The notes under the pieces: generated by a model
The model's database searches: none
What the model saw: only the letters and a program-made list of their open reading frames with translations
What the model was told of the DNA's origin: nothing
In this document: positions 1 through 64,000 of the stretch, piece by piece
Layout of the letters: each line of letters opens with the position of its first letter
How positions within the stretch are numbered: the stretch's first letter is position 1
Program-made: the position numbers and the translations under genes
Source of the DNA: Bacteroidota bacterium
GTDB lineage: Bacteria > Bacteroidota > Bacteroidia > UBA4408
Length of the DNA: 64,000 nucleotides
Direction of reading: 5' to 3'
NCBI GenBank assembly: GCA_963169745.1
Contig: CAUJCU010000009.1
Span: forward strand, 124,001 to 188,000

Positions 1-37
1 TTTTGTACACTACACCAATTACGAAATCCCAACCACT

Positions 38-613
38 ATGAAAACAGGCTTGTTTTTTGGCTCTTTTAATCCCATTCATAACGGACATTTAATATTGGCC
101 AAATTTATTTTGAATGAATATGACTTAAAGGAAATATGGTTTGTGGTAAGTCCTCAAAATCCGTTAAAAGAAAAAAAATCATTGTTAGAGGAGCATCATC
201 GTTTGCAATTAGTTCGGATAGCTGTTGAAGATGAACCTCAATTTAAAGTTTCGGATATTGAGTTTAAGCTAAAGCAACCTTCATACACCATAGACACCTT
301 AGTTCATTTAACTGAAAAATACAAAAGACCCTTTGTATTAATTATGGGTAGTGATAGCGCCCATAGTTTGCCTAAGTGGAAAAATTATAATGCTTTATTA
401 GATGGTTATGAGGTTTATGTATATCCTCGTCCTGGGGCTCCTACAGAAACGATTCCTTTGAAGCACAAGAATATAAGAATAATAAATGCACCACAAATTG
501 AGTTGTCGGCTACATACATCCGTAAATCACTAAAAAGCAAAAAAGATGTTCGGTTTTTATTAACCGAAAAGGTGTATCAATATGTTTATGAAATGCATTT
601 TTACGAAAAATAG
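38..613 (+). CDS. nadD: nicotinate-nucleotide adenylyltransferase
   Basis: Transfers AMP from ATP to nicotinate mononucleotide, giving deamido-NAD, in cytoplasmic NAD synthesis. The protein has 191 residues, normal for NadD. The nucleotidyltransferase signature GSFNPIHNGH (GxFxPxHxGH) sits at residues 8-17, and the C-terminal SATYIRKSL matches the family's (I/L)S(A/S)TxIR motif. The ATG at 38 places the Rossmann strand KTGLFFGSF right at the N-terminus, as usual. The gene lies 37 bases from the window edge, so its promoter and any upstream operon partner cannot be judged. The next gene, htrA, starts after a 155-base gap. Confidence 0.95.
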   Translation: MKTGLFFGSFNPIHNGHLILAKFILNEYDLKEIWFVVSPQNPLKEKKSLLEEHHRLQLVRIAVEDEPQFKVSDIEFKLKQPSYTIDTLVHLTEKYKRPFVLIMGSDSAHSLPKWKNYNALLDGYEVYVYPRPGAPTETIPLKHKNIRIINAPQIELSATYIRKSLKSKKDVRFLLTEKVYQYVYEMHFYEK

Positions 614-768
614 TATTTTCAGCTCGTGCTAAATTGTTTTTTAAGCTTAGGATTTTTTACTTAACAAAAATTTGAACTTGAATTAACAACTTTTTATCTG
701 TCATTTAACTATTATGGATTGCTTTTTGTAAAAGCTATAAGTATCGTTTAATTTAATATTTCAGAAAT

Positions 769-2229
769 ATGAAAAAGATAGTTAGTATAGCAATGGCAGT
801 TTTAGCCGGATTTGCTGGAGCCGCCCTATTTAATCAGTTTAAAGGTAATGGAGCATCAAAGCAGCCATTATTTAGTGCAGAGAGTAAAGTTCCTGTTAAA
901 AATGTTTTATTTACTAGCGGGGCAGCTCCGGAAAATATTGTGAATTTTGAAGATGCTGCTGAAAAGACAATACATGCGGTAGTTCATATTAAAACCTACT
1001 TCAAAGAAGACAGCTTTAATGCAGACCCTTGGTATCAATTCTTTTTTGGTGATAATCCCTATAGAAAAAACGGGCCTCAGCAAATGTCATCTGGTTCGGG
1101 TGTTATTATATCTGACAATGGATACATAGCAACAAATAATCATGTAATTAATAATGCCGAGAGAGTTGAGGTTACCTTAAACAACAACAAAACCTATAAT
1201 GCTGAAATTATTGGTCGAGACCCCAATACTGATTTAGCCTTATTAAAAATTAATGAAACAGGTTTACCATATATTATTTATGGCAATTCTGATATCGTAA
1301 AAGTTGGTCAATGGGCATTAGCTGTAGGTAATCCCTTTAATCTAACCTCTACGGTTACTGCAGGAATTATTAGTGCTAAGGGGCGTAGTATTAATATTTT
1401 GGAGGCCAATACCAACAAAGGGGCTTATCCCATAGAATCTTTTATTCAGACAGATGCTGCGGTTAACCCCGGAAATAGTGGAGGGGCTTTAGTAAATACC
1501 TCAGGAGAGTTGATTGGCATTAACTCGGCAATTGCATCAAATACTGGTTCCTATGCCGGTTATTCGTTTGCAGTGCCGGTAAACATAGTAAAGAAAGTAA
1601 TGGCCGACTTATTAGAATTTGGTACTGTTCAGCGTGCTTTTATAGGCGTAAGTATTAGAGAAATTGATAGTAAACTTGCAGAGGAAAAACATCTGAGTCA
1701 ATATCAGGGTGTATATGTGGCAGGTTTAACCGAGGGGGGTGCTGCTGATTTAGCAGGGATTAAAGAAGGTGATATTATTACAAAAATTGCAGATGCTCGG
1801 GTTAATAGCTCTCCAGAGTTACAGGAGCAAGTTAGTAAGTACCGCCCAGGTGATAAAATTGACCTTACCGTTATTAGATCAGGTAAAGAAAAACTGATGA
1901 CTTTGGTATTCAAAAATCGAAATAACAATACAGATTTGGTTAAAGTAGAGAAGTCAAGTGTTGTTAGAGCTTTGGGTGCAGTTTTTGAGCCCGTAAGTAA
2001 GGAAGAAATGCAGCGTTTAAGAATTTCGAATGGGTTAAAAATAAAACAATTGGGAGATGGCAGATTAGCTCGTTCGGGTATTAAAGAAGGGTTTATTATT
2101 ACCAGTATTGATAAGAAAGTGGTTTCGGAAATAGAGGACTTAAATTTTTTGGAAAGTAAAAAAGGAGGGGTGTTGATTGAGGGCGTTTATCCTAATGGTT
2201 TTAGAGCCTATTATGGTTTTGGGTTGTAA
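769..2229 (+). CDS. HtrA/Do family periplasmic serine protease with PDZ domains
   Basis: Envelope quality-control protease of the DegP/DegQ family. Residues 1-20 form a signal peptide or membrane anchor (MKKIVSIAMAVLAGFAGAAL). The trypsin-like domain spans about 60-260 with catalytic H125 (TNNHVIN), D155 (DPNTDLALLKI) and S237 (NPGNSGGAL). A first PDZ domain covers about 285-375 and a weaker second one about 395-486. The length of 486 is normal for Bacteroidota Do-like proteases. It is monocistronic: a hairpin terminator follows within 14 bases. Whether it acts mainly as protease or chaperone cannot be told from sequence. Confidence 0.93.
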   Translation: MKKIVSIAMAVLAGFAGAALFNQFKGNGASKQPLFSAESKVPVKNVLFTSGAAPENIVNFEDAAEKTIHAVVHIKTYFKEDSFNADPWYQFFFGDNPYRKNGPQQMSSGSGVIISDNGYIATNNHVINNAERVEVTLNNNKTYNAEIIGRDPNTDLALLKINETGLPYIIYGNSDIVKVGQWALAVGNPFNLTSTVTAGIISAKGRSINILEANTNKGAYPIESFIQTDAAVNPGNSGGALVNTSGELIGINSAIASNTGSYAGYSFAVPVNIVKKVMADLLEFGTVQRAFIGVSIREIDSKLAEEKHLSQYQGVYVAGLTEGGAADLAGIKEGDIITKIADARVNSSPELQEQVSKYRPGDKIDLTVIRSGKEKLMTLVFKNRNNNTDLVKVEKSSVVRALGAVFEPVSKEEMQRLRISNGLKIKQLGDGRLARSGIKEGFIITSIDKKVVSEIEDLNFLESKKGGVLIEGVYPNGFRAYYGFGL

Positions 2230-2242
2230 TATTTTGATGTGC

Positions 2243-2274
2243 AAAAAAAGCAGGCTGCAATGCCTGCTTTTTTT
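2243..2274. terminator. bidirectional intrinsic terminator
   Basis: A GCAGGC / GCCTGC stem (2250-2255 with 2262-2267, loop TGCAAT) is flanked by seven A on the left and seven T on the right, so it can end transcription from htrA on the plus strand and from tRNA-Leu on the minus strand. Confidence 0.85.
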
Positions 2275-2284
2275 GTTTTAAAGT

Positions 2285-2363
2285 GCCCGGGATGAGATTC
2301 GAACTCACACGATTTCTCGCCACCCCCTCAAGATGGTGCGTCTGCCAATTTCGCCACCCGGGC
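2285..2363 (-). tRNA. tRNA-Leu (anticodon GAG)
   Basis: Read on the minus strand this folds as a complete 79-base tRNA: acceptor GCCCGGG/CCCGGGC, leucine-type D arm GCGAAATTGGCAGACGC, anticodon stem CCATC/GGTGG around the loop TTGAGGG (anticodon GAG), a variable arm CGA-GAAA-TCG with a GNRA loop, and a T arm GTGAG-TTCGAAT-CTCAT. The CCA end is not encoded. The variable arm is short for a class II tRNA, but the D arm and GAG anticodon fit leucine. Confidence 0.95.
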
Positions 2364-2375
2364 TTTTAGGGAGTG

Positions 2376-2383
2376 CAAATGTA
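2376..2383 (-). promoter_or_regulatory. -7 promoter box for tRNA-Leu
   Basis: The minus strand reads TACATTTG, a perfect Bacteroidota -7 box (TAnnTTTG). It lies 12 bases before the tRNA 5' end, which allows a very short 5' leader. A TTTG on the same strand (2409-2406) is a -33 candidate, with a rather long 22-base spacer. Confidence 0.6.
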
Positions 2384-2651
2384 ATGATTCCTGAATTTAC
2401 TTTAGCAAAAGATTTAATTTTTGGATTTTTTTCAACTTTTTTCTCTTTTAGATGTTGTAAAGATACCGTATTAAGACTTCCATTTACGGTTCGCTAAATA
2501 GTGTAAAATCTTGTTTTAAGGATGATTGAAATTAAATATTACTCAACATTTTAATTATAAAGTGTAATGCCATTTGTTGCTCAAGCAGCATGATTATACA
2601 CCTTAATTAATTGTAAAAAGCATTTAGAGCCAGTAAAGACAGCTAATCATA

Positions 2652-3755
2652 CTAAACAAAAACTTTTTTATAGCGATTAATAGGTTGTTCTATAAGCTCC
2701 CATGATAGGGAGGCTAATGTAACAGAAAAAATAAAATTGATAAAGGCTTTTTCAAGAACAAGATACCGTGAGCTTATTTTTAAAATTGGGAAGAGCTCTA
2801 AAAAATACGCTGTTAAAAACGGAGCCATAAAATGAAATAGATAAATACCGTAACAAATTTTCCCTAAGTACATAACACTCTTATGTTCTAAAAAATATTT
2901 TGGAAACCCTTGGTACCTATTTAAAACTCCTGTCCCAATTAGCCACACACACATACCACTGATACTTAGCCGAAACCATATAAATGCCCAGGTATCTGTT
3001 TGGTTTACATAAATAAATCGATAACAGCAAATTAAAAAGACCAGAATACTTAAAATAAGCCAATACTTCTTTTCAAGAACACGTTCCAAGTTATTCTGGT
3101 AAACCAAGCTATGTGCCATTAACCCTCCTAAACATAAGGCATCAGCACAGCAAAATGGAATTACATAAACGGCTGTACTGTTTTCAAATATTAATAAAAC
3201 AACAGCTCGTGCTGCTACAGCAGAAACAACCCCCAATAACAAGAATGACTGTAAAAATTTTTTAGGAATAAAGAGAATAAAAAAGGGAAAGAATAAATAA
3301 AATTGCTCCTCAATTGACAAAGTCCAGAGGTGTGCAAAGGGGCCAAAATTATTTATTTTAAGGTGTAAAAAATTGGTTGTATAAGTCATTAACCAAGGGT
3401 AAATTTTACGAATTGGTTCAATGTTTAATAATAAACATAAAAAAAGAAGTAAATAATAAATAGGAAATATCCTGAGACTCCTGCGGGCGTAAAAGTTTTT
3501 TAACGACTGCCCTAAGGTTTTTTTTTGAGATTCAATTTTTATTTTCTGATATAATAAGATTCGAGTAATTAAAAAACCACTTAACACAAAATACATATCT
3601 ACCGAAACATTAGAAGCAATGGTAGTGTATTGATAAATTGATGAAATTTTTAGCCAATGTACTGCCATAATAAGCAAAACAGCAACAAAACGTAATCCGT
3701 CAAGTTGCTTAAAGTATTGCTCAGCATGAGTCTGCGTCATCGTTTTGTAATTCAA
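2652..3755 (-). CDS. acyltransferase family 3 membrane protein (OafA/YrhL type)
   Basis: Integral membrane O-acyltransferase of the Acyl_transf_3 family, which typically adds acetyl or other acyl groups to surface polysaccharide or glycolipid. Family marks: QLDGLRFVAVLLIMAVHW near residues 18-35 with the catalytic-type histidine, SGFLITRILL near 59-68, RRSLRIFPIYYLLL, and LWTLSIEEQFYLFFPF. About ten hydrophobic segments are visible in 367 residues, with no C-terminal SGNH domain. The start codon overlaps the end of the upstream helicase gene by 4 bases, so it is translated in the same operon. The acceptor substrate is unknown, and nothing around it points to a polysaccharide cluster. Confidence 0.85.
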   Translation of the reverse strand: MNYKTMTQTHAEQYFKQLDGLRFVAVLLIMAVHWLKISSIYQYTTIASNVSVDMYFVLSGFLITRILLYQKIKIESQKKTLGQSLKNFYARRSLRIFPIYYLLLFLCLLLNIEPIRKIYPWLMTYTTNFLHLKINNFGPFAHLWTLSIEEQFYLFFPFFILFIPKKFLQSFLLLGVVSAVAARAVVLLIFENSTAVYVIPFCCADALCLGGLMAHSLVYQNNLERVLEKKYWLILSILVFLICCYRFIYVNQTDTWAFIWFRLSISGMCVWLIGTGVLNRYQGFPKYFLEHKSVMYLGKICYGIYLFHFMAPFLTAYFLELFPILKISSRYLVLEKAFINFIFSVTLASLSWELIEQPINRYKKVFV

Positions 3756-6700
3756 TTAATGAGTATCTCTTGCGTGTTTAGCTGATCAGTATAAACAAGC
3801 AAAAGCTTTTCAATTTCGTAGCCCATTTGTTCTAATTCTTTTGCATAATTTTTTAACTGTTCAGCATAATGTTCATGGCGCTCACCAGTTTTATAATCGA
3901 TAATACTTATTTTTTGATTCTTTATGGCAACTAAGTCAGGACGTAGAGTGCTTCCATCCGTGAGCAGCAAAGTGTTTTCTTTTCGTAGAAAATAACTTCC
4001 ATCAAAATATTGATTAAGCTCAGGTATAGCCATAATTTCTTCTATTTTTTCATATATTTTTTTATAGTCAAAACCATATTGTTGAATGGTTATTCTGTTC
4101 TTTTTTAAAACCTCAGAAACATCAGTTGATGAGTTAATTTCAGCGAGCAGTTGATGAATAAGATTACCAAAACTAAAAGCTTCATGTTCATTTTCTGAAA
4201 GAATTTTAAATTTTTTCGTTTTTAAATATTTTCGCCAGCTCGTGTTTTCTATAGGCATATTCAAATGCCCGGTCTCTTTCTCGTGATCAGGAGCTAATGC
4301 TTTGTTTTGAATTATTCCATAACTTTGAAAATCTGTTTCTCCAATTTTTGTTGCTTCGAATGAAATTTTTTTACTCTCGATAAAAGAATCCAATAACATA
4401 ATCATTTTGCCCGCTTTATCTGAAATAATAAACAAATGTTCTTCCGGCCGCGTATAAGCCACATATACCATATTGATTATATCCATCATAATTTTTTCTT
4501 TTTCCTGAGAGTATGCCATACTATATGATGACTTATCAAGACTATCGCTGTGGGAAATTAATGTACTTTTTAATTGAGGAAATGCAGGATTATTTATGTT
4601 TACCCAATATTTAACTTCTTGTGCGTTTGTAGGATTAATATTAGCGAAAGGAATAATAACAATAGGAAACTGTAAGCCTTTTGATTTGTGTATGGTTAAA
4701 AGATTGATTGCATCAATTCCCTCAGGTACAGTAATAGAGAGTTCAACTTTTTTAATTTCCCACCAATCAATAAGAAATTGAATATTTTGTTCTTTCTTAT
4801 TCAAATTAAAAACCTGATCCATAAAGAATTTTAGATAAACATTAGGCTTTTGGTTAAACCTAAAAAGAATAATGAGTTCCATACACAACTCAAAAACAGG
4901 TAAACTTTTTAAATATTCGGTATTAAATTTAATGGAGTTTAAATTAAAAAAGCTGATTAGGGCGTTGCTGTTATTTTTCAAACACAATTCGTTATGTTGG
5001 AAATTAAGTTGTGTAATAAAATAATATCTGATAGCTGCAATGCTGATTTGGTTTGCTGGATTCTCGACAAAACGGAGTAACTCAATGATACAACGTACTT
5101 CAAAAGATGAGCTAATAAGTAACGATTCTTTAGAAATAACATCAATTCCAGAGTTTAAAAGATATTGAGCTACTAAACTACTTTGCTTATTTTTTCTAGT
5201 TAAAATGGCTATATCTTTTTTTGCATAACCCTTTTCAAGACATAGATCAATCACCTCTTTTACTCTTTGCAAAATCCAATCAGCTCCAGCTTTATCTTTT
5301 AATGCAATGTGAACAGAACCTTTATTTTCATTTGAAACTATATTTTGTTCTACCTCATTATATATTGAAGAAAAGTCAAAGTCACTTGTTTTTTTTACAC
5401 TCTCAAAAAACAAATTATTGAATTGTACTATGTTGGGCAAGCTGCGGTAGTTGGTATTTAACACTTTCTCTTCAAAACTCCTTTTTAAACTCTTTTCTTG
5501 TTCTAAAAGTGTAGGATTCATTCCCTCTGGAGCATGTAAATTCGGTAATTTTACAAACTGCTCTACTGCGCCATTCCGCCACCGGTAAATAGATTGCTTA
5601 GGATCACCAACTAACATGCTAAAAAAACCTTGTGATAGGGCATTGTGTATCAAGGGCAAAATATTGCGCCATTGTAAAATGGATGTATCCTGAAATTCAT
5701 CAATTAAAAAGGCTTGATACCGCTCTCCTATTTTTTCGTAAATATATGGTGCAGGCTCATTAGCAATTGAAGCTGCAATTAACTTGTTAAACTCACTGAT
5801 AAACAAAATATTATTTTTTTCTTTAAGAGCTTTTATTTCTTTTTTCAGCTCGCGGAGCATTGCCACTAAGAATAAATTAGCTCTTATTGTTTTGAAATCT
5901 AGATATTTTTTCAATTGGTTAGCCAAAAAATCTTGTGTTTCTTGAAATAAGAGAGATAGTTCTGGAGTTATTTTATTAATAACACTTTTTGACTCGGCTT
6001 TAGCTTTTGTGGAATATAAAATTTGTTTATCAAATGCTTTAATGACAGTATCAGTGGGACTTAAATTTTTAGTCCTAAATTCTTTCAGGTAACTGAAGTA
6101 TTTACATACTCCTTTTTCTCCTCCAGCCATATCTTGTAACGGAATAGAATTGCTGTCAATAAGCTGCAGTGCATTTTCTCCATAACTTTCAATTTTATTT
6201 CGGAACTGGGAAATAAACTCGTTTATTTTTTTATTAATTTCAATAAAGTCAGTATGAGTAAGGTGTTCAATTGATTTTAAATTTTCTTCAATTTGTTCAT
6301 TAAACAGTTGTTTCCCAATTTTTTCGAGATTTTTATCAATATTCCAACTCTTGTCATCCTGAAGTTGTTCGTCAATATAGTTCAATAAAACCAGGCTAAC
6401 TTCATTTTCAATCCCTGCTTTCCCTAATACTCGATCCACAGCTAAATGAAGCATTTCATCAGCATCAGTAGCCAAATCAAAATTTATAGGTAATTTTAAT
6501 TCAAAAGCAAAACTGCGTATAATTTTATGGTTAAAACTATCAATAGTACTTACAGCAAAGTTACTATAGTGATGCAAAATGTAGTCTAATGTTTTTTGAG
6601 CCCTTTGTTGCAATTCTATAGATGAAATGTTTTTAGTTTCTCGGATCTCCTGAAACATAATTTTAGACGATCCATTAGGTGCGCCACTGCTGAACTGCTG

Positions 6701-6886
6701 AAGTGTTTTCAGTATTCTTTCTTTCATCTCTGCAGCAGCTTTGTTTGTAAAAGTTATTGCTAGTATATGCTTAATGTTATCTTCTAAAGAAAAACCCAAT
6801 GTCAGTGAAATATACTCTTTAACTATAGTATAAGTTTTTCCTGACCCAGCTGATGATTTATAAATCTTAAAATTTCCTGATCCCAA
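3752..6886 (-). CDS. RecB/AddA-like UvrD-family helicase-nuclease
   Basis: ATP-dependent DNA helicase with a C-terminal RecB-type nuclease, probably processing double-strand breaks for recombination. In 1044 residues: Walker A SSAGSGKT (11-18), motif Ia AITFTNKAA, motif II DEFQD (396-400), motif III GDPKQSIYRWR, motif V TIHKSKGLQFP, motif VI VAYTRPEEHL, then the nuclease centre with D984, D997-Y-K999 (DYKTG) and the QLxxY box (Q1009). The start is a TTG at 6886; no ATG precedes it in frame before a stop, and the next Met (54) would delete Walker A. An AddB/RexB partner is not adjacent. The following gene is an unrelated acyltransferase overlapping by 4 bases. Confidence 0.88.
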   Translation of the reverse strand: MGSGNFKIYKSSAGSGKTYTIVKEYISLTLGFSLEDNIKHILAITFTNKAAAEMKERILKTLQQFSSGAPNGSSKIMFQEIRETKNISSIELQQRAQKTLDYILHHYSNFAVSTIDSFNHKIIRSFAFELKLPINFDLATDADEMLHLAVDRVLGKAGIENEVSLVLLNYIDEQLQDDKSWNIDKNLEKIGKQLFNEQIEENLKSIEHLTHTDFIEINKKINEFISQFRNKIESYGENALQLIDSNSIPLQDMAGGEKGVCKYFSYLKEFRTKNLSPTDTVIKAFDKQILYSTKAKAESKSVINKITPELSLLFQETQDFLANQLKKYLDFKTIRANLFLVAMLRELKKEIKALKEKNNILFISEFNKLIAASIANEPAPYIYEKIGERYQAFLIDEFQDTSILQWRNILPLIHNALSQGFFSMLVGDPKQSIYRWRNGAVEQFVKLPNLHAPEGMNPTLLEQEKSLKRSFEEKVLNTNYRSLPNIVQFNNLFFESVKKTSDFDFSSIYNEVEQNIVSNENKGSVHIALKDKAGADWILQRVKEVIDLCLEKGYAKKDIAILTRKNKQSSLVAQYLLNSGIDVISKESLLISSSFEVRCIIELLRFVENPANQISIAAIRYYFITQLNFQHNELCLKNNSNALISFFNLNSIKFNTEYLKSLPVFELCMELIILFRFNQKPNVYLKFFMDQVFNLNKKEQNIQFLIDWWEIKKVELSITVPEGIDAINLLTIHKSKGLQFPIVIIPFANINPTNAQEVKYWVNINNPAFPQLKSTLISHSDSLDKSSYSMAYSQEKEKIMMDIINMVYVAYTRPEEHLFIISDKAGKMIMLLDSFIESKKISFEATKIGETDFQSYGIIQNKALAPDHEKETGHLNMPIENTSWRKYLKTKKFKILSENEHEAFSFGNLIHQLLAEINSSTDVSEVLKKNRITIQQYGFDYKKIYEKIEEIMAIPELNQYFDGSYFLRKENTLLLTDGSTLRPDLVAIKNQKISIIDYKTGERHEHYAEQLKNYAKELEQMGYEIEKLLLVYTDQLNTQEILIN

Positions 6887-6908
6887 TTTTTGCTCTTTAA
6901 TTATGAGC

Positions 6909-6916
6909 CAAATTTA
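6909..6916 (-). promoter_or_regulatory. -7 promoter box for the helicase-nuclease operon
   Basis: The minus strand reads TAAATTTG, a perfect TAnnTTTG box, about 23 bases before the TTG start codon at 6886. This leaves a short leader and supports that start. The -33 position reads TTAT, a weak match. Confidence 0.5.
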
Positions 6917-7039
6917 TAATTTTAATTCTGGTAATATAATTTTATCATGCAGGTTTTTCGAAGTAAATTGCTGTAAGGACTTAAATTAATCGTTTTCATT
7001 TTATATACTGCTTTTTGTTAAATAAAATTAAAGCATCTA

Positions 7040-7077
7040 TACAATAATTGTATATACAATAATAGTTGCTACATTTG
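7040..7077 (+). promoter_or_regulatory. MarR operon promoter overlapped by a perfect palindrome
   Basis: A perfect -7 box TACATTTG (7070-7077) lies exactly 19 bases after ATTG (7047-7050) at the -33 position. That ATTG is the left end of a perfect 14-bp palindrome, ATTGTATATACAAT (7047-7060). A second overlapping inverted repeat, TACAATAATTGTA, spans 7040-7052. A dimeric regulator bound here would cover the -33 element, which fits autorepression by the MarR protein encoded just downstream. Confidence 0.65.
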
Positions 7078-7081
7078 TGGT

Positions 7082-7531
7082 ATGAAAAAAGAAGAATATA
7101 TAAATCAAAAGAAATTTCATACAGAAGTAGAAAGAGCACTAATTAACATTATGTACACCGCCAGTTGGATTGATTCACTACACATTCAACGTTTAAAACC
7201 GCATAGTTTATCACCGCAGCAGTATAATGTGTTGCGTATATTAAGAGGGGTTTTCCCGGGGAAATTGAAATTGGCAGATATTTCGGAGCGTATGATTGAC
7301 AAAAATTCTAATTCCACAAGGTTGGTTGAAAAGTTGCGTGAAAAAGGTTTTGTAAAAAGAGAACTATGTGAAACCAATCGTAGGCAGGTTGATATTGAAA
7401 TTACAAAAAAGGGGCTTGATACACTTTTGTTGATTGATGAAGAGTCTAAACTTTTTTTTAAAAAATTTAAAACATGTACCAAAAATGATTATGAAGAGTT
7501 AGCCCGCATTTTAGGGTTATTTCGGATCTAG
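7082..7531 (+). CDS. MarR family transcriptional regulator
   Basis: Dimeric winged-helix DNA-binding protein of 149 residues. The wHTH core runs about 45-110: SPQQYNVLRILRG, LADISERMIDKNSNSTRLVEKL (recognition region) and the wing around CETNRRQVDIEITKKG. It heads a probable operon with pirin (39-base gap) and YceI (39-base gap), a set often found together in Bacteroidota. A palindrome overlaps its promoter, suggesting autoregulation. The -7 box ends only 4 bases before the ATG, so the mRNA may be leaderless. No ligand can be inferred. Confidence 0.9.
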   Translation: MKKEEYINQKKFHTEVERALINIMYTASWIDSLHIQRLKPHSLSPQQYNVLRILRGVFPGKLKLADISERMIDKNSNSTRLVEKLREKGFVKRELCETNRRQVDIEITKKGLDTLLLIDEESKLFFKKFKTCTKNDYEELARILGLFRI

Positions 7532-7570
7532 ATACAGGGCAAATTTTATTTTATCTAAACAATACAATTT

Positions 7571-8275
7571 ATGATTAAAGCTCTTTTTTTAAACGAAACA
7601 CGCGGGCATGCAAACCATGGTTGGTTAGACAGTTACCATACTTTTAGTTTTGCTCGTTATTACAATCCGGAGCGTATGAACTTTGGTATGCTTAGAGTTT
7701 TAAATGATGATGTAGTAAAAGGAGGAGCTGGTTTTGGGGCACATTCACATGAACAAATGGAAATTATCTCAATTCCCCTATATGGTACATTACAACATCA
7801 AGACAGTACCGGAACTCAAGGTATAATTAAAGCAGGAGATGTTCAGTTGATGAGTGCCGGCAGCGGAATAGTACACAGTGAAATGAATGCATCTAAAGAA
7901 GATTCGGTTAATTTTTTACAGATTTGGGTAATCCCAAAATCGAAAAACACGCCACCTCGTTACGAACAAAAAACGTTTTTAGCTGCTGAACGTGAAAATA
8001 AAATTCAAACGTTGGTTTCACCGGATGGAACAGGACTTCGTATCAATCAGGATGCTTGGTTTCACCGATGTGATCTTAAACAAGACTTAAGTATTCATTA
8101 TGCGCTTAAAACATCACACAATGGACTATTCTTAATGGTGCTTGAAGGAAGTGTTATGCTTGCTGAACACCACTTAAAAAGACGAGATGCCATAGGTTTA
8201 TCTGCTTTTGAAAAAATACTAATTACTGCAACAGAAAATGCTGAGCTTTTGCTTATAGAAGTTCCTATGAAATAA
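7571..8275 (+). CDS. pirin family bicupin protein
   Basis: Cupin protein of 234 residues. The N-terminal cupin carries the iron-site pattern GAHSHEQMEII (two His) with later GIVHSEMNA (His and Glu), matching the four metal ligands known in pirins. The N-terminal HGWLDSYHTFSFARYYNP is the family signature. Pirin/YhhW proteins can act as quercetin dioxygenases or redox-sensitive regulators; which applies here is unknown. Second gene of the MarR-pirin-YceI group, so probably derepressed together with its neighbours by the MarR ligand. Confidence 0.9.
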   Translation: MIKALFLNETRGHANHGWLDSYHTFSFARYYNPERMNFGMLRVLNDDVVKGGAGFGAHSHEQMEIISIPLYGTLQHQDSTGTQGIIKAGDVQLMSAGSGIVHSEMNASKEDSVNFLQIWVIPKSKNTPPRYEQKTFLAAERENKIQTLVSPDGTGLRINQDAWFHRCDLKQDLSIHYALKTSHNGLFLMVLEGSVMLAEHHLKRRDAIGLSAFEKILITATENAELLLIEVPMK

Positions 8276-8314
8276 ATTAAAGCATATATTAAATACAAAC
8301 TAAAATTAAAAATT

Positions 8315-8845
8315 ATGACAAAAAAATGGACACCCGATTTTGCACACTCTGAAGTGCAATTTAAAGTTAAGCATCTTATGATTAACAATGTTACCGGAAC
8401 TTTTGGGAAATGGGATGCTGAAATAGAAAGCAGCGGTAGTGATTTTGAGCATGCCAAAATACATTTTACTGCTGAGGTTAACACCATAACAACAGGTAAT
8501 GAAATGCGCGATAATCATTTAAAAAGTGATGATTTTTTTAACGCAGAAGCCTTTCCTCAAATTAAATTTGTATCAACAGGTATGAAAAAGAAAAATGATG
8601 ATACTTATGTTCTTGAAGGGAATCTAACTATGCGTAATGTAACCAAGCCTGTAACCTTAAATGCAACGTATGGTGGGCAAATGGTTGACTTTTACGGAAA
8701 TAATAAAGCCGGATTTGAGATTGAGGGAAAAGTAAAAAGAAAAGATTTTGGACTTGCTTGGGATGCTGTAACTGAAGCTGGTGGGGTTGTGGTAAGTGAT
8801 GAAATTCGATTGATTATTAACATTCAAATACAGGAAGTAAAATAA
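8315..8845 (+). CDS. YceI family lipid-binding protein
   Basis: A 176-residue YceI-like protein. Family members form a lipocalin-like barrel that binds polyisoprenoid or other long lipids. Visible family features are WTPDFAHSEVQFKVKHLMINNVTGTFGKWDAEIE at the start (read as successive strands), LKSDDFFNAEAFPQIKFVS, and VKRKDFGLAWD near the end. No signal peptide is present, so unlike E. coli YceI it should be cytoplasmic. It closes the MarR-pirin-YceI unit and is followed by a strong hairpin terminator. Confidence 0.9.
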   Translation: MTKKWTPDFAHSEVQFKVKHLMINNVTGTFGKWDAEIESSGSDFEHAKIHFTAEVNTITTGNEMRDNHLKSDDFFNAEAFPQIKFVSTGMKKKNDDTYVLEGNLTMRNVTKPVTLNATYGGQMVDFYGNNKAGFEIEGKVKRKDFGLAWDAVTEAGGVVVSDEIRLIINIQIQEVK

Positions 8846-8868
8846 TTATTTAAATTATTTTCTAATTT

Positions 8869-8895
8869 AAAAAGTCCGGAATTTCCGGACTTTTT
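8869..8895 (+). terminator. intrinsic terminator after yceI
   Basis: Stem GTCCGGA/TCCGGAC (8874-8880 with 8884-8890, loop ATT) preceded by five A and followed by TTTTTGTTTT. It ends the MarR-pirin-YceI unit. Confidence 0.88.
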
Positions 8896-9027
8896 GTTTT
8901 TAAAACCTTTTAAGTAAGAAAAAAAATTTAAGGAAAGGGTACATTAATTAGTACAAATCTTACTTTATTATAATTTCAATTCGTTTTAAAAATAATTCTT
9001 TTACATTAATCCTCATTTTCTTTTCTT

Positions 9028-9058
9028 TTTACTAATTTTAGGCACTTAATTATATTTG
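9028..9058 (+). promoter_or_regulatory. promoter of the beta-oxidation operon
   Basis: A perfect -7 box TATATTTG (9051-9058) lies exactly 19 bases after TTTA (9028-9031), which matches the -33 TTTG at three of four bases. The predicted leader before the ATG at 9139 is about 77 bases. Confidence 0.6.
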
Positions 9059-9138
9059 AAATAGCAAGAAAGCGAAATTACCTTTTACATAAGGTTGTGA
9101 AAGAAAACAAATAAAATATTTTATCAATAATTCTGTTT

Positions 9139-11514
9139 ATGAAGAGAGTCATAAAAAAAGTTGCCGTATTAGGTTCAGGAGTTATGGGAAGTCGTATTGC
9201 CTGTCACTTTGCAAATATTGGGGTTCAGGTTTTATTATTGGATATTGTTCCAAAAGATGCGGATACTTCCAAAAAGTCACGAAATAAAATAGTTGATGAT
9301 GCTTTGGCTTTTGCTCTAAAATCGAACCCTTCGCCTATTTACAAAAAGTCGTTTTCAGCGCGAATTACTACCGGAAACTTTGAGGATAATATGGCAGATA
9401 TATCTGATTGTGATTGGGTTATTGAAGTAGTTGTAGAAAGGCTTGATATTAAAAAACAAGTTTTTGAACAGGTAGAAAAATACCGTAAAGCTGGCACCTT
9501 AATTACCAGTAATACTTCGGGCATTCCAATTCATTTTATGATTGAAGGCAGGAGCGAAGATTTTCAGAAACATTTCTGTGGAACACATTTTTTTAATCCA
9601 CCACGCTACTTAAAATTACTGGAAATAATACCTACATCTCAAACGAAAGCTGAAGTAATTGATTTTTTAAGCCATTATGGTGATTTGTATTTAGGGAAAA
9701 CAACTGTTATTTGTAAAGACACACCTGCATTTATAGCCAACCGAATTGGTGTTTACGGTATTATGGCTCTTTTTCATTTGGTTGAAAAATTAGATTTGAG
9801 TATTGAAGAAGTTGATAAATTAACCGGCCCTGTTTTAGGCCGCCCTAAATCGGCTACTTTCAGAACTTGTGATGTTGTAGGTTTAGACACTTTAGTGCAT
9901 GTTGCCAACGGGGTAGCACAAAGTTGCCCTCATGATGAGGCCATTGATGTCTTCCGAATTCCATCATACATCACCAAAATGATGGAAAATAAATGGCTAG
10001 GAGCCAAAAGTGATCAAGGATTTTTTAAGAAAGCTAAAGGAAGTGACGGAAAAAGTGAAATTCATGCATTAGATTTAAAAACGTTGGACTATAAGCCTAT
10101 GCAAAAGGTAAAATTTGCAACTTTGGAAAGCACTAAATCTATTGATAGTTTAAAAGAACGCATTGGGGTACTTATGACCGGAAAGGACAAAGCCGGGGAG
10201 TTTTACCGTCAATCTTTTTACGGTTTGTTTGCCTATGTTAGCAATCGTATTCCTGAGATTTCTGATGATATATATAAAATTGATGACGCTATGAAAGCCG
10301 GGTTTGGTTGGGAACTTGGGCCTTTTGAATATTGGGATGCGGTAGGTGTTGCTACTACAGTTGAGGCAATGGAAACTGCCGGATATAAGGTTGCCCTTTG
10401 GGTAAAGGAGATGTTACAATCCGGTTGTCAGTCTTTCTATACTATAAAAGACAGCAAACCTTATTACTATGATACCACTAATAAGAAAGCATATTCTCAA
10501 ATTCCAGGCTCCGATTCCTTTATCTTACTTTCACAGGTTAGCAATAAAACTATATGGAAGAATGCCGGTACAAGTATTACCGATATAGGAGATGGAATTA
10601 TTAATGTAGAATTTCACTCAAAAATGAACAGTATTGGAGGCGAAGTTATAGCAGGAGTGAACAAAGCAATAGATCTTGCTGAAAAAGATTTTGCCGGAAT
10701 AGTTATCAGTAATGAAGGTGCTAATTTTAGTGCCGGTGCTAATGTAGGTATGATATTTATGATGGCCGTAGAGCAGGAATATGACGAGTTGAATTTTGCT
10801 ATTAAAGCTTTCCAAAATACGATGATGCGTTGTCGCTATGCAGCTGTTCCTGTTGTTGTTGCTCCTCATAATATGGCCTTGGGAGGATCATGTGAAATGG
10901 CCATGCATTCTGATAAAGTTGTGGCACATGCTGAAACTTACATTGGTTTAGTAGAATTTGGTGTTGGCCTTATACCCGGTGGAGGAGGCACTAAAGAGTT
11001 TGCACTTCGCCTATCAGATGAACTAAGTGAGGGCGATATTGAGTTAAACCGCTTTAGAGAACGTTTTTTAACTATTGGTCAAGCTAAAGTTTCCACTTCT
11101 GCATACGAGGCATTTGATTTAGGGTACCTAAGAAATGGTCAGGATGAAGTGGTACTTTCACGTAATCGCCTCTTAAGCACTGCTAAGCAAGCTTGTTTGC
11201 AGTTAGCTGCAAAAGGCTATACGCCACCAGTTAAGCGAAAAGATATTAAAGTACTAGGAAAACAGGCCTTAGGATTAGCTTATTTAGGTGCCAATTCTAT
11301 GCTTAATGGTCATTATATTAGTGAGCACGATGCTAAAATATCTCAGAAATTAGCCTATGTTATTTGTGGTGGCGATTTGTCTGCACCATCATTTGTTTCA
11401 GAGCAATATTTACTTGATTTGGAACGGGAAGCTTTTCTTAGCTTATGTGGTGAAAAGAAAACATTAGAAAGATTACAATCTATACTAACCGGAGGTAAAA
11501 TTTTGAGAAACTAG
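9139..11514 (+). CDS. 3-hydroxyacyl-CoA dehydrogenase / enoyl-CoA hydratase fusion
   Basis: Bifunctional fatty-acid beta-oxidation enzyme: hydrates the enoyl-CoA and oxidises the hydroxyacyl-CoA with NAD. Domain order is dehydrogenase first and hydratase last, the reverse of E. coli FadB and normal for Bacteroidota. The NAD site VAVLGSGVMGSRIA is at 8-21, with the catalytic region FCGTHFFNPPRYLKLLEI. The crotonase domain lies about 490-700 with the oxyanion-hole FSAGANVG and the catalytic loop VEFGVGLIPGGGGTKE. It has 791 residues and is followed after 35 bases by the thiolase. No acyl-CoA dehydrogenase gene is adjacent. Confidence 0.93.
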   Translation: MKRVIKKVAVLGSGVMGSRIACHFANIGVQVLLLDIVPKDADTSKKSRNKIVDDALAFALKSNPSPIYKKSFSARITTGNFEDNMADISDCDWVIEVVVERLDIKKQVFEQVEKYRKAGTLITSNTSGIPIHFMIEGRSEDFQKHFCGTHFFNPPRYLKLLEIIPTSQTKAEVIDFLSHYGDLYLGKTTVICKDTPAFIANRIGVYGIMALFHLVEKLDLSIEEVDKLTGPVLGRPKSATFRTCDVVGLDTLVHVANGVAQSCPHDEAIDVFRIPSYITKMMENKWLGAKSDQGFFKKAKGSDGKSEIHALDLKTLDYKPMQKVKFATLESTKSIDSLKERIGVLMTGKDKAGEFYRQSFYGLFAYVSNRIPEISDDIYKIDDAMKAGFGWELGPFEYWDAVGVATTVEAMETAGYKVALWVKEMLQSGCQSFYTIKDSKPYYYDTTNKKAYSQIPGSDSFILLSQVSNKTIWKNAGTSITDIGDGIINVEFHSKMNSIGGEVIAGVNKAIDLAEKDFAGIVISNEGANFSAGANVGMIFMMAVEQEYDELNFAIKAFQNTMMRCRYAAVPVVVAPHNMALGGSCEMAMHSDKVVAHAETYIGLVEFGVGLIPGGGGTKEFALRLSDELSEGDIELNRFRERFLTIGQAKVSTSAYEAFDLGYLRNGQDEVVLSRNRLLSTAKQACLQLAAKGYTPPVKRKDIKVLGKQALGLAYLGANSMLNGHYISEHDAKISQKLAYVICGGDLSAPSFVSEQYLLDLEREAFLSLCGEKKTLERLQSILTGGKILRN

Positions 11515-11549
11515 ATAAAAAAAATACTTTAAATTAATTCAAAAATATT

Positions 11550-12725
11550 ATGAATGCATATATAGTAGCAGCTTTCAGAACAGCCGTAGGAAAAGCCAAT
11601 AGAGGAGGCTTACGATTTACTCGTCCTGATGAAATGGCAGCAACAGTAATTAAACAACTTATGAAATCAGTTCCTTCTGTGAATGAAGAGCAAGTAGATG
11701 ATTTAATTGTTGGAAATGCCATGCCAGAAGCTGAACAAGGATTGAATATGGGGCGCTTAATTTCTCTGATGTCTTTTCAAACGGATAAAATAAGTGGTAT
11801 GACTGTGAATAGATACTGTGCTTCAGGGTTGGAAACAATTGCAATTGCTTCGTCAAAAATTCATTCAGGAATTGCCGATTGTATAATTGCTGGAGGTGCA
11901 GAAAGTATGAGTCTTATACCAATGGGAGGATGGAGAATTGTGCCTCATGCTGATGTTGCTTTAGCACATCCGGATTATTATTGGGGTATGGGTTTAACTG
12001 CTGAGGCTGTTGCACGAGAGTATCAAGTAAGTCGTGAAGAGCAAGATAAATTTTCTTTACTTTCACATCAAAAAGCAGTTCAAGCCATTAAAAGCAATAA
12101 GTTTAAAGATGAAATTGTTCCTATAACCGTTGAGGAAACTTATATAGATGAGAGCCAAAAGAAAAGTAAAAGAACTTTTGTAGTAGATACAGATGAAGGG
12201 CCGCGGGCCGACACAAGTTTAGAAGTATTGTCAAAATTAAAGCCTGTGTTTGATGCCAAAGGCACAGTAACTGCCGGAAATTCATCGCAAACTAGCGATG
12301 GTGCAGCATTTGTAATGGTTGTAAGTGAAAAGTTTTTAAAAGAAAATAACCTTACGCCTATTGCTCGTATGGTTAGTTTTGCCAGCGCAGGGGTTCCTCC
12401 TCGAATTATGGGAATTGGCCCAATAGCTGCTATACCTAAGGCATTAAAACGTGCTGGTCTTCAAAAAAATCAAATTGACCTAATTGAGTTAAACGAAGCC
12501 TTTGCTTCACAATCTCTGGCAGTAATCAAAACTTTAGATTTAAATCCTGAAATTATTAATGTTAATGGAGGGGCTATTTCACTTGGTCATCCATTGGGTT
12601 GCTCAGGAGCTAAACTTTCTGTTCAAATATTTAATGAACTGAAACGTCAGAAAAAGAAATATGGTTTGGTAACTATGTGTGTAGGCACTGGACAAGGTGC
12701 AGCCGGAATTTTTGAGATGCTTTAA
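11550..12725 (+). CDS. fadA: acetyl-CoA C-acyltransferase (3-ketoacyl-CoA thiolase)
   Basis: Cleaves 3-ketoacyl-CoA to acetyl-CoA and a shortened acyl-CoA, the last step of beta-oxidation. The nucleophile is C90 in NRYCASGLE; the C-terminal catalytic boxes are GHPLGCSGAK (His) and MCVGTGQGAAG (Cys). Length 391 is typical. It is the second gene of the operon with the dehydrogenase/hydratase fusion. The symbol follows its beta-oxidation context; an acetoacetyl-CoA thiolase of the same family cannot be fully excluded. Confidence 0.92.
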   Translation: MNAYIVAAFRTAVGKANRGGLRFTRPDEMAATVIKQLMKSVPSVNEEQVDDLIVGNAMPEAEQGLNMGRLISLMSFQTDKISGMTVNRYCASGLETIAIASSKIHSGIADCIIAGGAESMSLIPMGGWRIVPHADVALAHPDYYWGMGLTAEAVAREYQVSREEQDKFSLLSHQKAVQAIKSNKFKDEIVPITVEETYIDESQKKSKRTFVVDTDEGPRADTSLEVLSKLKPVFDAKGTVTAGNSSQTSDGAAFVMVVSEKFLKENNLTPIARMVSFASAGVPPRIMGIGPIAAIPKALKRAGLQKNQIDLIELNEAFASQSLAVIKTLDLNPEIINVNGGAISLGHPLGCSGAKLSVQIFNELKRQKKKYGLVTMCVGTGQGAAGIFEML

Positions 12726-13132
12726 AAACCTCACTTCGTAATAAAAAGTTGGTTTAAGTGGGTTTAGATTTTATAAAGAAAATCGTTATCTAAAGTAGAA
12801 ATTATTGAATGATGAAACGAAGTGTTTTTCTATTTAATTTAAAATAGAAAATTGACGGTAATAGAAATTACTGGCAAGTGACAAAGAGTGTGCTCCAAGT
12901 TGGCTTAATACAAATAATATCTCATTTTGTTTATTGGCAGCAAAAAAACAACGGTTCATTTATTTTTCAAAAAATGACTTAATAGTAAAACAGTTTTGAT
13001 AATTACCGTTGAAACAAGGTGTTCAACACTTTTATTTATTTGTAATAGTTCTAAATAGCAATCTATTTATTAATATAGAATAAAGGGAATTAGGTTTGTG
13101 GCTATTTGGTGCATAAATGATGATAAAAGTGT
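12726..13132. other. non-coding gap between the thiolase and sdhC
   Basis: No credible gene was found in this stretch. It has a possible imperfect stem just after the thiolase stop (AAACC-T-CACTT paired with AAGTGGGTTT at about 12725-12768, one bulge, no clear T run) and a 10-bp AT-only hairpin, TTTTCTATTT / AAATAGAAAA (12826-12851). The right part leads into the sdh promoter. Confidence 0.5.
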
Positions 13133-13163
13133 TTTGATAAAACAAGCGATGTTTATAAATTCG
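13133..13163 (+). promoter_or_regulatory. promoter of the sdhCAB operon
   Basis: TTTG (13133-13136), a 19-base spacer, and TAAATTCG (13156-13163), one base from the TAnnTTTG consensus. The ATG of sdhC at 13196 gives a leader of about 30 bases. One of the best matches to the Bacteroidota consensus in the window. Confidence 0.7.
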
Positions 13164-13195
13164 CAGCATAAAATCTAAATATCATTCTAAAAATT

Positions 13196-13897
13196 ATGAA
13201 TAAACAAATTGCAAAAAACGGAATGTTGGGTACATTGATTGGAAGGAAAATGCTTATGGGAATAACAGGTATGTTTCTTATTTTATTTCTAGTCGTTCAT
13301 TGTGCTGTTAATGCCTTAATCTTTGTTAATGATGGAGGAGAACTCTTTAACAAAGGTGCTGAATTTATGGGAACTAATATATTAATAAGAATTGTTGAGG
13401 TAGTATTGTTTGTTGGGATATTAGTACACATTGTAGATGGCATTATGTTGGAACGCTTAAACAGACAAAAGCGTACTGTGCCATATGTGAGCCACAACCC
13501 TCAAGCTAATAGTAAATGGTATAGCCGTTGGATGGGACTTTTAGGAATTTTGATTTTAATGTTTTTAATTGTTCACTTAAAGCATTTTTGGGTATTAAGT
13601 CGTTTTACAGATCATATTGCCCATAGTGAAATGGACAAACTTCCTGGACAGGAAACTTTATTTTATGAAATGAAGGAAGTGTTTGAAAACCCTGCGGTTG
13701 TTTTAATATATGTACTTGCTATGATTGGTTTATCTTATCATCTTATGCATGGCTTTCAATCAGCCTTTCAAACAATGGGATGGAATCATCCTAAATATAC
13801 ACCATGTATTAAACAAGCGGGCTTTTGGTTCTCCATCATTGTTCCCTTTGTGTTTGCATTAATGCCTATTGCTATGTACACAGGCATTATTAAATAA
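13196..13897 (+). CDS. sdhC: succinate dehydrogenase cytochrome b subunit
   Basis: Single membrane anchor of the five-helix (type B, b558) succinate:quinone oxidoreductase, carrying two haems b and the quinone site. Five hydrophobic segments are visible in 233 residues, with conserved His candidates in [25 protein letters not shown] and SYHLMHGF. First gene of sdhCAB; sdhA follows 46 bases later. In Bacteroidota this enzyme uses menaquinone and can work as succinate dehydrogenase or fumarate reductase. Confidence 0.93.
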
Positions 13898-13943
13898 CTT
13901 ATTGCACTCAAGTAATCACACTATATTTTTCAATACAAATATT

Positions 13944-15860
13944 ATGGCAATTTTAGATTCAAAGATACCCGATGGCTCACTTGAAACCAAGTGGAGTAAT
14001 TATAAATCACATATAAAACTGGTAAATCCATCCAACAAAAGAAAATTAGAGATCATAGTTATTGGTACCGGTTTGGCTGGTTCATCTGCTGCGGCCAGTC
14101 TTGCAGAACTAGGATACAAGGTAAAAGCCTACTGTTATCAAGATAGTCCTCGTAGAGCGCACTCTATTGCTGCTCAAGGAGGAATAAATTCGGCTAAGAA
14201 TTACAAAAATGATGGAGATAGTGTTTACCGCTTATTTTACGATACTGTAAAAGGAGGTGATTTCAGATCACGTGAAGCCAATGTATATCGTTTAGCTGAA
14301 GTAAGTACTGCTATAATTGACCAATGTGTAGCTCAAGGAGTGCCATTTGCCCGTGAATATGGCGGATTGCTTGACAACCGATCCTTTGGGGGCGCTCAGG
14401 TATCACGAACATTTTATGCTCGCGGGCAAACAGGGCAGCAATTGCTGTTAGGGGCATACTCAGCTTTAAGCCGACAAATAGGCCTAGGAAATGTACAAAT
14501 GTTCAACCGTCACGAAATGGTGGAATTAGTTGTTATTGACGGAAAAGCACGAGGAATTATTGCCCGAAACTTAACCAATGGAAAGTTAGAACGACATTTT
14601 GGACATGCTGTTGTGTTAGCTACTGGAGGCTACGGTAATGTGTTTTTTCTAAGCACTAATGCTATGGGCTGTAATGTAACTGCAGCATGGAAAGCACATA
14701 AAAAAGGTGCTTTTTTTGCTAATCCTTGTTACACACAAATTCATCCTACATGTATTCCCGTTTCGGGCGATTATCAATCTAAGTTGACTTTAATGAGTGA
14801 ATCCTTACGAAATGATGGACGTGTTTGGGTTCCTAAAAAGCAAGGTGATAAAAGAAAGCCTATTGATATTCCTGAAGATGAAAGAGATTATTATTTGGAA
14901 CGTAAATATCCAAGTTTTGGAAACTTAGCTCCACGTGATATTTCGTCACGTGCTGCTAAAGAAGCTTGTGATGATGGTAGAGGAGTAGGAGAGTCGGGGT
15001 TAGCTGTTTATCTTGATTTTGCAGATGCTATAAAACGATTAGGAAAAGATGTTATAGAAGCTCGTTATGGAAATTTGTTTGATATGTATAAACACATTAC
15101 CAATGAAGATCCGTACCAAGTACCGATGCGTATTTACCCAGCTGTTCACTATACCATGGGAGGCATTTGGGTTGATTATAATTTAATGACTACTGTCCCC
15201 GGCTTGTATGCCACAGGTGAGTGTAATTTTAGTGATCATGGAGCCAACCGTTTAGGAGCTAGCGCATTAATGCAAGGCCTAGCCGATGGCTACTTCGTAT
15301 TGCCTTATACCATTGGCGATTATTTATCTGGCGAAATTTTTACCAAAGCAATTCCAACCGATCATCCTGCTTTTTTGGAAGCTGAAAAGCAGGCTAAGGA
15401 AAGAATTGATAAGCTTTTATCCATTAAAGGAAAAAAATCGGTAGATGATTTTCATAAGGCATTAGGAAAAATTATGTGGGAATACTGCGGTATGGCTCGT
15501 AATGCTGAAGGTTTAGCAAAAGCCAAGCAAATGGTTAGGCAACTTCGTGACGAATTTTGGAAAGATGTTAAAGTTACCGGTGAGGCAGATGAACTGAATG
15601 TAGATTTGGAAAAGGCCGGACGAGTGGCTGATTTTATGGAACTTGGAGAACTGATGATTGATGATGCCCTTGATCGTAATGAAAGTTGTGGGGCACATTT
15701 TAGAGTTGAATATCAGGAAGAAGGTGAAGCCAAACGAAATGATGAAAAATATGCCTATGTGGCTGCTTGGGAGCATAAAGGAGTGGGCGAAAATTCAGTT
15801 TTACATAAAGAACAATTAGTATTTGAGAATGTGCATTTTGCTACACGTTCATACAAATAA
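13944..15860 (+). CDS. sdhA: succinate dehydrogenase / fumarate reductase flavoprotein subunit
   Basis: Catalytic subunit with covalent FAD, 638 residues from the ATG at 13944 ([12 protein letters not shown]). An upstream ATG-less extension from 13869 overlaps sdhC and is unlike the family. The FAD dinucleotide motif is [13 protein letters not shown]; the FAD-linking histidine is in [12 protein letters not shown]; the active-site region includes QIHPTCIP and the C-terminal [18 protein letters not shown]. Lies between sdhC and sdhB (25-base gap). Confidence 0.95.
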
Positions 15861-15885
15861 TTATTAATAAATTATTAGAACAATT

Positions 15886-16626
15886 ATGAAATTCAATTTA
15901 AAAATATGGCGTCAGAAAAACGCCTCAACACCCGGAAAAATAGTTGATTATTCCATTGATAACATTAACGAACACATGTCATTTTTAGAAATGATGGATG
16001 TTTTGAACGAACAACTTATTCATAAAGGAGAGCCTCCTGTAGCTTACGACCATGATTGTCGCGAAGGAATTTGTGGAATGTGCAGTATGCATATTAACGG
16101 AAGGCCACATGGCCCTTTGGCAGCAACAACTACTTGTCAACTATATATGCGAAACTTTAAGGATGGAGAAACGATATACATTGAACCTTTTCGAGCTAAC
16201 TCCTTTCCGGTTATTCGTGATTTAGTTGTTGACCGTAGTGCTTTTGACCGTATTATGCAAGCCGGAGGATTTGTTTCAGTTAACACCGGTTCAGTACAAG
16301 ATGCCAACAATATTCCAGTTAATAAGCAACATGCCGATTTGGCTATGGATGCTGCAGCGTGTATTGGTTGTGGAGCTTGTGTGGCAGCCTGTAAAAACTC
16401 ATCGGCCAGCTTGTTTGTTAGCGCTAAAATATCACAACTTGCATTATTGCCTCAAGGGCAAGTAGAAGCTAAAGAAAGAGTTTTGGCAATGGTGAACCAA
16501 ATGGATGAAGAAGGTTTTGGAAGTTGTACTAACACTGGGGCTTGTGAGGCAGAATGTCCAAAAGAAATATCGATTTCCAATATTGCCCGTATGAATCGTG
16601 AATATTATATAGCTTCATTAACGTAA
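15886..16626 (+). CDS. sdhB: succinate dehydrogenase / fumarate reductase iron-sulfur subunit
   Basis: Electron-transfer subunit of 246 residues with three clusters. The [2Fe-2S] site is [15 protein letters not shown] plus a later Cys (TTCQLYM). The [4Fe-4S] and [3Fe-4S] ligands are in [15 protein letters not shown] and [15 protein letters not shown]. It passes electrons between the FAD subunit and the haems of SdhC. Last gene of the operon, with a strong terminator 17 bases after the stop. Confidence 0.95.
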
Positions 16627-16643
16627 TAAAAAAAAATTCTTAT

Positions 16644-16681
16644 AAAAAAAGGCTACATCAATACGATGTAGCCTTTTTTTA
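16644..16681. terminator. bidirectional terminator between sdhB and the convergent respiratory operon
   Basis: Nine-base stem GGCTACATC/GATGTAGCC (16651-16659 with 16665-16673, loop AATAC), with seven A before and seven T after. It serves sdhCAB from the left and the haem-copper operon from the right. Confidence 0.92.
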
Positions 16682-16709
16682 TAGCTAAGAAAATAAAATT
16701 CTTTATTGA

Positions 16710-18632
16710 TTATTTTAATTGTTGAATTTGCCCATCTGTAAAAGAAATAATAGTGCCGTCCATTTTACTCAACTTAATATTTTTCAAGAGTTGTACTTTA
16801 TCAGGAAAAGCTGTTTCTTTTACCTCTACATTAACAATAGAATCTAAAGTAGCTATTTCTTTATAAACAAAAATTGAAATATCTTTTCGTAAACCTCTAG
16901 GAGAATACTCCTGATTGAAAAGTACTTGCCCTTGAGCAGTGCTTACTTTTACTTGAATGGAACTGCGACTCTTAACAACAGGTTTTAAAGATTGCATTTG
17001 CATTTGCTTGTTAGCAGTTGTTTCCATAAAGGCTGTTGGAGACGAGATATACTTAAAGTTTAAGATGAGTAAATTTTCATCTTTATTAAAGAAAGACAAC
17101 TTGGTGTTGCTAAGTATGGGCATTGCCAAAAAGAAAATACAGATAATAATAATTGATAGAAAATGGTTTGTTTTAGAATAGTCAAGTACTTTCAACATTC
17201 CTCTTCCTTTTTCTTTATCATCCGGAGGGTTATTTAGGGTTTCAACAAATTCTGTTACACGATTTTCAGAATAATGATTAGTTGTAATGAGTTGAATTTT
17301 ATTTATAGGTGCCTTTTTAGAAATAAAAGGAGGGCGTTTACGATTTAACCGGGCAATAGCTAAATCGCGACCATATCGATAATAACAATCTTCGCAGCCT
17401 AGTAATAAAACTCCGTCTGCTTGTCCATTTAAGCTTTGTTCCACATCTTTCATGTGTAAATCACCTAAACAAGGAAGAATTTGCTTGGTATATGTGATGC
17501 CATCTGGCAATTTAACATCATCAAACTGAGAGCACGAGTACACTTTTAATTTTTTGTTATCAGGTAATGGCAAAGGATTAAACTCGGGCATCCCGGGCAT
17601 GGTTATAGCAAATTCTTTACATGAAGCCAAACAAATTCCGCAGCTAATACATTTATCGGGGTCTAATATAGCCTTGCGCTCTCCTTTATATATAAGCATA
17701 TCAATTGCTCCATAAGGGCAATCTTCGGAACAGATGTTACAAGCATCGCATTTATCTAAATCAATTACTGCAGGTTTTTTCTTCTTCTTAAAGAAAAAAG
17801 GTACTAAAGCCAACCCTGTTCCTGATATGAGCATTATAGCCCAGTTCATTGGTACAGAAACAATTTTCATTAAAGCATATCCGAAAAAATAGTACCAATC
17901 AAATGTTGTATTGTAAGGAATGAATCGCTCTTGAGCCGATGGGTCGCTTTTTACAGGAAATACAATACACACAACAACAAGCGCAATGAGCGAGTATATC
18001 CACAAAATACGAGGTGAAAAAACTCTAGGCTTTGCCAGTCGCATCACATGAAGCCACAAAACAATAACCAAAAATATTGAAAAGAATATATGACCGAATA
18101 CAGACACTTTAAAGAATCCACCAATAGTTTCGAGATTATTGGAAATAAAAGAACCTGCAATAGAAGGGTCAAAAAGAGGGAGAGCAGTAAAAAATTTGGC
18201 AGTTAAATAACCAATTAATTTTCCTTTTTCATCCCAAACTAAAATAAAGCCGGTTATTCCAATAATTAATACCACCATTAAAGAAATAATACCACTTACC
18301 CATGATAAGATTCGTTTGAATTTACCGGTGAGCAAGGTTTGAACAAAATGGAGTACTATAAAAATTACCAGTAAGTCACTACTATAACGATGCATACTTC
18401 TAATTACACCGTTAAATGGATTGGCAGAAAGGCGCTCTACTGAATTGTAGGCATGTGCTGGATCAATGTCATAAAATAGAAAAATATAAATACCGCTGAT
18501 ACATGCAATAATAAACATGAGTACAGCAAGGTTTCCAAGATGATAAAGGGGGTTGTATTGTGAGGCGTAAATTTTGCTAAAAATACCGGCAAATCGTTGA
18601 AATAACCAATGGTTAGGTTTTTTGTTACTCAT
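16710..18632 (-). CDS. cytochrome b / ferredoxin / MvhD-like fusion protein
   Basis: 640 residues with an unusual domain chain. Residues 30-200 are a four-helix b6/bc1-type cytochrome b with bis-His haem pairs H81-H181 and H95-H195 (each in-helix spacing 14). Residues 205-280 resemble the start of subunit IV, but the Qo-site PEWY motif reads FDWY (244-247). A KKKKK stretch (282-286) then places two 4Fe-4S sites in the cytoplasm (C295/C298/C301/C305 and C328/C331/C334/C338). Residues 363-425 look like the hydrogenase delta subunit MvhD (C367, C388, C413, C416). A transmembrane helix (488-507) leads to a probable periplasmic domain. Last gene of the haem-copper operon, overlapping the SCO gene by 4 bases. 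It likely exchanges electrons between a cytoplasmic donor and quinone; this is inference. Confidence 0.75.
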   Translation of the reverse strand: MSNKKPNHWLFQRFAGIFSKIYASQYNPLYHLGNLAVLMFIIACISGIYIFLFYDIDPAHAYNSVERLSANPFNGVIRSMHRYSSDLLVIFIVLHFVQTLLTGKFKRILSWVSGIISLMVVLIIGITGFILVWDEKGKLIGYLTAKFFTALPLFDPSIAGSFISNNLETIGGFFKVSVFGHIFFSIFLVIVLWLHVMRLAKPRVFSPRILWIYSLIALVVVCIVFPVKSDPSAQERFIPYNTTFDWYYFFGYALMKIVSVPMNWAIMLISGTGLALVPFFFKKKKKPAVIDLDKCDACNICSEDCPYGAIDMLIYKGERKAILDPDKCISCGICLASCKEFAITMPGMPEFNPLPLPDNKKLKVYSCSQFDDVKLPDGITYTKQILPCLGDLHMKDVEQSLNGQADGVLLLGCEDCYYRYGRDLAIARLNRKRPPFISKKAPINKIQLITTNHYSENRVTEFVETLNNPPDDKEKGRGMLKVLDYSKTNHFLSIIIICIFFLAMPILSNTKLSFFNKDENLLILNFKYISSPTAFMETTANKQMQMQSLKPVVKSRSSIQVKVSTAQGQVLFNQEYSPRGLRKDISIFVYKEIATLDSIVNVEVKETAFPDKVQLLKNIKLSKMDGTIISFTDGQIQQLK

Positions 18633-19405
18633 ATATCTATACTTTCTTCTTTGTTCTTAGAATATAAACTTTTAATTAAAAAATAACCAACTATAATAAT
18701 AAACATAAATCCTGCTGAGGTTTGCATAATAAAACGCCAGTCAAGATGATATGATTTGGAAGCCGGATTAAAGGTAAAACACCGTACATATAGTGAAGTA
18801 AAAAAATTGTTTACGGAAGATTTTTCGATTTGTGCCTCCATAATTGCCAATTTTAAATCTTTGGCCTTAGGCTCAATCCCATATATATATCTGGAAATTC
18901 TGCCACTCGGTGTAACAATTATAACTACGTTAGGATGTAAATATTCTTTACTTTGTTCGTCATAATCATAATGATAATCAACAGAGTTCAGGATGTTTTT
19001 TATATCAGAAGCTGATCCGGTAACTGTTTTCCAGTTTTTTCCATCCATTTTCCAACGCTGTTCAAATCCTTTCAAATCTTCGTTTGTGTCCGTTGTATCA
19101 AATGAGAATGAAACGATGGTGTAATCTTGTCCAAGCCCTCCAATTTCAGCTATAGCTTTTTGCAAACCATTGCTGATTAACGAGCAGGCCATTGGGCATT
19201 TGGTGTAAACAGGCGACAAAACTAAAGGTTTCCCATTTTGCAGGTCGAGCAAACGAGTCTGATTCCCTTTGGAATCACGCACCATGGCATTTTCAACTTT
19301 TCGTGAAATGTATCTTTTCTCGTCAGGTAAATCAAAAGATGAGAGCGTAAAAAACAGGCTTAGTATAACTACTAAGCCTGTGTATTTAGATTTTAAAAAA
19401 AGCAC
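18629..19405 (-). CDS. SCO1/SenC family copper chaperone-like protein
   Basis: Membrane-anchored thioredoxin-fold protein that in the family helps load CuA of haem-copper reductases. 258 residues: signal/anchor at 9-24, the copper site C70-P-M-A-C74 (CxxxC) and the third ligand H157 (YLHPNVV), plus a C-terminal transmembrane helix (about 228-248) that many SCO proteins lack. The usual proline after the second Cys is absent (CSL, not CPL). Its place between subunit I and the cytochrome b fusion fits assembly of the CuA site in the neighbouring subunit II. Confidence 0.85.
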   Translation of the reverse strand: MLFLKSKYTGLVVILSLFFTLSSFDLPDEKRYISRKVENAMVRDSKGNQTRLLDLQNGKPLVLSPVYTKCPMACSLISNGLQKAIAEIGGLGQDYTIVSFSFDTTDTNEDLKGFEQRWKMDGKNWKTVTGSASDIKNILNSVDYHYDYDEQSKEYLHPNVVIIVTPSGRISRYIYGIEPKAKDLKLAIMEAQIEKSSVNNFFTSLYVRCFTFNPASKSYHLDWRFIMQTSAGFMFIIIVGYFLIKSLYSKNKEESIDI

Positions 19406-19429
19406 AATTTATTTTAATAATTTAGAATA

Positions 19430-21097
19430 CTATTTAACCCACCATGTTGCCGCCAACCATTTCCAGTTAACAAAGTACAACACGGCAAAGGTAGCAAGAA
19501 AAAGGAAAGTTAGCACTAAAGTTCCAGGAGCTTCAAATCCTTTATGTTCTTTTGCTGCAGGGGCTAAAGGAGAGATAGTTAACTGCATATCTTCAGGACC
19601 ATTTACTTTAGGTCCAAAGAAAACAGATACGACAACTTGTAATACCCAAAGCAGCGCGGCCAAAAAGGCTAATACACCGCCAAGCATCATAAGTACCCAA
19701 AAGAAGTCAACAGCAGGGTTAAATGAGTGTGTAAAAGGGCCACCACTAAATGAAGAGTCCCAATGTCTGCGAGGCACTCCTAATTGCCCTAAGGCAATCA
19801 TAGAAACCGATAAGATGGCAATGCCGAAGAAGAATAACCATGGCTGAATTTGAGCCAATTTGAAAGCCACAATCTTTCTACGGAATATAAGCGGAATTAA
19901 ATAATAGGTAATACCCATAAAAGTAAGTGTAGTTCCAATAACTACAGTGCCTTTAAAGTGACCGGGAATGGCAATCGTATTATGAACAATAATATTGGTC
20001 TGCTCCATTCCAAAAATAACTCCGGTAGTACCACCAATAAATCCAAATCCTATAGCTGCCAAAACACAAGATGCAAAAGCAGGATTTGACCATGGGGCTT
20101 TTGCCAACCATTCAAACAAACCTTTATTAAATCCCCATCTGCGTTGTGCTGATTCAATAGAACTAGGAACAGCAAAGGCATGAATCATAGAAGCTAATAC
20201 AGCTAAGTACATAGCATAGGAGGTGTTCCATACTTTCCAGGCCGAACTTGTAGCAGGGTCGGTTAGTAAGTGGTGTGCAGAAGCTAAGCTAATAAATAAA
20301 ATATACAAGAAGAAAGCAGTTCTGGATACCCTTTCATTGATAGAAGTACCTCCAATAGCAAGAAACGTAGTGAGATACCAAATACTTACCATTGCGGCCA
20401 CATTTATTTGCTGTGATGAGTGACCAAGACCCCACCAAATTAGCTTGTAAACTGCAGGGTCAACCGAGTCAATAATTCCTAATGACCATAAAAATGTAGG
20501 AATATAAATAATGGCTCCCGAAGCTAGCGTAATTACTGCTAGTATGGCAGCAGTCATTAATCCATAAGTAAATAATGGAAGTGTTTCACCTACATTCTTA
20601 TCTCTTTTAGCATTTACAATGTTGGCAAAAAACAAACCCACTCCAATTAGTGCCCCAACGGCAAACAAAATAATTCCCAGATAATATAGTGGATGGGCTT
20701 TAAGAGGTACATAAGAGGTAAGCATTACATCAGCTTTACCCATAAGCACCATTACATCGGATAGAATTAAGCCGGCCACCATTAATATAAAGGTAAGCCA
20801 CCCCAGTTTAGGAGAGCAAAATTTTTGATTAAGCACTACTGTAGAACCAAAATAAAGCCCGGCTATTTCAAAAAATACAATCCAATAGATGAGTGCATTA
20901 AGTCCATGAAATGTGGTAAGACGGTAATACCATTCTGCATCCAAAAGGTGTACAGGCTGATATCGAGTAAAAATTAACAGAATTGCCGCAACAATTGCCA
21001 TTAATAGGGAAACAACAGCCATTACGGCATTTAACCTGATTAATTTTTCTGAAGTCAGGTCAACTTTAAATCCAGTTATATCGCATGTTCTAAACAT
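19430..21097 (-). CDS. haem-copper reductase subunit I, B-family, altered active site
   Basis: 555-residue catalytic subunit with about 13 membrane helices. It aligns with ba3-type cytochrome c oxidase: low-spin haem His H64 (FHGLNAL), CuB ligands H226 (LGHSSQQ) and H275/H276 (SAHHLLTDP), high-spin haem His H380 (IPGHFKG). Two key positions differ. The cross-linked tyrosine four residues after H226 is Q230, and the second low-spin haem His, normally two residues after H380 (GHFH), is K382. The lost tyrosine recalls the nitric-oxide-reductase branches of the superfamily, so O2 reduction should not be assumed. Flanked by a CuA subunit and a SCO protein; FNR-like box upstream of the operon. Confidence 0.85.
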   Translation of the reverse strand: MFRTCDITGFKVDLTSEKLIRLNAVMAVVSLLMAIVAAILLIFTRYQPVHLLDAEWYYRLTTFHGLNALIYWIVFFEIAGLYFGSTVVLNQKFCSPKLGWLTFILMVAGLILSDVMVLMGKADVMLTSYVPLKAHPLYYLGIILFAVGALIGVGLFFANIVNAKRDKNVGETLPLFTYGLMTAAILAVITLASGAIIYIPTFLWSLGIIDSVDPAVYKLIWWGLGHSSQQINVAAMVSIWYLTTFLAIGGTSINERVSRTAFFLYILFISLASAHHLLTDPATSSAWKVWNTSYAMYLAVLASMIHAFAVPSSIESAQRRWGFNKGLFEWLAKAPWSNPAFASCVLAAIGFGFIGGTTGVIFGMEQTNIIVHNTIAIPGHFKGTVVIGTTLTFMGITYYLIPLIFRRKIVAFKLAQIQPWLFFFGIAILSVSMIALGQLGVPRRHWDSSFSGGPFTHSFNPAVDFFWVLMMLGGVLAFLAALLWVLQVVVSVFFGPKVNGPEDMQLTISPLAPAAKEHKGFEAPGTLVLTFLFLATFAVLYFVNWKWLAATWWVK

Positions 21098-21106
21098 AGT
21101 TCTTTA

Positions 21107-22033
21107 TTATTTAAGTGATTTAATATAGGCAGTTACCTGCTTAATTTCATTAGGGGTAAGATTCATTTGTGCCATTGGAGTTTTCTCAAATCCAACAACA
21201 ATTTGCTTCTGTGGTTCATTAATAGATGAAGCAATGTAATCATCATTTACATCTACTTGTTTTACTTGGCCATTTTCGGTCACTTTTGCTTGCGAACCAT
21301 ATAACCCGTTAAAAGCAGGACCTATAAGCGCTGTGCCGTCTGTTTTGTGACAAGCATTACAACCTTTTAAATTATAAATTGTTTCACCTCCTTTAACAAG
21401 CTGATCCTCACTCCATGCAGATATATCTTCAGGAGCAGCAGTTTCTGTCGTTTTAGGTGGAGCGCTCATTTTGTCATAACCATATTTGGCCATATCGGCA
21501 TCGCTGTCAATAACTACAATTTTTCCAATCATGGTATGGTGCCCAATTCCACAAAATTCATTACAAATTATTTTGGCTTCACCCGATACAGTTGGCTTGA
21601 ATTTCAAAACATAATCATAGTCAGGATAAACTTGAAAATTCATATTTGAAGGTTGTAATGAAAAACCATGTACCAAATCTTTAGATGAAATATGGATATT
21701 GTACCATTCATCTTTTTTAAGTACTAATACCGGAGACCAACGCCACATTTGAGCGAGCAAAACAACATCACTGCCTGGTTCTGGTTTAACCACAGGAATT
21801 CCGTTGTCCATTCCAATCATATTCTTTTTAACGTAGGCATCGTGCAGGTTTGAAAACTCTATAGGATTTGTTTTATAAGTGGTATTTGATGGATTTTGGT
21901 TACCGACTACGTGCCACATAACCATCCATACAAAAAGAAAAATACAAACAATAAAAGATATGATAATCCACATCCTTTCATCTTTGGATACTTTTTTATT
22001 AAACCACCCTTTTTCTGGTGCTATTAATGTCAT
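21107..22033 (-). CDS. haem-copper reductase subunit II with CuA and a fused cytochrome c
   Basis: Electron-entry subunit of 308 residues. One membrane anchor (about 22-42) is followed by a periplasmic cupredoxin domain with the full CuA set H122, C157, E159, C161, H165, M168 (CNEFCGIGHHTM). A C-terminal cytochrome c domain has CNACH (C225, C228, H229) and a methionine ligand M287 or M290 in TPMAQM. The covalent cytochrome c means it need not dock a soluble cytochrome. It lies 9 bases upstream of subunit I and 18 bases after the small subunit. Confidence 0.92.
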   Translation of the reverse strand: MTLIAPEKGWFNKKVSKDERMWIIISFIVCIFLFVWMVMWHVVGNQNPSNTTYKTNPIEFSNLHDAYVKKNMIGMDNGIPVVKPEPGSDVVLLAQMWRWSPVLVLKKDEWYNIHISSKDLVHGFSLQPSNMNFQVYPDYDYVLKFKPTVSGEAKIICNEFCGIGHHTMIGKIVVIDSDADMAKYGYDKMSAPPKTTETAAPEDISAWSEDQLVKGGETIYNLKGCNACHKTDGTALIGPAFNGLYGSQAKVTENGQVKQVDVNDDYIASSINEPQKQIVVGFEKTPMAQMNLTPNEIKQVTAYIKSLK

Positions 22034-22051
22034 AATTTATTAGTTTTAGAG

Positions 22052-22240
22052 TTACTTAAGAATTGATTGTTTTACTGATTCAGGAATATTGGGTACTGTT
22101 GCAATCTCCATAATTCCCCAAATAATGTAGAAAATGGCATAGATTGTTACCCCAAGAAAGAGTAGGAGCATTACATCGTTCATTACCACTTGTAATCCCG
22201 ATGCTGGTTTTTGATCTTGATCTTGTTCTTGTTCGCTCAT
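22052..22240 (-). CDS. small one-helix membrane protein of the haem-copper operon
   Basis: 62 residues: an acidic, glutamine-rich N-terminus (EQEQDQDQ), one transmembrane helix (about 25-46), and a short tail. First gene of the operon, 18 bases before subunit II. Position and size match the accessory one-helix subunits (such as IIa) of B-family reductases, but the sequence itself is not diagnostic. The ATG at 22240 is the only reasonable start. Confidence 0.65.
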   Translation of the reverse strand: MSEQEQDQDQKPASGLQVVMNDVMLLLFLGVTIYAIFYIIWGIMEIATVPNIPESVKQSILK

Positions 22241-22289
22241 AGTGCTAAATTTTTATTGGTTAATGACTAAGGTTAATTTTATTTTATAG

Positions 22290-22297
22290 CAAGAGTA
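22290..22297 (-). promoter_or_regulatory. -7 box of the haem-copper reductase operon
   Basis: The minus strand reads TACTCTTG, one base from TAnnTTTG, 50 bases before the first start codon. The expected -33 element is poor (TAAT). The FNR-like palindrome centred at 22326.5 would then sit about 40 bases upstream of transcription start, the usual place for a class II Crp/Fnr activator that replaces a weak -33 element. Confidence 0.45.
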
Positions 22298-22317
22298 TTA
22301 TATAAAAATGGTTAATA

Positions 22318-22335
22318 TTATGATTCTAATCATAA
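22318..22335. promoter_or_regulatory. FNR/CRP-like operator palindrome
   Basis: Perfect 18-bp palindrome TTATGATTCTAATCATAA. Its core ATGAT-N4-ATCAT differs from the FNR box TTGAT-N4-ATCAA only at the outer base of each half. It lies in the gap between the leftward haem-copper operon and the rightward TauE/SafE gene, much closer to the former. Confidence 0.6.
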
Positions 22336-22588
22336 GCAGGTTTTTAAAATTTGAATCCTCTTTAAAGTATTGTATTATATGGCTTTGTAAATTAAATCGA
22401 CTTGTATTAAAGTTTATTTAAAACGGTTATAAATAAGAAATTTGAAACAGAATGATTGGGATTTGACTCTTATTATTGATTTAATTAAAATTATTATAGC
22501 TAACATTAAAGTTTATATAAAATCTGTTTATATGTATTGTATTGAATGTTTTTGTCCAGTAAAAAATAAGTACATTTAAACTAATTAT
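22336..22588. other. non-coding remainder of the divergent gap
   Basis: AT-rich, no gene. Near its right end, TACATTTA (22571-22578) preceded by TTTG (22551-22554, 16-base spacer) is a weak promoter candidate for the TauE/SafE gene. Confidence 0.4.
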
Positions 22589-23407
22589 ATGGAACAGTAC
22601 ATTGGGCTTATACCTTTAGGATTTGCTGTAGGCACTTTAGGAACACTAATTGGTGCCGGAGGAGGCTTTATTCTGGCACCTGTGCTTCTTTTGGTTTATC
22701 CGGATAAAAGCCCTGAAACAATTACGAGTATTTCATTAGCAGTTGTTTTTTTTAATGCCTTTTCGGGTTCATTAGCCTATCGCAAAATGAAACGTATAGA
22801 TTATAAATCGGGATGGCTGTTTGCTATAGCAACTGTTCCGGGAGCAATACTTGGGGCATATACTACAACTATTATCCCTCGTCAGCTTTTTAATGGAATT
22901 TTTGGAATTTTGTTAGTCCTTACTGCCCTGTTTTTAATACTTCATCCTGAAAAGAAAAACAAGAATGAAAATGATACAGATTCATTTCTTATAGCTCGTA
23001 GAATAATGGATGCAAACGGGCAGATATATACTTATAAATATAACCCCTGGCTGGGCTTTTTGTTGAGCATTGGGGTAGGTTATTTATCTAGCTTATTAGG
23101 AATAGGTGGAGGCATTATTCATGTTCCGATTTTAGTACAACTATTGAATTTTCCTACTCATATTGCAACGGCAACTTCTCATTTTATTTTGGCCATTATG
23201 GCAGGTACAGGTTCTTTGGTGCATCTTTTTCAGGGTTCTTTAACTGAAGGTATTTATCAAACAATTGCCCTTTCTGTTGGTGTTCTTTTTGGGGCTCCTT
23301 TAGGAGCACGCTTTTCCAAAAAAATTCAAGGTGTATGGATTATTCGTAGCCTAGCCATAGCTTTAGGTTTGGTTGGTTTGAGAATTTTATTGATGATATT
23401 TAAATAA
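22589..23407 (+). CDS. TauE/SafE family membrane transporter
   Basis: 272-residue membrane protein of the TauE/SafE (DUF81) family, putative exporters of sulfite or organosulfonates. It has about eight hydrophobic segments in two repeats, with the two glycine-rich repeat signatures GTLIGAGGGFILAPVLLL (about 19-36) and SLLGIGGGIIHVPILV (about 168-183). Divergent from the haem-copper operon and monocistronic. The substrate is not evident from context. Confidence 0.88.
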   Translation: MEQYIGLIPLGFAVGTLGTLIGAGGGFILAPVLLLVYPDKSPETITSISLAVVFFNAFSGSLAYRKMKRIDYKSGWLFAIATVPGAILGAYTTTIIPRQLFNGIFGILLVLTALFLILHPEKKNKNENDTDSFLIARRIMDANGQIYTYKYNPWLGFLLSIGVGYLSSLLGIGGGIIHVPILVQLLNFPTHIATATSHFILAIMAGTGSLVHLFQGSLTEGIYQTIALSVGVLFGAPLGARFSKKIQGVWIIRSLAIALGLVGLRILLMIFK

Positions 23408-23576
23408 GGGAATTTTTTTTATTAAAAACGCATCATATAAGTAATCTGTCAAAATAGTTATATAGAAATAATTACTTCACACAAGGCCCTAATTTTGGGA
23501 AGAACACGAGCTGTAACAGCCTTTATAAAGTGTAAAATATAGAAATACATTTTTATAGTGTTTCTTTAAATTAACC

Positions 23577-23891
23577 TTACTTAGTTTCATTTCCTTTCAT
23601 CAGAATTGCTTGATGAGCTATAATGGTAAAAACAAAGGACCCGTATAAAAATTCAAGATGACTGGAAAATGATTCTCGCCCATCTATGCTGTACATATCG
23701 AAACCATGAAAAGAGAAAACAATAAACTGAGGTTTGCCCTGATTATTTTTAGTTTTCTTTTTGAAAGCTTGAAATAAAAGATGGTAATTATTCCAATAAA
23801 TTCCGTTTTAAATAAAACGAAGAAGATATGAGTGTGTTATAAGGAATAATGACTTTAAACGCTTAAATATTCCACTTTTGATGAAAAGATC
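23577..23891 (-). pseudogene. decayed TMEM175 (DUF1211) family channel gene
   Basis: Three pieces of one family can be read in different frames. On the minus strand from the right: LKSLFLITHSYLLRFI, a stop, then GIYWNNYH (23781-23804), matching the family's FLSY-LSFIYVGIYWNNHH. In a second frame: RANLSLLFSLF...A, a TAG (23684-23686) where the family has Trp, then MGENHF (23666-23683), matching WANLHLLFWLS...AWMGENHF. Back in the first frame: LEFLYGSFVFTIIAHQAIL, matching ALYG...YYIL. So there are at least two frameshifts and two in-frame stops, and the N-terminal selectivity-filter part is missing. A relic of a bacterial TMEM175-like potassium channel. The rest of the gap (23408-23576, 23892-23939) holds no recognised gene. 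Confidence 0.8.
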
Positions 23892-23939
23892 TTATAGTTC
23901 AGAAGCTAATTTCAATTCACTAAATTATGAGAGTATTCC

Positions 23940-24344
23940 TTATGTGATTTTATTTATTTTTTCTGCATAAGCAATAATATGCCCATCCAGATCAGAAAAA
24001 TAACAAACCACATCGCCCCAATCTCTTTCTGCAATGGGGCTAATCAGCTTCGCGCCAGATTGAATAGCATGATTATATTCGTCATAAATATGGGATACAG
24101 TAAAGTACAATTCGCATCTTGGAATACCTACTCCCAAATCAGGATGAGGCAAAGTTTCTAATAAAATTTTGGCTATTCCCTCATTTGGCATAATACCCAA
24201 TTTAAAATTTTCGCCTAACTTAAATTCAGTCATACCCGGAACATTAAGTATAGGCTCTTGTCTAAGTAACTTAGTATAAAACAAAGTGCTCGCCTGTTGA
24301 TTGCTTACATACAATATGGTTTCAATGTGCTTAATATGATTCAT
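23940..24344 (-). CDS. VOC (glyoxalase/bleomycin-resistance) superfamily protein
   Basis: 134-residue protein with the paired beta-alpha-beta-beta-beta fold of the vicinal oxygen chelate family. N-terminal module: HIKHIETILYVSNQQASTLFY; C-terminal module: DGHIIAYAEK with a candidate metal Glu/His region, and ISPIAERDWGDVVCYFSDLDGH, typical of the family. Members include lyases, dioxygenases and drug-binding proteins; the activity cannot be named. It stands alone, next to the TMEM175 relic. Confidence 0.8.
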   Translation of the reverse strand: MNHIKHIETILYVSNQQASTLFYTKLLRQEPILNVPGMTEFKLGENFKLGIMPNEGIAKILLETLPHPDLGVGIPRCELYFTVSHIYDEYNHAIQSGAKLISPIAERDWGDVVCYFSDLDGHIIAYAEKINKIT

Positions 24345-24539
24345 TATTAATTTCGATATGGTTTTATTATATAAAAATATATACTAACTTATTCAATGAA
24401 GATACTATAAAAGCCACCAATTAATACAAATATAGGCGAAATTAGAATGACTATAATTATAAATTAGGCATACTCATAAAGTATAATAAGCTTGGGTATG
24501 AAAGAAATGCAAGATTGTAATTTCCTTATTTCTGATGTT

Positions 24540-24929
24540 TTATTTTTGAATCTTAGGAATACTCCTATAGGCAATAAAGAAAAACAGAAGGGTAACACTA
24601 ACTCTAAATAGTAAAGCATACAGGGTTTTTGTTTCATAGATGCCGCCCGAATTGATGTATATGAGTAATCTTAAAAATGTAACAATAAGTATAAAGGCAC
24701 TAAAACCTAACAATTTTGTTGTCCATGGTTTTGATTTTAAAAGTCCATATACAGAACATAGATAAATAAAACCACATAGCCAGTTTGCCCAAACAACAAA
24801 AGAGACATAATGACCTTGTTTTTCTCTTATCCCAAACCAGTCAAAAATTACAGAGCTACTCATAAACAGCGTAACAATAGCAAATGCTGATAAAATGAAT
24901 AGAGTGATATAACGAATAATATGTTTCAT
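24540..24929 (-). CDS. hypothetical four-helix membrane protein
   Basis: 129 residues with four clear hydrophobic segments (about 6-27, 42-62, 71-93 and 103-121) and a basic C-terminal tail (YRSIPKIQK). No known motif recognised. Single gene; no clear promoter found. The 195-base gap to the VOC gene is empty. Confidence 0.65.
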   Translation of the reverse strand: MKHIIRYITLFILSAFAIVTLFMSSSVIFDWFGIREKQGHYVSFVVWANWLCGFIYLCSVYGLLKSKPWTTKLLGFSAFILIVTFLRLLIYINSGGIYETKTLYALLFRVSVTLLFFFIAYRSIPKIQK

Positions 24930-24945
24930 TTTGTGAAATTTAGTT

Positions 24946-25189
24946 TTAATACCGGTTGATCATTATAGAAATAATTCCATTCTTATTTGAAAATTCAGTA
25001 ATTAGAATATCTGTTATAAGTATGAGCATAAAAATAGGAAACCAGTATATTTCCCTTTTGTAAGTTGCTTTAATGGTTTTCGAGTAATGATAAAAGAAAA
25101 TCTTGTTTTAAACAAACTCTATCAAAAATAGAAATAGAAACAAACATATAGAAATAAACATAAGTAAAATGCTTTAGCCAATCTTTCAT
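24946..25189 (-). pseudogene. possible decayed small membrane-protein gene
   Basis: An ATG at 25189 opens a 39-residue frame (MKDWLKHFTYVYFYMFVSIS...) that stops early. A second frame carries on as IKATYKREIYWFPIFMLILI... to a stop at 24946. Together they look like a two-helix membrane protein split by one frameshift. No family recognised, so this is tentative. Confidence 0.3.
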
Positions 25190-25514
25190 AGTTTGCTTAT
25201 TTCTGAAAGTATTGAGGACGTAAAACCTTTAATCGGCATATAAAATTCGTACTAAAAATTTAATATCATGTCATGAACAAACACGTCATGTTAATGCCAC
25301 AAAGGTTTAAGTAATACTTTATAAACAGCTTTTTTGCTTCTTTGCAGTTACTAATCCTTTAGCGTTAATAGTTTCAAAAACAGCAGACCTTCTCAACCTT
25401 AAAAATCGAGGATTAAACAAATCAAGCAGGATAATTGCAGTGCTCACAGGTATGTCTCTATAAAAAATGGAACAGTTACTTCTATAGCCCAACTTACAAA
25501 AACACGAACTTGGT
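25190..25514. other. gap with an ATG-less open frame
   Basis: No gene with a normal start. On the minus strand a frame without stops or ATG runs from about 25512 to a stop at 25319, including the segment LFNPRFLRLRRSAVFETINA. It may be a gene relic or a repeat; it was not assigned to a family. Confidence 0.35.
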
Positions 25515-25982
25515 TTATTTAAAATAAATAGCGTATTGTTGGTAAGACTTTTCTAATTTAGCAATAAGCTCTTTTGCTTTCTCTGAATCAGGAGCAGTTG
25601 ATAGTTCTTCTACCAATTCTAAATGAGGGTGCAACCATTTATGAAGTTCATCATGACTTTTGCCTTGCATCGTGCAGCTTTGTATTAAATGATCGTTTTG
25701 TTCAGCTACCTCTTCGGCTAACTTAGTAAAGTCAGTTCTGTTGCTTTGGATATATGCTGTTACTATTTCTTGACCTTTTAATACATAGGGTTTCATCTCA
25801 GCATTTACTTCCCACTTTTCACCATTGTTTAGTTCTATAACTTCTAATGACTCATTATGATGGTGTTCGTCAGTAACTTCTGTATCCTTTACATCTTTAG
25901 CGGCATTGTTAGTGCTATTGCCACAACTTATAGCGATGAAACTCAGTACCGATACAGCTAAAATTGATTTAAAAATATTCAT
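25515..25982 (-). CDS. histidine-containing lipoprotein, possibly metal-related
   Basis: 155 residues. Signal peptide with lipobox ending IAISCGN (lipid Cys about residue 20). The mature part has a DEHHHNE cluster just after the acidic linker, and a conserved-looking segment SCTMQGKSHDELHKWLHPHLELVEEL with one Cys and four His within about 20 residues. The helical C-terminus resembles small four-helix periplasmic proteins. The His/Cys/Met content suggests metal binding, but no family was recognised. Single gene. Confidence 0.7.
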   Translation of the reverse strand: MNIFKSILAVSVLSFIAISCGNSTNNAAKDVKDTEVTDEHHHNESLEVIELNNGEKWEVNAEMKPYVLKGQEIVTAYIQSNRTDFTKLAEEVAEQNDHLIQSCTMQGKSHDELHKWLHPHLELVEELSTAPDSEKAKELIAKLEKSYQQYAIYFK

Positions 25983-26183
25983 ATTATTTTGTGTTTAGTT
26001 TGTTATTTTCAATTATTGATAAAGTCTTTCTTTACTCATTTTAATTTTAAATTTACGAAGCACAACCCCAAATACTTACAATTCTGTAATCAGTAATATT
26101 TAGTAGCCCGAACAAGATACTATTTTTATTTTTAAAATGATAGTATTAAATTTTATGGAAGCTTTTATTTCATTTAAGTTACG

Positions 26184-26909
26184 CTAATCGTTAAGTTGTT
26201 TTCTTACATTTTTTTTCTTGTTCCATTGATATCTATGTGTCCAGTATGCCACCTTCATAGACAATATTCCTATTCCAGCACCGGTAAGAACATCGCTTAT
26301 AAAATGTCTGTTGTTTGCAACACGCAATACGCCCACCGTTCCTGCAATACTATATGACAAGTAAGGCATCCAAGGCAGTTGCTCTTTATACTCTTCAGCC
26401 AAAAAGGTAGATAAGGCAAAAGTAAAAGCAGTGTGTCCTGAAGGGAAGGAGTGAAAATTAGAATAATCGGGTCGCTCAATTTGTGTTGTATATTTTAATG
26501 TTGTTGTTATAATGGCCATACCGAGGCCACCTTTGGCCAATATGGCACTACGATTCCAAAAATCATTTTTTGACTTAATTCCGCAGGCATCAAGGCTATA
26601 AGCAATTACAACCGGACTGTATTGCAAATAGTCATCAACATGAGTTCTAAAACCTAAAAGAAGCCTGTTGCGCTCATCTCTTATATCATATTTTAATGGG
26701 CTAAAATTTAGAAACGTCCCCGAAGTGATAAATAGACCTGGAACAATAAGAGCACGAGGTTTGAATTTCGTTTTCAAAAAAAAGATACTATCTTGATTTC
26801 TTGCATCAATATCCTGAGCCACAATAAAATTCTTATATGATACTGTTTGAAAAACAATAATCAGAAAGAATAATTTTTTACTTTTTAATATGGTTAATAA
26901 CGTAAACAA
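26184..26909 (-). CDS. PAP2 superfamily phosphatase
   Basis: Membrane-associated lipid phosphatase/haloperoxidase fold, 241 residues. All three acid-phosphatase motifs are present: KYTTQIERP (KX6RP), FPSGHTAF (PSGH) and NRHFISDVLTG (the R...H...D motif with the catalytic His). An N-terminal hydrophobic segment (12-30) acts as signal or anchor; QDIDARNQDS follows a plausible cleavage site. Typical substrates are phosphatidate or undecaprenyl pyrophosphate. Which applies is unknown. Confidence 0.88.
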   Translation of the reverse strand: MFTLLTILKSKKLFFLIIVFQTVSYKNFIVAQDIDARNQDSIFFLKTKFKPRALIVPGLFITSGTFLNFSPLKYDIRDERNRLLLGFRTHVDDYLQYSPVVIAYSLDACGIKSKNDFWNRSAILAKGGLGMAIITTTLKYTTQIERPDYSNFHSFPSGHTAFTFALSTFLAEEYKEQLPWMPYLSYSIAGTVGVLRVANNRHFISDVLTGAGIGILSMKVAYWTHRYQWNKKKNVRKQLND

Positions 26910-27210
26910 ATAATATATTTTATCAGCAACAATAATACCATTTTATAGAAATAAAATAAACTTGTAAAAGAGAAATTATGTTATACTGTATTATCGTTAG
27001 CATTATTATTCTGCTCACTCTTGGCAGAACCTTTTCTCTCTTTAAAGCAGCTATGAAAAAATAAAACTACTTTATCTGTGTTATTGTATAATTCATTGTT
27101 TGCAATAGACTTTTTCGAATATTTGAGACGTGCATTAAATTATAGTTAAAAGCAAGATTCAAATTAACTTTTGTTACCAATATTGCATTAAAATAAAAAG
27201 CTTGTTTATG
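26910..27210. other. mostly empty gap with one tiny ORF
   Basis: A 28-codon plus-strand ORF (26978-27064, starting MLYCIIVSIIILLTL) would encode a single membrane helix with a basic tail. There is no clear promoter or other support, so it is noted and not called a gene. The rest is AT-rich spacer between the divergent PAP2 and TonB-receptor genes. Confidence 0.35.
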
Positions 27211-27218
27211 TAGCTTTG
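27211..27218 (+). promoter_or_regulatory. -7 box of the TonB receptor operon
   Basis: TAGCTTTG, a perfect TAnnTTTG box, 18 bases before the ATG at 27237. The -33 position reads TTAA, a weak match. Confidence 0.5.
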
Positions 27219-27236
27219 CACGCTACTTAAAGATGA

Positions 27237-29594
27237 ATGTATAAAACACTTCTTTTTATTCTTTTTTTTTGTTATGGAGCTTCTATTCATGGACAAGCTC
27301 AGAACTTTACCGTTAGCGGAACAGTAAAAGATTTTCATTCGGGCGAAGATATTATTGGCGCAAGTATAGTTATTAAAGAGCTAAATCATAGTGTAGCAAC
27401 TAATATTTATGGATTCTATTCCATTACTTTACCTCAAGGAAAATATACTTTTTTAGTAAGTAGTTTAGGATATGCCACAAAAAGCCAAGAAATAACGCTA
27501 ACTAAAAATTTAACTTTGAATTTTTCGTTGGAAGTAAAAAGCGAACAACTCAAAGAAGTAGAGATTTCTTCTGAAAAATCTGATGCAAACGTTAAAGACA
27601 TTCAAATGAGTGTGGCGAAACTAGATATCAAAACCATACAAAAAATTCCTGCCTTTTTAGGCGAAATTGATTTAGTAAAAACAGTTCAATTATTACCGGG
27701 TGTTAATACCGTGGGCGAAGGAGCCACTGGTTTTAATGTAAGAGGTGGAAGTATTGATCAGAATTTAGTATTATTAGACGAAGCTCCTGTGTATAATTCT
27801 TCGCACTTGTTCGGCTTTTTCTCTGTCTTTAATCCGGATGCAGTTAAAGATGTTAAACTATATAAAGGTGGAATTCCAGCACAATATGGAGGCAGGCTGT
27901 CATCCTTACTAGATGTAAGGCTTAAAGATGGAAATAACAAATCGTATCATACCGAAGGAGGTATTGGTTTATTGTTTAGCCGTCTTAGCTTTGAAGGTCC
28001 TTTGATAAAAGAAAAAGCATCATTTATTTTAGCCGGACGGAGGAGTTATTTTGATTTATTCTTCCCACTCTCAAAGAACAAAAACATTAAACAGGCAAAA
28101 GCAAATTTTTATGATTTTACTGCCAAAATAAACTATATTGTAAATGATAAAAATCGGCTATTCCTTTCGGGATATTTCGGACGCGATGTTTATGGTTTCA
28201 GTAAACCAAAATTTGGATTTAATTTAGGAAATTCAACAGGTACAGCTCGCTGGAATCACGTGTTTAACAGTAAACTTTTCAGTAATCTCTCATTAATTTA
28301 TAGTAATTATGACTATCAAATAGAAGCTGGTGAAGAGACAGATGGATTTAACTGGAAATCACGAATTATTACCAATTCAATAAAACAGGAGTTTACCTAT
28401 TATCTTAACCCCAAAAACACAATTACATTTGGAGGTAGCTTATCTTATTATACTTTTGATCCGGGTCAATTAATTTTTTATACCAAAGGCGAAAAAATTG
28501 AACAAGGGGGTGTCCCTAAACACAGCATAGAAAATGCACTATATATAGGCAATGAACAAAAAATTAACGGGCGCATTTCATTGCTTTATGGACTTCGTTT
28601 CTCAAATTTTAATTATATTGGAAAAGGCACGGCATATTTCTTTAATGATACAACCCCTAATGTGCGAAAAGACTCTATTGGAAGCAAAAGCTATAAAAAC
28701 TTAGAACTTATTAAAACCTATAATAATATTGAACCTCGTATAAGTTTTAAACTCGACATAAGTGATATGTCGTCTCTTAAATTCAGTTATAACCGCACAT
28801 CTCAAAATTTACACCTTATTTCCAATACTTCGGCAAGTACGCCACTTGATGTGTGGATGCCGAGCACTAATAATATAAAACCTCAATTAGCCGATCAAAT
28901 TGCATTAGGATACTTTAGAAATTTTTTTAACGATAATGCTTATGAAGGTTCGATAGAGGTTTATTATAAAGATATGAAAAATCAAATAGATTACATTGAT
29001 GGAGCCAATTTGTTTCTAAATGATTTGATTGAGGGTGAGCTGATGAATGGGAAAGGACGCGCATACGGAGCAGAATTTTACTTGAAAAAATCAAAAGGCT
29101 CATTTACAGGTTGGATTAGCTATACTTTGGCACGTACAGAACGAAAAGTAAATGGGATTAATAACAATGAATGGTACCCTACTCGTTTTGATAAAGCTCA
29201 TAACCTCAATATAGTGGGTATGTTTACATTGAACTCTCATTTAGAATTTGGTGCTACATTTGTATATGGAACAGGAACTCCAACCACATTCCCAACCAAT
29301 AGAATAGAGTATGAAGGTTATATTTTTCCACATAATGTTTACGGAACTCGCAATAATGCTCGCATTCCGGCTTACCATCGCTTAGATTTTTCAGCCACCA
29401 TTCATTTAAAAGATAAAAAGGAAGGGAAATACAAACATAATATTGTACTTTCTGCATATAATGTTTATGCACACCGAAATCCTTTCAGTATCTATTTCAG
29501 AGCCAATCCCGATAATCCTGCGGTTACCGAAGCTATAAGATTTTCGGTTGTTGGAAGAGTTATTCCTTCGGTTACCTATAATTTTAAATTTTAA
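27237..29594 (+). CDS. TonB-dependent receptor with carboxypeptidase-like N-terminal domain
   Basis: Outer-membrane transporter of 785 residues. Signal peptide 1-20 (ending GASIHGQAQ). A carboxypeptidase-D-regulatory-like domain at about 24-105 (TVSGTVKDFHSGEDIIGASIVIKE, read as family start). A plug domain at about 120-230 with GFNVRGGSIDQNLVLLDEAPVYN and the VKLYKGGIPAQYGGRLSSLLDV box. A beta-barrel follows to the C-terminal aromatic residue (YNFKF). It is followed 10 bases later by a DUF4249 lipoprotein, a standard Bacteroidota pair. The substrate is unknown; a copper-protein pair lies 2 kb downstream but is separated by nadK on the other strand. Confidence 0.93.
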   Translation: MYKTLLFILFFCYGASIHGQAQNFTVSGTVKDFHSGEDIIGASIVIKELNHSVATNIYGFYSITLPQGKYTFLVSSLGYATKSQEITLTKNLTLNFSLEVKSEQLKEVEISSEKSDANVKDIQMSVAKLDIKTIQKIPAFLGEIDLVKTVQLLPGVNTVGEGATGFNVRGGSIDQNLVLLDEAPVYNSSHLFGFFSVFNPDAVKDVKLYKGGIPAQYGGRLSSLLDVRLKDGNNKSYHTEGGIGLLFSRLSFEGPLIKEKASFILAGRRSYFDLFFPLSKNKNIKQAKANFYDFTAKINYIVNDKNRLFLSGYFGRDVYGFSKPKFGFNLGNSTGTARWNHVFNSKLFSNLSLIYSNYDYQIEAGEETDGFNWKSRIITNSIKQEFTYYLNPKNTITFGGSLSYYTFDPGQLIFYTKGEKIEQGGVPKHSIENALYIGNEQKINGRISLLYGLRFSNFNYIGKGTAYFFNDTTPNVRKDSIGSKSYKNLELIKTYNNIEPRISFKLDISDMSSLKFSYNRTSQNLHLISNTSASTPLDVWMPSTNNIKPQLADQIALGYFRNFFNDNAYEGSIEVYYKDMKNQIDYIDGANLFLNDLIEGELMNGKGRAYGAEFYLKKSKGSFTGWISYTLARTERKVNGINNNEWYPTRFDKAHNLNIVGMFTLNSHLEFGATFVYGTGTPTTFPTNRIEYEGYIFPHNVYGTRNNARIPAYHRLDFSATIHLKDKKEGKYKHNIVLSAYNVYAHRNPFSIYFRANPDNPAVTEAIRFSVVGRVIPSVTYNFKF

Positions 29595-29604
29595 CTTGGT
29601 AAAT

Positions 29605-30555
29605 ATGATTTGGAGAAAATTAATACTTTTTTTTGGAATTGTAACTTTATTGCTGAGTTCTTGCGAAGACCCAATTTCTATTGATTTAGAAGAAGGCCCT
29701 TCACAGCTTACAGTAGATGGATTTATCAAGTTCTATTTAGATAGCGAGGCGCTAAATTTGGGTGTAGAAACACAAATCATTAAGCTCCGTAAAACAACTG
29801 CCTATTTTAACAACAAACCTGCGCCACCGGCTTTAGGAGCTGAGGTTACTGTTACCGATTTACTAGGAAGAACATTTATATTTAAAGACTTGAACAGCAA
29901 TGGAAATTATGAATACAATGGCCCTTTTGTATTAAGCTTTACAAATCCTCCATTAGGTTTTCCGGGAAATGCTTACCGCTTAAATATTAAATATGAGGGC
30001 GAAGAATATGAGGCCAAAGCATATATGGATTCAGTTCCTAAATTAGATAGTTTATCGTTTGTTTTTAAGGAGCAGTTAATTCGAGGCCCAGATACTTTAC
30101 AAGCAGGCTATATTATAGATAATATTTTGAGTAAGGAAAATGATGGAATCTATTATCCTACTAAAGATATAAAAGGAGAAGGCACTTGTTACTGGTTTAA
30201 AACATTTAAAAATAATGTGTTTTATAATAACCCACACAACATGCTAACCGCTTACGATGCAGCATTTGGACCAGGTAGTGACCATGTTCCTTTTGTTTTA
30301 CCTATCGTACATAGTTTATCACCCGAAAGGTTTTATCAGGGTGATACGGTACGTGTTGAATGTTGGTCAATTGGATTGCCCACATATTATTTTTTAAATA
30401 TGGCCCAAATTCAAATGACTAATGAGGGGTTATTTGCTACCCCGCCTACGAATGTTCCTAGCAATATTGAAAATAAGAATAAGAACTCAAAAAATAAGGC
30501 TGTAGGATGGTTTAGCGCAGCAGCTATTTCACGTGTTACCGAAATAGTTCCCTGA
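29605..30555 (+). CDS. DUF4249 family lipoprotein
   Basis: 316 residues from the ATG at 29605. The frame is open further upstream into the receptor gene, but only this start gives the lipoprotein signal MIWRKLILFFGIVTLLLSSCED. The mature part, DPISIDLEEGPSQLTVDGFI, is the typical DUF4249 opening. These proteins accompany CarboxypepD-type TonB receptors and probably sit on the cell surface as substrate-binding partners. Transcribed with the receptor. Confidence 0.85.
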   Translation: MIWRKLILFFGIVTLLLSSCEDPISIDLEEGPSQLTVDGFIKFYLDSEALNLGVETQIIKLRKTTAYFNNKPAPPALGAEVTVTDLLGRTFIFKDLNSNGNYEYNGPFVLSFTNPPLGFPGNAYRLNIKYEGEEYEAKAYMDSVPKLDSLSFVFKEQLIRGPDTLQAGYIIDNILSKENDGIYYPTKDIKGEGTCYWFKTFKNNVFYNNPHNMLTAYDAAFGPGSDHVPFVLPIVHSLSPERFYQGDTVRVECWSIGLPTYYFLNMAQIQMTNEGLFATPPTNVPSNIENKNKNSKNKAVGWFSAAAISRVTEIVP

Positions 30556-30653
30556 AATATAGTTTCATTTAAGCAAAACTGTTGTTCCCGTTTTTTTATT
30601 GATGGAGTTTAGAACATACTTACTTTAACCAATCCCATTATAAAGTACTACTC

Positions 30654-31532
30654 TTAATTTCGTTGATCCATTCCCCACATTAACTTTTTTCGGAGGGTAC
30701 TCATAAAGTCATTGCCTGATAAACGAACCAAGCGCACCTTAAAGCTTTCTTTCATAATAGTTAATTCTTCCTGGGCATCAAATACCTCCTGACGTGAATC
30801 TAAGGTTACTAAAAAATCTTTATTACGGCCTTCAATTTTAAGAGTAATAACATCTTTGTCTGATATAACAATAGGCCTTACATTTAGGTTATGTGGTGAA
30901 ATGGGGGTTACAATAAAGTTTTCTGAATCAGGTATTACTAAAGGGCCTCCACAGCTAAGGCTGTATGCTGTTGAACCGGTTGGTGTTGAAATAATTAAGC
31001 CATCTGCCCAATAAGAATTTAAAAACTCTCCGTTAATGTAAGTGTGAATGGTCATCATGGTCGTGTTGTCATTCTTATGAACCGTCACTTCATTTAATGC
31101 AAAATTAATTCTGTTAAAAGGATTGTTCAATGCTTCAAGCCGTACCAATGTTCTGTCATCCAACTCATACTGACCTGCAAAAATTTTATCAATAGCACCT
31201 TCAATATCATCAATAGAAATTCCAGATAAAAAACCTAAACGACCTGTGTTTATCCCAATAATCGGAACATTCCCTGCTCCAACCAACGTAATGGTTTTGA
31301 GCATTGTTCCATCACCTCCTATACTGCAAAAAAAGTTGGGCTTTTTTAAAAGAACTTTTTCATCTTTAAAATAGGAGATAATACTATTAAACTTTATTTT
31401 TTCTTTGATAATACCAAAAAAATCCTCATGCACGCAAATTTCTGAACCTGCGCTTTCCAACTTTGATATTAAACGCTGTATAGGTTGCGAGTTGTAATTA
31501 TTTAAAGATTTTCCATATATGGCTACCAGCAT
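30654..31532 (-). CDS. nadK: NAD kinase
   Basis: Phosphorylates NAD to NADP. 292 residues with the diacylglycerol-kinase-like GGDGTML loop, the NE-VTVHKN segment (LNEVTVHKND) and the glycine-rich TPTGSTAYSLSCGGP. N-terminus MLVAIYGKSL fits the Bacteroidota family. Convergent with the DUF4249 gene and divergent from mbnP. A plus-strand run TAAAGGTA (31550-31557) gives a TACCTTTA box on the minus strand as a weak promoter candidate. Confidence 0.94.
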   Translation of the reverse strand: MLVAIYGKSLNNYNSQPIQRLISKLESAGSEICVHEDFFGIIKEKIKFNSIISYFKDEKVLLKKPNFFCSIGGDGTMLKTITLVGAGNVPIIGINTGRLGFLSGISIDDIEGAIDKIFAGQYELDDRTLVRLEALNNPFNRINFALNEVTVHKNDNTTMMTIHTYINGEFLNSYWADGLIISTPTGSTAYSLSCGGPLVIPDSENFIVTPISPHNLNVRPIVISDKDVITLKIEGRNKDFLVTLDSRQEVFDAQEELTIMKESFKVRLVRLSGNDFMSTLRKKLMWGMDQRN

Positions 31533-31673
31533 AATCTAATATAGATGGGTAAAGGTACAATAGAAAAGTGAATATTTATACTTTTACAAAAAGTTTTGTA
31601 TTAAAAGTAATTTCATAGAAATATGCAAAGACAACATACGCTAATTTTTATAATTTTGTTCATATTTTTTAAA

Positions 31674-32477
31674 ATGAAATCAATTCTTAAAGTTTCTCTT
31701 ATTACTCTAATAGTTATTATCGGATTTTCATCTTGTAAAAAAGATAGAAAAATAGATGTAAACACCGAAGATCCTTCTATTGATAAACCGGATAACCAAG
31801 AAAAATTCGGTACGGTATCAATCGTTTTTAGCAGCAAAGCCGGTAACTCGGATTTAGAATTAGATAGTGTAAAATATACCAATGCTCATGGTGATAGCTT
31901 AACCATTTCAAAGTTCAAATATTATTTGAGTAATTTTAAATTAATTAAAGATGATGGAACAGTTTATAAACAGGAGGAAAGCTATCACTTAATCAATCGC
32001 TCCAATGGGAAAACATACACTGTTGAGTTAGAAAATGTTCCAGTTGGAACATACAATAGTTTGAATTATTTGCTGGGAGTGGATAGCGCCCGAAACACAT
32101 CCGGGGCACAAACTGGAGCTTTAGACCCTGCTTTAAATATGTTCTGGAGCTGGAATCAGGGGTATATATTTTTACTGTTTGAAGGAACTTCACCGGCTTC
32201 ACAGTCATTTAATCAGGCATTAAGTTTTCATATTGGTGGTTTTACGCTACCTTATAACTGTATCCGCAGTATATCTCCCTCCTTTGGATCACAAAACGTA
32301 CTTGTTACCGAAGGACACAACAGTACAATTTTTGTGAATACGGATGTGCTAAAAATGTTTGAAAGCCCGCATTTAATTAAGTTCTCACAAGTTAGTGAAT
32401 CATTAGGAGGTGCCATTGGGTCGTCCATTTCAGATAATGCTGCTAATATGTTTAGCATCGCCTCTATTCAGAACTAA
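31674..32477 (+). CDS. MbnP-like copper-binding lipoprotein
   Basis: 267 residues from the ATG at 31674, which gives a clean lipobox (VIIGFSSCKKD); the ORF is open from 31623, but that extension spoils the signal peptide. The mature domain shows the MbnP family pattern: VSIVFSSKAGNSDLELD, the SKFKYYLSNFKLI strand, and the F-W-S-W motif (W158 and W160). In studied members an MbnH enzyme converts a conserved Trp to kynurenine to build a copper site. The di-haem MbnH-like gene follows after 4 bases, which strongly supports the assignment. Confidence 0.8.
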   Translation: MKSILKVSLITLIVIIGFSSCKKDRKIDVNTEDPSIDKPDNQEKFGTVSIVFSSKAGNSDLELDSVKYTNAHGDSLTISKFKYYLSNFKLIKDDGTVYKQEESYHLINRSNGKTYTVELENVPVGTYNSLNYLLGVDSARNTSGAQTGALDPALNMFWSWNQGYIFLLFEGTSPASQSFNQALSFHIGGFTLPYNCIRSISPSFGSQNVLVTEGHNSTIFVNTDVLKMFESPHLIKFSQVSESLGGAIGSSISDNAANMFSIASIQN

Positions 32478-32481
32478 ATTC

Positions 32482-33510
32482 ATGACTTTACGAAGGATTT
32501 TTAGTTTTCTGTTTTTATTAAATATACTCTCTTGTAAAACAGATTCCGAAATCTTACCATCTATCTCAAAAGAAGATATACAAATAAAATGGCCCGACTA
32601 TTTTCCACAGCCTGAGTATAACTTTGAGAATAATAGTTTAACTAAAGAAGGCTTTTATTTAGGAAAAAAACTTTTTTATGATCCAATACTTAGCAAAGAC
32701 AGTACTATTAGTTGCGGAAGTTGCCATCAATCTTTTGTTGCTTTTGCGCATGCCGACCATAAACTCAGTCACGGAATTAACAACCTTCAAGGGATTAGAA
32801 ATGCACCGGGATTATATAATTTAATTTGGCAAAAGAGTTTTTTTTGGGATGGTGGAGCCAGGCATATTGAATTGCAACCTATTGCTCCCATAATTAACCC
32901 AGTAGAAATGGGCGAGACAATAGATCATGTTGTTTATAAACTACGAAGAAATAACGCCTATAAAAGTTTGTTCAATAAAGCATTTATGTCTGATAGTATT
33001 ACAAGCCAACTTCTTTTAAAAGCTTTAGCTCAATTTATGGGGGCCTTAATAAGTACTAACTCAAAATATGATAGGTACATTCAAAATCCTAAAATGAATC
33101 CCTTTACTGATGATGAAAAGGATGGTCTGGCCTTGTTTGAAAATAAATGCAGCTCTTGTCATCCGGCCCCATTATTTACTGATGGCTTTTTTAGGAACAA
33201 TGGATTGGACTCCACTTTTATTGATAGCGGACGCTATCGAATAACGAACCTACCTAGCGATTGGGGTAAGTTTAAGGTGCCCTCGCTTCGAAATGTAGAA
33301 GTAACCTATCCTTATATGCACAATGGACGTTTTGAAACTTTAGAACAAGTATTGGAACACTATAATAATGGTGTACTTCAATCAGTTACACTCGATCCTT
33401 TGTTAAGGAACGGAATAGCCTTGAACAATACTGAAAAACGAAAAATTATTACCTTTTTAAAAACCCTTACCGATCGTGATTTTATTCAGGATAAACGCTT
33501 CTCAGAATAA
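32482..33510 (+). CDS. di-haem cytochrome c peroxidase family protein (MbnH/MauG-like)
   Basis: 342 residues from the ATG at 32482, 4 bases after mbnP; the longer open frame overlaps mbnP and was rejected. Lipoprotein signal (FLLNILSCKTD). Two haem c sites: CGSCH (C78, C81, H82) and CSSCH (C223, C226, H227), with RNAPGLYNLIWQKSFFWDGGA typical of bacterial peroxidase/MauG proteins. Paired with MbnP, its likely role is oxidation of the MbnP tryptophan in the periplasm or on the outer membrane. Plain peroxidase activity is the alternative. Confidence 0.85.
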   Translation: MTLRRIFSFLFLLNILSCKTDSEILPSISKEDIQIKWPDYFPQPEYNFENNSLTKEGFYLGKKLFYDPILSKDSTISCGSCHQSFVAFAHADHKLSHGINNLQGIRNAPGLYNLIWQKSFFWDGGARHIELQPIAPIINPVEMGETIDHVVYKLRRNNAYKSLFNKAFMSDSITSQLLLKALAQFMGALISTNSKYDRYIQNPKMNPFTDDEKDGLALFENKCSSCHPAPLFTDGFFRNNGLDSTFIDSGRYRITNLPSDWGKFKVPSLRNVEVTYPYMHNGRFETLEQVLEHYNNGVLQSVTLDPLLRNGIALNNTEKRKIITFLKTLTDRDFIQDKRFSE

Positions 33511-33589
33511 TGTAACTCATTTAAAACAAAAGTATTAATTTTAATTCTTTATAAATAAAACTCCAAAAACAACTATTAACAGCCATTTT

Positions 33590-33620
33590 TTTTTTTTAAT
33601 CGAAAACATTTTTAATTTCG
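33590..33620 (+). promoter_or_regulatory. promoter of the OmpA/TPR lipoprotein gene
   Basis: TTTT (33590-33593), 19 bases, then TAATTTCG (33613-33620), one base from TAnnTTTG. About 45 bases of leader before the ATG at 33668. The upstream T run makes the exact -33 element uncertain. Confidence 0.5.
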
Positions 33621-33667
33621 CAGCCCATTAACATACATTTAGATAACAATTACTTAACCAGTTCAGG

Positions 33668-35497
33668 ATGAAAACTACTTTACTCAAAAACAAATTTCTG
33701 TTTGTAATGTCAACTGCCATAGTGCTTTCTAGTTGCAAAACAACAGATTGGTCAAAAGTTACCTATACAACCACCCCCAATCCTTTGGAGATGCATGGTG
33801 ATACCATAGTGATAACAGTAAAGGGTTCTATTCCTGCAAAAACTCAGGCTCCTAAAGAAGTTATTACCCTTACTCCAATGATGAAATATCAAGGCGGTGA
33901 AGTAGCTTTAAAACCAATAATTTTTCAGGGCGAAAAAATAAAAGAAGGAAAAGGTATTGTAGTAGCTAAAAAGAAAGAAACTAATTTTAACTATAGCGAA
34001 CGTGTTGCCTATACTCCGGAAATGCGGGTTTCTGAATTTACAGCAAAAGCAGTAACTACCAAAAAAGACAAAGTAAAAAAAGAATACCAGTTACCTACCT
34101 TAGCCAATGCCACTATCGTTACTCCATTATTGGCAAGCAGTGACGAAAAGCCCGTTTATGGAAAAGAAAATATGCCTCGAATTGTTCCAATGAGCAAAGA
34201 ATCTGATATTCATTTTTTGATTAGCTCAGATAATATTAGAGCTTCTGAATTAAAACTAGATGATGTAAAGGGAATGTTTGATTTTATAAATAACAGTCAA
34301 ACTGCTATTAAAGATGAAAAAGGGAAAAAAACTATTGGCTATACAAAGAATTATGATATTAAAGGAATAGCAATTTCATCCTATGCTTCGCCAGATGGGG
34401 AACAAGACAAAAATGCCAATCTTGCAGCAGATAGAGGAAAAGCATCAGTAAAAGAAATAAACGCATTCTTGAAAAAAAATGCACTTACTTATTTAATTGA
34501 ACAAATTGATACTTTAAAAATTGAAGACCCAAAAACTTCGAAATTAAAAACTAAAGTAACCAAAACAAATATTGAAGATAAATTTTACAGTATTACAGCA
34601 ACTCCTGAAGACTGGGACGGTTTTAAAGCAAAAATGGAAGTTTCTACAGTGCCTGATAAGGATATGATTTTACGTATTCTCTCAACGTATTCTGATTTGG
34701 ATAAGAGAGAGGCAGAAATTAAAAACATTAGTAAAGCTTATACCGAGATTTCTGAACAAATCCTTCCTTCTTTAAGACGTTCAAAAATTACAGTAAATGC
34801 TGAAAAAAAATGCAAAACAGATGAGGTTCTGATACAAATGGCAGCTACCACACCAGATTCTTTAACTATGGAGGAACTTATGTACACCGCTTCAATAACT
34901 TCTGATATAGCAACCCAAATGAGTATTTATAATAATTGTGCACGTATTTATCCAAACGATTGGAGAGGTCATAATAATTTAGGCTGTTTGTATTTAACTC
35001 AAAATAAAATTAGTGAAGCTGGTACTGCTTTCGAGAAAGCCAATCAGGCCTCACCTAATAATGCCGGTGTTCTAAATAACTTAGGAATTATTGCCATGAA
35101 AAAAGGTGACCGTAAAGCAGCTGAAGAATATTATGCTCAAAGCAACACACCTGAAGCTTCATACAATATGGGCCGTATTAATATCCTTAAAGGGAAATAC
35201 AGTGCTGCTGTTTCTAATTATGCTGATGGAAGCAGTTTCAACTCTGCTTTAGCAAAATTATTAAATGGAAATGCCGATGCAGCCATGAGCGACATTGAGG
35301 CCTCTAAAGATAAAGACAGTGCTATGGGAAATTATTTAAAGGCTATAATTTCAGCAAGAAAAGCAGATGCAAGCGGAGTAGCTCAATATTTGCAAGCAGC
35401 ATTCCAAAAAGATGGGTCTTTAAAAGAAAGTGCTAAAACAGATATGGAATTCTTTAAATTAAAAAATAACGATACGGTAAAGTCATTGCTTAATTAG
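33668..35497 (+). CDS. lipoprotein with OmpA-like and TPR regions
   Basis: 609 residues. Lipobox at VLSSCKT (Cys about 23). A beta-rich N-terminal part (about 30-170) contains a repeated-looking TTPNPLEMHGDTIVITVKG segment. An OmpA-like peptidoglycan-associated stretch lies around 240-270 (ISSYASPDGEQDKNANLAADR). TPR-like helices at about 400-560 include NNLGCLYLTQNKISEAGTAFEKA and NNLGIIAMKKGDRKAAEEYYAQ. Known as a Bacteroidota-specific outer-membrane lipoprotein type, function unknown. Ends with its own terminator. Confidence 0.75.
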   Translation: MKTTLLKNKFLFVMSTAIVLSSCKTTDWSKVTYTTTPNPLEMHGDTIVITVKGSIPAKTQAPKEVITLTPMMKYQGGEVALKPIIFQGEKIKEGKGIVVAKKKETNFNYSERVAYTPEMRVSEFTAKAVTTKKDKVKKEYQLPTLANATIVTPLLASSDEKPVYGKENMPRIVPMSKESDIHFLISSDNIRASELKLDDVKGMFDFINNSQTAIKDEKGKKTIGYTKNYDIKGIAISSYASPDGEQDKNANLAADRGKASVKEINAFLKKNALTYLIEQIDTLKIEDPKTSKLKTKVTKTNIEDKFYSITATPEDWDGFKAKMEVSTVPDKDMILRILSTYSDLDKREAEIKNISKAYTEISEQILPSLRRSKITVNAEKKCKTDEVLIQMAATTPDSLTMEELMYTASITSDIATQMSIYNNCARIYPNDWRGHNNLGCLYLTQNKISEAGTAFEKANQASPNNAGVLNNLGIIAMKKGDRKAAEEYYAQSNTPEASYNMGRINILKGKYSAAVSNYADGSSFNSALAKLLNGNADAAMSDIEASKDKDSAMGNYLKAIISARKADASGVAQYLQAAFQKDGSLKESAKTDMEFFKLKNNDTVKSLLN

Positions 35498-35514
35498 TTA
35501 AAGGTTGTTTTTAT

Positions 35515-35552
35515 AATAACCTGTTCAGGAAATTGAACAGGTTATTTTGTTT
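35515..35552 (+). terminator. intrinsic terminator
   Basis: Thirteen-base stem AATAACCTGTTCA/TGAACAGGTTATT (35515-35527 with 35534-35546, loop GGAAAT) followed by TTGTTTTA, 18 bases after the stop of the OmpA/TPR gene. Confidence 0.88.
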
Positions 35553-35632
35553 TATAGCTATGAATGTTTACTTTAGCACCTTATTAATAAAGAATATCTA
35601 CTCTTATATATAAATACTTTTTGAATTTTTGT

Positions 35633-36208
35633 ATGAAAAATACGCTTATCCGCTACCTCTTCATTATTGCTATAGGATTCAGCAATTTGGGCAATCTGTT
35701 TGCACAAGAAACACATTCGGACACCACCGAAACCCGAGATCCGAAAAAATATTATTTGAAAATTAATGGAGTTATTAAAGACTCTAAGGGGCCTGATAAA
35801 GCCGATGAAAAGGTAGTAGTAAAAGGAGCTATTATAAAAATAATTAATAGTAATAATTATTTAGTGGCATCATACTTTACAGATAAAAAGGGCAAATTAA
35901 GCTTTCAATTACCCTTAGACAAAAAATTTAAGGTAATTATTCAAAAGAAAGGATATGTTTCAAAAATTGTGGAAATAAACACCATGCTTCCCAAAGATGT
36001 TAATAACGCCTTTGTTTTTACTGTTGATGTTGCCTTGTTTGCAGAGGTTAAAAACTTAAACACCGATGTGCTTTTAAAACCAATTGCGCGTATTCAGTAC
36101 GATAAAATGAGTAAAGATTTTAATTACGATATTGCCTATACCCACAAGATAAATGGCGAATTGAAGAAAATGTATAAAGAATACTATACTTTAAAGAAAG
36201 AAAAGTAA
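35633..36208 (+). CDS. secreted protein with carboxypeptidase-regulatory-like domain
   Basis: 191 residues from the ATG at 35633; a four-codon TTG extension has no support. Signal peptide at about 1-25 (ending NLFAQ). A single Ig-like carboxypeptidase-regulatory-type domain (about 40-120: YYLKINGVIKDSKG, GAIIKIINSNNYLVASYFTDKKGKLSFQLP, GYVSKIVEIN) is followed by a charged helical tail. Such proteins are common in Bacteroidota envelopes and their role is unknown. thyA follows 50 bases later. Confidence 0.7.
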   Translation: MKNTLIRYLFIIAIGFSNLGNLFAQETHSDTTETRDPKKYYLKINGVIKDSKGPDKADEKVVVKGAIIKIINSNNYLVASYFTDKKGKLSFQLPLDKKFKVIIQKKGYVSKIVEINTMLPKDVNNAFVFTVDVALFAEVKNLNTDVLLKPIARIQYDKMSKDFNYDIAYTHKINGELKKMYKEYYTLKKEK

Positions 36209-36258
36209 TGGAAATTTCCATTTTATCCTAGTTTCAGGTAACTTTTTGATCTTATAAA

Positions 36259-37053
36259 ATGCAACAATATCACGACCTTTTACATCATGTTTTAAATCAT
36301 GGTGTTTTTAAATCAGACCGTACCGGAACAGGAACAATGAGTGTCTTTGGCTATCAAATGCGATTTGATTTGCAAAAAGGCTTTCCGCTTTTAACTACAA
36401 AAAAACTTCACACCAAAAGCATCATTCATGAATTACTTTGGTTTTTAAAAGGAAGTACCAATATCGCCTACCTCAAAGAAAATGGAATAAGTATTTGGGA
36501 TGAATGGGCAGATACCGAAGGAAATTTAGGGCCGGTTTATGGCTATCAATGGCGCAGTTGGCCTAAACCTGACGGAGGGCACATTGATCAAATTACGAAC
36601 TTGATAGAAAATATTAGGAAAAACCCAGACTCCAGAAGATTAATTGTAAGTGCTTGGAATGTGGCTGATATTGAACAAATGAAACTTCCTCCATGCCATG
36701 CCTTCTTTCAGTTTTATGTGGCTGAGGGAAAATTGAGTTGTCAACTCTATCAACGCAGTGCTGATATATTTTTAGGTGTCCCTTTCAATATTGCTTCCTA
36801 TGCTTTGTTAACACATATGGTTGCGCAAGTTTGCGCACTAAAAGTTGGTGACTTTGTTCACACTTTAGGAGATGCTCATATTTATTCCAATCACATGGAA
36901 CAGGTAAAATTACAACTTTCTCGCCCTTTTCGTCCTTTACCGCTACTGCAAACAAATCCCAATGTAATGAACATTTTTGACTTTCGTTACGAAGATTTTA
37001 CTATTTCGGGTTATGATCCGCATGCGGCCATAAAGGGTGCTGTGGCTGTTTAA
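36259..37053 (+). CDS. thyA: thymidylate synthase
   Basis: Methylates dUMP to dTMP with methylene-tetrahydrofolate. 264 residues, the standard ThyA length and complete to the family C-terminus ([14 protein letters not shown]). Marks: [20 protein letters not shown], the catalytic Cys in [12 protein letters not shown], and the dUMP-binding [19 protein letters not shown]. Its last 17 bases overlap the next gene, an MjaI-like nuclease, suggesting translational coupling. Confidence 0.97.
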
Positions 37054-37861
37054 TTTTACCTATCCACCAAACACTGTGGATGCTTTTATATTAAATATTG
37101 AACCAAAGGTATTTAAGAGTACTAATGCTGCTTGGAATACCCTATGTCTTAATGACCCTTGGAGCGTAGGATATGTCTCAACACTTATCGAGCATCATAA
37201 TTTTAGCACTAAAGAAGACTGGGAAAGTTTTTATTATGCTAGCGGTGAAACAAGATCTCAGGAAATAAATTTAGTTAGCCCTTCATATAAATCATTGTTA
37301 AACAACCACACATTAAAAAAAACAAATCCTGATGAAATAACGAGGCTTAATAAATTCATGAAGGGCTTGAATTACAATTATGGCAGAACAGCCAAGCAAT
37401 TAGCCGATAAGGGTGAAATACTGTATCAATTTATAAAAATAAGCCAGCCCGAAATAACGCTCGAAGATTGTATTGCTTCTGTTCGATTTAGAGTGATTTG
37501 TGAAACCTGGAATGGCATAATATTACAAGAAAGAAACACAATAGCTACTTTAAAAAGTAAATTCCCGGATATTAACTTCGTAAAAACATCTGGTTATTTT
37601 GACCATAAGTATGCTGTTGATTATGAATTGTTTATTGAAGAGAAATTACAAGATGCACTTCAAATAAAACCGAAATCTTATTTGTTTGACAAGCCTTATA
37701 TTATTAAAGCGAAAAATACAAATGAAAAAAAGAATCAAGAATATAGACACATTTTTGGATGTTCAGTATTTACCGTTATTTCTGATAAGTACGGCCATAT
37801 CCATAATCCTGAGATAATTCAAACTTTAAATGATTTGCTGGAGAAAGCAAAAAATAATTGA
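37037..37861 (+). CDS. putative MjaI-family restriction endonuclease
   Basis: 274 residues starting with GTG at 37037, inside thyA; no ATG exists before residue 108. The region [32 protein letters not shown] and the later [17 protein letters not shown] / LQIKPKSYL resembles the MjaI (CTAG-cutting) endonuclease family. A PD-(D/E)xK-like centre is plausible at D195/E197 and Q209-I-K211. No DNA methyltransferase gene lies in the window, which is unusual for a type II enzyme. CTAG occurs in this window (for example 914, 7528, 14484), so the host must be protected elsewhere or the enzyme is inactive or differs in specificity. Family assignment is from memory of the motifs. Confidence 0.6.
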
Positions 37862-37873
37862 AAAAACAGACTG

Positions 37874-37881
37874 TATATTTG
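37874..37881 (+). promoter_or_regulatory. -7 box of the saccharopine dehydrogenase-family gene
   Basis: TATATTTG, a perfect TAnnTTTG box, in the 33-base gap and 13 bases before the ATG at 37895. No good -33 element was seen. Confidence 0.45.
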
Positions 37882-37894
37882 TAAAAAAGATAAA

Positions 37895-39019
37895 ATGAAA
37901 AAAGTAGCAGTATTGGGAGCCGGTATGGTAGGCAGTGCCATAGCCCTCGATTTAAGTACCACACATCAAGTAACTGCTGTTGACACAAACAAACAAAGGT
38001 TAGACACACTTAAAAAGCAATATGGCTTAAAAGTGTTGCAGGCTGATTTGAATAAAGATACGGAATTAAAAAAAGCCATTAAAGATGCCGATATAGTTGT
38101 AGGGGCAGTTCCTGGATTTATGGGTTTTAATACCTGCAAATCAGTCATTGAATCGGGAAAAAATATGGTTGATATTTCATTTTTTCCTGAAGATGCCATG
38201 GATTTGGATAAATTAGCTGTAAAGAAAAATGTAACGGTAGTTGTAGATTGTGGGGTGGCACCCGGTATGGATAATATTTTATTAGGCTATCACTATCAAC
38301 GAATGCAAGTTACTGACTTTGTGTGTATGGTAGGAGGTTTGCCCGAAGAGCGAAACCTTCCCTTTCAGTACAAAGCACCTTTTTCACCCATTGATGTTAT
38401 TGAAGAATACACACGACCAGCACGTATGGTAGAAAATTTTGAACTTATAACAAAACCTGCATTGAGCGATCCCGAAATTATTCATTTTGAAGGAATAGGC
38501 TCGTTGGAAGCTTTTAATACCGATGGTTTAAGAAGTTTATTTAGAACTATGCCAGTTAAAAATATGGTAGAGAAAACATTGCGCTATCCCGGGCATCGTA
38601 AGCTTATGGAAAATTTGCGCGATATGGGCTTTTTTAGTACAGAAGAAATAACAATCAAAAACCAGAAAATAACACCACTCGAATTGCTTACTCAGGTGTT
38701 GCTCCCTCAATGGAAATTAAACCCAAACGAAAAAGAATTTACTGTTATGCGTGTAATCATTTCTGGTTATGAAAATCACAATCCAGTAACCTATACATAT
38801 GACTTATGGGATAAAACAGAAAAGTCGTCTGGCTTAAGTTCAATGGCTCGAACAACAGGATATACTTGCGCTGCTGTTACTCAATTGATACTAAGTAACA
38901 GATATTACGAGAAAGGAATTTCACTCCCAGAATTTTTAGGAAAAGATACGGCTCATTTTAATTTTATAATGCAGTATCTTAAAGCGCATAAAGTAATTTA
39001 CAAAAAAACACGCCACTAG
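37895..39019 (+). CDS. saccharopine dehydrogenase-family oxidoreductase
   Basis: 374-residue NAD(P)-dependent enzyme. N-terminal Rossmann motif VAVLGAGMVGSAIALDL (4-20), then the DADIVVGAVPGFMGFNTCKSVIESGKNMVDISF region typical of saccharopine dehydrogenase-like proteins, and VDCGVAPGMDNILLGYH. C-terminal domain with GLRSLFRTMPV and KTLRYPGHRKLMENLRDMGFF. The length fits lysine 6-dehydrogenase-like or saccharopine reductase-like members. The exact substrate cannot be assigned from sequence. Confidence 0.85.
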   Translation: MKKVAVLGAGMVGSAIALDLSTTHQVTAVDTNKQRLDTLKKQYGLKVLQADLNKDTELKKAIKDADIVVGAVPGFMGFNTCKSVIESGKNMVDISFFPEDAMDLDKLAVKKNVTVVVDCGVAPGMDNILLGYHYQRMQVTDFVCMVGGLPEERNLPFQYKAPFSPIDVIEEYTRPARMVENFELITKPALSDPEIIHFEGIGSLEAFNTDGLRSLFRTMPVKNMVEKTLRYPGHRKLMENLRDMGFFSTEEITIKNQKITPLELLTQVLLPQWKLNPNEKEFTVMRVIISGYENHNPVTYTYDLWDKTEKSSGLSSMARTTGYTCAAVTQLILSNRYYEKGISLPEFLGKDTAHFNFIMQYLKAHKVIYKKTRH

Positions 39020-39084
39020 TTCCAAAGGTTTCTTTTACATAAAAAGGTAAAAGGTCACTAATTAAGGCATCTTATAATATTTCA

Positions 39085-39092
39085 TACATTCG
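39085..39092 (+). promoter_or_regulatory. -7 box of the P-type ATPase gene
   Basis: TACATTCG, one base from TAnnTTTG, 28 bases before the ATG at 39121. The -33 position reads TTAA, weak. Confidence 0.35.
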
Positions 39093-39120
39093 CATATTGA
39101 AGCGAGTGCTTCATGCTATC

Positions 39121-41640
39121 ATGTTATTAAATACTTTCAGCACTTTTCAAGGGTTAAGCAACCAAGAGGTAATTCAGTCACGCCAAAAGTATGGGTTAAA
39201 CCAAATAGCCAAAGCGCCTGAACGAACTTGGTATAACTTGCTTTTAGATATTTTTAAAGAACCTATGCTGGTGCTTCTTTTTGCCGTTCTTATTATTTAC
39301 TTGATAGTAGGAAACTATGCTGAAGGTATTTTTATGTTTATTGCAATTATTGCTGTTTCGGCTATTTCATATTATCAGGACAACCGTAGTAAAAAAGCAC
39401 TTGAGGCTATTCAAAAGCTAAATGAACCACTTAGTAAAGTAATTCGACAGGGAGTAGTAATTGAAATACCTACTCATGAAATAGCTGTTGGCGATTATTG
39501 CATTATTGAGGAGGGAAAAAGTATTAATGCTGATGGTACAATTGTTTATAGTAATGATTTTTCGGTAAACGAATCTTCTTTAACAGGCGAAAGTTATTCT
39601 GTATTCAAAAGCAATGAAGCAGAAGATAACTTTGTTTATAGCGGCACCATTGTTGTATCAGGTTTAGCTGTTTTTATAGTTGAAAAAATAGGGAGTAACA
39701 CGAAACTAGGAATAATAGGCTCATCGGTATTAGAAATTAGGGAGAGTAAATCACCTTTGCAAATTCAAATTTCATACTTTATTAAGGCAATGACTATTAT
39801 TGGTTCCATAGTCTTTATAATGGTATGTGCCTTTAAATATTATCATACTCACAATTTTATTTATAGCTTACTTAACGGCCTTACTCTGGCAATGTCTGTT
39901 TTACCCGAGGAAATACCGGTTGCTTTTACCACTTTCATGGCTTTAGGATCATGGAAACTTATGCAAGAGGGAATTATTGTAAAAAACAGTAGTGTAGTTG
40001 AAACATTAGGGAGCACAACAGTTTTTTGTACCGATAAAACCGGCACAATAACTCAAAATACCATGCACCTAAGAATGATATTTCACGCTGCTTCCGATAC
40101 TCTTGCTGAAGAACATGATTTTGATAAACCTCAATACCAAGAACTATTAGCTTATGCCATGTGGAGCAGCGAGCCGGTGCCTTTTGATCCTATGGAAAAA
40201 ACTCTACATCATATTTATGAAAAATTACATAAACAAGATGAACGAAAAAACTTTCAAATGATTCATGAATACCCTTTTTCAGGGAGGCCTCCGATGATGA
40301 CGCATTTATTTGAAAACAGCCAGGGTAAAAGAATAATTGCCTCAAAAGGAGCTCCAGAAGCCATTTTGGAAGTGTCTTCGTTATCCATAACTGAACAAGA
40401 GAAAATAAAAAGTCAAATAACGAAGTTGAGCTTACAAGGGTTCCGAATTTTAGGCGTTGGAAAAGCAGAATTTGAAGGGAAAAATTTACCCACAATACAA
40501 CAAGATTTTCATTTCGAGTTTTAAGGTCTTTTAATTTTTTATGATCCTCCAAAAGAAAATATCCAAAGTGTTTTTAAACAAATTGAAGAAGCCGGAATTA
40601 AAATAAAAATTATTACCGGAGATAATTCTGAAACCACACAAAGTATTGCCAAACAAATTGGAATAAAGGGGTATGAGCAAGCATTGAGTGGTAACGATAT
40701 ACTTAACCTTGGAGAGCAGGAATTACAACTGCAAGTTCAACAAAAAAAACTGTTTTTTAGAATGTTCCCAGAAGCTAAAATGAGAATTATTAATGCGCTT
40801 AAACGAAATGGTGAAATTGTTGCCATGATGGGCGATGGGGTAAATGATGCACCGGCTCTTAAAGCGGCACATATTGGTATTGCTATGGGCAGCAAAGGAA
40901 CAGAGATTGCCAAAGAAGCGGCTGCGTTAATAATTATTAATGACGATTTGAATAAGCTAATAATAGCTGTTGCTGCCGGAAGGCGCATTTATGCCAATAT
41001 CAAAAAAGCTATTCAATACATCATTTCAATTCATATACCAATTATTCTTACTGTTTCCTTACCTCTGTTTTTAGGTTGGGTGTATCCTGAAATTTTTACT
41101 CCGGTACATGTTATTTTTTTAGAACTGATTATGGGACCTACCTGCTCTATTGTTTACGAAAATGAACCTATGGATGCCAATACCATGCAGCTTCCACCAA
41201 GACCCATCATCGACACTTTCTTTAAATGGCCAGAACTCTTCTTAAGTATTACTCAAGGATTAATTATTAGTGCCGGAGTACTTTTTGTTTATCAATATGC
41301 AATACAAATTGAAGCGCTCGAAGAAAAAACTAGAGCTATGGTGTTCAGTACGCTTATTTTTTCTAATGTGTTATTAAGCCTGGTAAATCGTTCCTTTTAT
41401 TATAGTATTTTTGAAATGCTTAAAGTACGCAATCACTTACTTTTGGGAATAAATATTTTAGTTTTGATAATGCTTGCACTTATTCTAAATGTTCCGGTTC
41501 TGGAACAATTTTTTAAAGTTACCTCATTAAACCGTTATGAGGTTATGGTATCTATATGCGTTTCTCTAATTTCAGTATTATGGTTTGAGGGTTTTAAATG
41601 GGTAAAAAGAAAAAGAAACCCGAATACTTTAAATGCATAA
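39121..41640 (+). pseudogene. P-type cation ATPase interrupted by one in-frame stop codon
   Basis: A P2-type (calcium-ATPase-like) pump readable over about 839 codons in a single frame, except for TAA at 40522-40524. Before the stop: actuator LTGESYSVF, membrane motif PEEIPVAFTTF, phosphorylation site CTDKTGTITQN, and nucleotide-binding SKGAPEAIL. After it, in the same frame: GLLIFYDPP...IKIITGDNSETTQ, then the hinge GDGVNDAPALK and the last membrane helices. The stop stands where relatives usually have Leu (FEF-L-GLL), so one base change (TTA to TAA) explains it. Everything else looks intact, implying a recent mutation, a sequencing error, or read-through. A TTG extension at 39097 was rejected. 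Confidence 0.85.
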
Positions 41641-41647
41641 TTATTAT

Positions 41648-42538
41648 ATGAAACAATTGTTTATGATTGACCCAACCCGATTTAATATCAATTCCTTGTG
41701 GCATGGTTTTAGTCAAATCATGCTTCAGGAAAACCGAATCACCGGTATTTTATTTTTAGTCGGTATTTCTTATGGTTCAGTAAGTATGGGCATAGCAGCT
41801 TTAGCAGCTACGCTGATAGCAACCTTAACGGCACACTATTTAAAATATGATTTATCTAAAATAAACCAGGGCTTGTATGGTTTTAGTGCAGCTTTGGTTG
41901 GCGTTGCTATGATGTTATTTATAAAGCCACTACTTTTAACAACCTTTTTTGTTGTAGTTGGGGCTGTATTAGCACCTGTTTTACAACATTTCTTTATAAA
42001 ACGAAATATTCCAGCGTTTACTTTTCCCTTTGTTTTAATAACTTGGCTTGTATATTATTTTACACAAATTTCTTTTCCCGAATGTATAAATCATACTTTA
42101 GCTACTGAAACAGAGTATATTCCCATTTTGAACTATATATTAAATGGATTTGGACAAGTTATTCTTCAGGGCAATTGGGTTTCGGGTTTCCTGTTTTTTG
42201 TTGCCGTTTTGTTAAGTTCATATTGGGCAGCTATTTTTGGTGCTGTAGCGGCATGCTTTTCAGCTTTTTTGTTCGTTTTAATGTCTGCTTCTCATGATTC
42301 ATTGCAAATGGGACTCTTTAGTTTTAATGCCGTTTTGTGTGCAATAACATTTTCAGGTAAAAATTTAAGGGCTTTTTTATGGAGCTTTTTAGCTGTTTTT
42401 TTGTCAGTATTGATAGAGTGGGTATTTTGGAAATGGCAAATTTTACCGCTTACTTTCCCTTTTGTAGCTGCATCATTCATAACTACCAAAATTAAACATA
42501 AATCACATAATTTCAACAAGTTAACATCTAATTTTTAA
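41648..42538 (+). CDS. urea transporter family protein
   Basis: Channel-like membrane protein of the UT family, 296 residues from the ATG at 41648 (an ATG at 41633 would overlap the ATPase end by 8 bases). It shows two homologous halves, each opening with the same pattern: GFSQIMLQENRITGILFLVGI and GFGQVILQGNWVSGFLFFVAV. About ten hydrophobic segments, with NQGLYGFSAALVGVAM and FSFNAVLCAITFSG as the pore-lining repeats. No urease genes are in the window. It follows the broken ATPase directly, possibly in the same operon. Confidence 0.85.
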   Translation: MKQLFMIDPTRFNINSLWHGFSQIMLQENRITGILFLVGISYGSVSMGIAALAATLIATLTAHYLKYDLSKINQGLYGFSAALVGVAMMLFIKPLLLTTFFVVVGAVLAPVLQHFFIKRNIPAFTFPFVLITWLVYYFTQISFPECINHTLATETEYIPILNYILNGFGQVILQGNWVSGFLFFVAVLLSSYWAAIFGAVAACFSAFLFVLMSASHDSLQMGLFSFNAVLCAITFSGKNLRAFLWSFLAVFLSVLIEWVFWKWQILPLTFPFVAASFITTKIKHKSHNFNKLTSNF

Positions 42539-42658
42539 GATTTTAGCATAGCAAACTCACTAATTTTCGAATCTCTTTTTGGCAATTTTTAAAAATAAAT
42601 TTTTGGTTTAAGAAAAATAACATACATTGCCAAAAATTAAGTTGAAAATAGTATTACA

Positions 42659-43720
42659 ATGGCTTTAAAATCAACTAAAAAGAAAACTGTTGCCCGTAAA
42701 ACTTCTATGGCAGCCAAGAGTAAAACCGCCAAACAGGCAGTAAAAAAGGCTCCTGCTTCTAATAAGGCAACAACAAAAATTATAGAAAAATCTAAGGCCA
42801 AGAAATCTGTTAAAAATGCTTCAAAAGACCTCGTTAAAGCAACAAAATTAAAATCTAAAGGACAAATAAAGTCTGCTCCTAAAGCGGTTAAAACACCGGT
42901 TAAGAAAACGTCAAAAGTAGTAAAGTTAAACTCAAAAAAGCAGGTAAACAGTAAAAATAGTTCTACAAAGTCGAAGTCTGCCTCAATAAAGAAAACGACT
43001 ATTGCAGTTAAGAAAGTAGCTAAAAAAGCAAATGTTAAATCGCCCGAAAAAACACAGGCTATAAAAAAGAAGGTAGCAGAGAAAAAACCAATAAAAAACA
43101 ATATAACTAAGGCAGTTACTACGAGTCAAGCAAAAGCCAAAAAAGGGCCACTAATTAAACCCGAACTAAAAGGGCAAAAGAAAGAGGTATCAAAAACGGC
43201 TCTTAGTCAAAATCAAAAACAACAAAAGATAACCATAGAGAAAGCCGAAACACGATTAAAGCCTGTAACCAAACCCATTGTTAAAAATACCGGAGCAGAT
43301 TCGAGTGCAGCATTAAAGAATATGGCAATTCGGTCCAAGTACAAGCGTATTGAAATTGAGTATCCAGTACAAGCATCTACACACATTTTGTTTAGTTATT
43401 TAAGTACTAGTTCAGGATTGTCTGAATGGTTTGCCGATAAAGTTATTGAGAAAAGTGACTACATGATTTTTATTTGGGATGACACACAACAAGCCGCAAA
43501 AGTACTCTCTGTTAAAGAGGACCAATATATTCGTTTCAGATGGTTAGATATGCCTGAAGCCATTTTCTTTGAATTTAGGATTGAAACAGATGATTTAACC
43601 ACAGATTCAGCATTGATAATTACTGATTTCTGTGAAGATGAAAAATCGGTTGAGTCAACTCGTAAACTATGGGACAGTCAAATTGAAAAATTATTTAATG
43701 CCCTAGGCATAACACATTGA
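42659..43720 (+). CDS. histone-H1-like lysine-rich tail fused to a START-like domain
   Basis: 353 residues in one continuous frame. Residues 1-225 are low-complexity Lys/Ala/Ser/Thr/Val (for example KSTKKKTVARKTSMAAKSKT), like the DNA-binding tails of histone-H1-like bacterial proteins. Residues 228-353 are a START-like (SRPBCC) domain of the Bacteroidota type: YPVQASTHILFSYLSTSSGLSEWFADK, a WDD strand, FRWLDMPEAIFFEFRI, ALIITDFCED, and a C-terminal helix LWDSQIEKLFNALG. In most Bacteroidota I know, the START-like protein stands alone at about 130 residues. An internal ATG at 43322 sits exactly at the domain border and could give a short form. Likely DNA-bound; ligand unknown. Confidence 0.75.
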   Translation: MALKSTKKKTVARKTSMAAKSKTAKQAVKKAPASNKATTKIIEKSKAKKSVKNASKDLVKATKLKSKGQIKSAPKAVKTPVKKTSKVVKLNSKKQVNSKNSSTKSKSASIKKTTIAVKKVAKKANVKSPEKTQAIKKKVAEKKPIKNNITKAVTTSQAKAKKGPLIKPELKGQKKEVSKTALSQNQKQQKITIEKAETRLKPVTKPIVKNTGADSSAALKNMAIRSKYKRIEIEYPVQASTHILFSYLSTSSGLSEWFADKVIEKSDYMIFIWDDTQQAAKVLSVKEDQYIRFRWLDMPEAIFFEFRIETDDLTTDSALIITDFCEDEKSVESTRKLWDSQIEKLFNALGITH

Positions 43721-43759
43721 TTTTTCAAATGACCATTTAGCGTCATTCAATTAAAAATT

Positions 43760-44677
43760 ATGAATTATCAGTTGCTTCGCGAAATGTGCGCTACTCATGC
43801 CCCTTCGGGTGATGAGGAGGCAATGACAAGTTATTTGCTACAGTATATAAATGAACAAAAGAATACTTGGAAAACACAGCCTAAAGTATTAAGTGGTAAG
43901 GAGTTTCAAAATTGTATTGTTTTAGTTTTTGGAAAACCCACCACAGCTATTTTTGCACATATTGACTCGGTAGGTTTTACAGTTCGCTATAACCAACAAT
44001 TAATAAAAGTAGGCGGCCCTGATATTGAAAGTGGGTATAAGTTACAAGGAACTGATAGTAAAGGATTAATAAATTGTATTCTGGAATGTGACGAGGAGCG
44101 AAACCTAAGCTACCGTTGTGACCGCGAAATTGATCGTGGTACTATGCTTACTTTTTTATCGGAGTGGCTCGAGGAAAAGGACTATATTCAATGCTGCTCA
44201 CTAGATAATCGTATAGGAGTATTTAGTGCTTTAAAAGTAGCTGAAACCCTGCAAAATGGAATAATTTGTTTTAGCTGCTGGGAAGAAACCGGAGGTGGTA
44301 GTGTTGCTTTCTTGGCTCGCTATATAGCCGAACAATATGGCATTAAACAAGCCCTGATTTCTGATATTACATGGGTTACCGATGGTGTTTTTCATGGACA
44401 GGGTTGCGTTATTTCTATGCGAGATAGCGGTATTCCTCGTAGAAACTACATTCAAAGAATAATAGATCTTGCCAAAAAAAGTGGTATTCTATTTCAATTA
44501 GAGGTTGAAGCAAGCGGAGGCAGTGATGGCAACGTCATTCACCATAGCCCTTATCCTATTGATTGGTGCTTTGTAGGAGCACCTGAGAGCCATGCTCATA
44601 GCCCACATGAGAGAGTTCATAAAACGGATATAGAAAGTATGATTAATTTGTATAAATGGCTTATGCACAACATGTAA
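43760..44677 (+). CDS. M42-family aminopeptidase-like metalloprotein
   Basis: 305 residues of the M20/M42 di-zinc peptidase clan. Candidate metal and catalytic residues: AHIDSVGF (His, Asp), CSLDNRIGV (bridging Asp), CWEETGGGS (catalytic Glu plus metal Glu), ISDITWVTDG (Asp) and the late HSPHERVHKTD (His). The N-terminal MCATHAPSGDEEAMTSYL is the usual family start. Slightly shorter than typical M42 enzymes (about 340-360). Substrate unknown; leucyl/glutamyl aminopeptidase or deblocking activity is likely. Confidence 0.82.
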   Translation: MNYQLLREMCATHAPSGDEEAMTSYLLQYINEQKNTWKTQPKVLSGKEFQNCIVLVFGKPTTAIFAHIDSVGFTVRYNQQLIKVGGPDIESGYKLQGTDSKGLINCILECDEERNLSYRCDREIDRGTMLTFLSEWLEEKDYIQCCSLDNRIGVFSALKVAETLQNGIICFSCWEETGGGSVAFLARYIAEQYGIKQALISDITWVTDGVFHGQGCVISMRDSGIPRRNYIQRIIDLAKKSGILFQLEVEASGGSDGNVIHHSPYPIDWCFVGAPESHAHSPHERVHKTDIESMINLYKWLMHNM

Positions 44678-44803
44678 CGCATAATATTCTTTGGCGTATT
44701 TGCTGTTTAAATATTTTCAAAATGCCCCAATCTAACTATTGTGTAATCCTTTAACCCCTCAATTTAAGTTAGTTTTAGTATTCTAAACAGAATACTCTTA
44801 ATA

Positions 44804-45481
44804 TCATATCTTCCAGTTTATCGTGCTTTGTCCGGTTACAGTTAAATATGTGTTGGCTGCTGAAAAATGACGACAACCTAAAAAGCCATTATGTGCCGAG
44901 AACGGTGATGGGTGCGCTGCTTTTAAAATCAAATGTTTTTGGGGATTAATAAGTAACTCTTTTTGTTGCGCAAACTGTCCCCAAAGCATAAAAACTAAAT
45001 TTTCTCTTTGCTCCGATAGGTGGTAAATTACAGCATTGGTAAAATTCTCCCATCCCGCTGCTTTGTGCGATGCTGGTTCATTTTCATTAACGGTTAATAG
45101 AGCATTAAGTAAAAACACTCCTTGATGAGTCCAGGCTTCTAAATTACCATGTTCGGCTATAGGATACCCTAAATCTTGATTCAGCTCTTTATAAATATTG
45201 AGCAGAGATGGAGGTTTTTTTACCCCTTTAGGAACCGAAAAACTCAAACCATGTGCTTGACCTGGGCCGTGATAAGGATCCTGCCCCAAAATAACCACTT
45301 TCACTTGCTCAAATGGAGTAAGGTTAAATGCATTAAACAGTAAAGAACCGGACGGATAAATTACTTTTCCCTTTGATTTTTCATTTAGTATAAAGGTTTT
45401 AATTTTTGAAAAGTAGTCCTGCTTAAACTCATCATCTAAGACTTTTTTCCAGCTTGCGTGAATCTGTACTTCTTTACTCAT
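44804..45481 (-). CDS. ung: uracil-DNA glycosylase
   Basis: Removes uracil from DNA. 225 residues of family 1 UDG with the water-activating GQDPYHGPGQAHGLSFSV and the leucine-loop HPSPFSAHNGFLGCRHFS, both complete. The ATG at 45481 gives MSKEVQIHASWKKVLDDEF, in line with family members. Convergent with the M42 gene. A minus-strand -7 box lies just upstream. Confidence 0.97.
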   Translation of the reverse strand: MSKEVQIHASWKKVLDDEFKQDYFSKIKTFILNEKSKGKVIYPSGSLLFNAFNLTPFEQVKVVILGQDPYHGPGQAHGLSFSVPKGVKKPPSLLNIYKELNQDLGYPIAEHGNLEAWTHQGVFLLNALLTVNENEPASHKAAGWENFTNAVIYHLSEQRENLVFMLWGQFAQQKELLINPQKHLILKAAHPSPFSAHNGFLGCRHFSAANTYLTVTGQSTINWKI

Positions 45482-45497
45482 TACTTATTTTAAAACA

Positions 45498-45526
45498 CAA
45501 AAATAAGGCTTTATCGGCTAACCAAA
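45498..45526 (-). promoter_or_regulatory. promoter of ung
   Basis: The minus strand carries TTTG (45526-45523), a 17-base spacer and TATTTTTG (45505-45498), a perfect TAnnTTTG box, 17 bases before the start codon. Confidence 0.5.
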
Positions 45527-45625
45527 AATATCACCAATTAAAAGTGAATAATCTCATTTTAAAATTAAACATTGCATAGGGCATTATCAGTATGTTTGAA
45601 TAATTTTTAAGTCACGATTTCGGGG

Positions 45626-46309
45626 ATGTTTCAAAAAACGAAAATAAGAGGAGCATTTTTTATATTTTTTATTATGGTTTTTAGCTATACAAAAGCACAG
45701 CTTCTCGATAGCCTAAAGCAAGATTTAAAAATGAAACCCGTTTTTCATTATAAATTAGACTCACGTAGTGCTTTTATAGGAAACAAAAGTGCCAATGTTT
45801 GGGGTATAAAATTAGGTATTGGCTTTAATAAAAACCTTCGCTTTGGATTAGGGTATAACTATCTGAAATCACGACTTCCGTCAACCGAAACTCTAAGGTC
45901 GCCTAATAACTTATTCCCTGTTAAAGCACGGCTTAGAATTCGTTATCTTAGTATTTATGCCGAATATGTTTATTATCGTAAAAACAAGTGGGAGCTTTCA
46001 GTTCCGGTACAATTTGGATTAGGGAATACTTTGTATGTCCCTTATTTTAGCTCAGATGTAGCAATTATAAAAGAACCCACGTTTCTGCTCTTATACGAAC
46101 CTTGTTTGAGTGTTAACTACCGTATTGTTAAATTTATTGGCATAGGAACAGAAATGGGTTTGCGACTTGCTTTGCATAAAGACCGGCAAATAAAAGAGCA
46201 AATAACAGCGCCAATCTATGTTTTTAAAGCCATGATTTATTGGGGTGATATGATTAATTACTTTTGGCCTAATCATAAAATACCAAAACCAATTATGGAT
46301 GTTTTGTAG
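45626..46309 (+). CDS. predicted outer-membrane beta-barrel protein, function unknown
   Basis: 227 residues with a signal peptide (about 1-24, ending SYTKAQ). The mature part alternates polar and aromatic residues in short strands (GIKLGIGFNKNLRFGLGYNYL, ARLRIRYLSIYAEYVYYR, WELSVPVQFGLGNTLY), typical of a small barrel. No specific family recognised. Single gene. Confidence 0.65.
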   Translation: MFQKTKIRGAFFIFFIMVFSYTKAQLLDSLKQDLKMKPVFHYKLDSRSAFIGNKSANVWGIKLGIGFNKNLRFGLGYNYLKSRLPSTETLRSPNNLFPVKARLRIRYLSIYAEYVYYRKNKWELSVPVQFGLGNTLYVPYFSSDVAIIKEPTFLLLYEPCLSVNYRIVKFIGIGTEMGLRLALHKDRQIKEQITAPIYVFKAMIYWGDMINYFWPNHKIPKPIMDVL

Positions 46310-46471
46310 GGTAAATTAGAGCAGTTTGAATGCTTTTTTAAGTCTCTCTTTAGAAGAGATTAACAAATGGTTAAATTATTTAAGACTATTGTTATATTAT
46401 GGTTAAATGACTTTAGCAAGCATTCATAGACCTTAAATTATTTGTAATTTTACAAAATAAAAACAAGTTAT

Positions 46472-47155
46472 ATGAACAAAGAAGATATTAAAATTTTGAT
46501 AGTTGATGACGAAGAAGACATTTTGGAATTTTTAAGCTATAACTTAAAAAAGGAGGGCTATCAAGTCTTTGTATGTGACAATGGTAAAGAAGCAGTTCAA
46601 AAGGCTGAACAAATAGCTCCACATCTTATTCTTTTGGACGTGATGATGCCCGAAATGGATGGTATTGAAACCTGCCAACAAATCAGAGCCAATAAATCTT
46701 TGTCTGATACAATGATCGCTTTTTTAACGGCTCGAAATGAAGATTACTCAGAAATTGCTGGGTTTAATGCCGGAGCAGATGATTACATTAATAAGCCAAT
46801 TAAACCTAAAGTTTTATTAAGTCGTTTAAATGGCATTTTAAGACATTATTTGCAAAGTAATGAAACCTATACACCAACCGATATAGGGGGCTTGCTGCTT
46901 GACCGGCAGAAATTTATAATATCCAAGAATAATATTCCGGTTACATTACCCAAAAAGGAATTTGAGTTGATAGCTTTACTTATGTCTAAACCAGGAAAAG
47001 TGTTTGTTCGCCAAGAAATACTGGACAAAGTGTGGGGTGGCGATGTTGTAGTTGGCGATCGTACAATTGATGTACATATTCGAAAACTCCGTGAAAAATT
47101 GGGCGACAATTACATTAAAACCATTAAAGGTGTTGGTTATAAATTTGATATATAG
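46472..47155 (+). CDS. OmpR/PhoB-type response regulator
   Basis: 227 residues: receiver domain 1-120 with acidic pocket DDEED (about 11-15), phospho-acceptor Asp in LILLDVMMPEMDG, and Thr/Lys of the switch (FLTARNED, INKPIKP). The winged-helix domain spans about 128-227 (KEFELIALLMSKPGKVFVRQEIL, VVGDRTIDVHIRKLREKLGDNYIKTIKGVGYKF). Paired with the histidine kinase 40 bases downstream. PhoP/PhoB-like in sequence; the phosphate role is not shown. Confidence 0.93.
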   Translation: MNKEDIKILIVDDEEDILEFLSYNLKKEGYQVFVCDNGKEAVQKAEQIAPHLILLDVMMPEMDGIETCQQIRANKSLSDTMIAFLTARNEDYSEIAGFNAGADDYINKPIKPKVLLSRLNGILRHYLQSNETYTPTDIGGLLLDRQKFIISKNNIPVTLPKKEFELIALLMSKPGKVFVRQEILDKVWGGDVVVGDRTIDVHIRKLREKLGDNYIKTIKGVGYKFDI

Positions 47156-47195
47156 GAACAAATAAAAATTATATTAAAAAGAATCTCTAAATAGT

Positions 47196-48248
47196 ATGAA
47201 TAAGTTTACCCCTCGAAATATTGCATTAGCTGTTTCCTTAATAATAGCACTAATTGTAACTTTGCTGCTTATTATTACAAAACCCGAATCGTTGCCCGAA
47301 GTTGATATGGTACAAGTGGTTTTTGTAGCCATGGGTACTTTGGCAGTATCCTATTTGCTGTTGTTTGCGGCTCTAAAAATCTTGATTTACGATAAAATAA
47401 AAAATATCTATAATACCATCCATGATTTAAAATCATCTAAAGACTTTTCGATACGGAATATGGATTTAGGACATGATATTTTTAAAGAAATTAATACGGA
47501 TGTGCAGCAATGGGCTGTAAGCAATAAAAATGAAATAGATCAACTAAAAAAACTGGAAGCTTACCGAAGAGATTTTGTAGGGAATGTGTCACACGAACTT
47601 AAAACACCTATATTCAATATTCAAGGGTATATTCTAACCCTATTGGATGGTGGAATAAATGATGCTTCCATCAATGTTGACTATTTAACACGCGCCTCTA
47701 AAAGTGTAGAACGTATGATTTCTATTGTGGAAGATTTAGATACAATTTCACAAATGGAATCAGGCGAGCTAAGTCTTTACTTTGAAAAGTTTGATATTGT
47801 TGCTCTTACAGCCGAATTATTTATAGGTTTGGAAATGAAAGCATCACAAAAAGAAATAAAACTTGAATTTTACGAGAGCTATTCCAAACCTGTTTACGTA
47901 ACTGCCGATAAAAACCATATCAGACAAGTGTTAACCAATTTAATAGTTAACAGTGTTCGTTACGGAAGAACAGGAGGCAGTACCAAAATTAAGTTTACTG
48001 AAATGTACCAGAATATTGTTGTTGATGTTATTGATGATGGAGTGGGAATTGCAAAACACCATTTAACACGATTATTCGAACGATTTTACCGTATTGATAA
48101 AGGTCGCGCCCGTGAACATGGCGGAACAGGCTTGGGCTTGGCTATTGTAAAGCACATAATTGAGGCGCATAATCAAACAATTGATGTAAAAAGCAATGAA
48201 GGTGAGGGAACAACCTTTACCTTCACATTAAAAAATGCCCAACCTTAA
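47196..48248 (+). CDS. sensor histidine kinase (PhoR-like)
   Basis: 350 residues. Two N-terminal helices (about 9-28 and 38-62) with almost no periplasmic loop, so sensing is likely in the membrane or cytoplasm. H-box GNVSHELKTPIFNIQGYI, N-box TNLIVNSVRYG, and G-boxes DDGVGIA and GGTGLGLAIVKHI. Partner of the response regulator just upstream. The signal is unknown. Confidence 0.93.
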   Translation: MNKFTPRNIALAVSLIIALIVTLLLIITKPESLPEVDMVQVVFVAMGTLAVSYLLLFAALKILIYDKIKNIYNTIHDLKSSKDFSIRNMDLGHDIFKEINTDVQQWAVSNKNEIDQLKKLEAYRRDFVGNVSHELKTPIFNIQGYILTLLDGGINDASINVDYLTRASKSVERMISIVEDLDTISQMESGELSLYFEKFDIVALTAELFIGLEMKASQKEIKLEFYESYSKPVYVTADKNHIRQVLTNLIVNSVRYGRTGGSTKIKFTEMYQNIVVDVIDDGVGIAKHHLTRLFERFYRIDKGRAREHGGTGLGLAIVKHIIEAHNQTIDVKSNEGEGTTFTFTLKNAQP

Positions 48249-48346
48249 GCAATAGTAGAAGCATACTAAAGCCATACTACCAGAGTGCATGGCTTGTAAG
48301 TATATGGCAGAATGATTTATAAATTATTCTAAAATAAATAGTCTCT

Positions 48347-48377
48347 TTTTCGATAAGCCTCTTTTTACTTACCTTTG
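48347..48377 (+). promoter_or_regulatory. promoter of serS
   Basis: TTTT (48347-48350), 19 bases, then TACCTTTG (48370-48377), a perfect TAnnTTTG box. Transcription would start about 25 bases before the ATG at 48408, which rules out the in-frame TTG at 48375 because it lies inside the box. Confidence 0.65.
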
Positions 48378-48407
48378 GTCATTAAAATTGTAATCACAAC
48401 TAAACCT

Positions 48408-49679
48408 ATGTTATTAGTTCAAAATTTACGTGAAGATAAAGAAGCAGTACTTGCAGGCCTCAGTAAAAAGAAATTTAAATTATTGCATCTGGTTGATGAG
48501 GCCATAAACAAAGATGATATTCGAAAAAAAGAGCAAAATCAATTAGACGAATTATTATCTCAAAGCAAAAAATTGTCAGAGCAGATTGGTATGCTTATGA
48601 AAGCCGGAAAAATTGAAGATGCCCAAAAGCTTAAAAATGAAAATGCAATTTTAAAAGAAGAGAGCAAAACCCAACAAGAGCGTTTGGAAAGCATAGAAAA
48701 AGAACTTTATGAAATTTTAGTTCAACTCCCTAACCTGCCTCATAGTTCGGTTCCCGAAGGCAGCACACCCAATGATAATGAAGTGGTATATATGCATGGG
48801 AGTACTCCTGAACTATATATTGGCGCTCTCCCTCATTGGGAGCTATGCTCAAAATATGATATTATTGATTTTGAACTGGGGGTAAAACTTACCGGAGCCG
48901 GTTTCCCGGTTTATAAGGGAAAGGGAGCAAAATTACAACGGGCTTTAATCAATTTCTTTTTAGATAGCGCACACAATGAAGGCTACCACGAAGTACAACC
49001 ACCTATATTAGTAAATGCCGACTCTGGCTATGGTACCGGGCAACTCCCAGACAAAGAAGGGCAAATGTATTTTATAACACAAGATGAATTTTATTTGATA
49101 CCAACGGCTGAGGTGCCTGTTACTAATATATACCGTAATGTGATATTAAAAGCCGAAGACTTTCCAGTTAAAAACACAGCCTATACGCCCTGTTTTAGAC
49201 GTGAAGCAGGCTCCTATGGTAAAGATGTTCGGGGCTTAAACAGACTGCATCAGTTCGATAAAGTTGAAATCGTACAAATACAGCACCCAGAAAAATCCTA
49301 TGAAACACTAGAAGAAATGCGAACCTATGTTGCCGGAATATTAATGAAGCTTAATTTACCTTTCCGCACCTTAAAACTTTGTGGCGGTGATATGAGCTTT
49401 GCTTCTGCGCTAACATATGATATGGAAGTTTTTAGTGCTGCACAAAAAAAATGGCTTGAGGTTAGTTCTGTTTCTAACTTTGAAAGTTTTCAAGCCAATC
49501 GTTTAAAATTAAGATATCGCGAAGGAACTAATAAACCCATATTGGCACATACTCTAAATGGCAGTGCTCTTGCACTTCCTCGTATTGTTGCTGCAATTCT
49601 TGAAAACAATCAAACTCCCGATGGAATAAAAATACCCGAAGTGCTGGTGCCATACACCGGGTTTGATTGGATAAACTAA
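48408..49679 (+). CDS. serS: seryl-tRNA synthetase
   Basis: Charges tRNA-Ser. 423 residues from the ATG at 48408 (MLLVQNLREDKEAVLAGL). The N-terminal coiled-coil tRNA-binding arm spans about 30-110; class II motif 2 is TPCFRREAGSYGKDVRGLNR and motif 3 is GSALALPRIVAAILEN. The TAEVPVTNIYRN serine-binding segment is present. Eleven extra codons upstream (TTG at 48375) overlap the promoter and were rejected. The following lipoprotein gene starts 5 bases after the stop. Confidence 0.96.
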   Translation: MLLVQNLREDKEAVLAGLSKKKFKLLHLVDEAINKDDIRKKEQNQLDELLSQSKKLSEQIGMLMKAGKIEDAQKLKNENAILKEESKTQQERLESIEKELYEILVQLPNLPHSSVPEGSTPNDNEVVYMHGSTPELYIGALPHWELCSKYDIIDFELGVKLTGAGFPVYKGKGAKLQRALINFFLDSAHNEGYHEVQPPILVNADSGYGTGQLPDKEGQMYFITQDEFYLIPTAEVPVTNIYRNVILKAEDFPVKNTAYTPCFRREAGSYGKDVRGLNRLHQFDKVEIVQIQHPEKSYETLEEMRTYVAGILMKLNLPFRTLKLCGGDMSFASALTYDMEVFSAAQKKWLEVSSVSNFESFQANRLKLRYREGTNKPILAHTLNGSALALPRIVAAILENNQTPDGIKIPEVLVPYTGFDWIN

Positions 49680-49684
49680 TCATC

Positions 49685-50293
49685 ATGAGAAGTATTTATT
49701 TTTTCTTTTTTCTTACATTTCTTTATTCGTTTTCGTCCTGCAAAACAAATTCTGAAAACGCTCAAACCAAAACTATTGATTCACTCATACTTGTCCTCGA
49801 TGAAACAAAACGAGAATTGGAAAAAATAGATTTTCAAAAACTGCAAGAGTCTGTAGATACTGTAGCATTTAGTCTTGAAAAACTATCACCTTTTAAAGCA
49901 GATTCTTTACGCCCGGATATTGCTACCCTAATTAATAATTATAAAATAGTTATCGATGCTTCATCTGATTCTTTAAAGGACACAACTGCACAAACAGATA
50001 TCCAGAATAATTATAATAATGTAAGACAAAAATATATTGATCGTGAATTAGACTTTTGTAAAAAACAACTTTCTAACTTAAAACACGATTTTTTAAAGAA
50101 TGTTGTAGAGCCCGAATTATTTCAAAAATATTTTACCGAAGAGCGTCAAAAAGCAATACAAATTATAAATTTTGTAAATAAGGAAAAAAACGCAGTAGCA
50201 CACCGGCAAAATATATTTAATACATTACACCCTGAAATTGTTAGACTGACAGACAGTTTAACAAAAATAACTTCTCAAAAGCATTTAAAATGA
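49685..50293 (+). CDS. coiled-coil lipoprotein, function unknown
   Basis: 202 residues from the ATG at 49685; an ATG at 49667 overlaps serS and would lengthen the signal. Lipobox YSFSSCKTN. The mature part is strongly helical with heptad-like charge patterns (DETKRELEKIDFQKLQESVD; LDFCKKQLSNLKHDFLKN). It overlaps the TPR gene by 4 bases, so the two are coupled and may act together in the envelope. No family recognised. Confidence 0.7.
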   Translation: MRSIYFFFFLTFLYSFSSCKTNSENAQTKTIDSLILVLDETKRELEKIDFQKLQESVDTVAFSLEKLSPFKADSLRPDIATLINNYKIVIDASSDSLKDTTAQTDIQNNYNNVRQKYIDRELDFCKKQLSNLKHDFLKNVVEPELFQKYFTEERQKAIQIINFVNKEKNAVAHRQNIFNTLHPEIVRLTDSLTKITSQKHLK

Positions 50294-52110
50294 AAATTAA
50301 AGGCTTTCTGATAGCAGTTTTGACCATTGCATTCCAAACGGTTTTGGCTCAGCCCGATACGGATGAAATGCTCGCCAAACAGTTTTTTGATAATCGAGAA
50401 TTTGATAAATCATCAATCCTATACGAAAAGTTGTTTAACAGAACTCACGACCTCGATTATTTTAATGGATGCTTGCAAAGCTTAATAGAGCTAAAAGATT
50501 ATAAAGCAGCCGAAAAATTTATAAAAAAGCAAACCTCCAAAAATGATCCTAATCCGGTATATGAAGTCCATCTTGGGGCTATTTATAAATTAAGCGGCAA
50601 TGAAGCCAAATCACAAAAAGAATATGATGAGGCCCTTTCTCACTTAATTCCCGATCATCAAACCATAATTTCAGTAGCACAAACCTTTTCGAAATACAAT
50701 GAATTGGATTATGTTATTAAAACATACTCCAAAGGAAGGAAGTTAATGCGTGGCATGTATCCGTTTAGTATGGAATTGGCTGATGCCTTTCGGGCTAAAG
50801 GAGACTATGCCGAAATGTATAAAGAATATCTTGGTTTGTTAAATACTAACTCAATTTACCTTGGTCAAATTCAATATATGCTTCAAGGTTTTATTGGCGA
50901 TGATTTTAGTGGCCCTAAAGCCGATGAGTTACGAATTCAACTTTTAAAAAATATACAACAATACCCTGATAATTCGGTTTTTTCCGAATTTTTAATTTGG
51001 TTTTTTATTCAACAAAAAGACTTTGAGTCAGCTTTTATCCAAGCCAAAGCACTAGATAAGAGAAGCAAAGGAACCAGTATGAGTAAGGTCATCAATGTAG
51101 CACAAATTTGCGTGTCTAATATGGAGTATGACATAGCAATTAAATGTTATGAATACGAGGCTCAAAAAGGACAGCGAAACCCTTATTATATGTATGCCCG
51201 AACCGAATTGGTAAACACCATTCAAAAGAAAATAACCAATACCAGTAACTATACCCTAAAAGACTTATCTGACTTGGAAACAATTTACAAAAGTGCATTA
51301 ACTGAAATGGGTTATAACGCACAAAGCATTGGATTAATTCGGGGTTTGGCTCATCTAAAAGGTTTTTACCTGAATCAGCCCCAAGAAGCCTTAGAACTGT
51401 TGCAAAAAGCTTTGGAGTACCCCAACTCAGTACCTTCAAAAATTGCCGAATGCAAACTAGAACTTGGGGATATTTATGTCTTTTTGAACGAAATGTGGGA
51501 GCCGGCTTTGCTTTACGGTCAAGTTGAAAAAGCATTCAAACATGACGCATTAGGGCAAGAAGCTAAGTTCAGAAATGCTCGTTTGTCTTTTTATAAAGGA
51601 GAATTTGAATGGGCACAAGCTCAGTTAACGGTATTAAAAGGAGCAACCAGCAAGCTTATTGCTAACGATGCTTTGGAGTTATCTTTACTAATTAGTGATA
51701 ACACGGTGGACTCTAATTACGTGCCGTTGTTAATTTATGCACGTGCAGCTTTGTTAAGCTATCAAAATAAGGATAGTTTAGCTTTACTAACATTAGATTC
51801 TATAGGTAAAGAATTTCCTGGTCATTCCTTATCTGATGATGTGTTATTTAAAAAATATAAAATCTATTTTAAAGAAGGTAAATTTACGGAAGCTATGACG
51901 GCTCTCGAAAATATTATTTTGAATTATAGTGATGATGTATTAGGTGATGATGCAACATACTACCTGGCCCAATTGTATGAGTACAACCTTAAAGATAATG
52001 AAAAGGCAAAAAAATATTATCAAGATATATTGTTAAACTATCCGGGTAGTTTATACACGGTTGAGGCGCGTAAAAAATACCGAAAAATGAGGGGCGATAT
52101 CTTTAATTAG
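50290..52110 (+). CDS. secreted tetratricopeptide-repeat protein
   Basis: 606 residues with a signal peptide (1-20, ending TVLAQ). TPR helices run through the whole protein, for example FDNREFDKSSILYEKLF, PQEALELLQKALEYP, LGDIYVFLNEMWEPALLYGQVEKAF, and at the end YYLAQLYEYNLKDNEKAKKYYQDILLNYPGS (TolA/BamD-like spacing). Probably a periplasmic scaffold. Coupled to the upstream coiled-coil lipoprotein. Confidence 0.82.
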   Translation: MKIKGFLIAVLTIAFQTVLAQPDTDEMLAKQFFDNREFDKSSILYEKLFNRTHDLDYFNGCLQSLIELKDYKAAEKFIKKQTSKNDPNPVYEVHLGAIYKLSGNEAKSQKEYDEALSHLIPDHQTIISVAQTFSKYNELDYVIKTYSKGRKLMRGMYPFSMELADAFRAKGDYAEMYKEYLGLLNTNSIYLGQIQYMLQGFIGDDFSGPKADELRIQLLKNIQQYPDNSVFSEFLIWFFIQQKDFESAFIQAKALDKRSKGTSMSKVINVAQICVSNMEYDIAIKCYEYEAQKGQRNPYYMYARTELVNTIQKKITNTSNYTLKDLSDLETIYKSALTEMGYNAQSIGLIRGLAHLKGFYLNQPQEALELLQKALEYPNSVPSKIAECKLELGDIYVFLNEMWEPALLYGQVEKAFKHDALGQEAKFRNARLSFYKGEFEWAQAQLTVLKGATSKLIANDALELSLLISDNTVDSNYVPLLIYARAALLSYQNKDSLALLTLDSIGKEFPGHSLSDDVLFKKYKIYFKEGKFTEAMTALENIILNYSDDVLGDDATYYLAQLYEYNLKDNEKAKKYYQDILLNYPGSLYTVEARKKYRKMRGDIFN

Positions 52111-52134
52111 GAATAGGTCTAAAAATCTAAACGA

Positions 52135-52440
52135 ATGATAATTTATAACGTTACCATAAATGTAGATAAGGATATTTATCCTGAATGGCTACAATGGATG
52201 AAACAGGTTCATATTCCCGAAGTTATGGCAACCGGATGTTTTCATGAGTATAAAATTTGCAAATTGTTAGGAGGTGATGAAGAAACGGGTTTGAATATCG
52301 CGGTTCAATATATAGCCTATGATATGATGCATTACGAAAGATATAAGAATGAGTTTGCGACCGCATTACAACAAAAAACTACCCTAAAATATCGTGATAA
52401 ATTGGCTGCATTTAGAACACTTTTAGAAGTGCTCTCCTAA
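52135..52440 (+). CDS. DUF4286 family protein
   Basis: 101 residues, ferredoxin-like alpha/beta protein of the DUF4286 type: IIYNVTINVDKDIYPEWLQWMKQVHIPEVMATGCF, then YRDKLAAFRTLLEVL. Found widely in Bacteroidota beside rsmA, as here (18-base gap); role unknown. Confidence 0.85.
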   Translation: MIIYNVTINVDKDIYPEWLQWMKQVHIPEVMATGCFHEYKICKLLGGDEETGLNIAVQYIAYDMMHYERYKNEFATALQQKTTLKYRDKLAAFRTLLEVLS

Positions 52441-52457
52441 TCTAATCTATTCTACAT

Positions 52458-53261
52458 TTGAACTCACCCTACGTTAAAGCAAAAAAATTTTTAGGCCAGC
52501 ATTTTCTTAAAGATGAAAACACGGCAGTAAGCATTGTTAACGCATTGCCTCAGTATGCTGCTCCTTTTCATGTTATTGAAGTAGGACCGGGTATGGGAGT
52601 ACTAACAAAATATTTACTGGAACGAAAGGATGTTCAACTAAAGGTAGCTGAAATAGACCGTGACTCGGTAGCTTACTTAAAATTACATTACCCGCAACTA
52701 CACACTGATGATATTTTAGAAAAAGATTTTTTAAAACTTAATTTCTCTGAGCTTTTTTATAGCAGATTTGCTGTAATAGGAAATTTCCCTTATAATATTT
52801 CTTCTCAAATACTATTTAAAGTCCTTGAAAATAGAAACCAGGTGGATTGTTGTATTGGAATGTTTCAAAAAGAGGTAGCCCAAAGAATAGCGGCCTCTGA
52901 AGGGAACAAGACCTACGGTATTTTGAGTGTTTTATGTCAAGCCTTTTTTCAGGTCGAATATTTGTTTACAGTATCTGAAAATGTTTTTGTGCCACCCCCT
53001 AAGGTAAAGTCGGCAGTAATTCGATTAACCAGAAAATGGGATACTCTGGTTATTTGTAACCATGAATTATTTTTCAAAGTAGTTAAAACAGCTTTTAATC
53101 AGCGTAGAAAAACCTTGCGCAATGCCCTAAAACCACTTCTAAAAGAAAACATTCAAATAAATGAAAACTTCCGCATAACACTTTCAAAAAGAGCAGAACA
53201 ATTAAGTGTAAATGATTTCATTGAGCTAACACTAATGCTCGAGAGTCAAAGTGAAAGCTAA
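52458..53261 (+). CDS. rsmA: 16S rRNA dimethyladenosine transferase
   Basis: Dimethylates A1518 and A1519 of 16S rRNA. 267 residues starting with TTG at 52458; the start is fixed by the conserved N-terminus [14 protein letters not shown], and no ATG is available. SAM motif [15 protein letters not shown], the acidic AEIDRDSV, and the catalytic [14 protein letters not shown] perfect -7-like TACATTTG (52453-52460) overlaps the TTG and is probably coincidental, since it would start transcription inside the gene. Confidence 0.95.
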
Positions 53262-53294
53262 TTCATATACGGGTTTTATAAAAAAAGTTAGGTA

Positions 53295-56273
53295 TTATTT
53301 TTTACCCACTTCTATCATTTCGTAGCCTTCAATGATATCACCAATTTCAATATCATTAAATTTTTCAATATTTAATCCACATTCATATCCGGCTAATACT
53401 TCTTTTACATCGTCTTTAAAGCGTTTTAAAGATCCTAATTCTCCGGTATGAATAACAATACCATTACGAATTACTCTTACCTTTGTATTACGGGTAACTT
53501 TGCCGTCTAATACCATACATCCGGCAATTGTTCCCACTTTTGATATTTTAAAGACTTCTCTAACTTGAATGTTACCCATAACCTTTTCTTCAAAGGTTGG
53601 TGCCAGCATTCCTTCCATAGCACTTTTTAATTCATTAATAGCGTCATAAATGATTGAATAAAAGCGCATGTCAATTTGTTCCTGTTCAGCCAGTTTTCGT
53701 GCGTTGGCCGATGGTCTAACTTGGAACCCAACAATAATAGCATTTGAGGCAGAGGCAAGCAGGACATCAGACTCTGAAACTTGTCCAACAGACTTGTGAA
53801 TAATATTGATTTGAATTTTTTCGGTAGAGAGTTTTAACAACGAGTCAGCCAATGCTTCAATGGACCCATCCACATCTCCTTTAACTATTATATTCAGTTC
53901 CTTAAAGTCACCAATGGCAAGTCGTCTTCCAATTTCGTCTAAAGTAATATGCTTTTGTGTTCTGTATCCTTGTTCACGTTGTAGCTGCAAACGCTTTGAA
54001 GCAATTTCGCGTGCCTCTCTTTCATCATCCATCACTTTAAACTTATCTCCGGCTTGTACCGCTCCTGTTAATCCAAGTAGTAATGCCGGAGTAGATGGCC
54101 CTGCTGATTTAATATTTATTCCTCGTTCGTTGGTAAGAGCCTTTACTCTTCCGCTGTAACAGCCTGCTAATACAATATCTCCTACTTTTAAAGTACCAAC
54201 TTGAACTAAAACAGTTGAAACGTAACCTCGCCCTTTGTCAAGTGATGATTCGATAATTGTTCCTAAGGCATTTCTGTTGGGATTGGCTTTCAAATCAAGT
54301 AAATCGGCCTCTAAACAAACCTTCTCTAATAACACATCCATGTTAATCCCTTTCTTAGCTGATACTTCCTGACATTGATATTTTCCACCCCATTCTTCCA
54401 CCAAAATATTCATGGTTGCTAACTCTTCTCTAATTTTATCGGGGTTGGCACCGGGCTTGTCTATTTTGTTGATTGCAATAATTATAGGCACTCCGGCAGC
54501 TTGAGCATGATTAATGGCTTCTTTTGTTTGAGGCATTACACTATCATCGGCAGCTACCACAATAATTACAATATCGGTAACTTGCGCTCCACGGGCACGC
54601 ATAGCTGTAAACGCTTCGTGTCCCGGAGTGTCTAAAAAGGCTATTCTACGCCCATTGTCTAAAGTTACACTATAGGCACCAATATGTTGTGTAATTCCTC
54701 CTGCTTCCCCGGCAATTACATTTGCCTTACGGATATAGTCTAGTAAAGAGGTCTTTCCATGATCAACGTGACCCATAACAGTAACTATAGGTGCTCGGGG
54801 TAGCAAATCTTCTGATTTGTCTTCTACTTCTTCTGTACTTACTGTAGTATCTGCTGAAACAAATTCAACAGTAAAGCCATACTCCTCGGCAACAATGTTA
54901 ATAATCTCAGCACTTAATCTTTGGTTAATGGAAACAAACATTCCCAAGCTCATACATGTACTTATAACACTATTAACCGGAATCCCCATCATATTGGCTA
55001 ATTCACTGGCTGAAACAAACTCCGTTACCTTTAATGTTTTTTTCTCAGCCTCTAGAGCTTCTAAGTTATCTTGTTGCTGTTGGCTTATAGTTTCTCTTTT
55101 TTGTCTTCGGTATTTAGATGCAGCCGATTTTCCAGTTCCAGTAAGTCGTGCCAGGGTTTCTTTAACCTGATTGTCAATTTCTTCTTGTGTTAGTTCGGCT
55201 TTAACAACGTGATGTTTTTTATGGTCGTGATGCCCATGTTTTTTTTCTCTATGGAAAGATGGTCTTCCGCCCGAATTGCTTGGCTGTGCGGTTCCTTCAC
55301 CTGTTGTTTTCTTTTGCTCGTTTTCTGTAAATTGTGTTGTATTTACCGGACCTTTTGTAATTCTCTTTCTTTTCTTTTTAGCATTTTTATCAAAACCAGT
55401 ACTCGATGAGGCTACAGGCTTTTTCTTATCTTCCTTAATAGGAAGTTCAATTTTCCCAAGAATAGTAGGCCCGCCAAGTTTTTCGTATTGTGTTACATAA
55501 ATATTCTCCTTTTCATCAGGTGCATTTGGCGTAGAAGTACTAACTGCTATATTGTCTTCTATGACAGTTTCTTTTTCTTCATTAGGTGTTACTACCGCTT
55601 CGGGAGCTTTACTTTCAGGTTCTACTATTTCAATAGGGACTTCAGGAGCGGCTTTTTTGCTACTGCCTTTTGATGCTTTAGCTAATTCTTTAAGCCTTTG
55701 AGTTTCTTCTTTCTTTTTTTGAGCTTCTTCTTTTTTCTCAGCTGTAGTTTTTTTACCGGGTTTTGTTTTTTGATTTAATTTGTCAATATCTATTTTTCCT
55801 ACAACAACCGGATTGTGCAGCCCTTCGGCTTTGGACTTTTGTGACTCAGGCTCACTTTCTTCGGGCTTAGATTGTACCTCCTGAACGGGTGTAGCAATCA
55901 CTTCTGGAGTTTTTTCAGATGGAGTGCTTTCCTTTTTGGGAACCGATAGGGTTGTGTCTTTAATTAATATTTCTGCCTGGTCTATTTGCTCAACAGGCTT
56001 AACCACCTCTTTTTTACTCTCGGTTAGTTCTGCTTCCTTAAGGTCTCTTTTTTGACGACTGCTTAGACCTAGTGCTTTTGATTCCTCCTTATCAGATTTG
56101 TCCTTAGCAAATATTTTTTCTAATACTTCAATAATATCAGGAGCTACTTTTAGATTCGGGTCATTTTTTAACTCAATTCCTTTTTTTTCGGCTTCTTCTA
56201 CTAGTGTTCCGATACCCACATTAAGTTCACGGGCTAACTTGCTTAATCTTATTGTACCTTGTGTTTCTGACAT
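53295..56273 (-). CDS. infB: translation initiation factor IF-2
   Basis: GTPase that brings initiator tRNA to the ribosome. 992 residues. N-terminal IF2_N domain ([24 protein letters not shown]); a long charged linker rich in Lys/Glu and His (about 70-400, including [12 protein letters not shown]); G domain with [12 protein letters not shown] (G1), DTPGHEAF (G3) and NKIDKPGAN (G4); then domains II-IV with [18 protein letters not shown]. The opposite strand has several open frames within the repetitive linker; they are shadows. Third gene of rimP-nusA-infB; convergent with rsmA. Confidence 0.97.
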
Positions 56274-56430
56274 TCTTCTGGATAATTCTGCTGGGGTTCT
56301 TATGTTATTGTTTTTGTACTAAAATGCTGTTATTTAAATAACTTGCTTTAATAAGATTAAATATTGAAAAATATACGGTTTTTGATTCTTTAAAAATTGT
56401 ATTTCTTGCAAAGAACATCAAACTTTTCTA

Positions 56431-57681
56431 TTATTCAAATTCGGCTTTTAAAATGTTTTTAACATCCTTAATGGTTTCCTCTTCTAAATCTGTTCTTTTT
56501 AATAATTCTTCTTCGCTAAGTTCAAGTACAGATTTAGCCGTATCGCAGCCTATAGATTTAAGTTCATCAATAACCCATGATTCTATTTCATCTGAGAACT
56601 CATCTAAATCAACATCCTCATGATCTATGTCAGAATCACGGTAAACGTCAATTTCGTATCCGGTTAATTTTCCTGCAAGTTTAATGTTGTTTCCCCCTTT
56701 CCCGATAGCCAACGAAACCTGATCGGGTTTTAAAAATACTTCTGCACGTTTGCTGTCTTCATCTATTTTTATACTCGTAATCTTAGCAGGGCTTAGGGCT
56801 CTGGTAATATAAAGTTGTAAATTAGTAGTGTAATTTATAACATCAATATTCTCATTGTTCAGCTCGCGCACAATTCCGTGTATGCGTGAACCTTTCATTC
56901 CTACACAGGCACCTACTGGATCAATTCTGTCATCATAACTCTCAACAGCAACTTTTGAACGCTCTCCGGGTTCACGAACTATCTTTTTTATGGTAATTAA
57001 ACCATCAAAAACTTCGGGAACTTCCATTTCAAATAAGCGCTCTAAAAAAGATGGTGAGGTTCTTGATAAGATAATTAAGGGAGCATTGTTTTTCATCTCA
57101 ACTCGAGACACAACTGCTTTTACAGTATCTCCTTTTTTATAAAAATCAGAGGGTATTTGTTCTGTTTTTGGGAGTACTAATTCATTTCCCTCATCATCTA
57201 AAATCAATATCTCACGCTTCCAAACCTGATAAACTTCACCGGTAATTATTTCACCAACTCTATCCTGATATTTTTTTAAAATACCATCCTTTTCTAACTC
57301 TGAAATACGTGATGCTAAGTTTTGACGAAGGGCGAGTACAGCTCTTCTCCCAAATTCGCTCATATTTACCGGTTCGGTAATTTCTTCTTCCAATTCAAAA
57401 TCCGAATCTATTTTGTGTGCTTCGGAAAGACTGATATGTTTGTTGGGATCATATTCAAAACTGTCTTCAGCAAATTCATCTTCTACAACTACTCTGTTTC
57501 TCCAAACTTCAAGATCTCCTTTATCAATGTTAATGATGATATCAATATTATCATCTGACCCAAATTTTTTAATAATCATAGCTCTAAAAATATCTTCCAG
57601 AATGCTCATCATAGTTGGTCTGTCGATATTCTTAAATTCTTTAAACTCTGAAAAAGAATCAATTAAATTTATTTTATTCAT
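56431..57681 (-). CDS. nusA: transcription elongation/termination factor NusA
   Basis: 416 residues: N-terminal RNA-polymerase-binding domain (1-125), S1 domain (about 133-200, GEIITGEVYQVWKREILI), KH1 (VGACVGMKGSRIHGIVREL) and KH2 (SLAIGKGGNNIKLAGKLTGYEIDV), and a short helix-hairpin-helix tail (VLELSEEELLKRTDL). Lacks the long C-terminal acidic repeats of E. coli, as usual here. Starts 5 bases after the rimP stop. Confidence 0.97.
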   Translation of the reverse strand: MNKINLIDSFSEFKEFKNIDRPTMMSILEDIFRAMIIKKFGSDDNIDIIINIDKGDLEVWRNRVVVEDEFAEDSFEYDPNKHISLSEAHKIDSDFELEEEITEPVNMSEFGRRAVLALRQNLASRISELEKDGILKKYQDRVGEIITGEVYQVWKREILILDDEGNELVLPKTEQIPSDFYKKGDTVKAVVSRVEMKNNAPLIILSRTSPSFLERLFEMEVPEVFDGLITIKKIVREPGERSKVAVESYDDRIDPVGACVGMKGSRIHGIVRELNNENIDVINYTTNLQLYITRALSPAKITSIKIDEDSKRAEVFLKPDQVSLAIGKGGNNIKLAGKLTGYEIDVYRDSDIDHEDVDLDEFSDEIESWVIDELKSIGCDTAKSVLELSEEELLKRTDLEEETIKDVKNILKAEFE

Positions 57682-57686
57682 GGTTT

Positions 57687-58139
57687 TTATTTAAAGGAAA
57701 TTAGTACTCGTGTTTCTTTTATATGGTTAATGTTTAAGCGTATTGTGGTTTCTGTTTCGTTCTTGTTTTTTTTATTTTTTTCTTTCTCAATTTCAACAAA
57801 TGGATATTGAGCAGTAAGTAAGGTCCCTTTGATTATTTCATTGCTGTCAGTCACTAAGCTCACTTTACGGCCTATATTTTTTTCGTATTGTTCAAATACT
57901 TTAAATGGAGAATCAGCTCCTGGCGAAGATACGGAAAGTTCGAAATCCTCTTTATCTCGGTCCAATTGATTCTCAATATAGCGACTTAATGCCACACAAT
58001 CATGAATACTTAATCCGCCAATTTTATCTATTAAAACTATAATTTTATTTCCAGCTCTAATTTGTACATCAACAACAAAAATTTGTTCCTTTTGTTGCCA
58101 TTGCTCAAAGAGTAATTTTATGTTATTTATGCTTATCAT
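57687..58139 (-). CDS. rimP: ribosome maturation factor RimP
   Basis: Late maturation factor of the 30S subunit. 150 residues with the N-terminal alpha/beta domain (GGLSIHDCVALSRYIENQLD and SVSSPGADSPFK, the family signature) and a C-terminal SH3-like domain (GRKVSLVTDSNEIIKGTLL). First gene of rimP-nusA-infB. A terminator-like hairpin lies 5-33 bases upstream of its ATG, inside the predicted leader. Confidence 0.95.
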   Translation of the reverse strand: MISINNIKLLFEQWQQKEQIFVVDVQIRAGNKIIVLIDKIGGLSIHDCVALSRYIENQLDRDKEDFELSVSSPGADSPFKVFEQYEKNIGRKVSLVTDSNEIIKGTLLTAQYPFVEIEKEKNKKNKNETETTIRLNINHIKETRVLISFK

Positions 58140-58144
58140 TTTAG

Positions 58145-58172
58145 AAATAAAAAAGGGGCTTTATTGGCCCCT
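58145..58172 (-). terminator. terminator-like hairpin in the rimP leader (attenuator candidate)
   Basis: On the minus strand, AGGGGC/GCCCCT (58172-58167 with 58159-58154, loop of 7) is followed at once by TTTTTTATTTC, then the rimP ATG. No gene ends upstream on this strand (the neighbour is divergent), so the hairpin is within the operon leader. Confidence 0.7.
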
Positions 58173-58199
58173 CAAATCATTTTTTTTATTTTTAAACCG

Positions 58200-58207
58200 C
58201 AAAAGTA
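58200..58207 (-). promoter_or_regulatory. -7 box of the rimP-nusA-infB operon
   Basis: The minus strand reads TACTTTTG, a perfect TAnnTTTG box. A TTTC on the minus strand at 58231-58228 (20-base spacer) is a possible -33. The leader would be about 57 bases and contains the hairpin. Confidence 0.55.
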
Positions 58208-58344
58208 GTAATATTTTTAAAAATGAAGAAATTATTTTCTTGAAATTATATTATTTTAGATTTTTTTTTGATAAATAAAATTAATGTACTTATTTTGCCA
58301 AGATAAAACTCAATAAATTGTAGATTAATTTCAACTTTTGTAGT

Positions 58345-58683
58345 ATGATAAACAATAGAAAAATTTCCCTAGTAACACTCAGATGGGTTGTTATGGCACT
58401 CATAACGAACATCGTTCTGTTTTCGAGTAAATTGTTTGCTCAGACTGATACTGCCTCTGTCGCGACTACTGATACTACTATTAATACGGCAACGAAGAAT
58501 GTATTCAAAGAGTTGGGAAAGTCGGTTGCTTCAAAAGACACCCTCTCGGGGCTCTTTATGATTGTAGTAATTATTCTTATTGTTATTTTAGCACTCTACC
58601 TTAGCTTTAGAAGTACAGGTTCCAAAGTAAAGCGTAAAAAAGTAATTGAAAGACAAGAAAGGAGAAGAGCCCAAAACGAATAA
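58345..58683 (+). CDS. small secreted or membrane protein, function unknown
   Basis: 112 residues: a signal peptide (about 12-32, ending SKLFAQ), a Thr/Ser/Ala-rich stretch (TDTASVATTDTTINTATK), one membrane helix (about 69-90), and a strongly basic tail (KVKRKKVIERQERRR). No family recognised. Divergent from rimP. Confidence 0.65.
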   Translation: MINNRKISLVTLRWVVMALITNIVLFSSKLFAQTDTASVATTDTTINTATKNVFKELGKSVASKDTLSGLFMIVVIILIVILALYLSFRSTGSKVKRKKVIERQERRRAQNE

Positions 58684-58704
58684 AAGGTTATTTTTTGGGA
58701 ATTT

Positions 58705-59103
58705 TTACGGGCATTGACAGCTGTCAGTATCATTTATCCTTAATTCTTGTAACACAGTAAAATCATCGCAAACAGAGCACGAAGCAGCTACTACCTTATC
58801 ATTTATTGGATTTGAAAATTTTACTTCATAAAGAGGACATGGTTTTTCATGGACCTTACTGTTATTAAATTGAATATCTGCTCGATTCCATGATTTTCGT
58901 AAAACAGCCGTATCAATATCATAGCACTTTATTTGGCACATAGCTTTTGTGCTAAACTGTGTCGGAAAGTCAGTTAACTTCCCTTTTATTACCTCTTTAG
59001 GGCCTTTGTATATGTTGCTGTCTTTTAATACAAAAAAATACATTACAACAGAACCAATAATTATTCCTGTTAAGAATAAGCGTAAACGTTTCGAAAAATC
59101 CAT
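58705..59103 (-). CDS. Cys-rich membrane-anchored protein, DUF4258-like
   Basis: 132 residues: N-terminal anchor (about 8-26), then a compact domain with Cys pairs CQIKC, C-P-L in KPCPLYEV, CSVC and a final DSCQCP. The last part (VVAASCSVCDDFTVLQELRIND...CQCP) resembles Bacteroidota proteins annotated DUF4258; the match is by eye only. Starts 11 bases upstream of nothing on its strand; ald lies just beyond on the same strand, ending where its region begins. Confidence 0.6.
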   Translation of the reverse strand: MDFSKRLRLFLTGIIIGSVVMYFFVLKDSNIYKGPKEVIKGKLTDFPTQFSTKAMCQIKCYDIDTAVLRKSWNRADIQFNNSKVHEKPCPLYEVKFSNPINDKVVAASCSVCDDFTVLQELRINDTDSCQCP

Positions 59104-59114
59104 AAAATGAAGTA

Positions 59115-60335
59115 TTAAAAGGCAGCCATCAACAAATCAATATCCTTATAAGGGAGTTTGAAAGTTTCCCCTAAAAACTGACTGGTTAAAATACCATTAT
59201 AAACATAGGCTCCATGCCTTACTCCGGAATTTATACGAAGCAAATTTTCAACACCGCCCTCATCTCCTAAATTTAATAAAATAGGAGTGAGTACATTGCT
59301 TAAGGCATGCGAAGCTGTTCGCGATACACGTGAGGGAATATTGGGAACACAATAATGAATAACACCATGAATACGATAAACCGGATTGGTGTGATTCGTA
59401 ACTCTAGAGGTTTCAAAGCACCCACCTTGGTCTATACTAATATCAATCATAACCGACCCATACTTCATCTCTCTAACCATTTCTTCGGTAACAACACAGG
59501 GAGTACGTCCATTTGGAGCTCTTATGGCACCAATTACTACATCGGCAGTTTTTAAGGCCTGAGCTAAAACTTTAGGTTGTAAAACAGAGGTAAACACACG
59601 CGTAGCAAGGTCGCTTTGTAAACGCCTTAAACGATAAACAGAATTGTCAAATATTTTTACGATGGCTCCCAGCCCCAAAGCGGCACGGGTAGCAAATTCT
59701 CCAACAGTTCCAGCCCCTATAATTACAACTTCAGTAGGAGAGGTGCCTGTAATACCACCAAACATACTTCCATTTCCATTATTAATATTACTAAGGTATT
59801 CTGCAGCAATTAAAATAGCGGTATTTCCTGCTATTTCGCTCATAGAACGAATTACAGGGTAAATTCCATCTTCATCTTTAATGTAATCATAAGCAATGGC
59901 TGTTACTTTCTTTTGCATTAACTGCTTTACATAGTTCTCACTCTGAACAGTCATTTGAAGGGCAGAAAACAAAGTGTGTTTATGTTGCAGAAAATTTATT
60001 TCCTCTTCGTTAGGTGGGGTTACTTTCAAAATAATGTCGGCTTCATATACTTCTTTTGTAGAATATACTATTTGTGCTCCCGCTTCACTATAATCTCTAT
60101 CGTCAAAGCTGGCAGCTTTACCGGCATTACTTTCAATGAGCACTTCATGCCCATTACTTACTAAAAGGGCAACTGCCTCAGGAACCAAACAAATTCTGTT
60201 TTCCTGAAAATAAGTTTCTTTGGGTACCCCAATAAATAAGGAACTTTTTTTGCGTGATACCTCTAACATTTCCTCTTGGGGCATTAATCCACCTTTTTTT
60301 TGAAGTGACAAAAGCACTTCTTTGGATGTAATCAT
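59115..60335 (-). CDS. ald: alanine dehydrogenase
   Basis: 406 residues. NAD-dependent oxidative deamination of L-alanine, or its reverse. Family marks: IGVPKETYFQENRICLVPEAV (substrate site), the NAD-binding VVIIGAGTVGEFATRAALGLGA, and the substrate region IRAPNGRTPCVVT and GGCFETSRVTNHT. The N-terminus is longer than in B. subtilis Ald, typical of the Bacteroidota type, which also resembles transhydrogenase alpha subunits. Its stop is 12 bases from the next gene on the strand, so the Cys-rich gene may be co-transcribed. Confidence 0.9.
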   Translation of the reverse strand: MITSKEVLLSLQKKGGLMPQEEMLEVSRKKSSLFIGVPKETYFQENRICLVPEAVALLVSNGHEVLIESNAGKAASFDDRDYSEAGAQIVYSTKEVYEADIILKVTPPNEEEINFLQHKHTLFSALQMTVQSENYVKQLMQKKVTAIAYDYIKDEDGIYPVIRSMSEIAGNTAILIAAEYLSNINNGNGSMFGGITGTSPTEVVIIGAGTVGEFATRAALGLGAIVKIFDNSVYRLRRLQSDLATRVFTSVLQPKVLAQALKTADVVIGAIRAPNGRTPCVVTEEMVREMKYGSVMIDISIDQGGCFETSRVTNHTNPVYRIHGVIHYCVPNIPSRVSRTASHALSNVLTPILLNLGDEGGVENLLRINSGVRHGAYVYNGILTSQFLGETFKLPYKDIDLLMAAF

Positions 60336-60359
60336 GAATCCTTAATATTACTTTACTTG

Positions 60360-60367
60360 CAAAAGTA
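60360..60367 (-). promoter_or_regulatory. -7 box of the alanine dehydrogenase gene
   Basis: The minus strand reads TACTTTTG (perfect TAnnTTTG), 24 bases before the ATG at 60335. Same TACTTTTGC string as in front of rimP. No good -33. Confidence 0.5.
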
Positions 60368-60412
60368 GTCTTTTTATTAAAAAATAGAGAGCAGTATGTT
60401 AAAAATTATTTT

Positions 60413-60838
60413 CTATTCTACTTCTTCTATGCTATAAATTCTGGAGTGGTTTTGATATTCGATTTTTATAAGCAAATACCTTTCGGTAATTAGTGGCATA
60501 ACCTTATCTGCCCATTCTACTAAACATATTTGCCCCGAACTTAAATACTCCTCAAAGCCCAAATCAAAGGCCTCATCAATGTTGTTAAGCCTGTAAAAAT
60601 CAAAATGATATACAGCTTTATGGTTCCTTTCTTTGTACTGATGAATTAAATTATAGCTGGGACTGGTTACCTTTTCGGTTACACCCATTCGCTCACAAAT
60701 TTTTTGCACTAGAGTAGTTTTTCCGCTACCAAGATTACCTTCAAAAATAACGACCGATACTTTAGATAACATCATAAAAATTTGGTCCACTACGCAGGTT
60801 ATATTTTCAAGAGAAATATCTTTGAACTCTACTTTCAT
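60413..60838 (-). CDS. tsaE: tRNA threonylcarbamoyladenosine biosynthesis ATPase
   Basis: ATPase partner of TsaB/TsaD in t6A37 tRNA modification. 141 residues from the ATG at 60838 (MKVEFKDISLENI); a longer frame to 60883 adds 15 residues unlike the family. Walker A is GNLGSGKTTLVQ, followed by TSPSYNLIHQY, YHFDFYRL and the VEWAD box, all diagnostic. Confidence 0.94.
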   Translation of the reverse strand: MKVEFKDISLENITCVVDQIFMMLSKVSVVIFEGNLGSGKTTLVQKICERMGVTEKVTSPSYNLIHQYKERNHKAVYHFDFYRLNNIDEAFDLGFEEYLSSGQICLVEWADKVMPLITERYLLIKIEYQNHSRIYSIEEVE

Positions 60839-60912
60839 TTCACAAATATGAAGTAATTTTTCATATCGCTTTAACTCAAACAAATAATTAACTTTACAAA
60901 CTCATATAAGTT

Positions 60913-61989
60913 ATGGCAAAAAATAAAAAGTTGTCTTTTTACAGCAAACAAAGAGGAAGAAAATCTTTTTTGCCTCCCGGATCAGTCAAAATAGATCCCA
61001 CAGAGAATGATGCCAAAACAGAAATTACATTAATCCAATATGAAGAAAACTTCTTTGAGGAAAGATTACTGAGTAATATTAATGAACTTGATGATTTCGA
61101 TTTTAACCAACATATATCTTGGATAAATATTGAAGGGAAATTATCTACTGAAATAATTGAAAAAATAGGATTAAAATTTAATATACACCCACTAACCCTC
61201 GAAGATATAAGTAATACGGACCAGCGTCCTAAGTTTGAAGATTATCAACATTACGTAGTGGTTATGATGAAAATGCTTTATTACGATACCAGTATGCACA
61301 GCGAGCAGCTTTCAATACTTTTATTTGATAAGTTGGTCATTTCTTTTCAGGAAAGCCAACAAAGTAACGTTTTTAATATACTTAGCAAACGAATAAGAGA
61401 ATCAAAAGGAAGAGTAAAACGCTTTGGTGCCGATTACTTATTTTACTCGCTTATTGATACTGTTGTTGATTCTTATTTTAATATCTTGGATTCCATAGGA
61501 GACCGAATTGAAATAATTGATGAACAAATAATGTCAAATCCTAAACCTGATACAATTAATTATATACACTTTTTAAAACGAGAAATAATATTTTTGAGAA
61601 AATCGGTTTGGTCAGTGCGCGATATGGTTGGAAGCGTTGAACGCAGTGATACTCATTTGATTAAAGAAACAACCGATTTATATTTACGAGATGTTCAAGA
61701 CCATGCTGTTCGAGTTGTTGAAACAGTTGAAAATTATCGTGATTTGATAAACGGAATGATGGATATCTATTTGTCAACATTGAGTAATAAGATGAATGAA
61801 GTTATGAAAATTCTCACAATTATATCTACTTTATTTATCCCTCTTACATTTATAGTAGGTGTATATGGAATGAACTTTGATGATATGCCCGAACTGCATC
61901 ATCCTTGGGGTTACACTTCAGTTTGGATAGTTATGATTAGTATTATGATAGGTTTAATTTCTTATTTCAGAAAGAAGAAATGGCTATAA
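60913..61989 (+). CDS. corA: CorA-type magnesium/cobalt transporter
   Basis: Pentameric Mg2+ channel family, 358 residues. Long cytoplasmic N-terminal domain, then the stalk helix (IHFLKREIIFLRKSVWSVRDM), and two C-terminal membrane helices (about 299-320 and 332-351) joined by the signature YGMNF. Divergent from tsaE. The gene pyrC follows 19 bases later and may be co-transcribed. Confidence 0.94.
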   Translation: MAKNKKLSFYSKQRGRKSFLPPGSVKIDPTENDAKTEITLIQYEENFFEERLLSNINELDDFDFNQHISWINIEGKLSTEIIEKIGLKFNIHPLTLEDISNTDQRPKFEDYQHYVVVMMKMLYYDTSMHSEQLSILLFDKLVISFQESQQSNVFNILSKRIRESKGRVKRFGADYLFYSLIDTVVDSYFNILDSIGDRIEIIDEQIMSNPKPDTINYIHFLKREIIFLRKSVWSVRDMVGSVERSDTHLIKETTDLYLRDVQDHAVRVVETVENYRDLINGMMDIYLSTLSNKMNEVMKILTIISTLFIPLTFIVGVYGMNFDDMPELHHPWGYTSVWIVMISIMIGLISYFRKKKWL

Positions 61990-62008
61990 TTTTAGGAACT
62001 AACAAAGA

Positions 62009-63352
62009 ATGAAAAAATACATTATTAATAATGCAAACCTTGTTAATGAAGGGCAAATTTATGAAGCCTCTGTATGCATCAACAATGGTTTGATTGAACG
62101 AATTGAAAAAAACTCACTTAGCCTTCATGGATATGAAATAATTGATGCCGATGGATTATTCCTATTGCCCGGTATGATTGATGATCAAGTACATTTCAGA
62201 GAGCCTGGGTTAATACACAAAGGGACAATTTATTCGGAGTCAAAAGCTGCCATTGCCGGTGGTATTACTTCCTATATGGAAATGCCTAATACCTTGCCGG
62301 CAGCAGTTAACCTCCCGTTATTGGAAGACAAATATGCCCTTGCTGCTCAATCGTCATTAGCTAATTTCTCTTTTTATTTAGGAGCAACTCCAGAGAATTT
62401 AGAGGAGTTGCTAAAGGTTAATTCCACAACGGTTTGCGGAATTAAAATATTTATGGGTTCATCAACTGGAAATTTGCTGGTAGATGATGAATATGTTCTT
62501 GAAAATATTTTTAGCCAGGTTCAGATTCTTATAGCAGCCCATTGCGAATCAGATCCAATAATTAGAAAGAATCAACAAGAGTTTATAATGCAATACGGTG
62601 ATAAACTTGATGCACAATACCACCATTTAATTAGAAGTGCCGAAGCCTGTTATAAATCATCGTCATTTGCAGTTGCCTTAGCAAAAAAACATAAAACACG
62701 TTTACACATACTTCATATTAGCACAGCACACGAGTTGGATTTGTTTGATAATCATATCCCCTTAAAGGATAAAAAAATTACAGCCGAGGCTTGTGTACAT
62801 CATTTATGGTACTGCAATGATGATTATGCTCAAAAGGGAAATTTCATTAAATGGAATCCGGCTATTAAAACTATTCAAGATAGAGATGCACTGTTGAAAG
62901 CAGTATTGGATAATAAAATTGATGTAATTGCTACGGATCATGCGCCACATACTTTTCAAGAAAAAAGTAAGACTTATATAGAGGCTCCTTCGGGAGGACC
63001 TTTGGTTCAACATGCTTTAGTGGCATTACTGGAGTTATACCATCAAAATAAAATTTCGTTACCCAAAATAGTTGAAAAAACAAGCCATGCAGTTGCTGAT
63101 TTGTTTGGTATTGAAAAACGGGGTTATATTCGTGAAGGCTATTTTGCCGATTTGGTATTGGTAGATCTTAATCAACCTTGGGAGGTTCGTAAAGAAAATA
63201 TATTATACCAATGCGGCTGGAGTCCCTTTGAAGGAACTAGTTTTCATTCAAAAATTAGGAACACATTTGTAAATGGACATTTGGTTTATAACCAAGGCTT
63301 TTTTAATGAAGAGCAGAAAGGGCAAAGATTACGATTTAACAAACAGTCTTAG
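62009..63352 (+). CDS. pyrC: dihydroorotase
   Basis: Closes carbamoyl-aspartate to dihydroorotate in pyrimidine synthesis. 447 residues of the class I amidohydrolase type. The metal motif reads [15 protein letters not shown]: the first His of the usual DxHxH is Gln here, which I recall as common in Bacteroidota. Further marks: [38 protein letters not shown], and the C-terminal GWSPFEGT. Ends 3 bases into the convergent gene at the window's right edge. Confidence 0.9.
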
Positions 63353-64000
63353 TCGTGCTTTAATTTTAGCACTTTTTGAAACACACTATTACCATCCTCA
63401 AAATTTACCTTTAAAAAATAAATACCCTCAGCCAAATTGTTTAACGAAATATGCTCAGAAAACACATCATTGTAGCTATAACTTAGAGACCCCTCTATGT
63501 TGTATAATTCTAAAGTTTTTACTTTTTTATCGCCTGTATTGATATGGAGCCTATCGGTAAATGGATTAGGAAATATTTTTAGCTGTACGTGTTCATTATT
63601 TTTTATTGAAGCAGGTTTTTGATGTATTACTCCCACAGCATCTAAATCAAAACCTCCTTGAGAAAACGCTGTAGGGTATGGGTCATTAATAATATGGTTA
63701 TTGCTGTCATATCGGGCGTATAATGGGTTTATTGACCCTACAACATCTATTATCTTAATGTAAGTAACAGAGTCTATATTTAACCCCACAGCTCCATGCA
63801 ACTCATCCAGGTCAAAGGGAGTACCATACATAACACGATACTTTCCGGCCAAATTATGAAGTAAAGTTGCATCAGAATTGTAATCAAAAGGCCCCATTTG
63901 CACATCAACAGGTGTGTTTGAGATAGCATTGAATCTATAAAAATGAATCCCATCGCTGCTTACTTCAACAAAGGCCAACTCTAAAAAACCATCAATAAAG
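63349..64000 (-). CDS. secreted protein with type IX sorting domain (N-terminus outside the window)
   Basis: The frame is open to the window edge, so only the last 216 or so residues are seen. A beta-rich segment ([33 protein letters not shown]) is followed by a typical type IX secretion C-terminal domain of about 75 residues: [46 protein letters not shown] and [11 protein letters not shown]. Such proteins are exported by PorSS and often cell-surface attached. The upstream function cannot be told. Confidence 0.85.

Follow-up and report, generated by a model that had tools for sequence, protein, structure and literature searches.

A conserved cytochrome b, ferredoxin and MvhD-like fusion protein as a candidate electron conduit of one branch of eNOR operons

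We describe a protein in which a bc-type cytochrome b, two [4Fe-4S] ferredoxin motifs and an MvhD-like domain are joined in one chain. Judged from sequence, its gene is a conserved one, co-inherited with one eNOR branch in many bacterial phyla, and not a one-off fusion. eNOR, which was characterised recently, reduces nitric oxide, may pump protons in doing so and contributes N2O, a greenhouse gas. We propose, at slightly better than even confidence, that the fusion is a transmembrane quinone/Fe-S conduit, Rieske-free and bc-type, dedicated to this eNOR branch. The support that can be read directly in the sequences consists of the domain string, the invariant ligands, the eNOR operon, the co-inheritance, the lack of any need for a Rieske protein and the presence of NuoF in one clade.

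Results

The fusion gene and its eNOR operon

The gene was found in a stretch of 64,000 nucleotides of a Bacteroidota genome, here called the window. The open reading frame of 640 aa runs on the minus strand, from 18632 to 16710 in window coordinates; a plus-strand reading of 16710-18632 was ruled out by stops throughout. The gene order on the minus strand is CuA subunit II with a cytochrome c domain, haem-copper subunit I, SCO1 and the fusion, with the following features.

16710..18632, minus strand: fusion gene (bc-type cytochrome b, two [4Fe-4S], MvhD-like domain, transmembrane helix, periplasmic beta-domain); 640 aa, stop included
17787..18632, minus strand: residues 1-282, cytochrome b membrane part with di-haem ligands H81/H181 and H95/H195 (Pfam Cytochrome_B, conservation, bc1 fold with Z about 24)
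17889..17903, minus strand: residues 244-248, FDWYY at the PEWY (Qo) position, Asp245 invariant (93-sequence alignment)
17598..17768, minus strand: residues 289-345, two [4Fe-4S] ferredoxin motifs, predicted cytoplasmic side (Pfam Fer4, eight invariant Cys, KKKKK ahead)
17223..17555, minus strand: residues 360-470, MvhD/FlpD-like domain with C367, C388, C413 and C416 (Pfam FlpD)
17109..17165, minus strand: residues 490-508, last transmembrane helix (AlphaFold2 model)
16713..17108, minus strand: residues 509-640, periplasmic beta-sandwich domain (models; a separate gene in many relatives)
18629..19405, minus strand: SCO1/SenC copper chaperone (PF02630), its stop overlapping the fusion ATG (ATGA)
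19430..21097, minus strand: predicted eNOR subunit I, a haem-copper reductase of the B family in which Gln stands in for the cross-linked Tyr (GHSSQQ; alignment, profile)
21107..22033, minus strand: predicted eNOR subunit II, CuA motif (CNEFCGIGHHTM) and fused cytochrome c domain (CNACH; profile, motif)

In Pfam searches, Cytochrome_B matched residues 19-158 of the fusion (5.7e-18) and Fer4 matched twice, around residues 289-340. FlpD, the MvhD family, matched residues 386-434 with 26.7 bits against a curated cut-off of 22.3, and 61 of 63 family members were matched (best 5.5e-21). The first-pass annotation had assigned residues 360-425 to MvhD and had named a failed match there as grounds for dropping the assignment; the FlpD matches above cut-off uphold it. 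No second FlpD protein was found in a profile search of the window genome. Since a KKKKK run stands at residues 282-286, the positive-inside rule would place the Fe-S domain in the cytoplasm. A succinate dehydrogenase/fumarate reductase-type operon (cytochrome b, flavoprotein, Fe-S; window 13196-16626, plus strand) is convergent with the fusion gene and ends about 80 bp from it, and a TauE/SafE-type transporter gene (window 22589-23407, plus strand) is divergent from the eNOR operon.

Subunit I aligned best with the B-family ba3 oxidase of T. thermophilus (164 bits), the CuB His being kept and the cross-linked Tyr replaced by Gln. Gln at this position is the criterion for eNOR (PMC8756737), an enzyme that has been biochemically characterised according to PMC11388526. 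The first-pass annotation had placed the fusion in an operon with a haem-copper reductase, which is so, without seeing that the reductase is an eNOR, a predicted nitric oxide reductase. All 64 loci covering the site keep this Gln together with the Cu and haem His (HQHHHH), for which reason an oxygen reductase was rejected as the neighbour of the fusion. NirK, above cut-off in a profile search of the window genome, could make NO for eNOR, and a NorQ-type gene lies near the fusion in L063; both are circumstantial for NO reductase activity. A Rieske protein, noted at first as absent nearby, was found nowhere in the 99.96% complete window genome (G000). An NrfD-family protein encoded there might belong to an alternative complex III.

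Conserved ligands and a bc1-like fold

Conservation was assessed on an alignment of 93 homologues of the fusion. The proposed haem ligands H81, H95, H181 and H195, paired as H81/H181 and H95/H195 from the outset, are invariant (93/93), as are all eight ferredoxin Cys (93/93). Three of the MvhD cysteines (C367, C388 and C413) are likewise invariant; the fourth, C416, is kept in 80 of the 93 homologues. Profiles and conservation thus agree with the initial observation of ferredoxin and MvhD cysteines in a single 640-residue chain. The PEWY position reads hydrophobic-D-W-[FYW]-Y with few exceptions, D245 being present in 93/93; in the pocket next to it W133 and D134 are invariant, and R198, three residues past the bN ligand, is kept in 92/93.

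The 14-residue spacing between H181 and H195 in helix D is one that we take to be bc1-like and not b6-like, and in this respect the b6-type label given to the haem pairs does not hold. The nearest PDB sequences, on the other hand, are those of cytochrome b6 (2zt9), in keeping with that label.

The AlphaFold2 model of the fusion (63 sequences) had a mean pLDDT of 90.7 and a pTM of 0.89, and its structural matches were the cytochrome b of bc1 and b6f (Foldseek, VIA-align: E 7e-7; Z 23.9, rmsd 2.8 over 252 residues). The further membrane helix and periplasmic domain described earlier were recovered in the model as a helix at residues 490-508 followed by a beta-domain at 510-640. Many structural alignments span fusion residues ~12 to 519 and target residues up to about 347, and from these end points helix 490-508 appears to stand in for the C-terminal helix of bc1 cytochrome b. 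On this reading, the Fe-S/MvhD part would have been inserted into a cytoplasmic loop. The description of a partial subunit IV in which PEWY has become FDWY was accurate for the motif, FDWYY occupying the place of PEWY, but "partial" understates a bc1 fold that apparently extends through the last helix.

Modelled alone, the periplasmic end domain formed a beta-sandwich (pLDDT 92.1), whose fold matches were weak and mixed (best Z 8.1, best Foldseek E 0.003), which does not by itself make the fold new. Its best-conserved positions are R, P, G and D, and the family alignment holds no conserved Cys, His or other metal ligands in this domain. The weak, mixed matches and the lack of conserved Cys/His led us to reject the domain as a redox carrier. 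This weighs against the conduit reading, as a cofactor-free beta-domain gives no redox path to eNOR.

Distribution and co-inheritance with eNOR

A scan of 84,980 GTDB species genomes with the family alignment yielded at least 570 confirmed fusion loci. The relatives sampled, the best 80 of these at least 570 and mostly MAGs, belong to Bacteroidota, Nitrospirota, Nitrospinota, Pseudomonadota, Verrucomicrobiota, Calditrichota and Planctomycetota, with one archaeal MAG; the cultured Thioalkalivibrio denitrificans (L084) is among the carriers, with two copies. A chance or assembly fusion was rejected because the same string occurs in 93 sequences from many phyla, and a rare fusion because of the number of loci. 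No fusion was found on viral contigs. Lineages differ in whether the end domain is part of the fusion or encoded by its own gene, and every short form has such a gene in its locus.

Among the 52 loci with flanks of 5.5 kb or more on each side, 50 had an eNOR subunit I; the two loci without a nearby eNOR speak against the conduit reading. Pairwise protein distances of the fusion, eNOR, SCO and the CuA subunit were correlated with r 0.90-0.94 (58 loci), values to which shared ancestry contributes, the permutation test ignoring kinship. The search for the domain string and its neighbourhood across Bacteroidota, proposed in the first-pass annotation, gave the full string in 9 of 395 genomes, with eNOR adjoining the fusion in 9/9. 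eNOR itself occurs in 16 of the 395, of which the fusion carriers are nine; the remaining seven have a more distant eNOR (41-44% identity, also with Gln) and no fusion. In the five of these seven genomes whose surroundings were read (L134-L138, in G112, G065, G381, G413 and G139), a second distant eNOR branch has the CuA motif and neither the fusion nor a local SCO beside it. As the CuA motif occurs in both kinds of locus, its presence or absence was rejected as the cause of fusion-less eNOR loci. Because 7 of 16 eNOR-bearing Bacteroidota genomes do without the fusion and eNOR has its own CuA input, the fusion would be an accessory to eNOR. A Rieske protein was also absent from the fusion genomes G189 and G225, both 99% complete, and with three near-complete fusion genomes (G000, G189, G225) lacking one, the fusion needs no Rieske.

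Several further genes were observed in these loci. Tandem diverged cytochrome b/Fe-S/MvhD copies with no NuoF between them occur in Gammaproteobacteria (L084:7818-9563 and 10196-11761; L098:4478-6061 and 6113-7735). A divergent COX1-like protein is fused to SCO within the eNOR operon of a Cyclobacteriaceae MAG (L046:4624-6636), and a divergent COX1-family protein of ~470-505 aa recurs beside eNOR operons (L139:14194-15606, L140:3342-4808, L102:1613-3052, L058:11102-12616). The recurring COX1-family protein of this size gave no NCBIfam match where tested.

SCO as the usual neighbour

SCO lies directly upstream of the fusion in 55 of the 67 loci with enough sequence. This most regular of immediate neighbours fits a maturation role at least as well as a conduit. 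As a maturation factor, like CcoG or NosR, the fusion would bring reducing power through the membrane and keep copper or the disulfide of SCO reduced for CuA and CuB insertion into eNOR, the periplasmic domain docking SCO. All five fusion-less eNOR loci checked also lack a local SCO, and the order of elements along the chain (membrane helices, 2x[4Fe-4S], a last helix, a periplasmic beta-domain) is reminiscent of CcoG, which is paired with cupric reductase in the literature found. Yet eNORs without the fusion and a local SCO still carry the CuA motif, and two transmembrane haems, a conserved Qo-like motif and NuoF exceed the needs of a CcoG; no FixG/CcoG Pfam family was among the matches of 63 members, a missing match that counts for little. 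The SCO neighbour and the CcoG-like layout keep maturation in consideration, as a reading we find unlikely. The strand, the eNOR type, the wide spread of the fusion and SCO as its usual neighbour were all missing from the first-pass annotation.

A NuoF gene beside the fusion in one clade

A gene that bears on the conduit reading is NuoF, which adjoins the fusion in six loci (L053, L054, L058, L062, L063 and L094; Nitrospinota, Nitrospirota and one deltaproteobacterial MAG) and stands between two fusion copies where those loci are complete enough. The NuoF of L058 has Complex1_51K (FMN-binding) and NADH_4Fe-4S domains (Pfam), and eNOR is found in the same locus in L053, L058 and L063. In a quick tree, the fusions of the six loci formed one branch (SH-aLRT 99). 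A rhodanese-like gene follows on the other strand in the NuoF loci (Pfam-tested in L053).

The NuoF clade is the strongest hint that the Fe-S/MvhD face may exchange electrons with NAD(H). It is no evidence for Bacteroidota, in which neither NuoF nor another partner gene was seen near the fusion, the window locus included, and its restriction to one clade counts against the conduit reading. NuoF was found in 16 of the 18 fusion-carrying genomes checked, most of which probably have a complex I. We rejected the idea that a second, free NuoF serves the fusion of the window genome, where the single NuoF match may belong to complex I.

Direction of electron flow

The first-pass annotation had suggested a direct route from a cytoplasmic donor to the quinone pool or the reductase. 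The route is also our best reading, with support from NuoF; the part assigned to a donor is close to evenly balanced, and we lean slightly to flow from quinol to the cytoplasm, paid for by NO reduction. Two schemes, one for each direction, fall within the conduit proposal.

If the conduit worked as a dissipative dehydrogenase, electrons would pass from NADH or ferredoxin through the Fe-S clusters and haems b to quinone at the periplasmic-side site, removing NO without pumping. The NuoF gene in the operon of one clade agrees with this direction, as does the fact that dehydrogenases or hydrogenases are the normal electron sources of MvhD, and the scheme is chemically simple, Fe-S to haem b to quinone being the standard electron order. 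It would, however, spend membrane potential in genomes most of which probably have complex I, and we regard it as doubtful. The same energy loss caused this direction to be judged unlikely for anammox complexes (PMC12954380).

Conversely, quinol could be oxidised at the DWFY site with bifurcation, one electron going to the high-potential eNOR chain, whose cytochrome c or CuA would stand in for Rieske, and the other through haems b and Fe-S to NAD+ or a low-potential carrier. The NuoF clade, the cytoplasmic Fe-S in place of a second quinone site and the conserved Asp at the Qo position are consistent with such a scheme. The NO/N2O couple is a very strong oxidant, and NO reduction could pay for the NAD(P)+ step. 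The logic follows a proposal for the anammox Rieske/cytochrome b-NAD(P) oxidoreductase complexes, in which quinol electrons would be bifurcated and the step from menaquinol to NAD(P)+ takes about 250 mV (PMC12954380). Against it stand the lack of a Rieske or other high-potential carrier in the fusion protein, the near-complete fusion genomes without any Rieske and the periplasmic domain without conserved metal ligands. Because a high-potential one-electron acceptor, the role of Rieske in the anammox complexes, is missing here, we hold bifurcation to be improbable.

Discussion

In the conduit model, the fusion would be the subunit that wires electrons in one branch of the eNOR operons, with its cofactors, topology, partner and electron direction all as predictions. 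Two bound haems b would cross the membrane; H81/H181 would hold the periplasmic one, close to an altered quinone site, and H95/H195 the cytoplasmic one. DW[FY]Y replaces PEWY at the periplasm-side Qo-like site; at the opposite, cytoplasmic face, two [4Fe-4S] clusters and the MvhD-type domain would take the place of the second quinone site of a bc complex. Electrons would move between clusters and haems, and the MvhD-type domain would hand them to, or take them from, a cytoplasmic carrier, which may be NAD(H) via NuoF in one clade. The periplasmic beta-domain probably docks the conduit, in a putative physical complex, to eNOR, its cytochrome c or SCO. Precedents are the membrane link made by MvhD in Sporomusa (PMC9430772) and the anammox Rieske/cytochrome b complexes, which carry an NAD(P) oxidoreductase at their cytoplasmic side (PMC12954380).

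No description or role of the fusion was found in the literature searched, a set that did not include the main eNOR paper (PNAS 2024). Although public genomes contain the domain string, an electron wire linked to NO reduction is apparently undescribed. The conserved, co-inherited subunit suggests that many bacteria wire NO reduction to the cytoplasmic redox pool with no bc complex in between. Were electrons to flow out to NAD+, this would be a new site of quinone-based bifurcation and NO respiration would directly make reducing power; if they enter from NADH, it would be a direct route of NO detoxification. If the fusion serves copper insertion, it would represent a maturation reductase of a new class.

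The fusion shares its fold, four haem His and a Qo-like pocket with the cytochrome b of bc1 and b6f, and differs in having no Rieske or cytochrome c1/f, in DW[FY]Y for PEWY and in the cytoplasmic Fe-S/MvhD insertion before the last helix. Lacking both PEWY and a Rieske partner, it is not counted as a member of the Rieske/cytochrome b complexes, though it would work like part of one. The cupric reductase CcoG/RdxA of cbb3 operons resembles the fusion in having helices, 2x[4Fe-4S] and, after one more helix, a periplasmic beta-domain, and in its position near an oxidase-type operon; the fusion differs from it in its bc-type haem b and its MvhD domain, and none of the Pfam matches of 63 members was CcoG-specific. 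ExtP (NF040969), the b-type cytochrome of selenite/tellurite operons, is the best NCBIfam match to the membrane part (1.9e-24), below cut-off (86.6 bits against 290) and covering fusion residues 27-203 only. With the MvhD/FlpD delta subunit, known from Mvh-Hdr and as a membrane link in S. ovata MetVF-HdrCBA-MvhD (PMC9430772), the fusion has the domain and its cysteines in common, here joined to cytochrome b; no HdrA, hydrogenase or formate dehydrogenase partner genes were seen in the operons read. The anammox complexes Kuste4569-4574 and Kustd1480-1485 (PMC12954380) also wire cytochrome b to cytoplasmic Fe-S and are tied to nitrogen-oxide reduction. A possible counterpart of their NAD(P) oxidoreductase subunit is NuoF, in the clade of six loci only, and whereas they have Rieske, subunit IV and multihaem c subunits, the fusion is one chain, with MvhD and eNOR.

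Follow-up and report, generated by a model that had tools for sequence, protein, structure and literature searches.

A candidate FNR-type class II activator site in front of an operon predicted to encode an eNOR-type nitric oxide reductase in a Bacteroidota bacterium

We have analysed a palindrome that stands in front of a haem-copper operon in a stretch of 64,000 nucleotides of Bacteroidota DNA, which we call the window. The operon lies downstream of the palindrome on the minus strand and comprises five genes spanning 16710-22240. The first (22052-22240) codes for a small membrane-like protein of 62 aa, which has no match in Pfam or NCBIfam and is conserved beside subunit II in relatives. It is followed by genes for a subunit II (21107-22033) assigned by sequence matches, with a CoxB-like cupredoxin part (TIGR02866, matched below the cut-off) and a C-terminal cytochrome c; for a subunit I of the haem-copper family (19430-21097), which bears GHSSQQINV; for a putative SCO1/SenC-type protein (18629-19405); and for a predicted cytochrome b/4Fe-4S/FlpD-like fusion protein (16710-18632).

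In an alignment with the T. thermophilus ba3 oxidase, Gln230 of subunit I falls on the Tyr of GHPIVYFW, and the same column is occupied by Gln in all 80 loci encoding subunit I relatives that we fetched. Since PMC8756737 takes as the criterion for eNOR a Gln where the oxygen reductases have their cross-linking Tyr, NO reduction is predicted, and the operon probably codes for an eNOR-type NO reductase; the altered active site pointed out by an earlier, sequence-only reading of this DNA is this eNOR signature. As in the gene order expected of an eNOR, a gene for a cupredoxin-type subunit II stands immediately upstream of that for subunit I. An assignment to sNOR or CuANOR was abandoned: at the diagnostic residue the enzyme has Gln where Asn would be required (Table A4 of PMC8756737). 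Another column of subunit I is also altered: the eNOR clade has PGHFK at the site of PGHFH in the ba3 oxidase (residue 382 in the window), with Lys at the column of the second His in 55 of the 80 loci (all the Bacteroidota, Kapabacteria, Aquificota and HR21 loci read) and His in 24, L054 being unreadable. The second His is a low-spin-haem ligand in the ba3 oxidase; with Lys in its place, either the low-spin haem would have unusual His/Lys ligands or this haem would have been lost. The eNOR operon was absent from all seven same-genus or same-family genomes examined, so that its conservation, as described below, rests on genomes reached by protein similarity. MAGs from elsewhere carry an eNOR at 90-94% identity; the distribution is patchy, and the operon has possibly been transferred.

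Read on the minus strand, the octamer CAAGAGTA at 22290-22297 is TACTCTTG, a predicted -7 element of the TAnnTTTG type. In Flavobacterium psychrophilum TAnnTTTG occupies positions -12 to -5 (PMC9723704), and by placing TACTCTTG likewise we predict the transcription start at 22285. The palindrome TTATGATTCTAATCATAA, whose existence we confirmed at 22318-22335, is then centred at a computed -41.5, in agreement with the claim that it lies about 40 bases upstream of a start put at 22286. Position -41.5 is the classical position of a class II activator. The box extends from -50 to -33 and therefore covers the place of the -33 element, which had been called poor and is missing. On the plus strand, toward the divergent TauE-like gene at 22589, no TAnnTTTG was found by eye at 22-24 nt from the palindrome. 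On the minus strand we read it as a candidate Crp/Fnr-type box, TTATGATTAGAATCATAA, its binding by such a protein being a prediction. It had been described as a perfect 18-bp palindrome; its 8-bp arms are indeed perfect, but the central CT is not symmetric, and 16 of the 18 bases pair. The TGAT-N4-ATCA core is present, within a 5-4-5 core that reads ATGAT-N4-ATCAT, and the TTGAT-N4-ATCAA consensus is missed by the replacement of the outer T by A, so that the half-site is ATGAT/TATGA as against the canonical TTGAT. On its geometry and core, the box may be classed as a non-canonical FNR box.

As such, the palindrome is unremarkable. The window contains seven palindromes that have arms of at least 8 separated by 0, 2 or 4 bases; 20 shuffles gave 5.95 on average, and the chance that at least one falls in the 348-bp intergenic region is 0.14. 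In the 2.99-Mb genome the 18-mer is not enriched: when up to one mismatch is allowed, it occurs at 5 places and its reversed control at 8. Nor is ATGAT-N4-ATCAT enriched (8 places against 7); the 16-mer TATGA-N6-TCATA is found at 9 places against 5. With both the bare palindrome and the 5-4-5 core unenriched, the palindrome alone carries no evidential weight. Three of the eight exact ATGAT-N4-ATCAT sites cluster within 7.5 kb (G000:C21:209-217 kb; L192, L015, L014), around genes for an HGD-D-type dehydratase and MobA-like and XdhC-like proteins and adjoining FNR-like and hemerythrin-like genes; these sites are possibly a local regulon.

What far exceeds chance is the position of the box and its conservation across species. 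The five loci nearest to the window (L016-L020) encode a subunit I that is 90-94% identical. In L016, TTATGACACAAGTCATAT stands 20 nt before TAATCTTG, a spacing equal to that of the window, and in L019 and L020, which are near copies of one another, TGATTAAGGTCATA stands at the window's distance from TATTCTTG. In L017 a weaker TGAGTGCTCTCA is found 23 nt before GACTTTTG. L018 has no box at the window's spacing and no -7 box at 22-24 nt; it has ATGAT-N4-ATCAT at -185 from the start codon. Across the four aligned sequences (window, L016, L019 and L020), TGA......TCATA and TAnTCTTG are invariant, and the 20-nt spacers have diverged, with 9/20 (L016) and 6/20 (L019/L020) identities with the window. 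The analysis was extended to 71 eNOR upstream regions, namely the window and 70 of the 80 loci, ten being left out for want of a recognisable small gene or a 200-bp flank. The symmetric TGAN-N4-NTCA occurs in 16 of them, against a mean of 1 and a maximum of 4 in 300 rounds of shuffling, and in none of 70 coding control sequences. In L035, L055 and L068 a partial -7 box (GTCTTTTG, CACCTTTG) follows it at 23 nt, and in L087, from Rokubacteria, TACCTTTG follows it at 24 nt; the remaining matches (L018, L032, L038, L051, L052, L059, L064, L089, L091 and a second one in L035) are not 22-24 nt before a recognisable TAnnTTTG. Our results show that the TGA-N6-TCA core is conserved at a fixed distance in L016 and L019/L020, and more weakly in L017, L035, L055 and L068.

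The same geometry recurs elsewhere. A search of the whole genome for TGA-N6-TCA followed, after 10-38 nt, by TAnnTTTG gave 59 matches against 17 for the reversed pattern, with a spacing peak at 23 nt (8 of the 59, binomial p 9e-4); 14 matches had a spacing of 22-24 nt (p 0.002). The stricter TGATN4ATCA was sought in seven further genomes, where 15 of its 33 matches showed that same spacing (p 3e-7). We inspected 11 of the 14 own-genome sites at 22-24 nt. Two fall inside reading frames (C19:22 kb and C19:61.7 kb), a third stands ahead of what looks by eye like an FtsX-like gene, a fourth ahead of the gene for a 606-aa protein, and a site on C11 has, in the reverse direction, no gene of at least 60 aa within 300 nt. 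Of the remaining six boxes, whose genes include molybdenum-cofactor genes, four precede the tryptophanase gene (at 24 nt); a MobA-like gene (by eye) opposite two genes of the HGD-D (2-hydroxyglutaryl-CoA dehydratase) type; a ModE-like gene, whose listed start overlaps the -7 box and whose true start must therefore be further in; and a cytochrome c gene (C21:27 kb), beside which no nos cluster was seen in the stretches read and whose homologue in genome G102 has a box too. The crp gene at C6:27.5 kb has TGACATTTCTCA 22 nt before TACTTTTG, and an FNR-like gene with a box at 24 nt is immediately followed by two cytochrome c genes and by narGHJI, of which narG and narH exceed their NCBIfam cut-offs. 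Similarly, TGATTGTAATCA lies 23 nt upstream of a weaker -7 box, AATATTTG, before a gene for an Fe-S-repair (RIC-like) protein that matches TIGR03652 below the cut-off and follows an FNR-like gene, that at C10:233 kb. The sequence-only reading had asked for a search for the box near denitrification or NO-response genes: TGA-N6-TCA at a fixed distance from TAnnTTTG recurs before the RIC-like and the FNR-like/narGHJI genes, the 18-mer is unenriched, and the nar promoter itself has no box. The refuting case named in that reading, a palindrome strewn over the genome regardless of promoters, applies to the bare palindrome and not to the core at its fixed distance.

We propose, with a probability of about 0.82, that the box is the class II site, at -41.5, of a Crp/Fnr activator of FNR type that switches on the eNOR-type operon when oxygen falls and/or NO appears. 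The activator would bind the palindrome as a dimer and, when bound, would occupy the place of the missing -33 element and recruit RNA polymerase to a weak promoter of the TAnnTTTG type, so that expression of the NO reductase would follow a fall in oxygen and/or the appearance of NO. The Crp/Fnr activator of the sequence-only reading is supported in that the -41.5 geometry is found again at the promoters of orthologous operons and at further anaerobic genes of the genome, the binding being predicted from sequence. As the altered active site is the eNOR signature, O2- or NO-responsive Crp/Fnr control makes sense. Activation by the box, the identity of the regulator and the signal (O2 or NO) are what we infer.

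Which protein would bind the box? The genome codes for six cNMP/Crp-type proteins, of which four keep Glu and Arg at the recognition positions of the helix: three FNR-like paralogues with N-terminal cysteines (C10:233 kb, C21:216 kb and C10:303 kb) and the cysteine-free C6:27.5 kb protein. With several paralogues in the genome, more than one could bind. The binder is probably one of the three cysteine-bearing paralogues, and our best guess is that at C10:233 kb, because it adjoins the RIC-like gene having the same box. From residue 7 onwards this protein can be aligned with A. fischeri FNR, and it has Cys in three of the four FNR cysteine columns (two N-terminal and the internal one); the third N-terminal column is not Cys, and a further Cys lies nearby. 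PMC1274295 links Arg180 with G3 of the half-site and Glu181 with A6; the Thr180 and Glu181 of the C10:233 kb protein are compatible with the TATGA half-site. The helix likest that of this protein in the L016 genome (GTATESLIR) sits on a receiver-domain fusion, so the binder may differ between relatives. Receiver-domain/Crp fusions of about 350-370 aa, with the helix GTATESLIR or GTASESVIR, are present in the relatives' genomes (L155-L160); their helices resemble that of the window genome's candidate, and they possibly bind the TGA box in L016, L019 and L020.

Binding by another paralogue, such as the C6:27.5 kb protein, would make the activator DNR/NnrR-like and NO-responsive and not an Fe-S oxygen sensor. 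The recognition helix of this protein, VETIIR, is of FNR type, its own gene carries the box, and eNOR and the RIC-like protein are targets that suit NO as the signal; but the gene adjoins neither an eNOR nor a RIC-like gene, the RIC-like gene has the C10:233 kb protein's gene as its neighbour, and the proteins encoded upstream of eNOR in relatives bear cysteines, unlike this one. We regard it as an unlikely binder. The palindrome could instead be the operator of a repressor, a Crp/Fnr-like or other dimer that blocks the promoter under oxygen, for a protein bound over the -33 region could also exclude polymerase. Repressor sites are usually looser in position, and a box that keeps 23 nt from the -7 element in different genes and genomes, together with weak or partial -7 and -33 elements, is better suited to contact activation, which renders a repressor improbable here. 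A chance palindrome without function is in keeping with the lack of genome-wide enrichment of the 18-mer and with the probability of about 14% that such a palindrome arises in this region; the exact -41.5 position, the conservation in L016 and L019/L020, the enrichment in eNOR upstream regions and the genome-wide spacing peaks make it very improbable.

A second architecture was observed among the relatives. In 33 of the 80 loci an FNR-like gene is located upstream of eNOR on the same strand; 28 of these genes lie within some 400 bp of the operon, the other five 1.2-2.0 kb away. Such loci are among L021-L050, L055, L056, L060, L068, L075 and L017, and a TACG-N4-CGTA palindrome usually stands between the FNR-like gene and the operon. 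The 32 neighbour proteins with a readable helix have TTK[E/Q]Q[V/I]S, all of them with a CxxC pair near the N-terminus, and in a tree they stand apart from five window-genome proteins with a support of 96/89, two of the five being very long branches. Among the 58 loci with enough flank and a recognisable small gene, the eNOR promoter contains TACG-N4-CGTA in 27 of 32 with the neighbour versus 2 of 26 without it (Fisher p 4e-9, ignoring relatedness), one of these two, L019, being a weak match far from the promoter. Of 29 loci in which the TACG box lies 97-135 nt before the gene, 23 have TAnn[T/C]TT[G/A] at 57-59 nt from its centre, and 16 of them at exactly 58 nt, which puts the centre near -70.5. 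L055 and L068 have both TGA and TACG boxes, and L017 and L075 have the neighbour without the TACG box. Our first idea of an Rrf2/NsrR operator was displaced, since the FNR-like gene upstream in 33 loci makes a Crp/Fnr operator more likely for the TACG box. An exact search of 12 neighbour-bearing genomes gave 24 matches, 11 with a gap of 51-53 nt (nine eNOR promoters and two in G113); as the others scatter and the reversed control is higher in all but one genome, no second recurrent target was seen in these 12. AATACG-N4-CGTATT has no exact match in the window genome (six places with one mismatch, where the reversed control gave 10), none of the six cNMP/Crp-type proteins of that genome bears the TTKEQVS helix, and the window's lineage has no neighbouring FNR-like gene at the operon. 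At what we would call even odds, the promoter has been rewired: in many Bacteroidota eNOR would be controlled by a dedicated FNR-like regulator that is encoded next to it and has an altered specificity (TTKEQVS), acting through TACG-N4-CGTA near -70.5 on apparently one target per genome, and the window's lineage would be tied to a general FNR-type anaerobic regulon via the class II TGA-N6-TCA at -41.5.

What is the meaning of such a site? According to PMC8756737, eNOR often figures in annotations as an ordinary cytochrome oxidase. An FNR-type box at its promoter is independent, testable support for a low-oxygen/NO role in Bacteroidota, and is relevant to the production of N2O. Although promoters in this phylum are unusual, those of class II under Crp/Fnr control can be predicted by the 23-nt rule from TGA-N6-TCA to TAnnTTTG. 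The TACG box and the regulator encoded beside it form a pair suited to binding tests. Our searches of the open-licence PMC literature brought up no account of eNOR being controlled by Crp/Fnr proteins, or of TGA or TACG boxes in Bacteroidota.

An FNR-type class II site at an NO reductase is of an already known kind. As in the FNR, DNR and NnrR class II denitrification promoters (TTGAT-N4-ATCAA; PMC1274295), there is a TGAT-N4-ATCA core at the class II position, an NO reductase as the target, and Crp/Fnr proteins with Glu and Arg as recognition residues. Unlike in those promoters, the half-site is ATGAT/TATGA, the promoter is of the Bacteroidota TAnnTTTG type, the target is an eNOR and not a cNOR or qNOR, and the regulator is putative. 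The TACG-N4-CGTA of the relatives, absent from the window, is akin to HcpR2-type sites (GTAAC-N4-GTTAC, from the same source) in its 4-N4-4 core, changed recognition residues and few targets, but differs in its bases, in the TTKEQVS helix and in its place upstream of eNOR and not hcp. Compared with the eNOR described in PMC8756737, the enzyme predicted here has the same Gln at the Tyr column and a cupredoxin subunit II beside subunit I, and is distinguished by a cytochrome c domain in subunit II, by the additional small protein, SCO1 and cytochrome b/4Fe-4S protein, and by Lys in place of the haem-ligand His.
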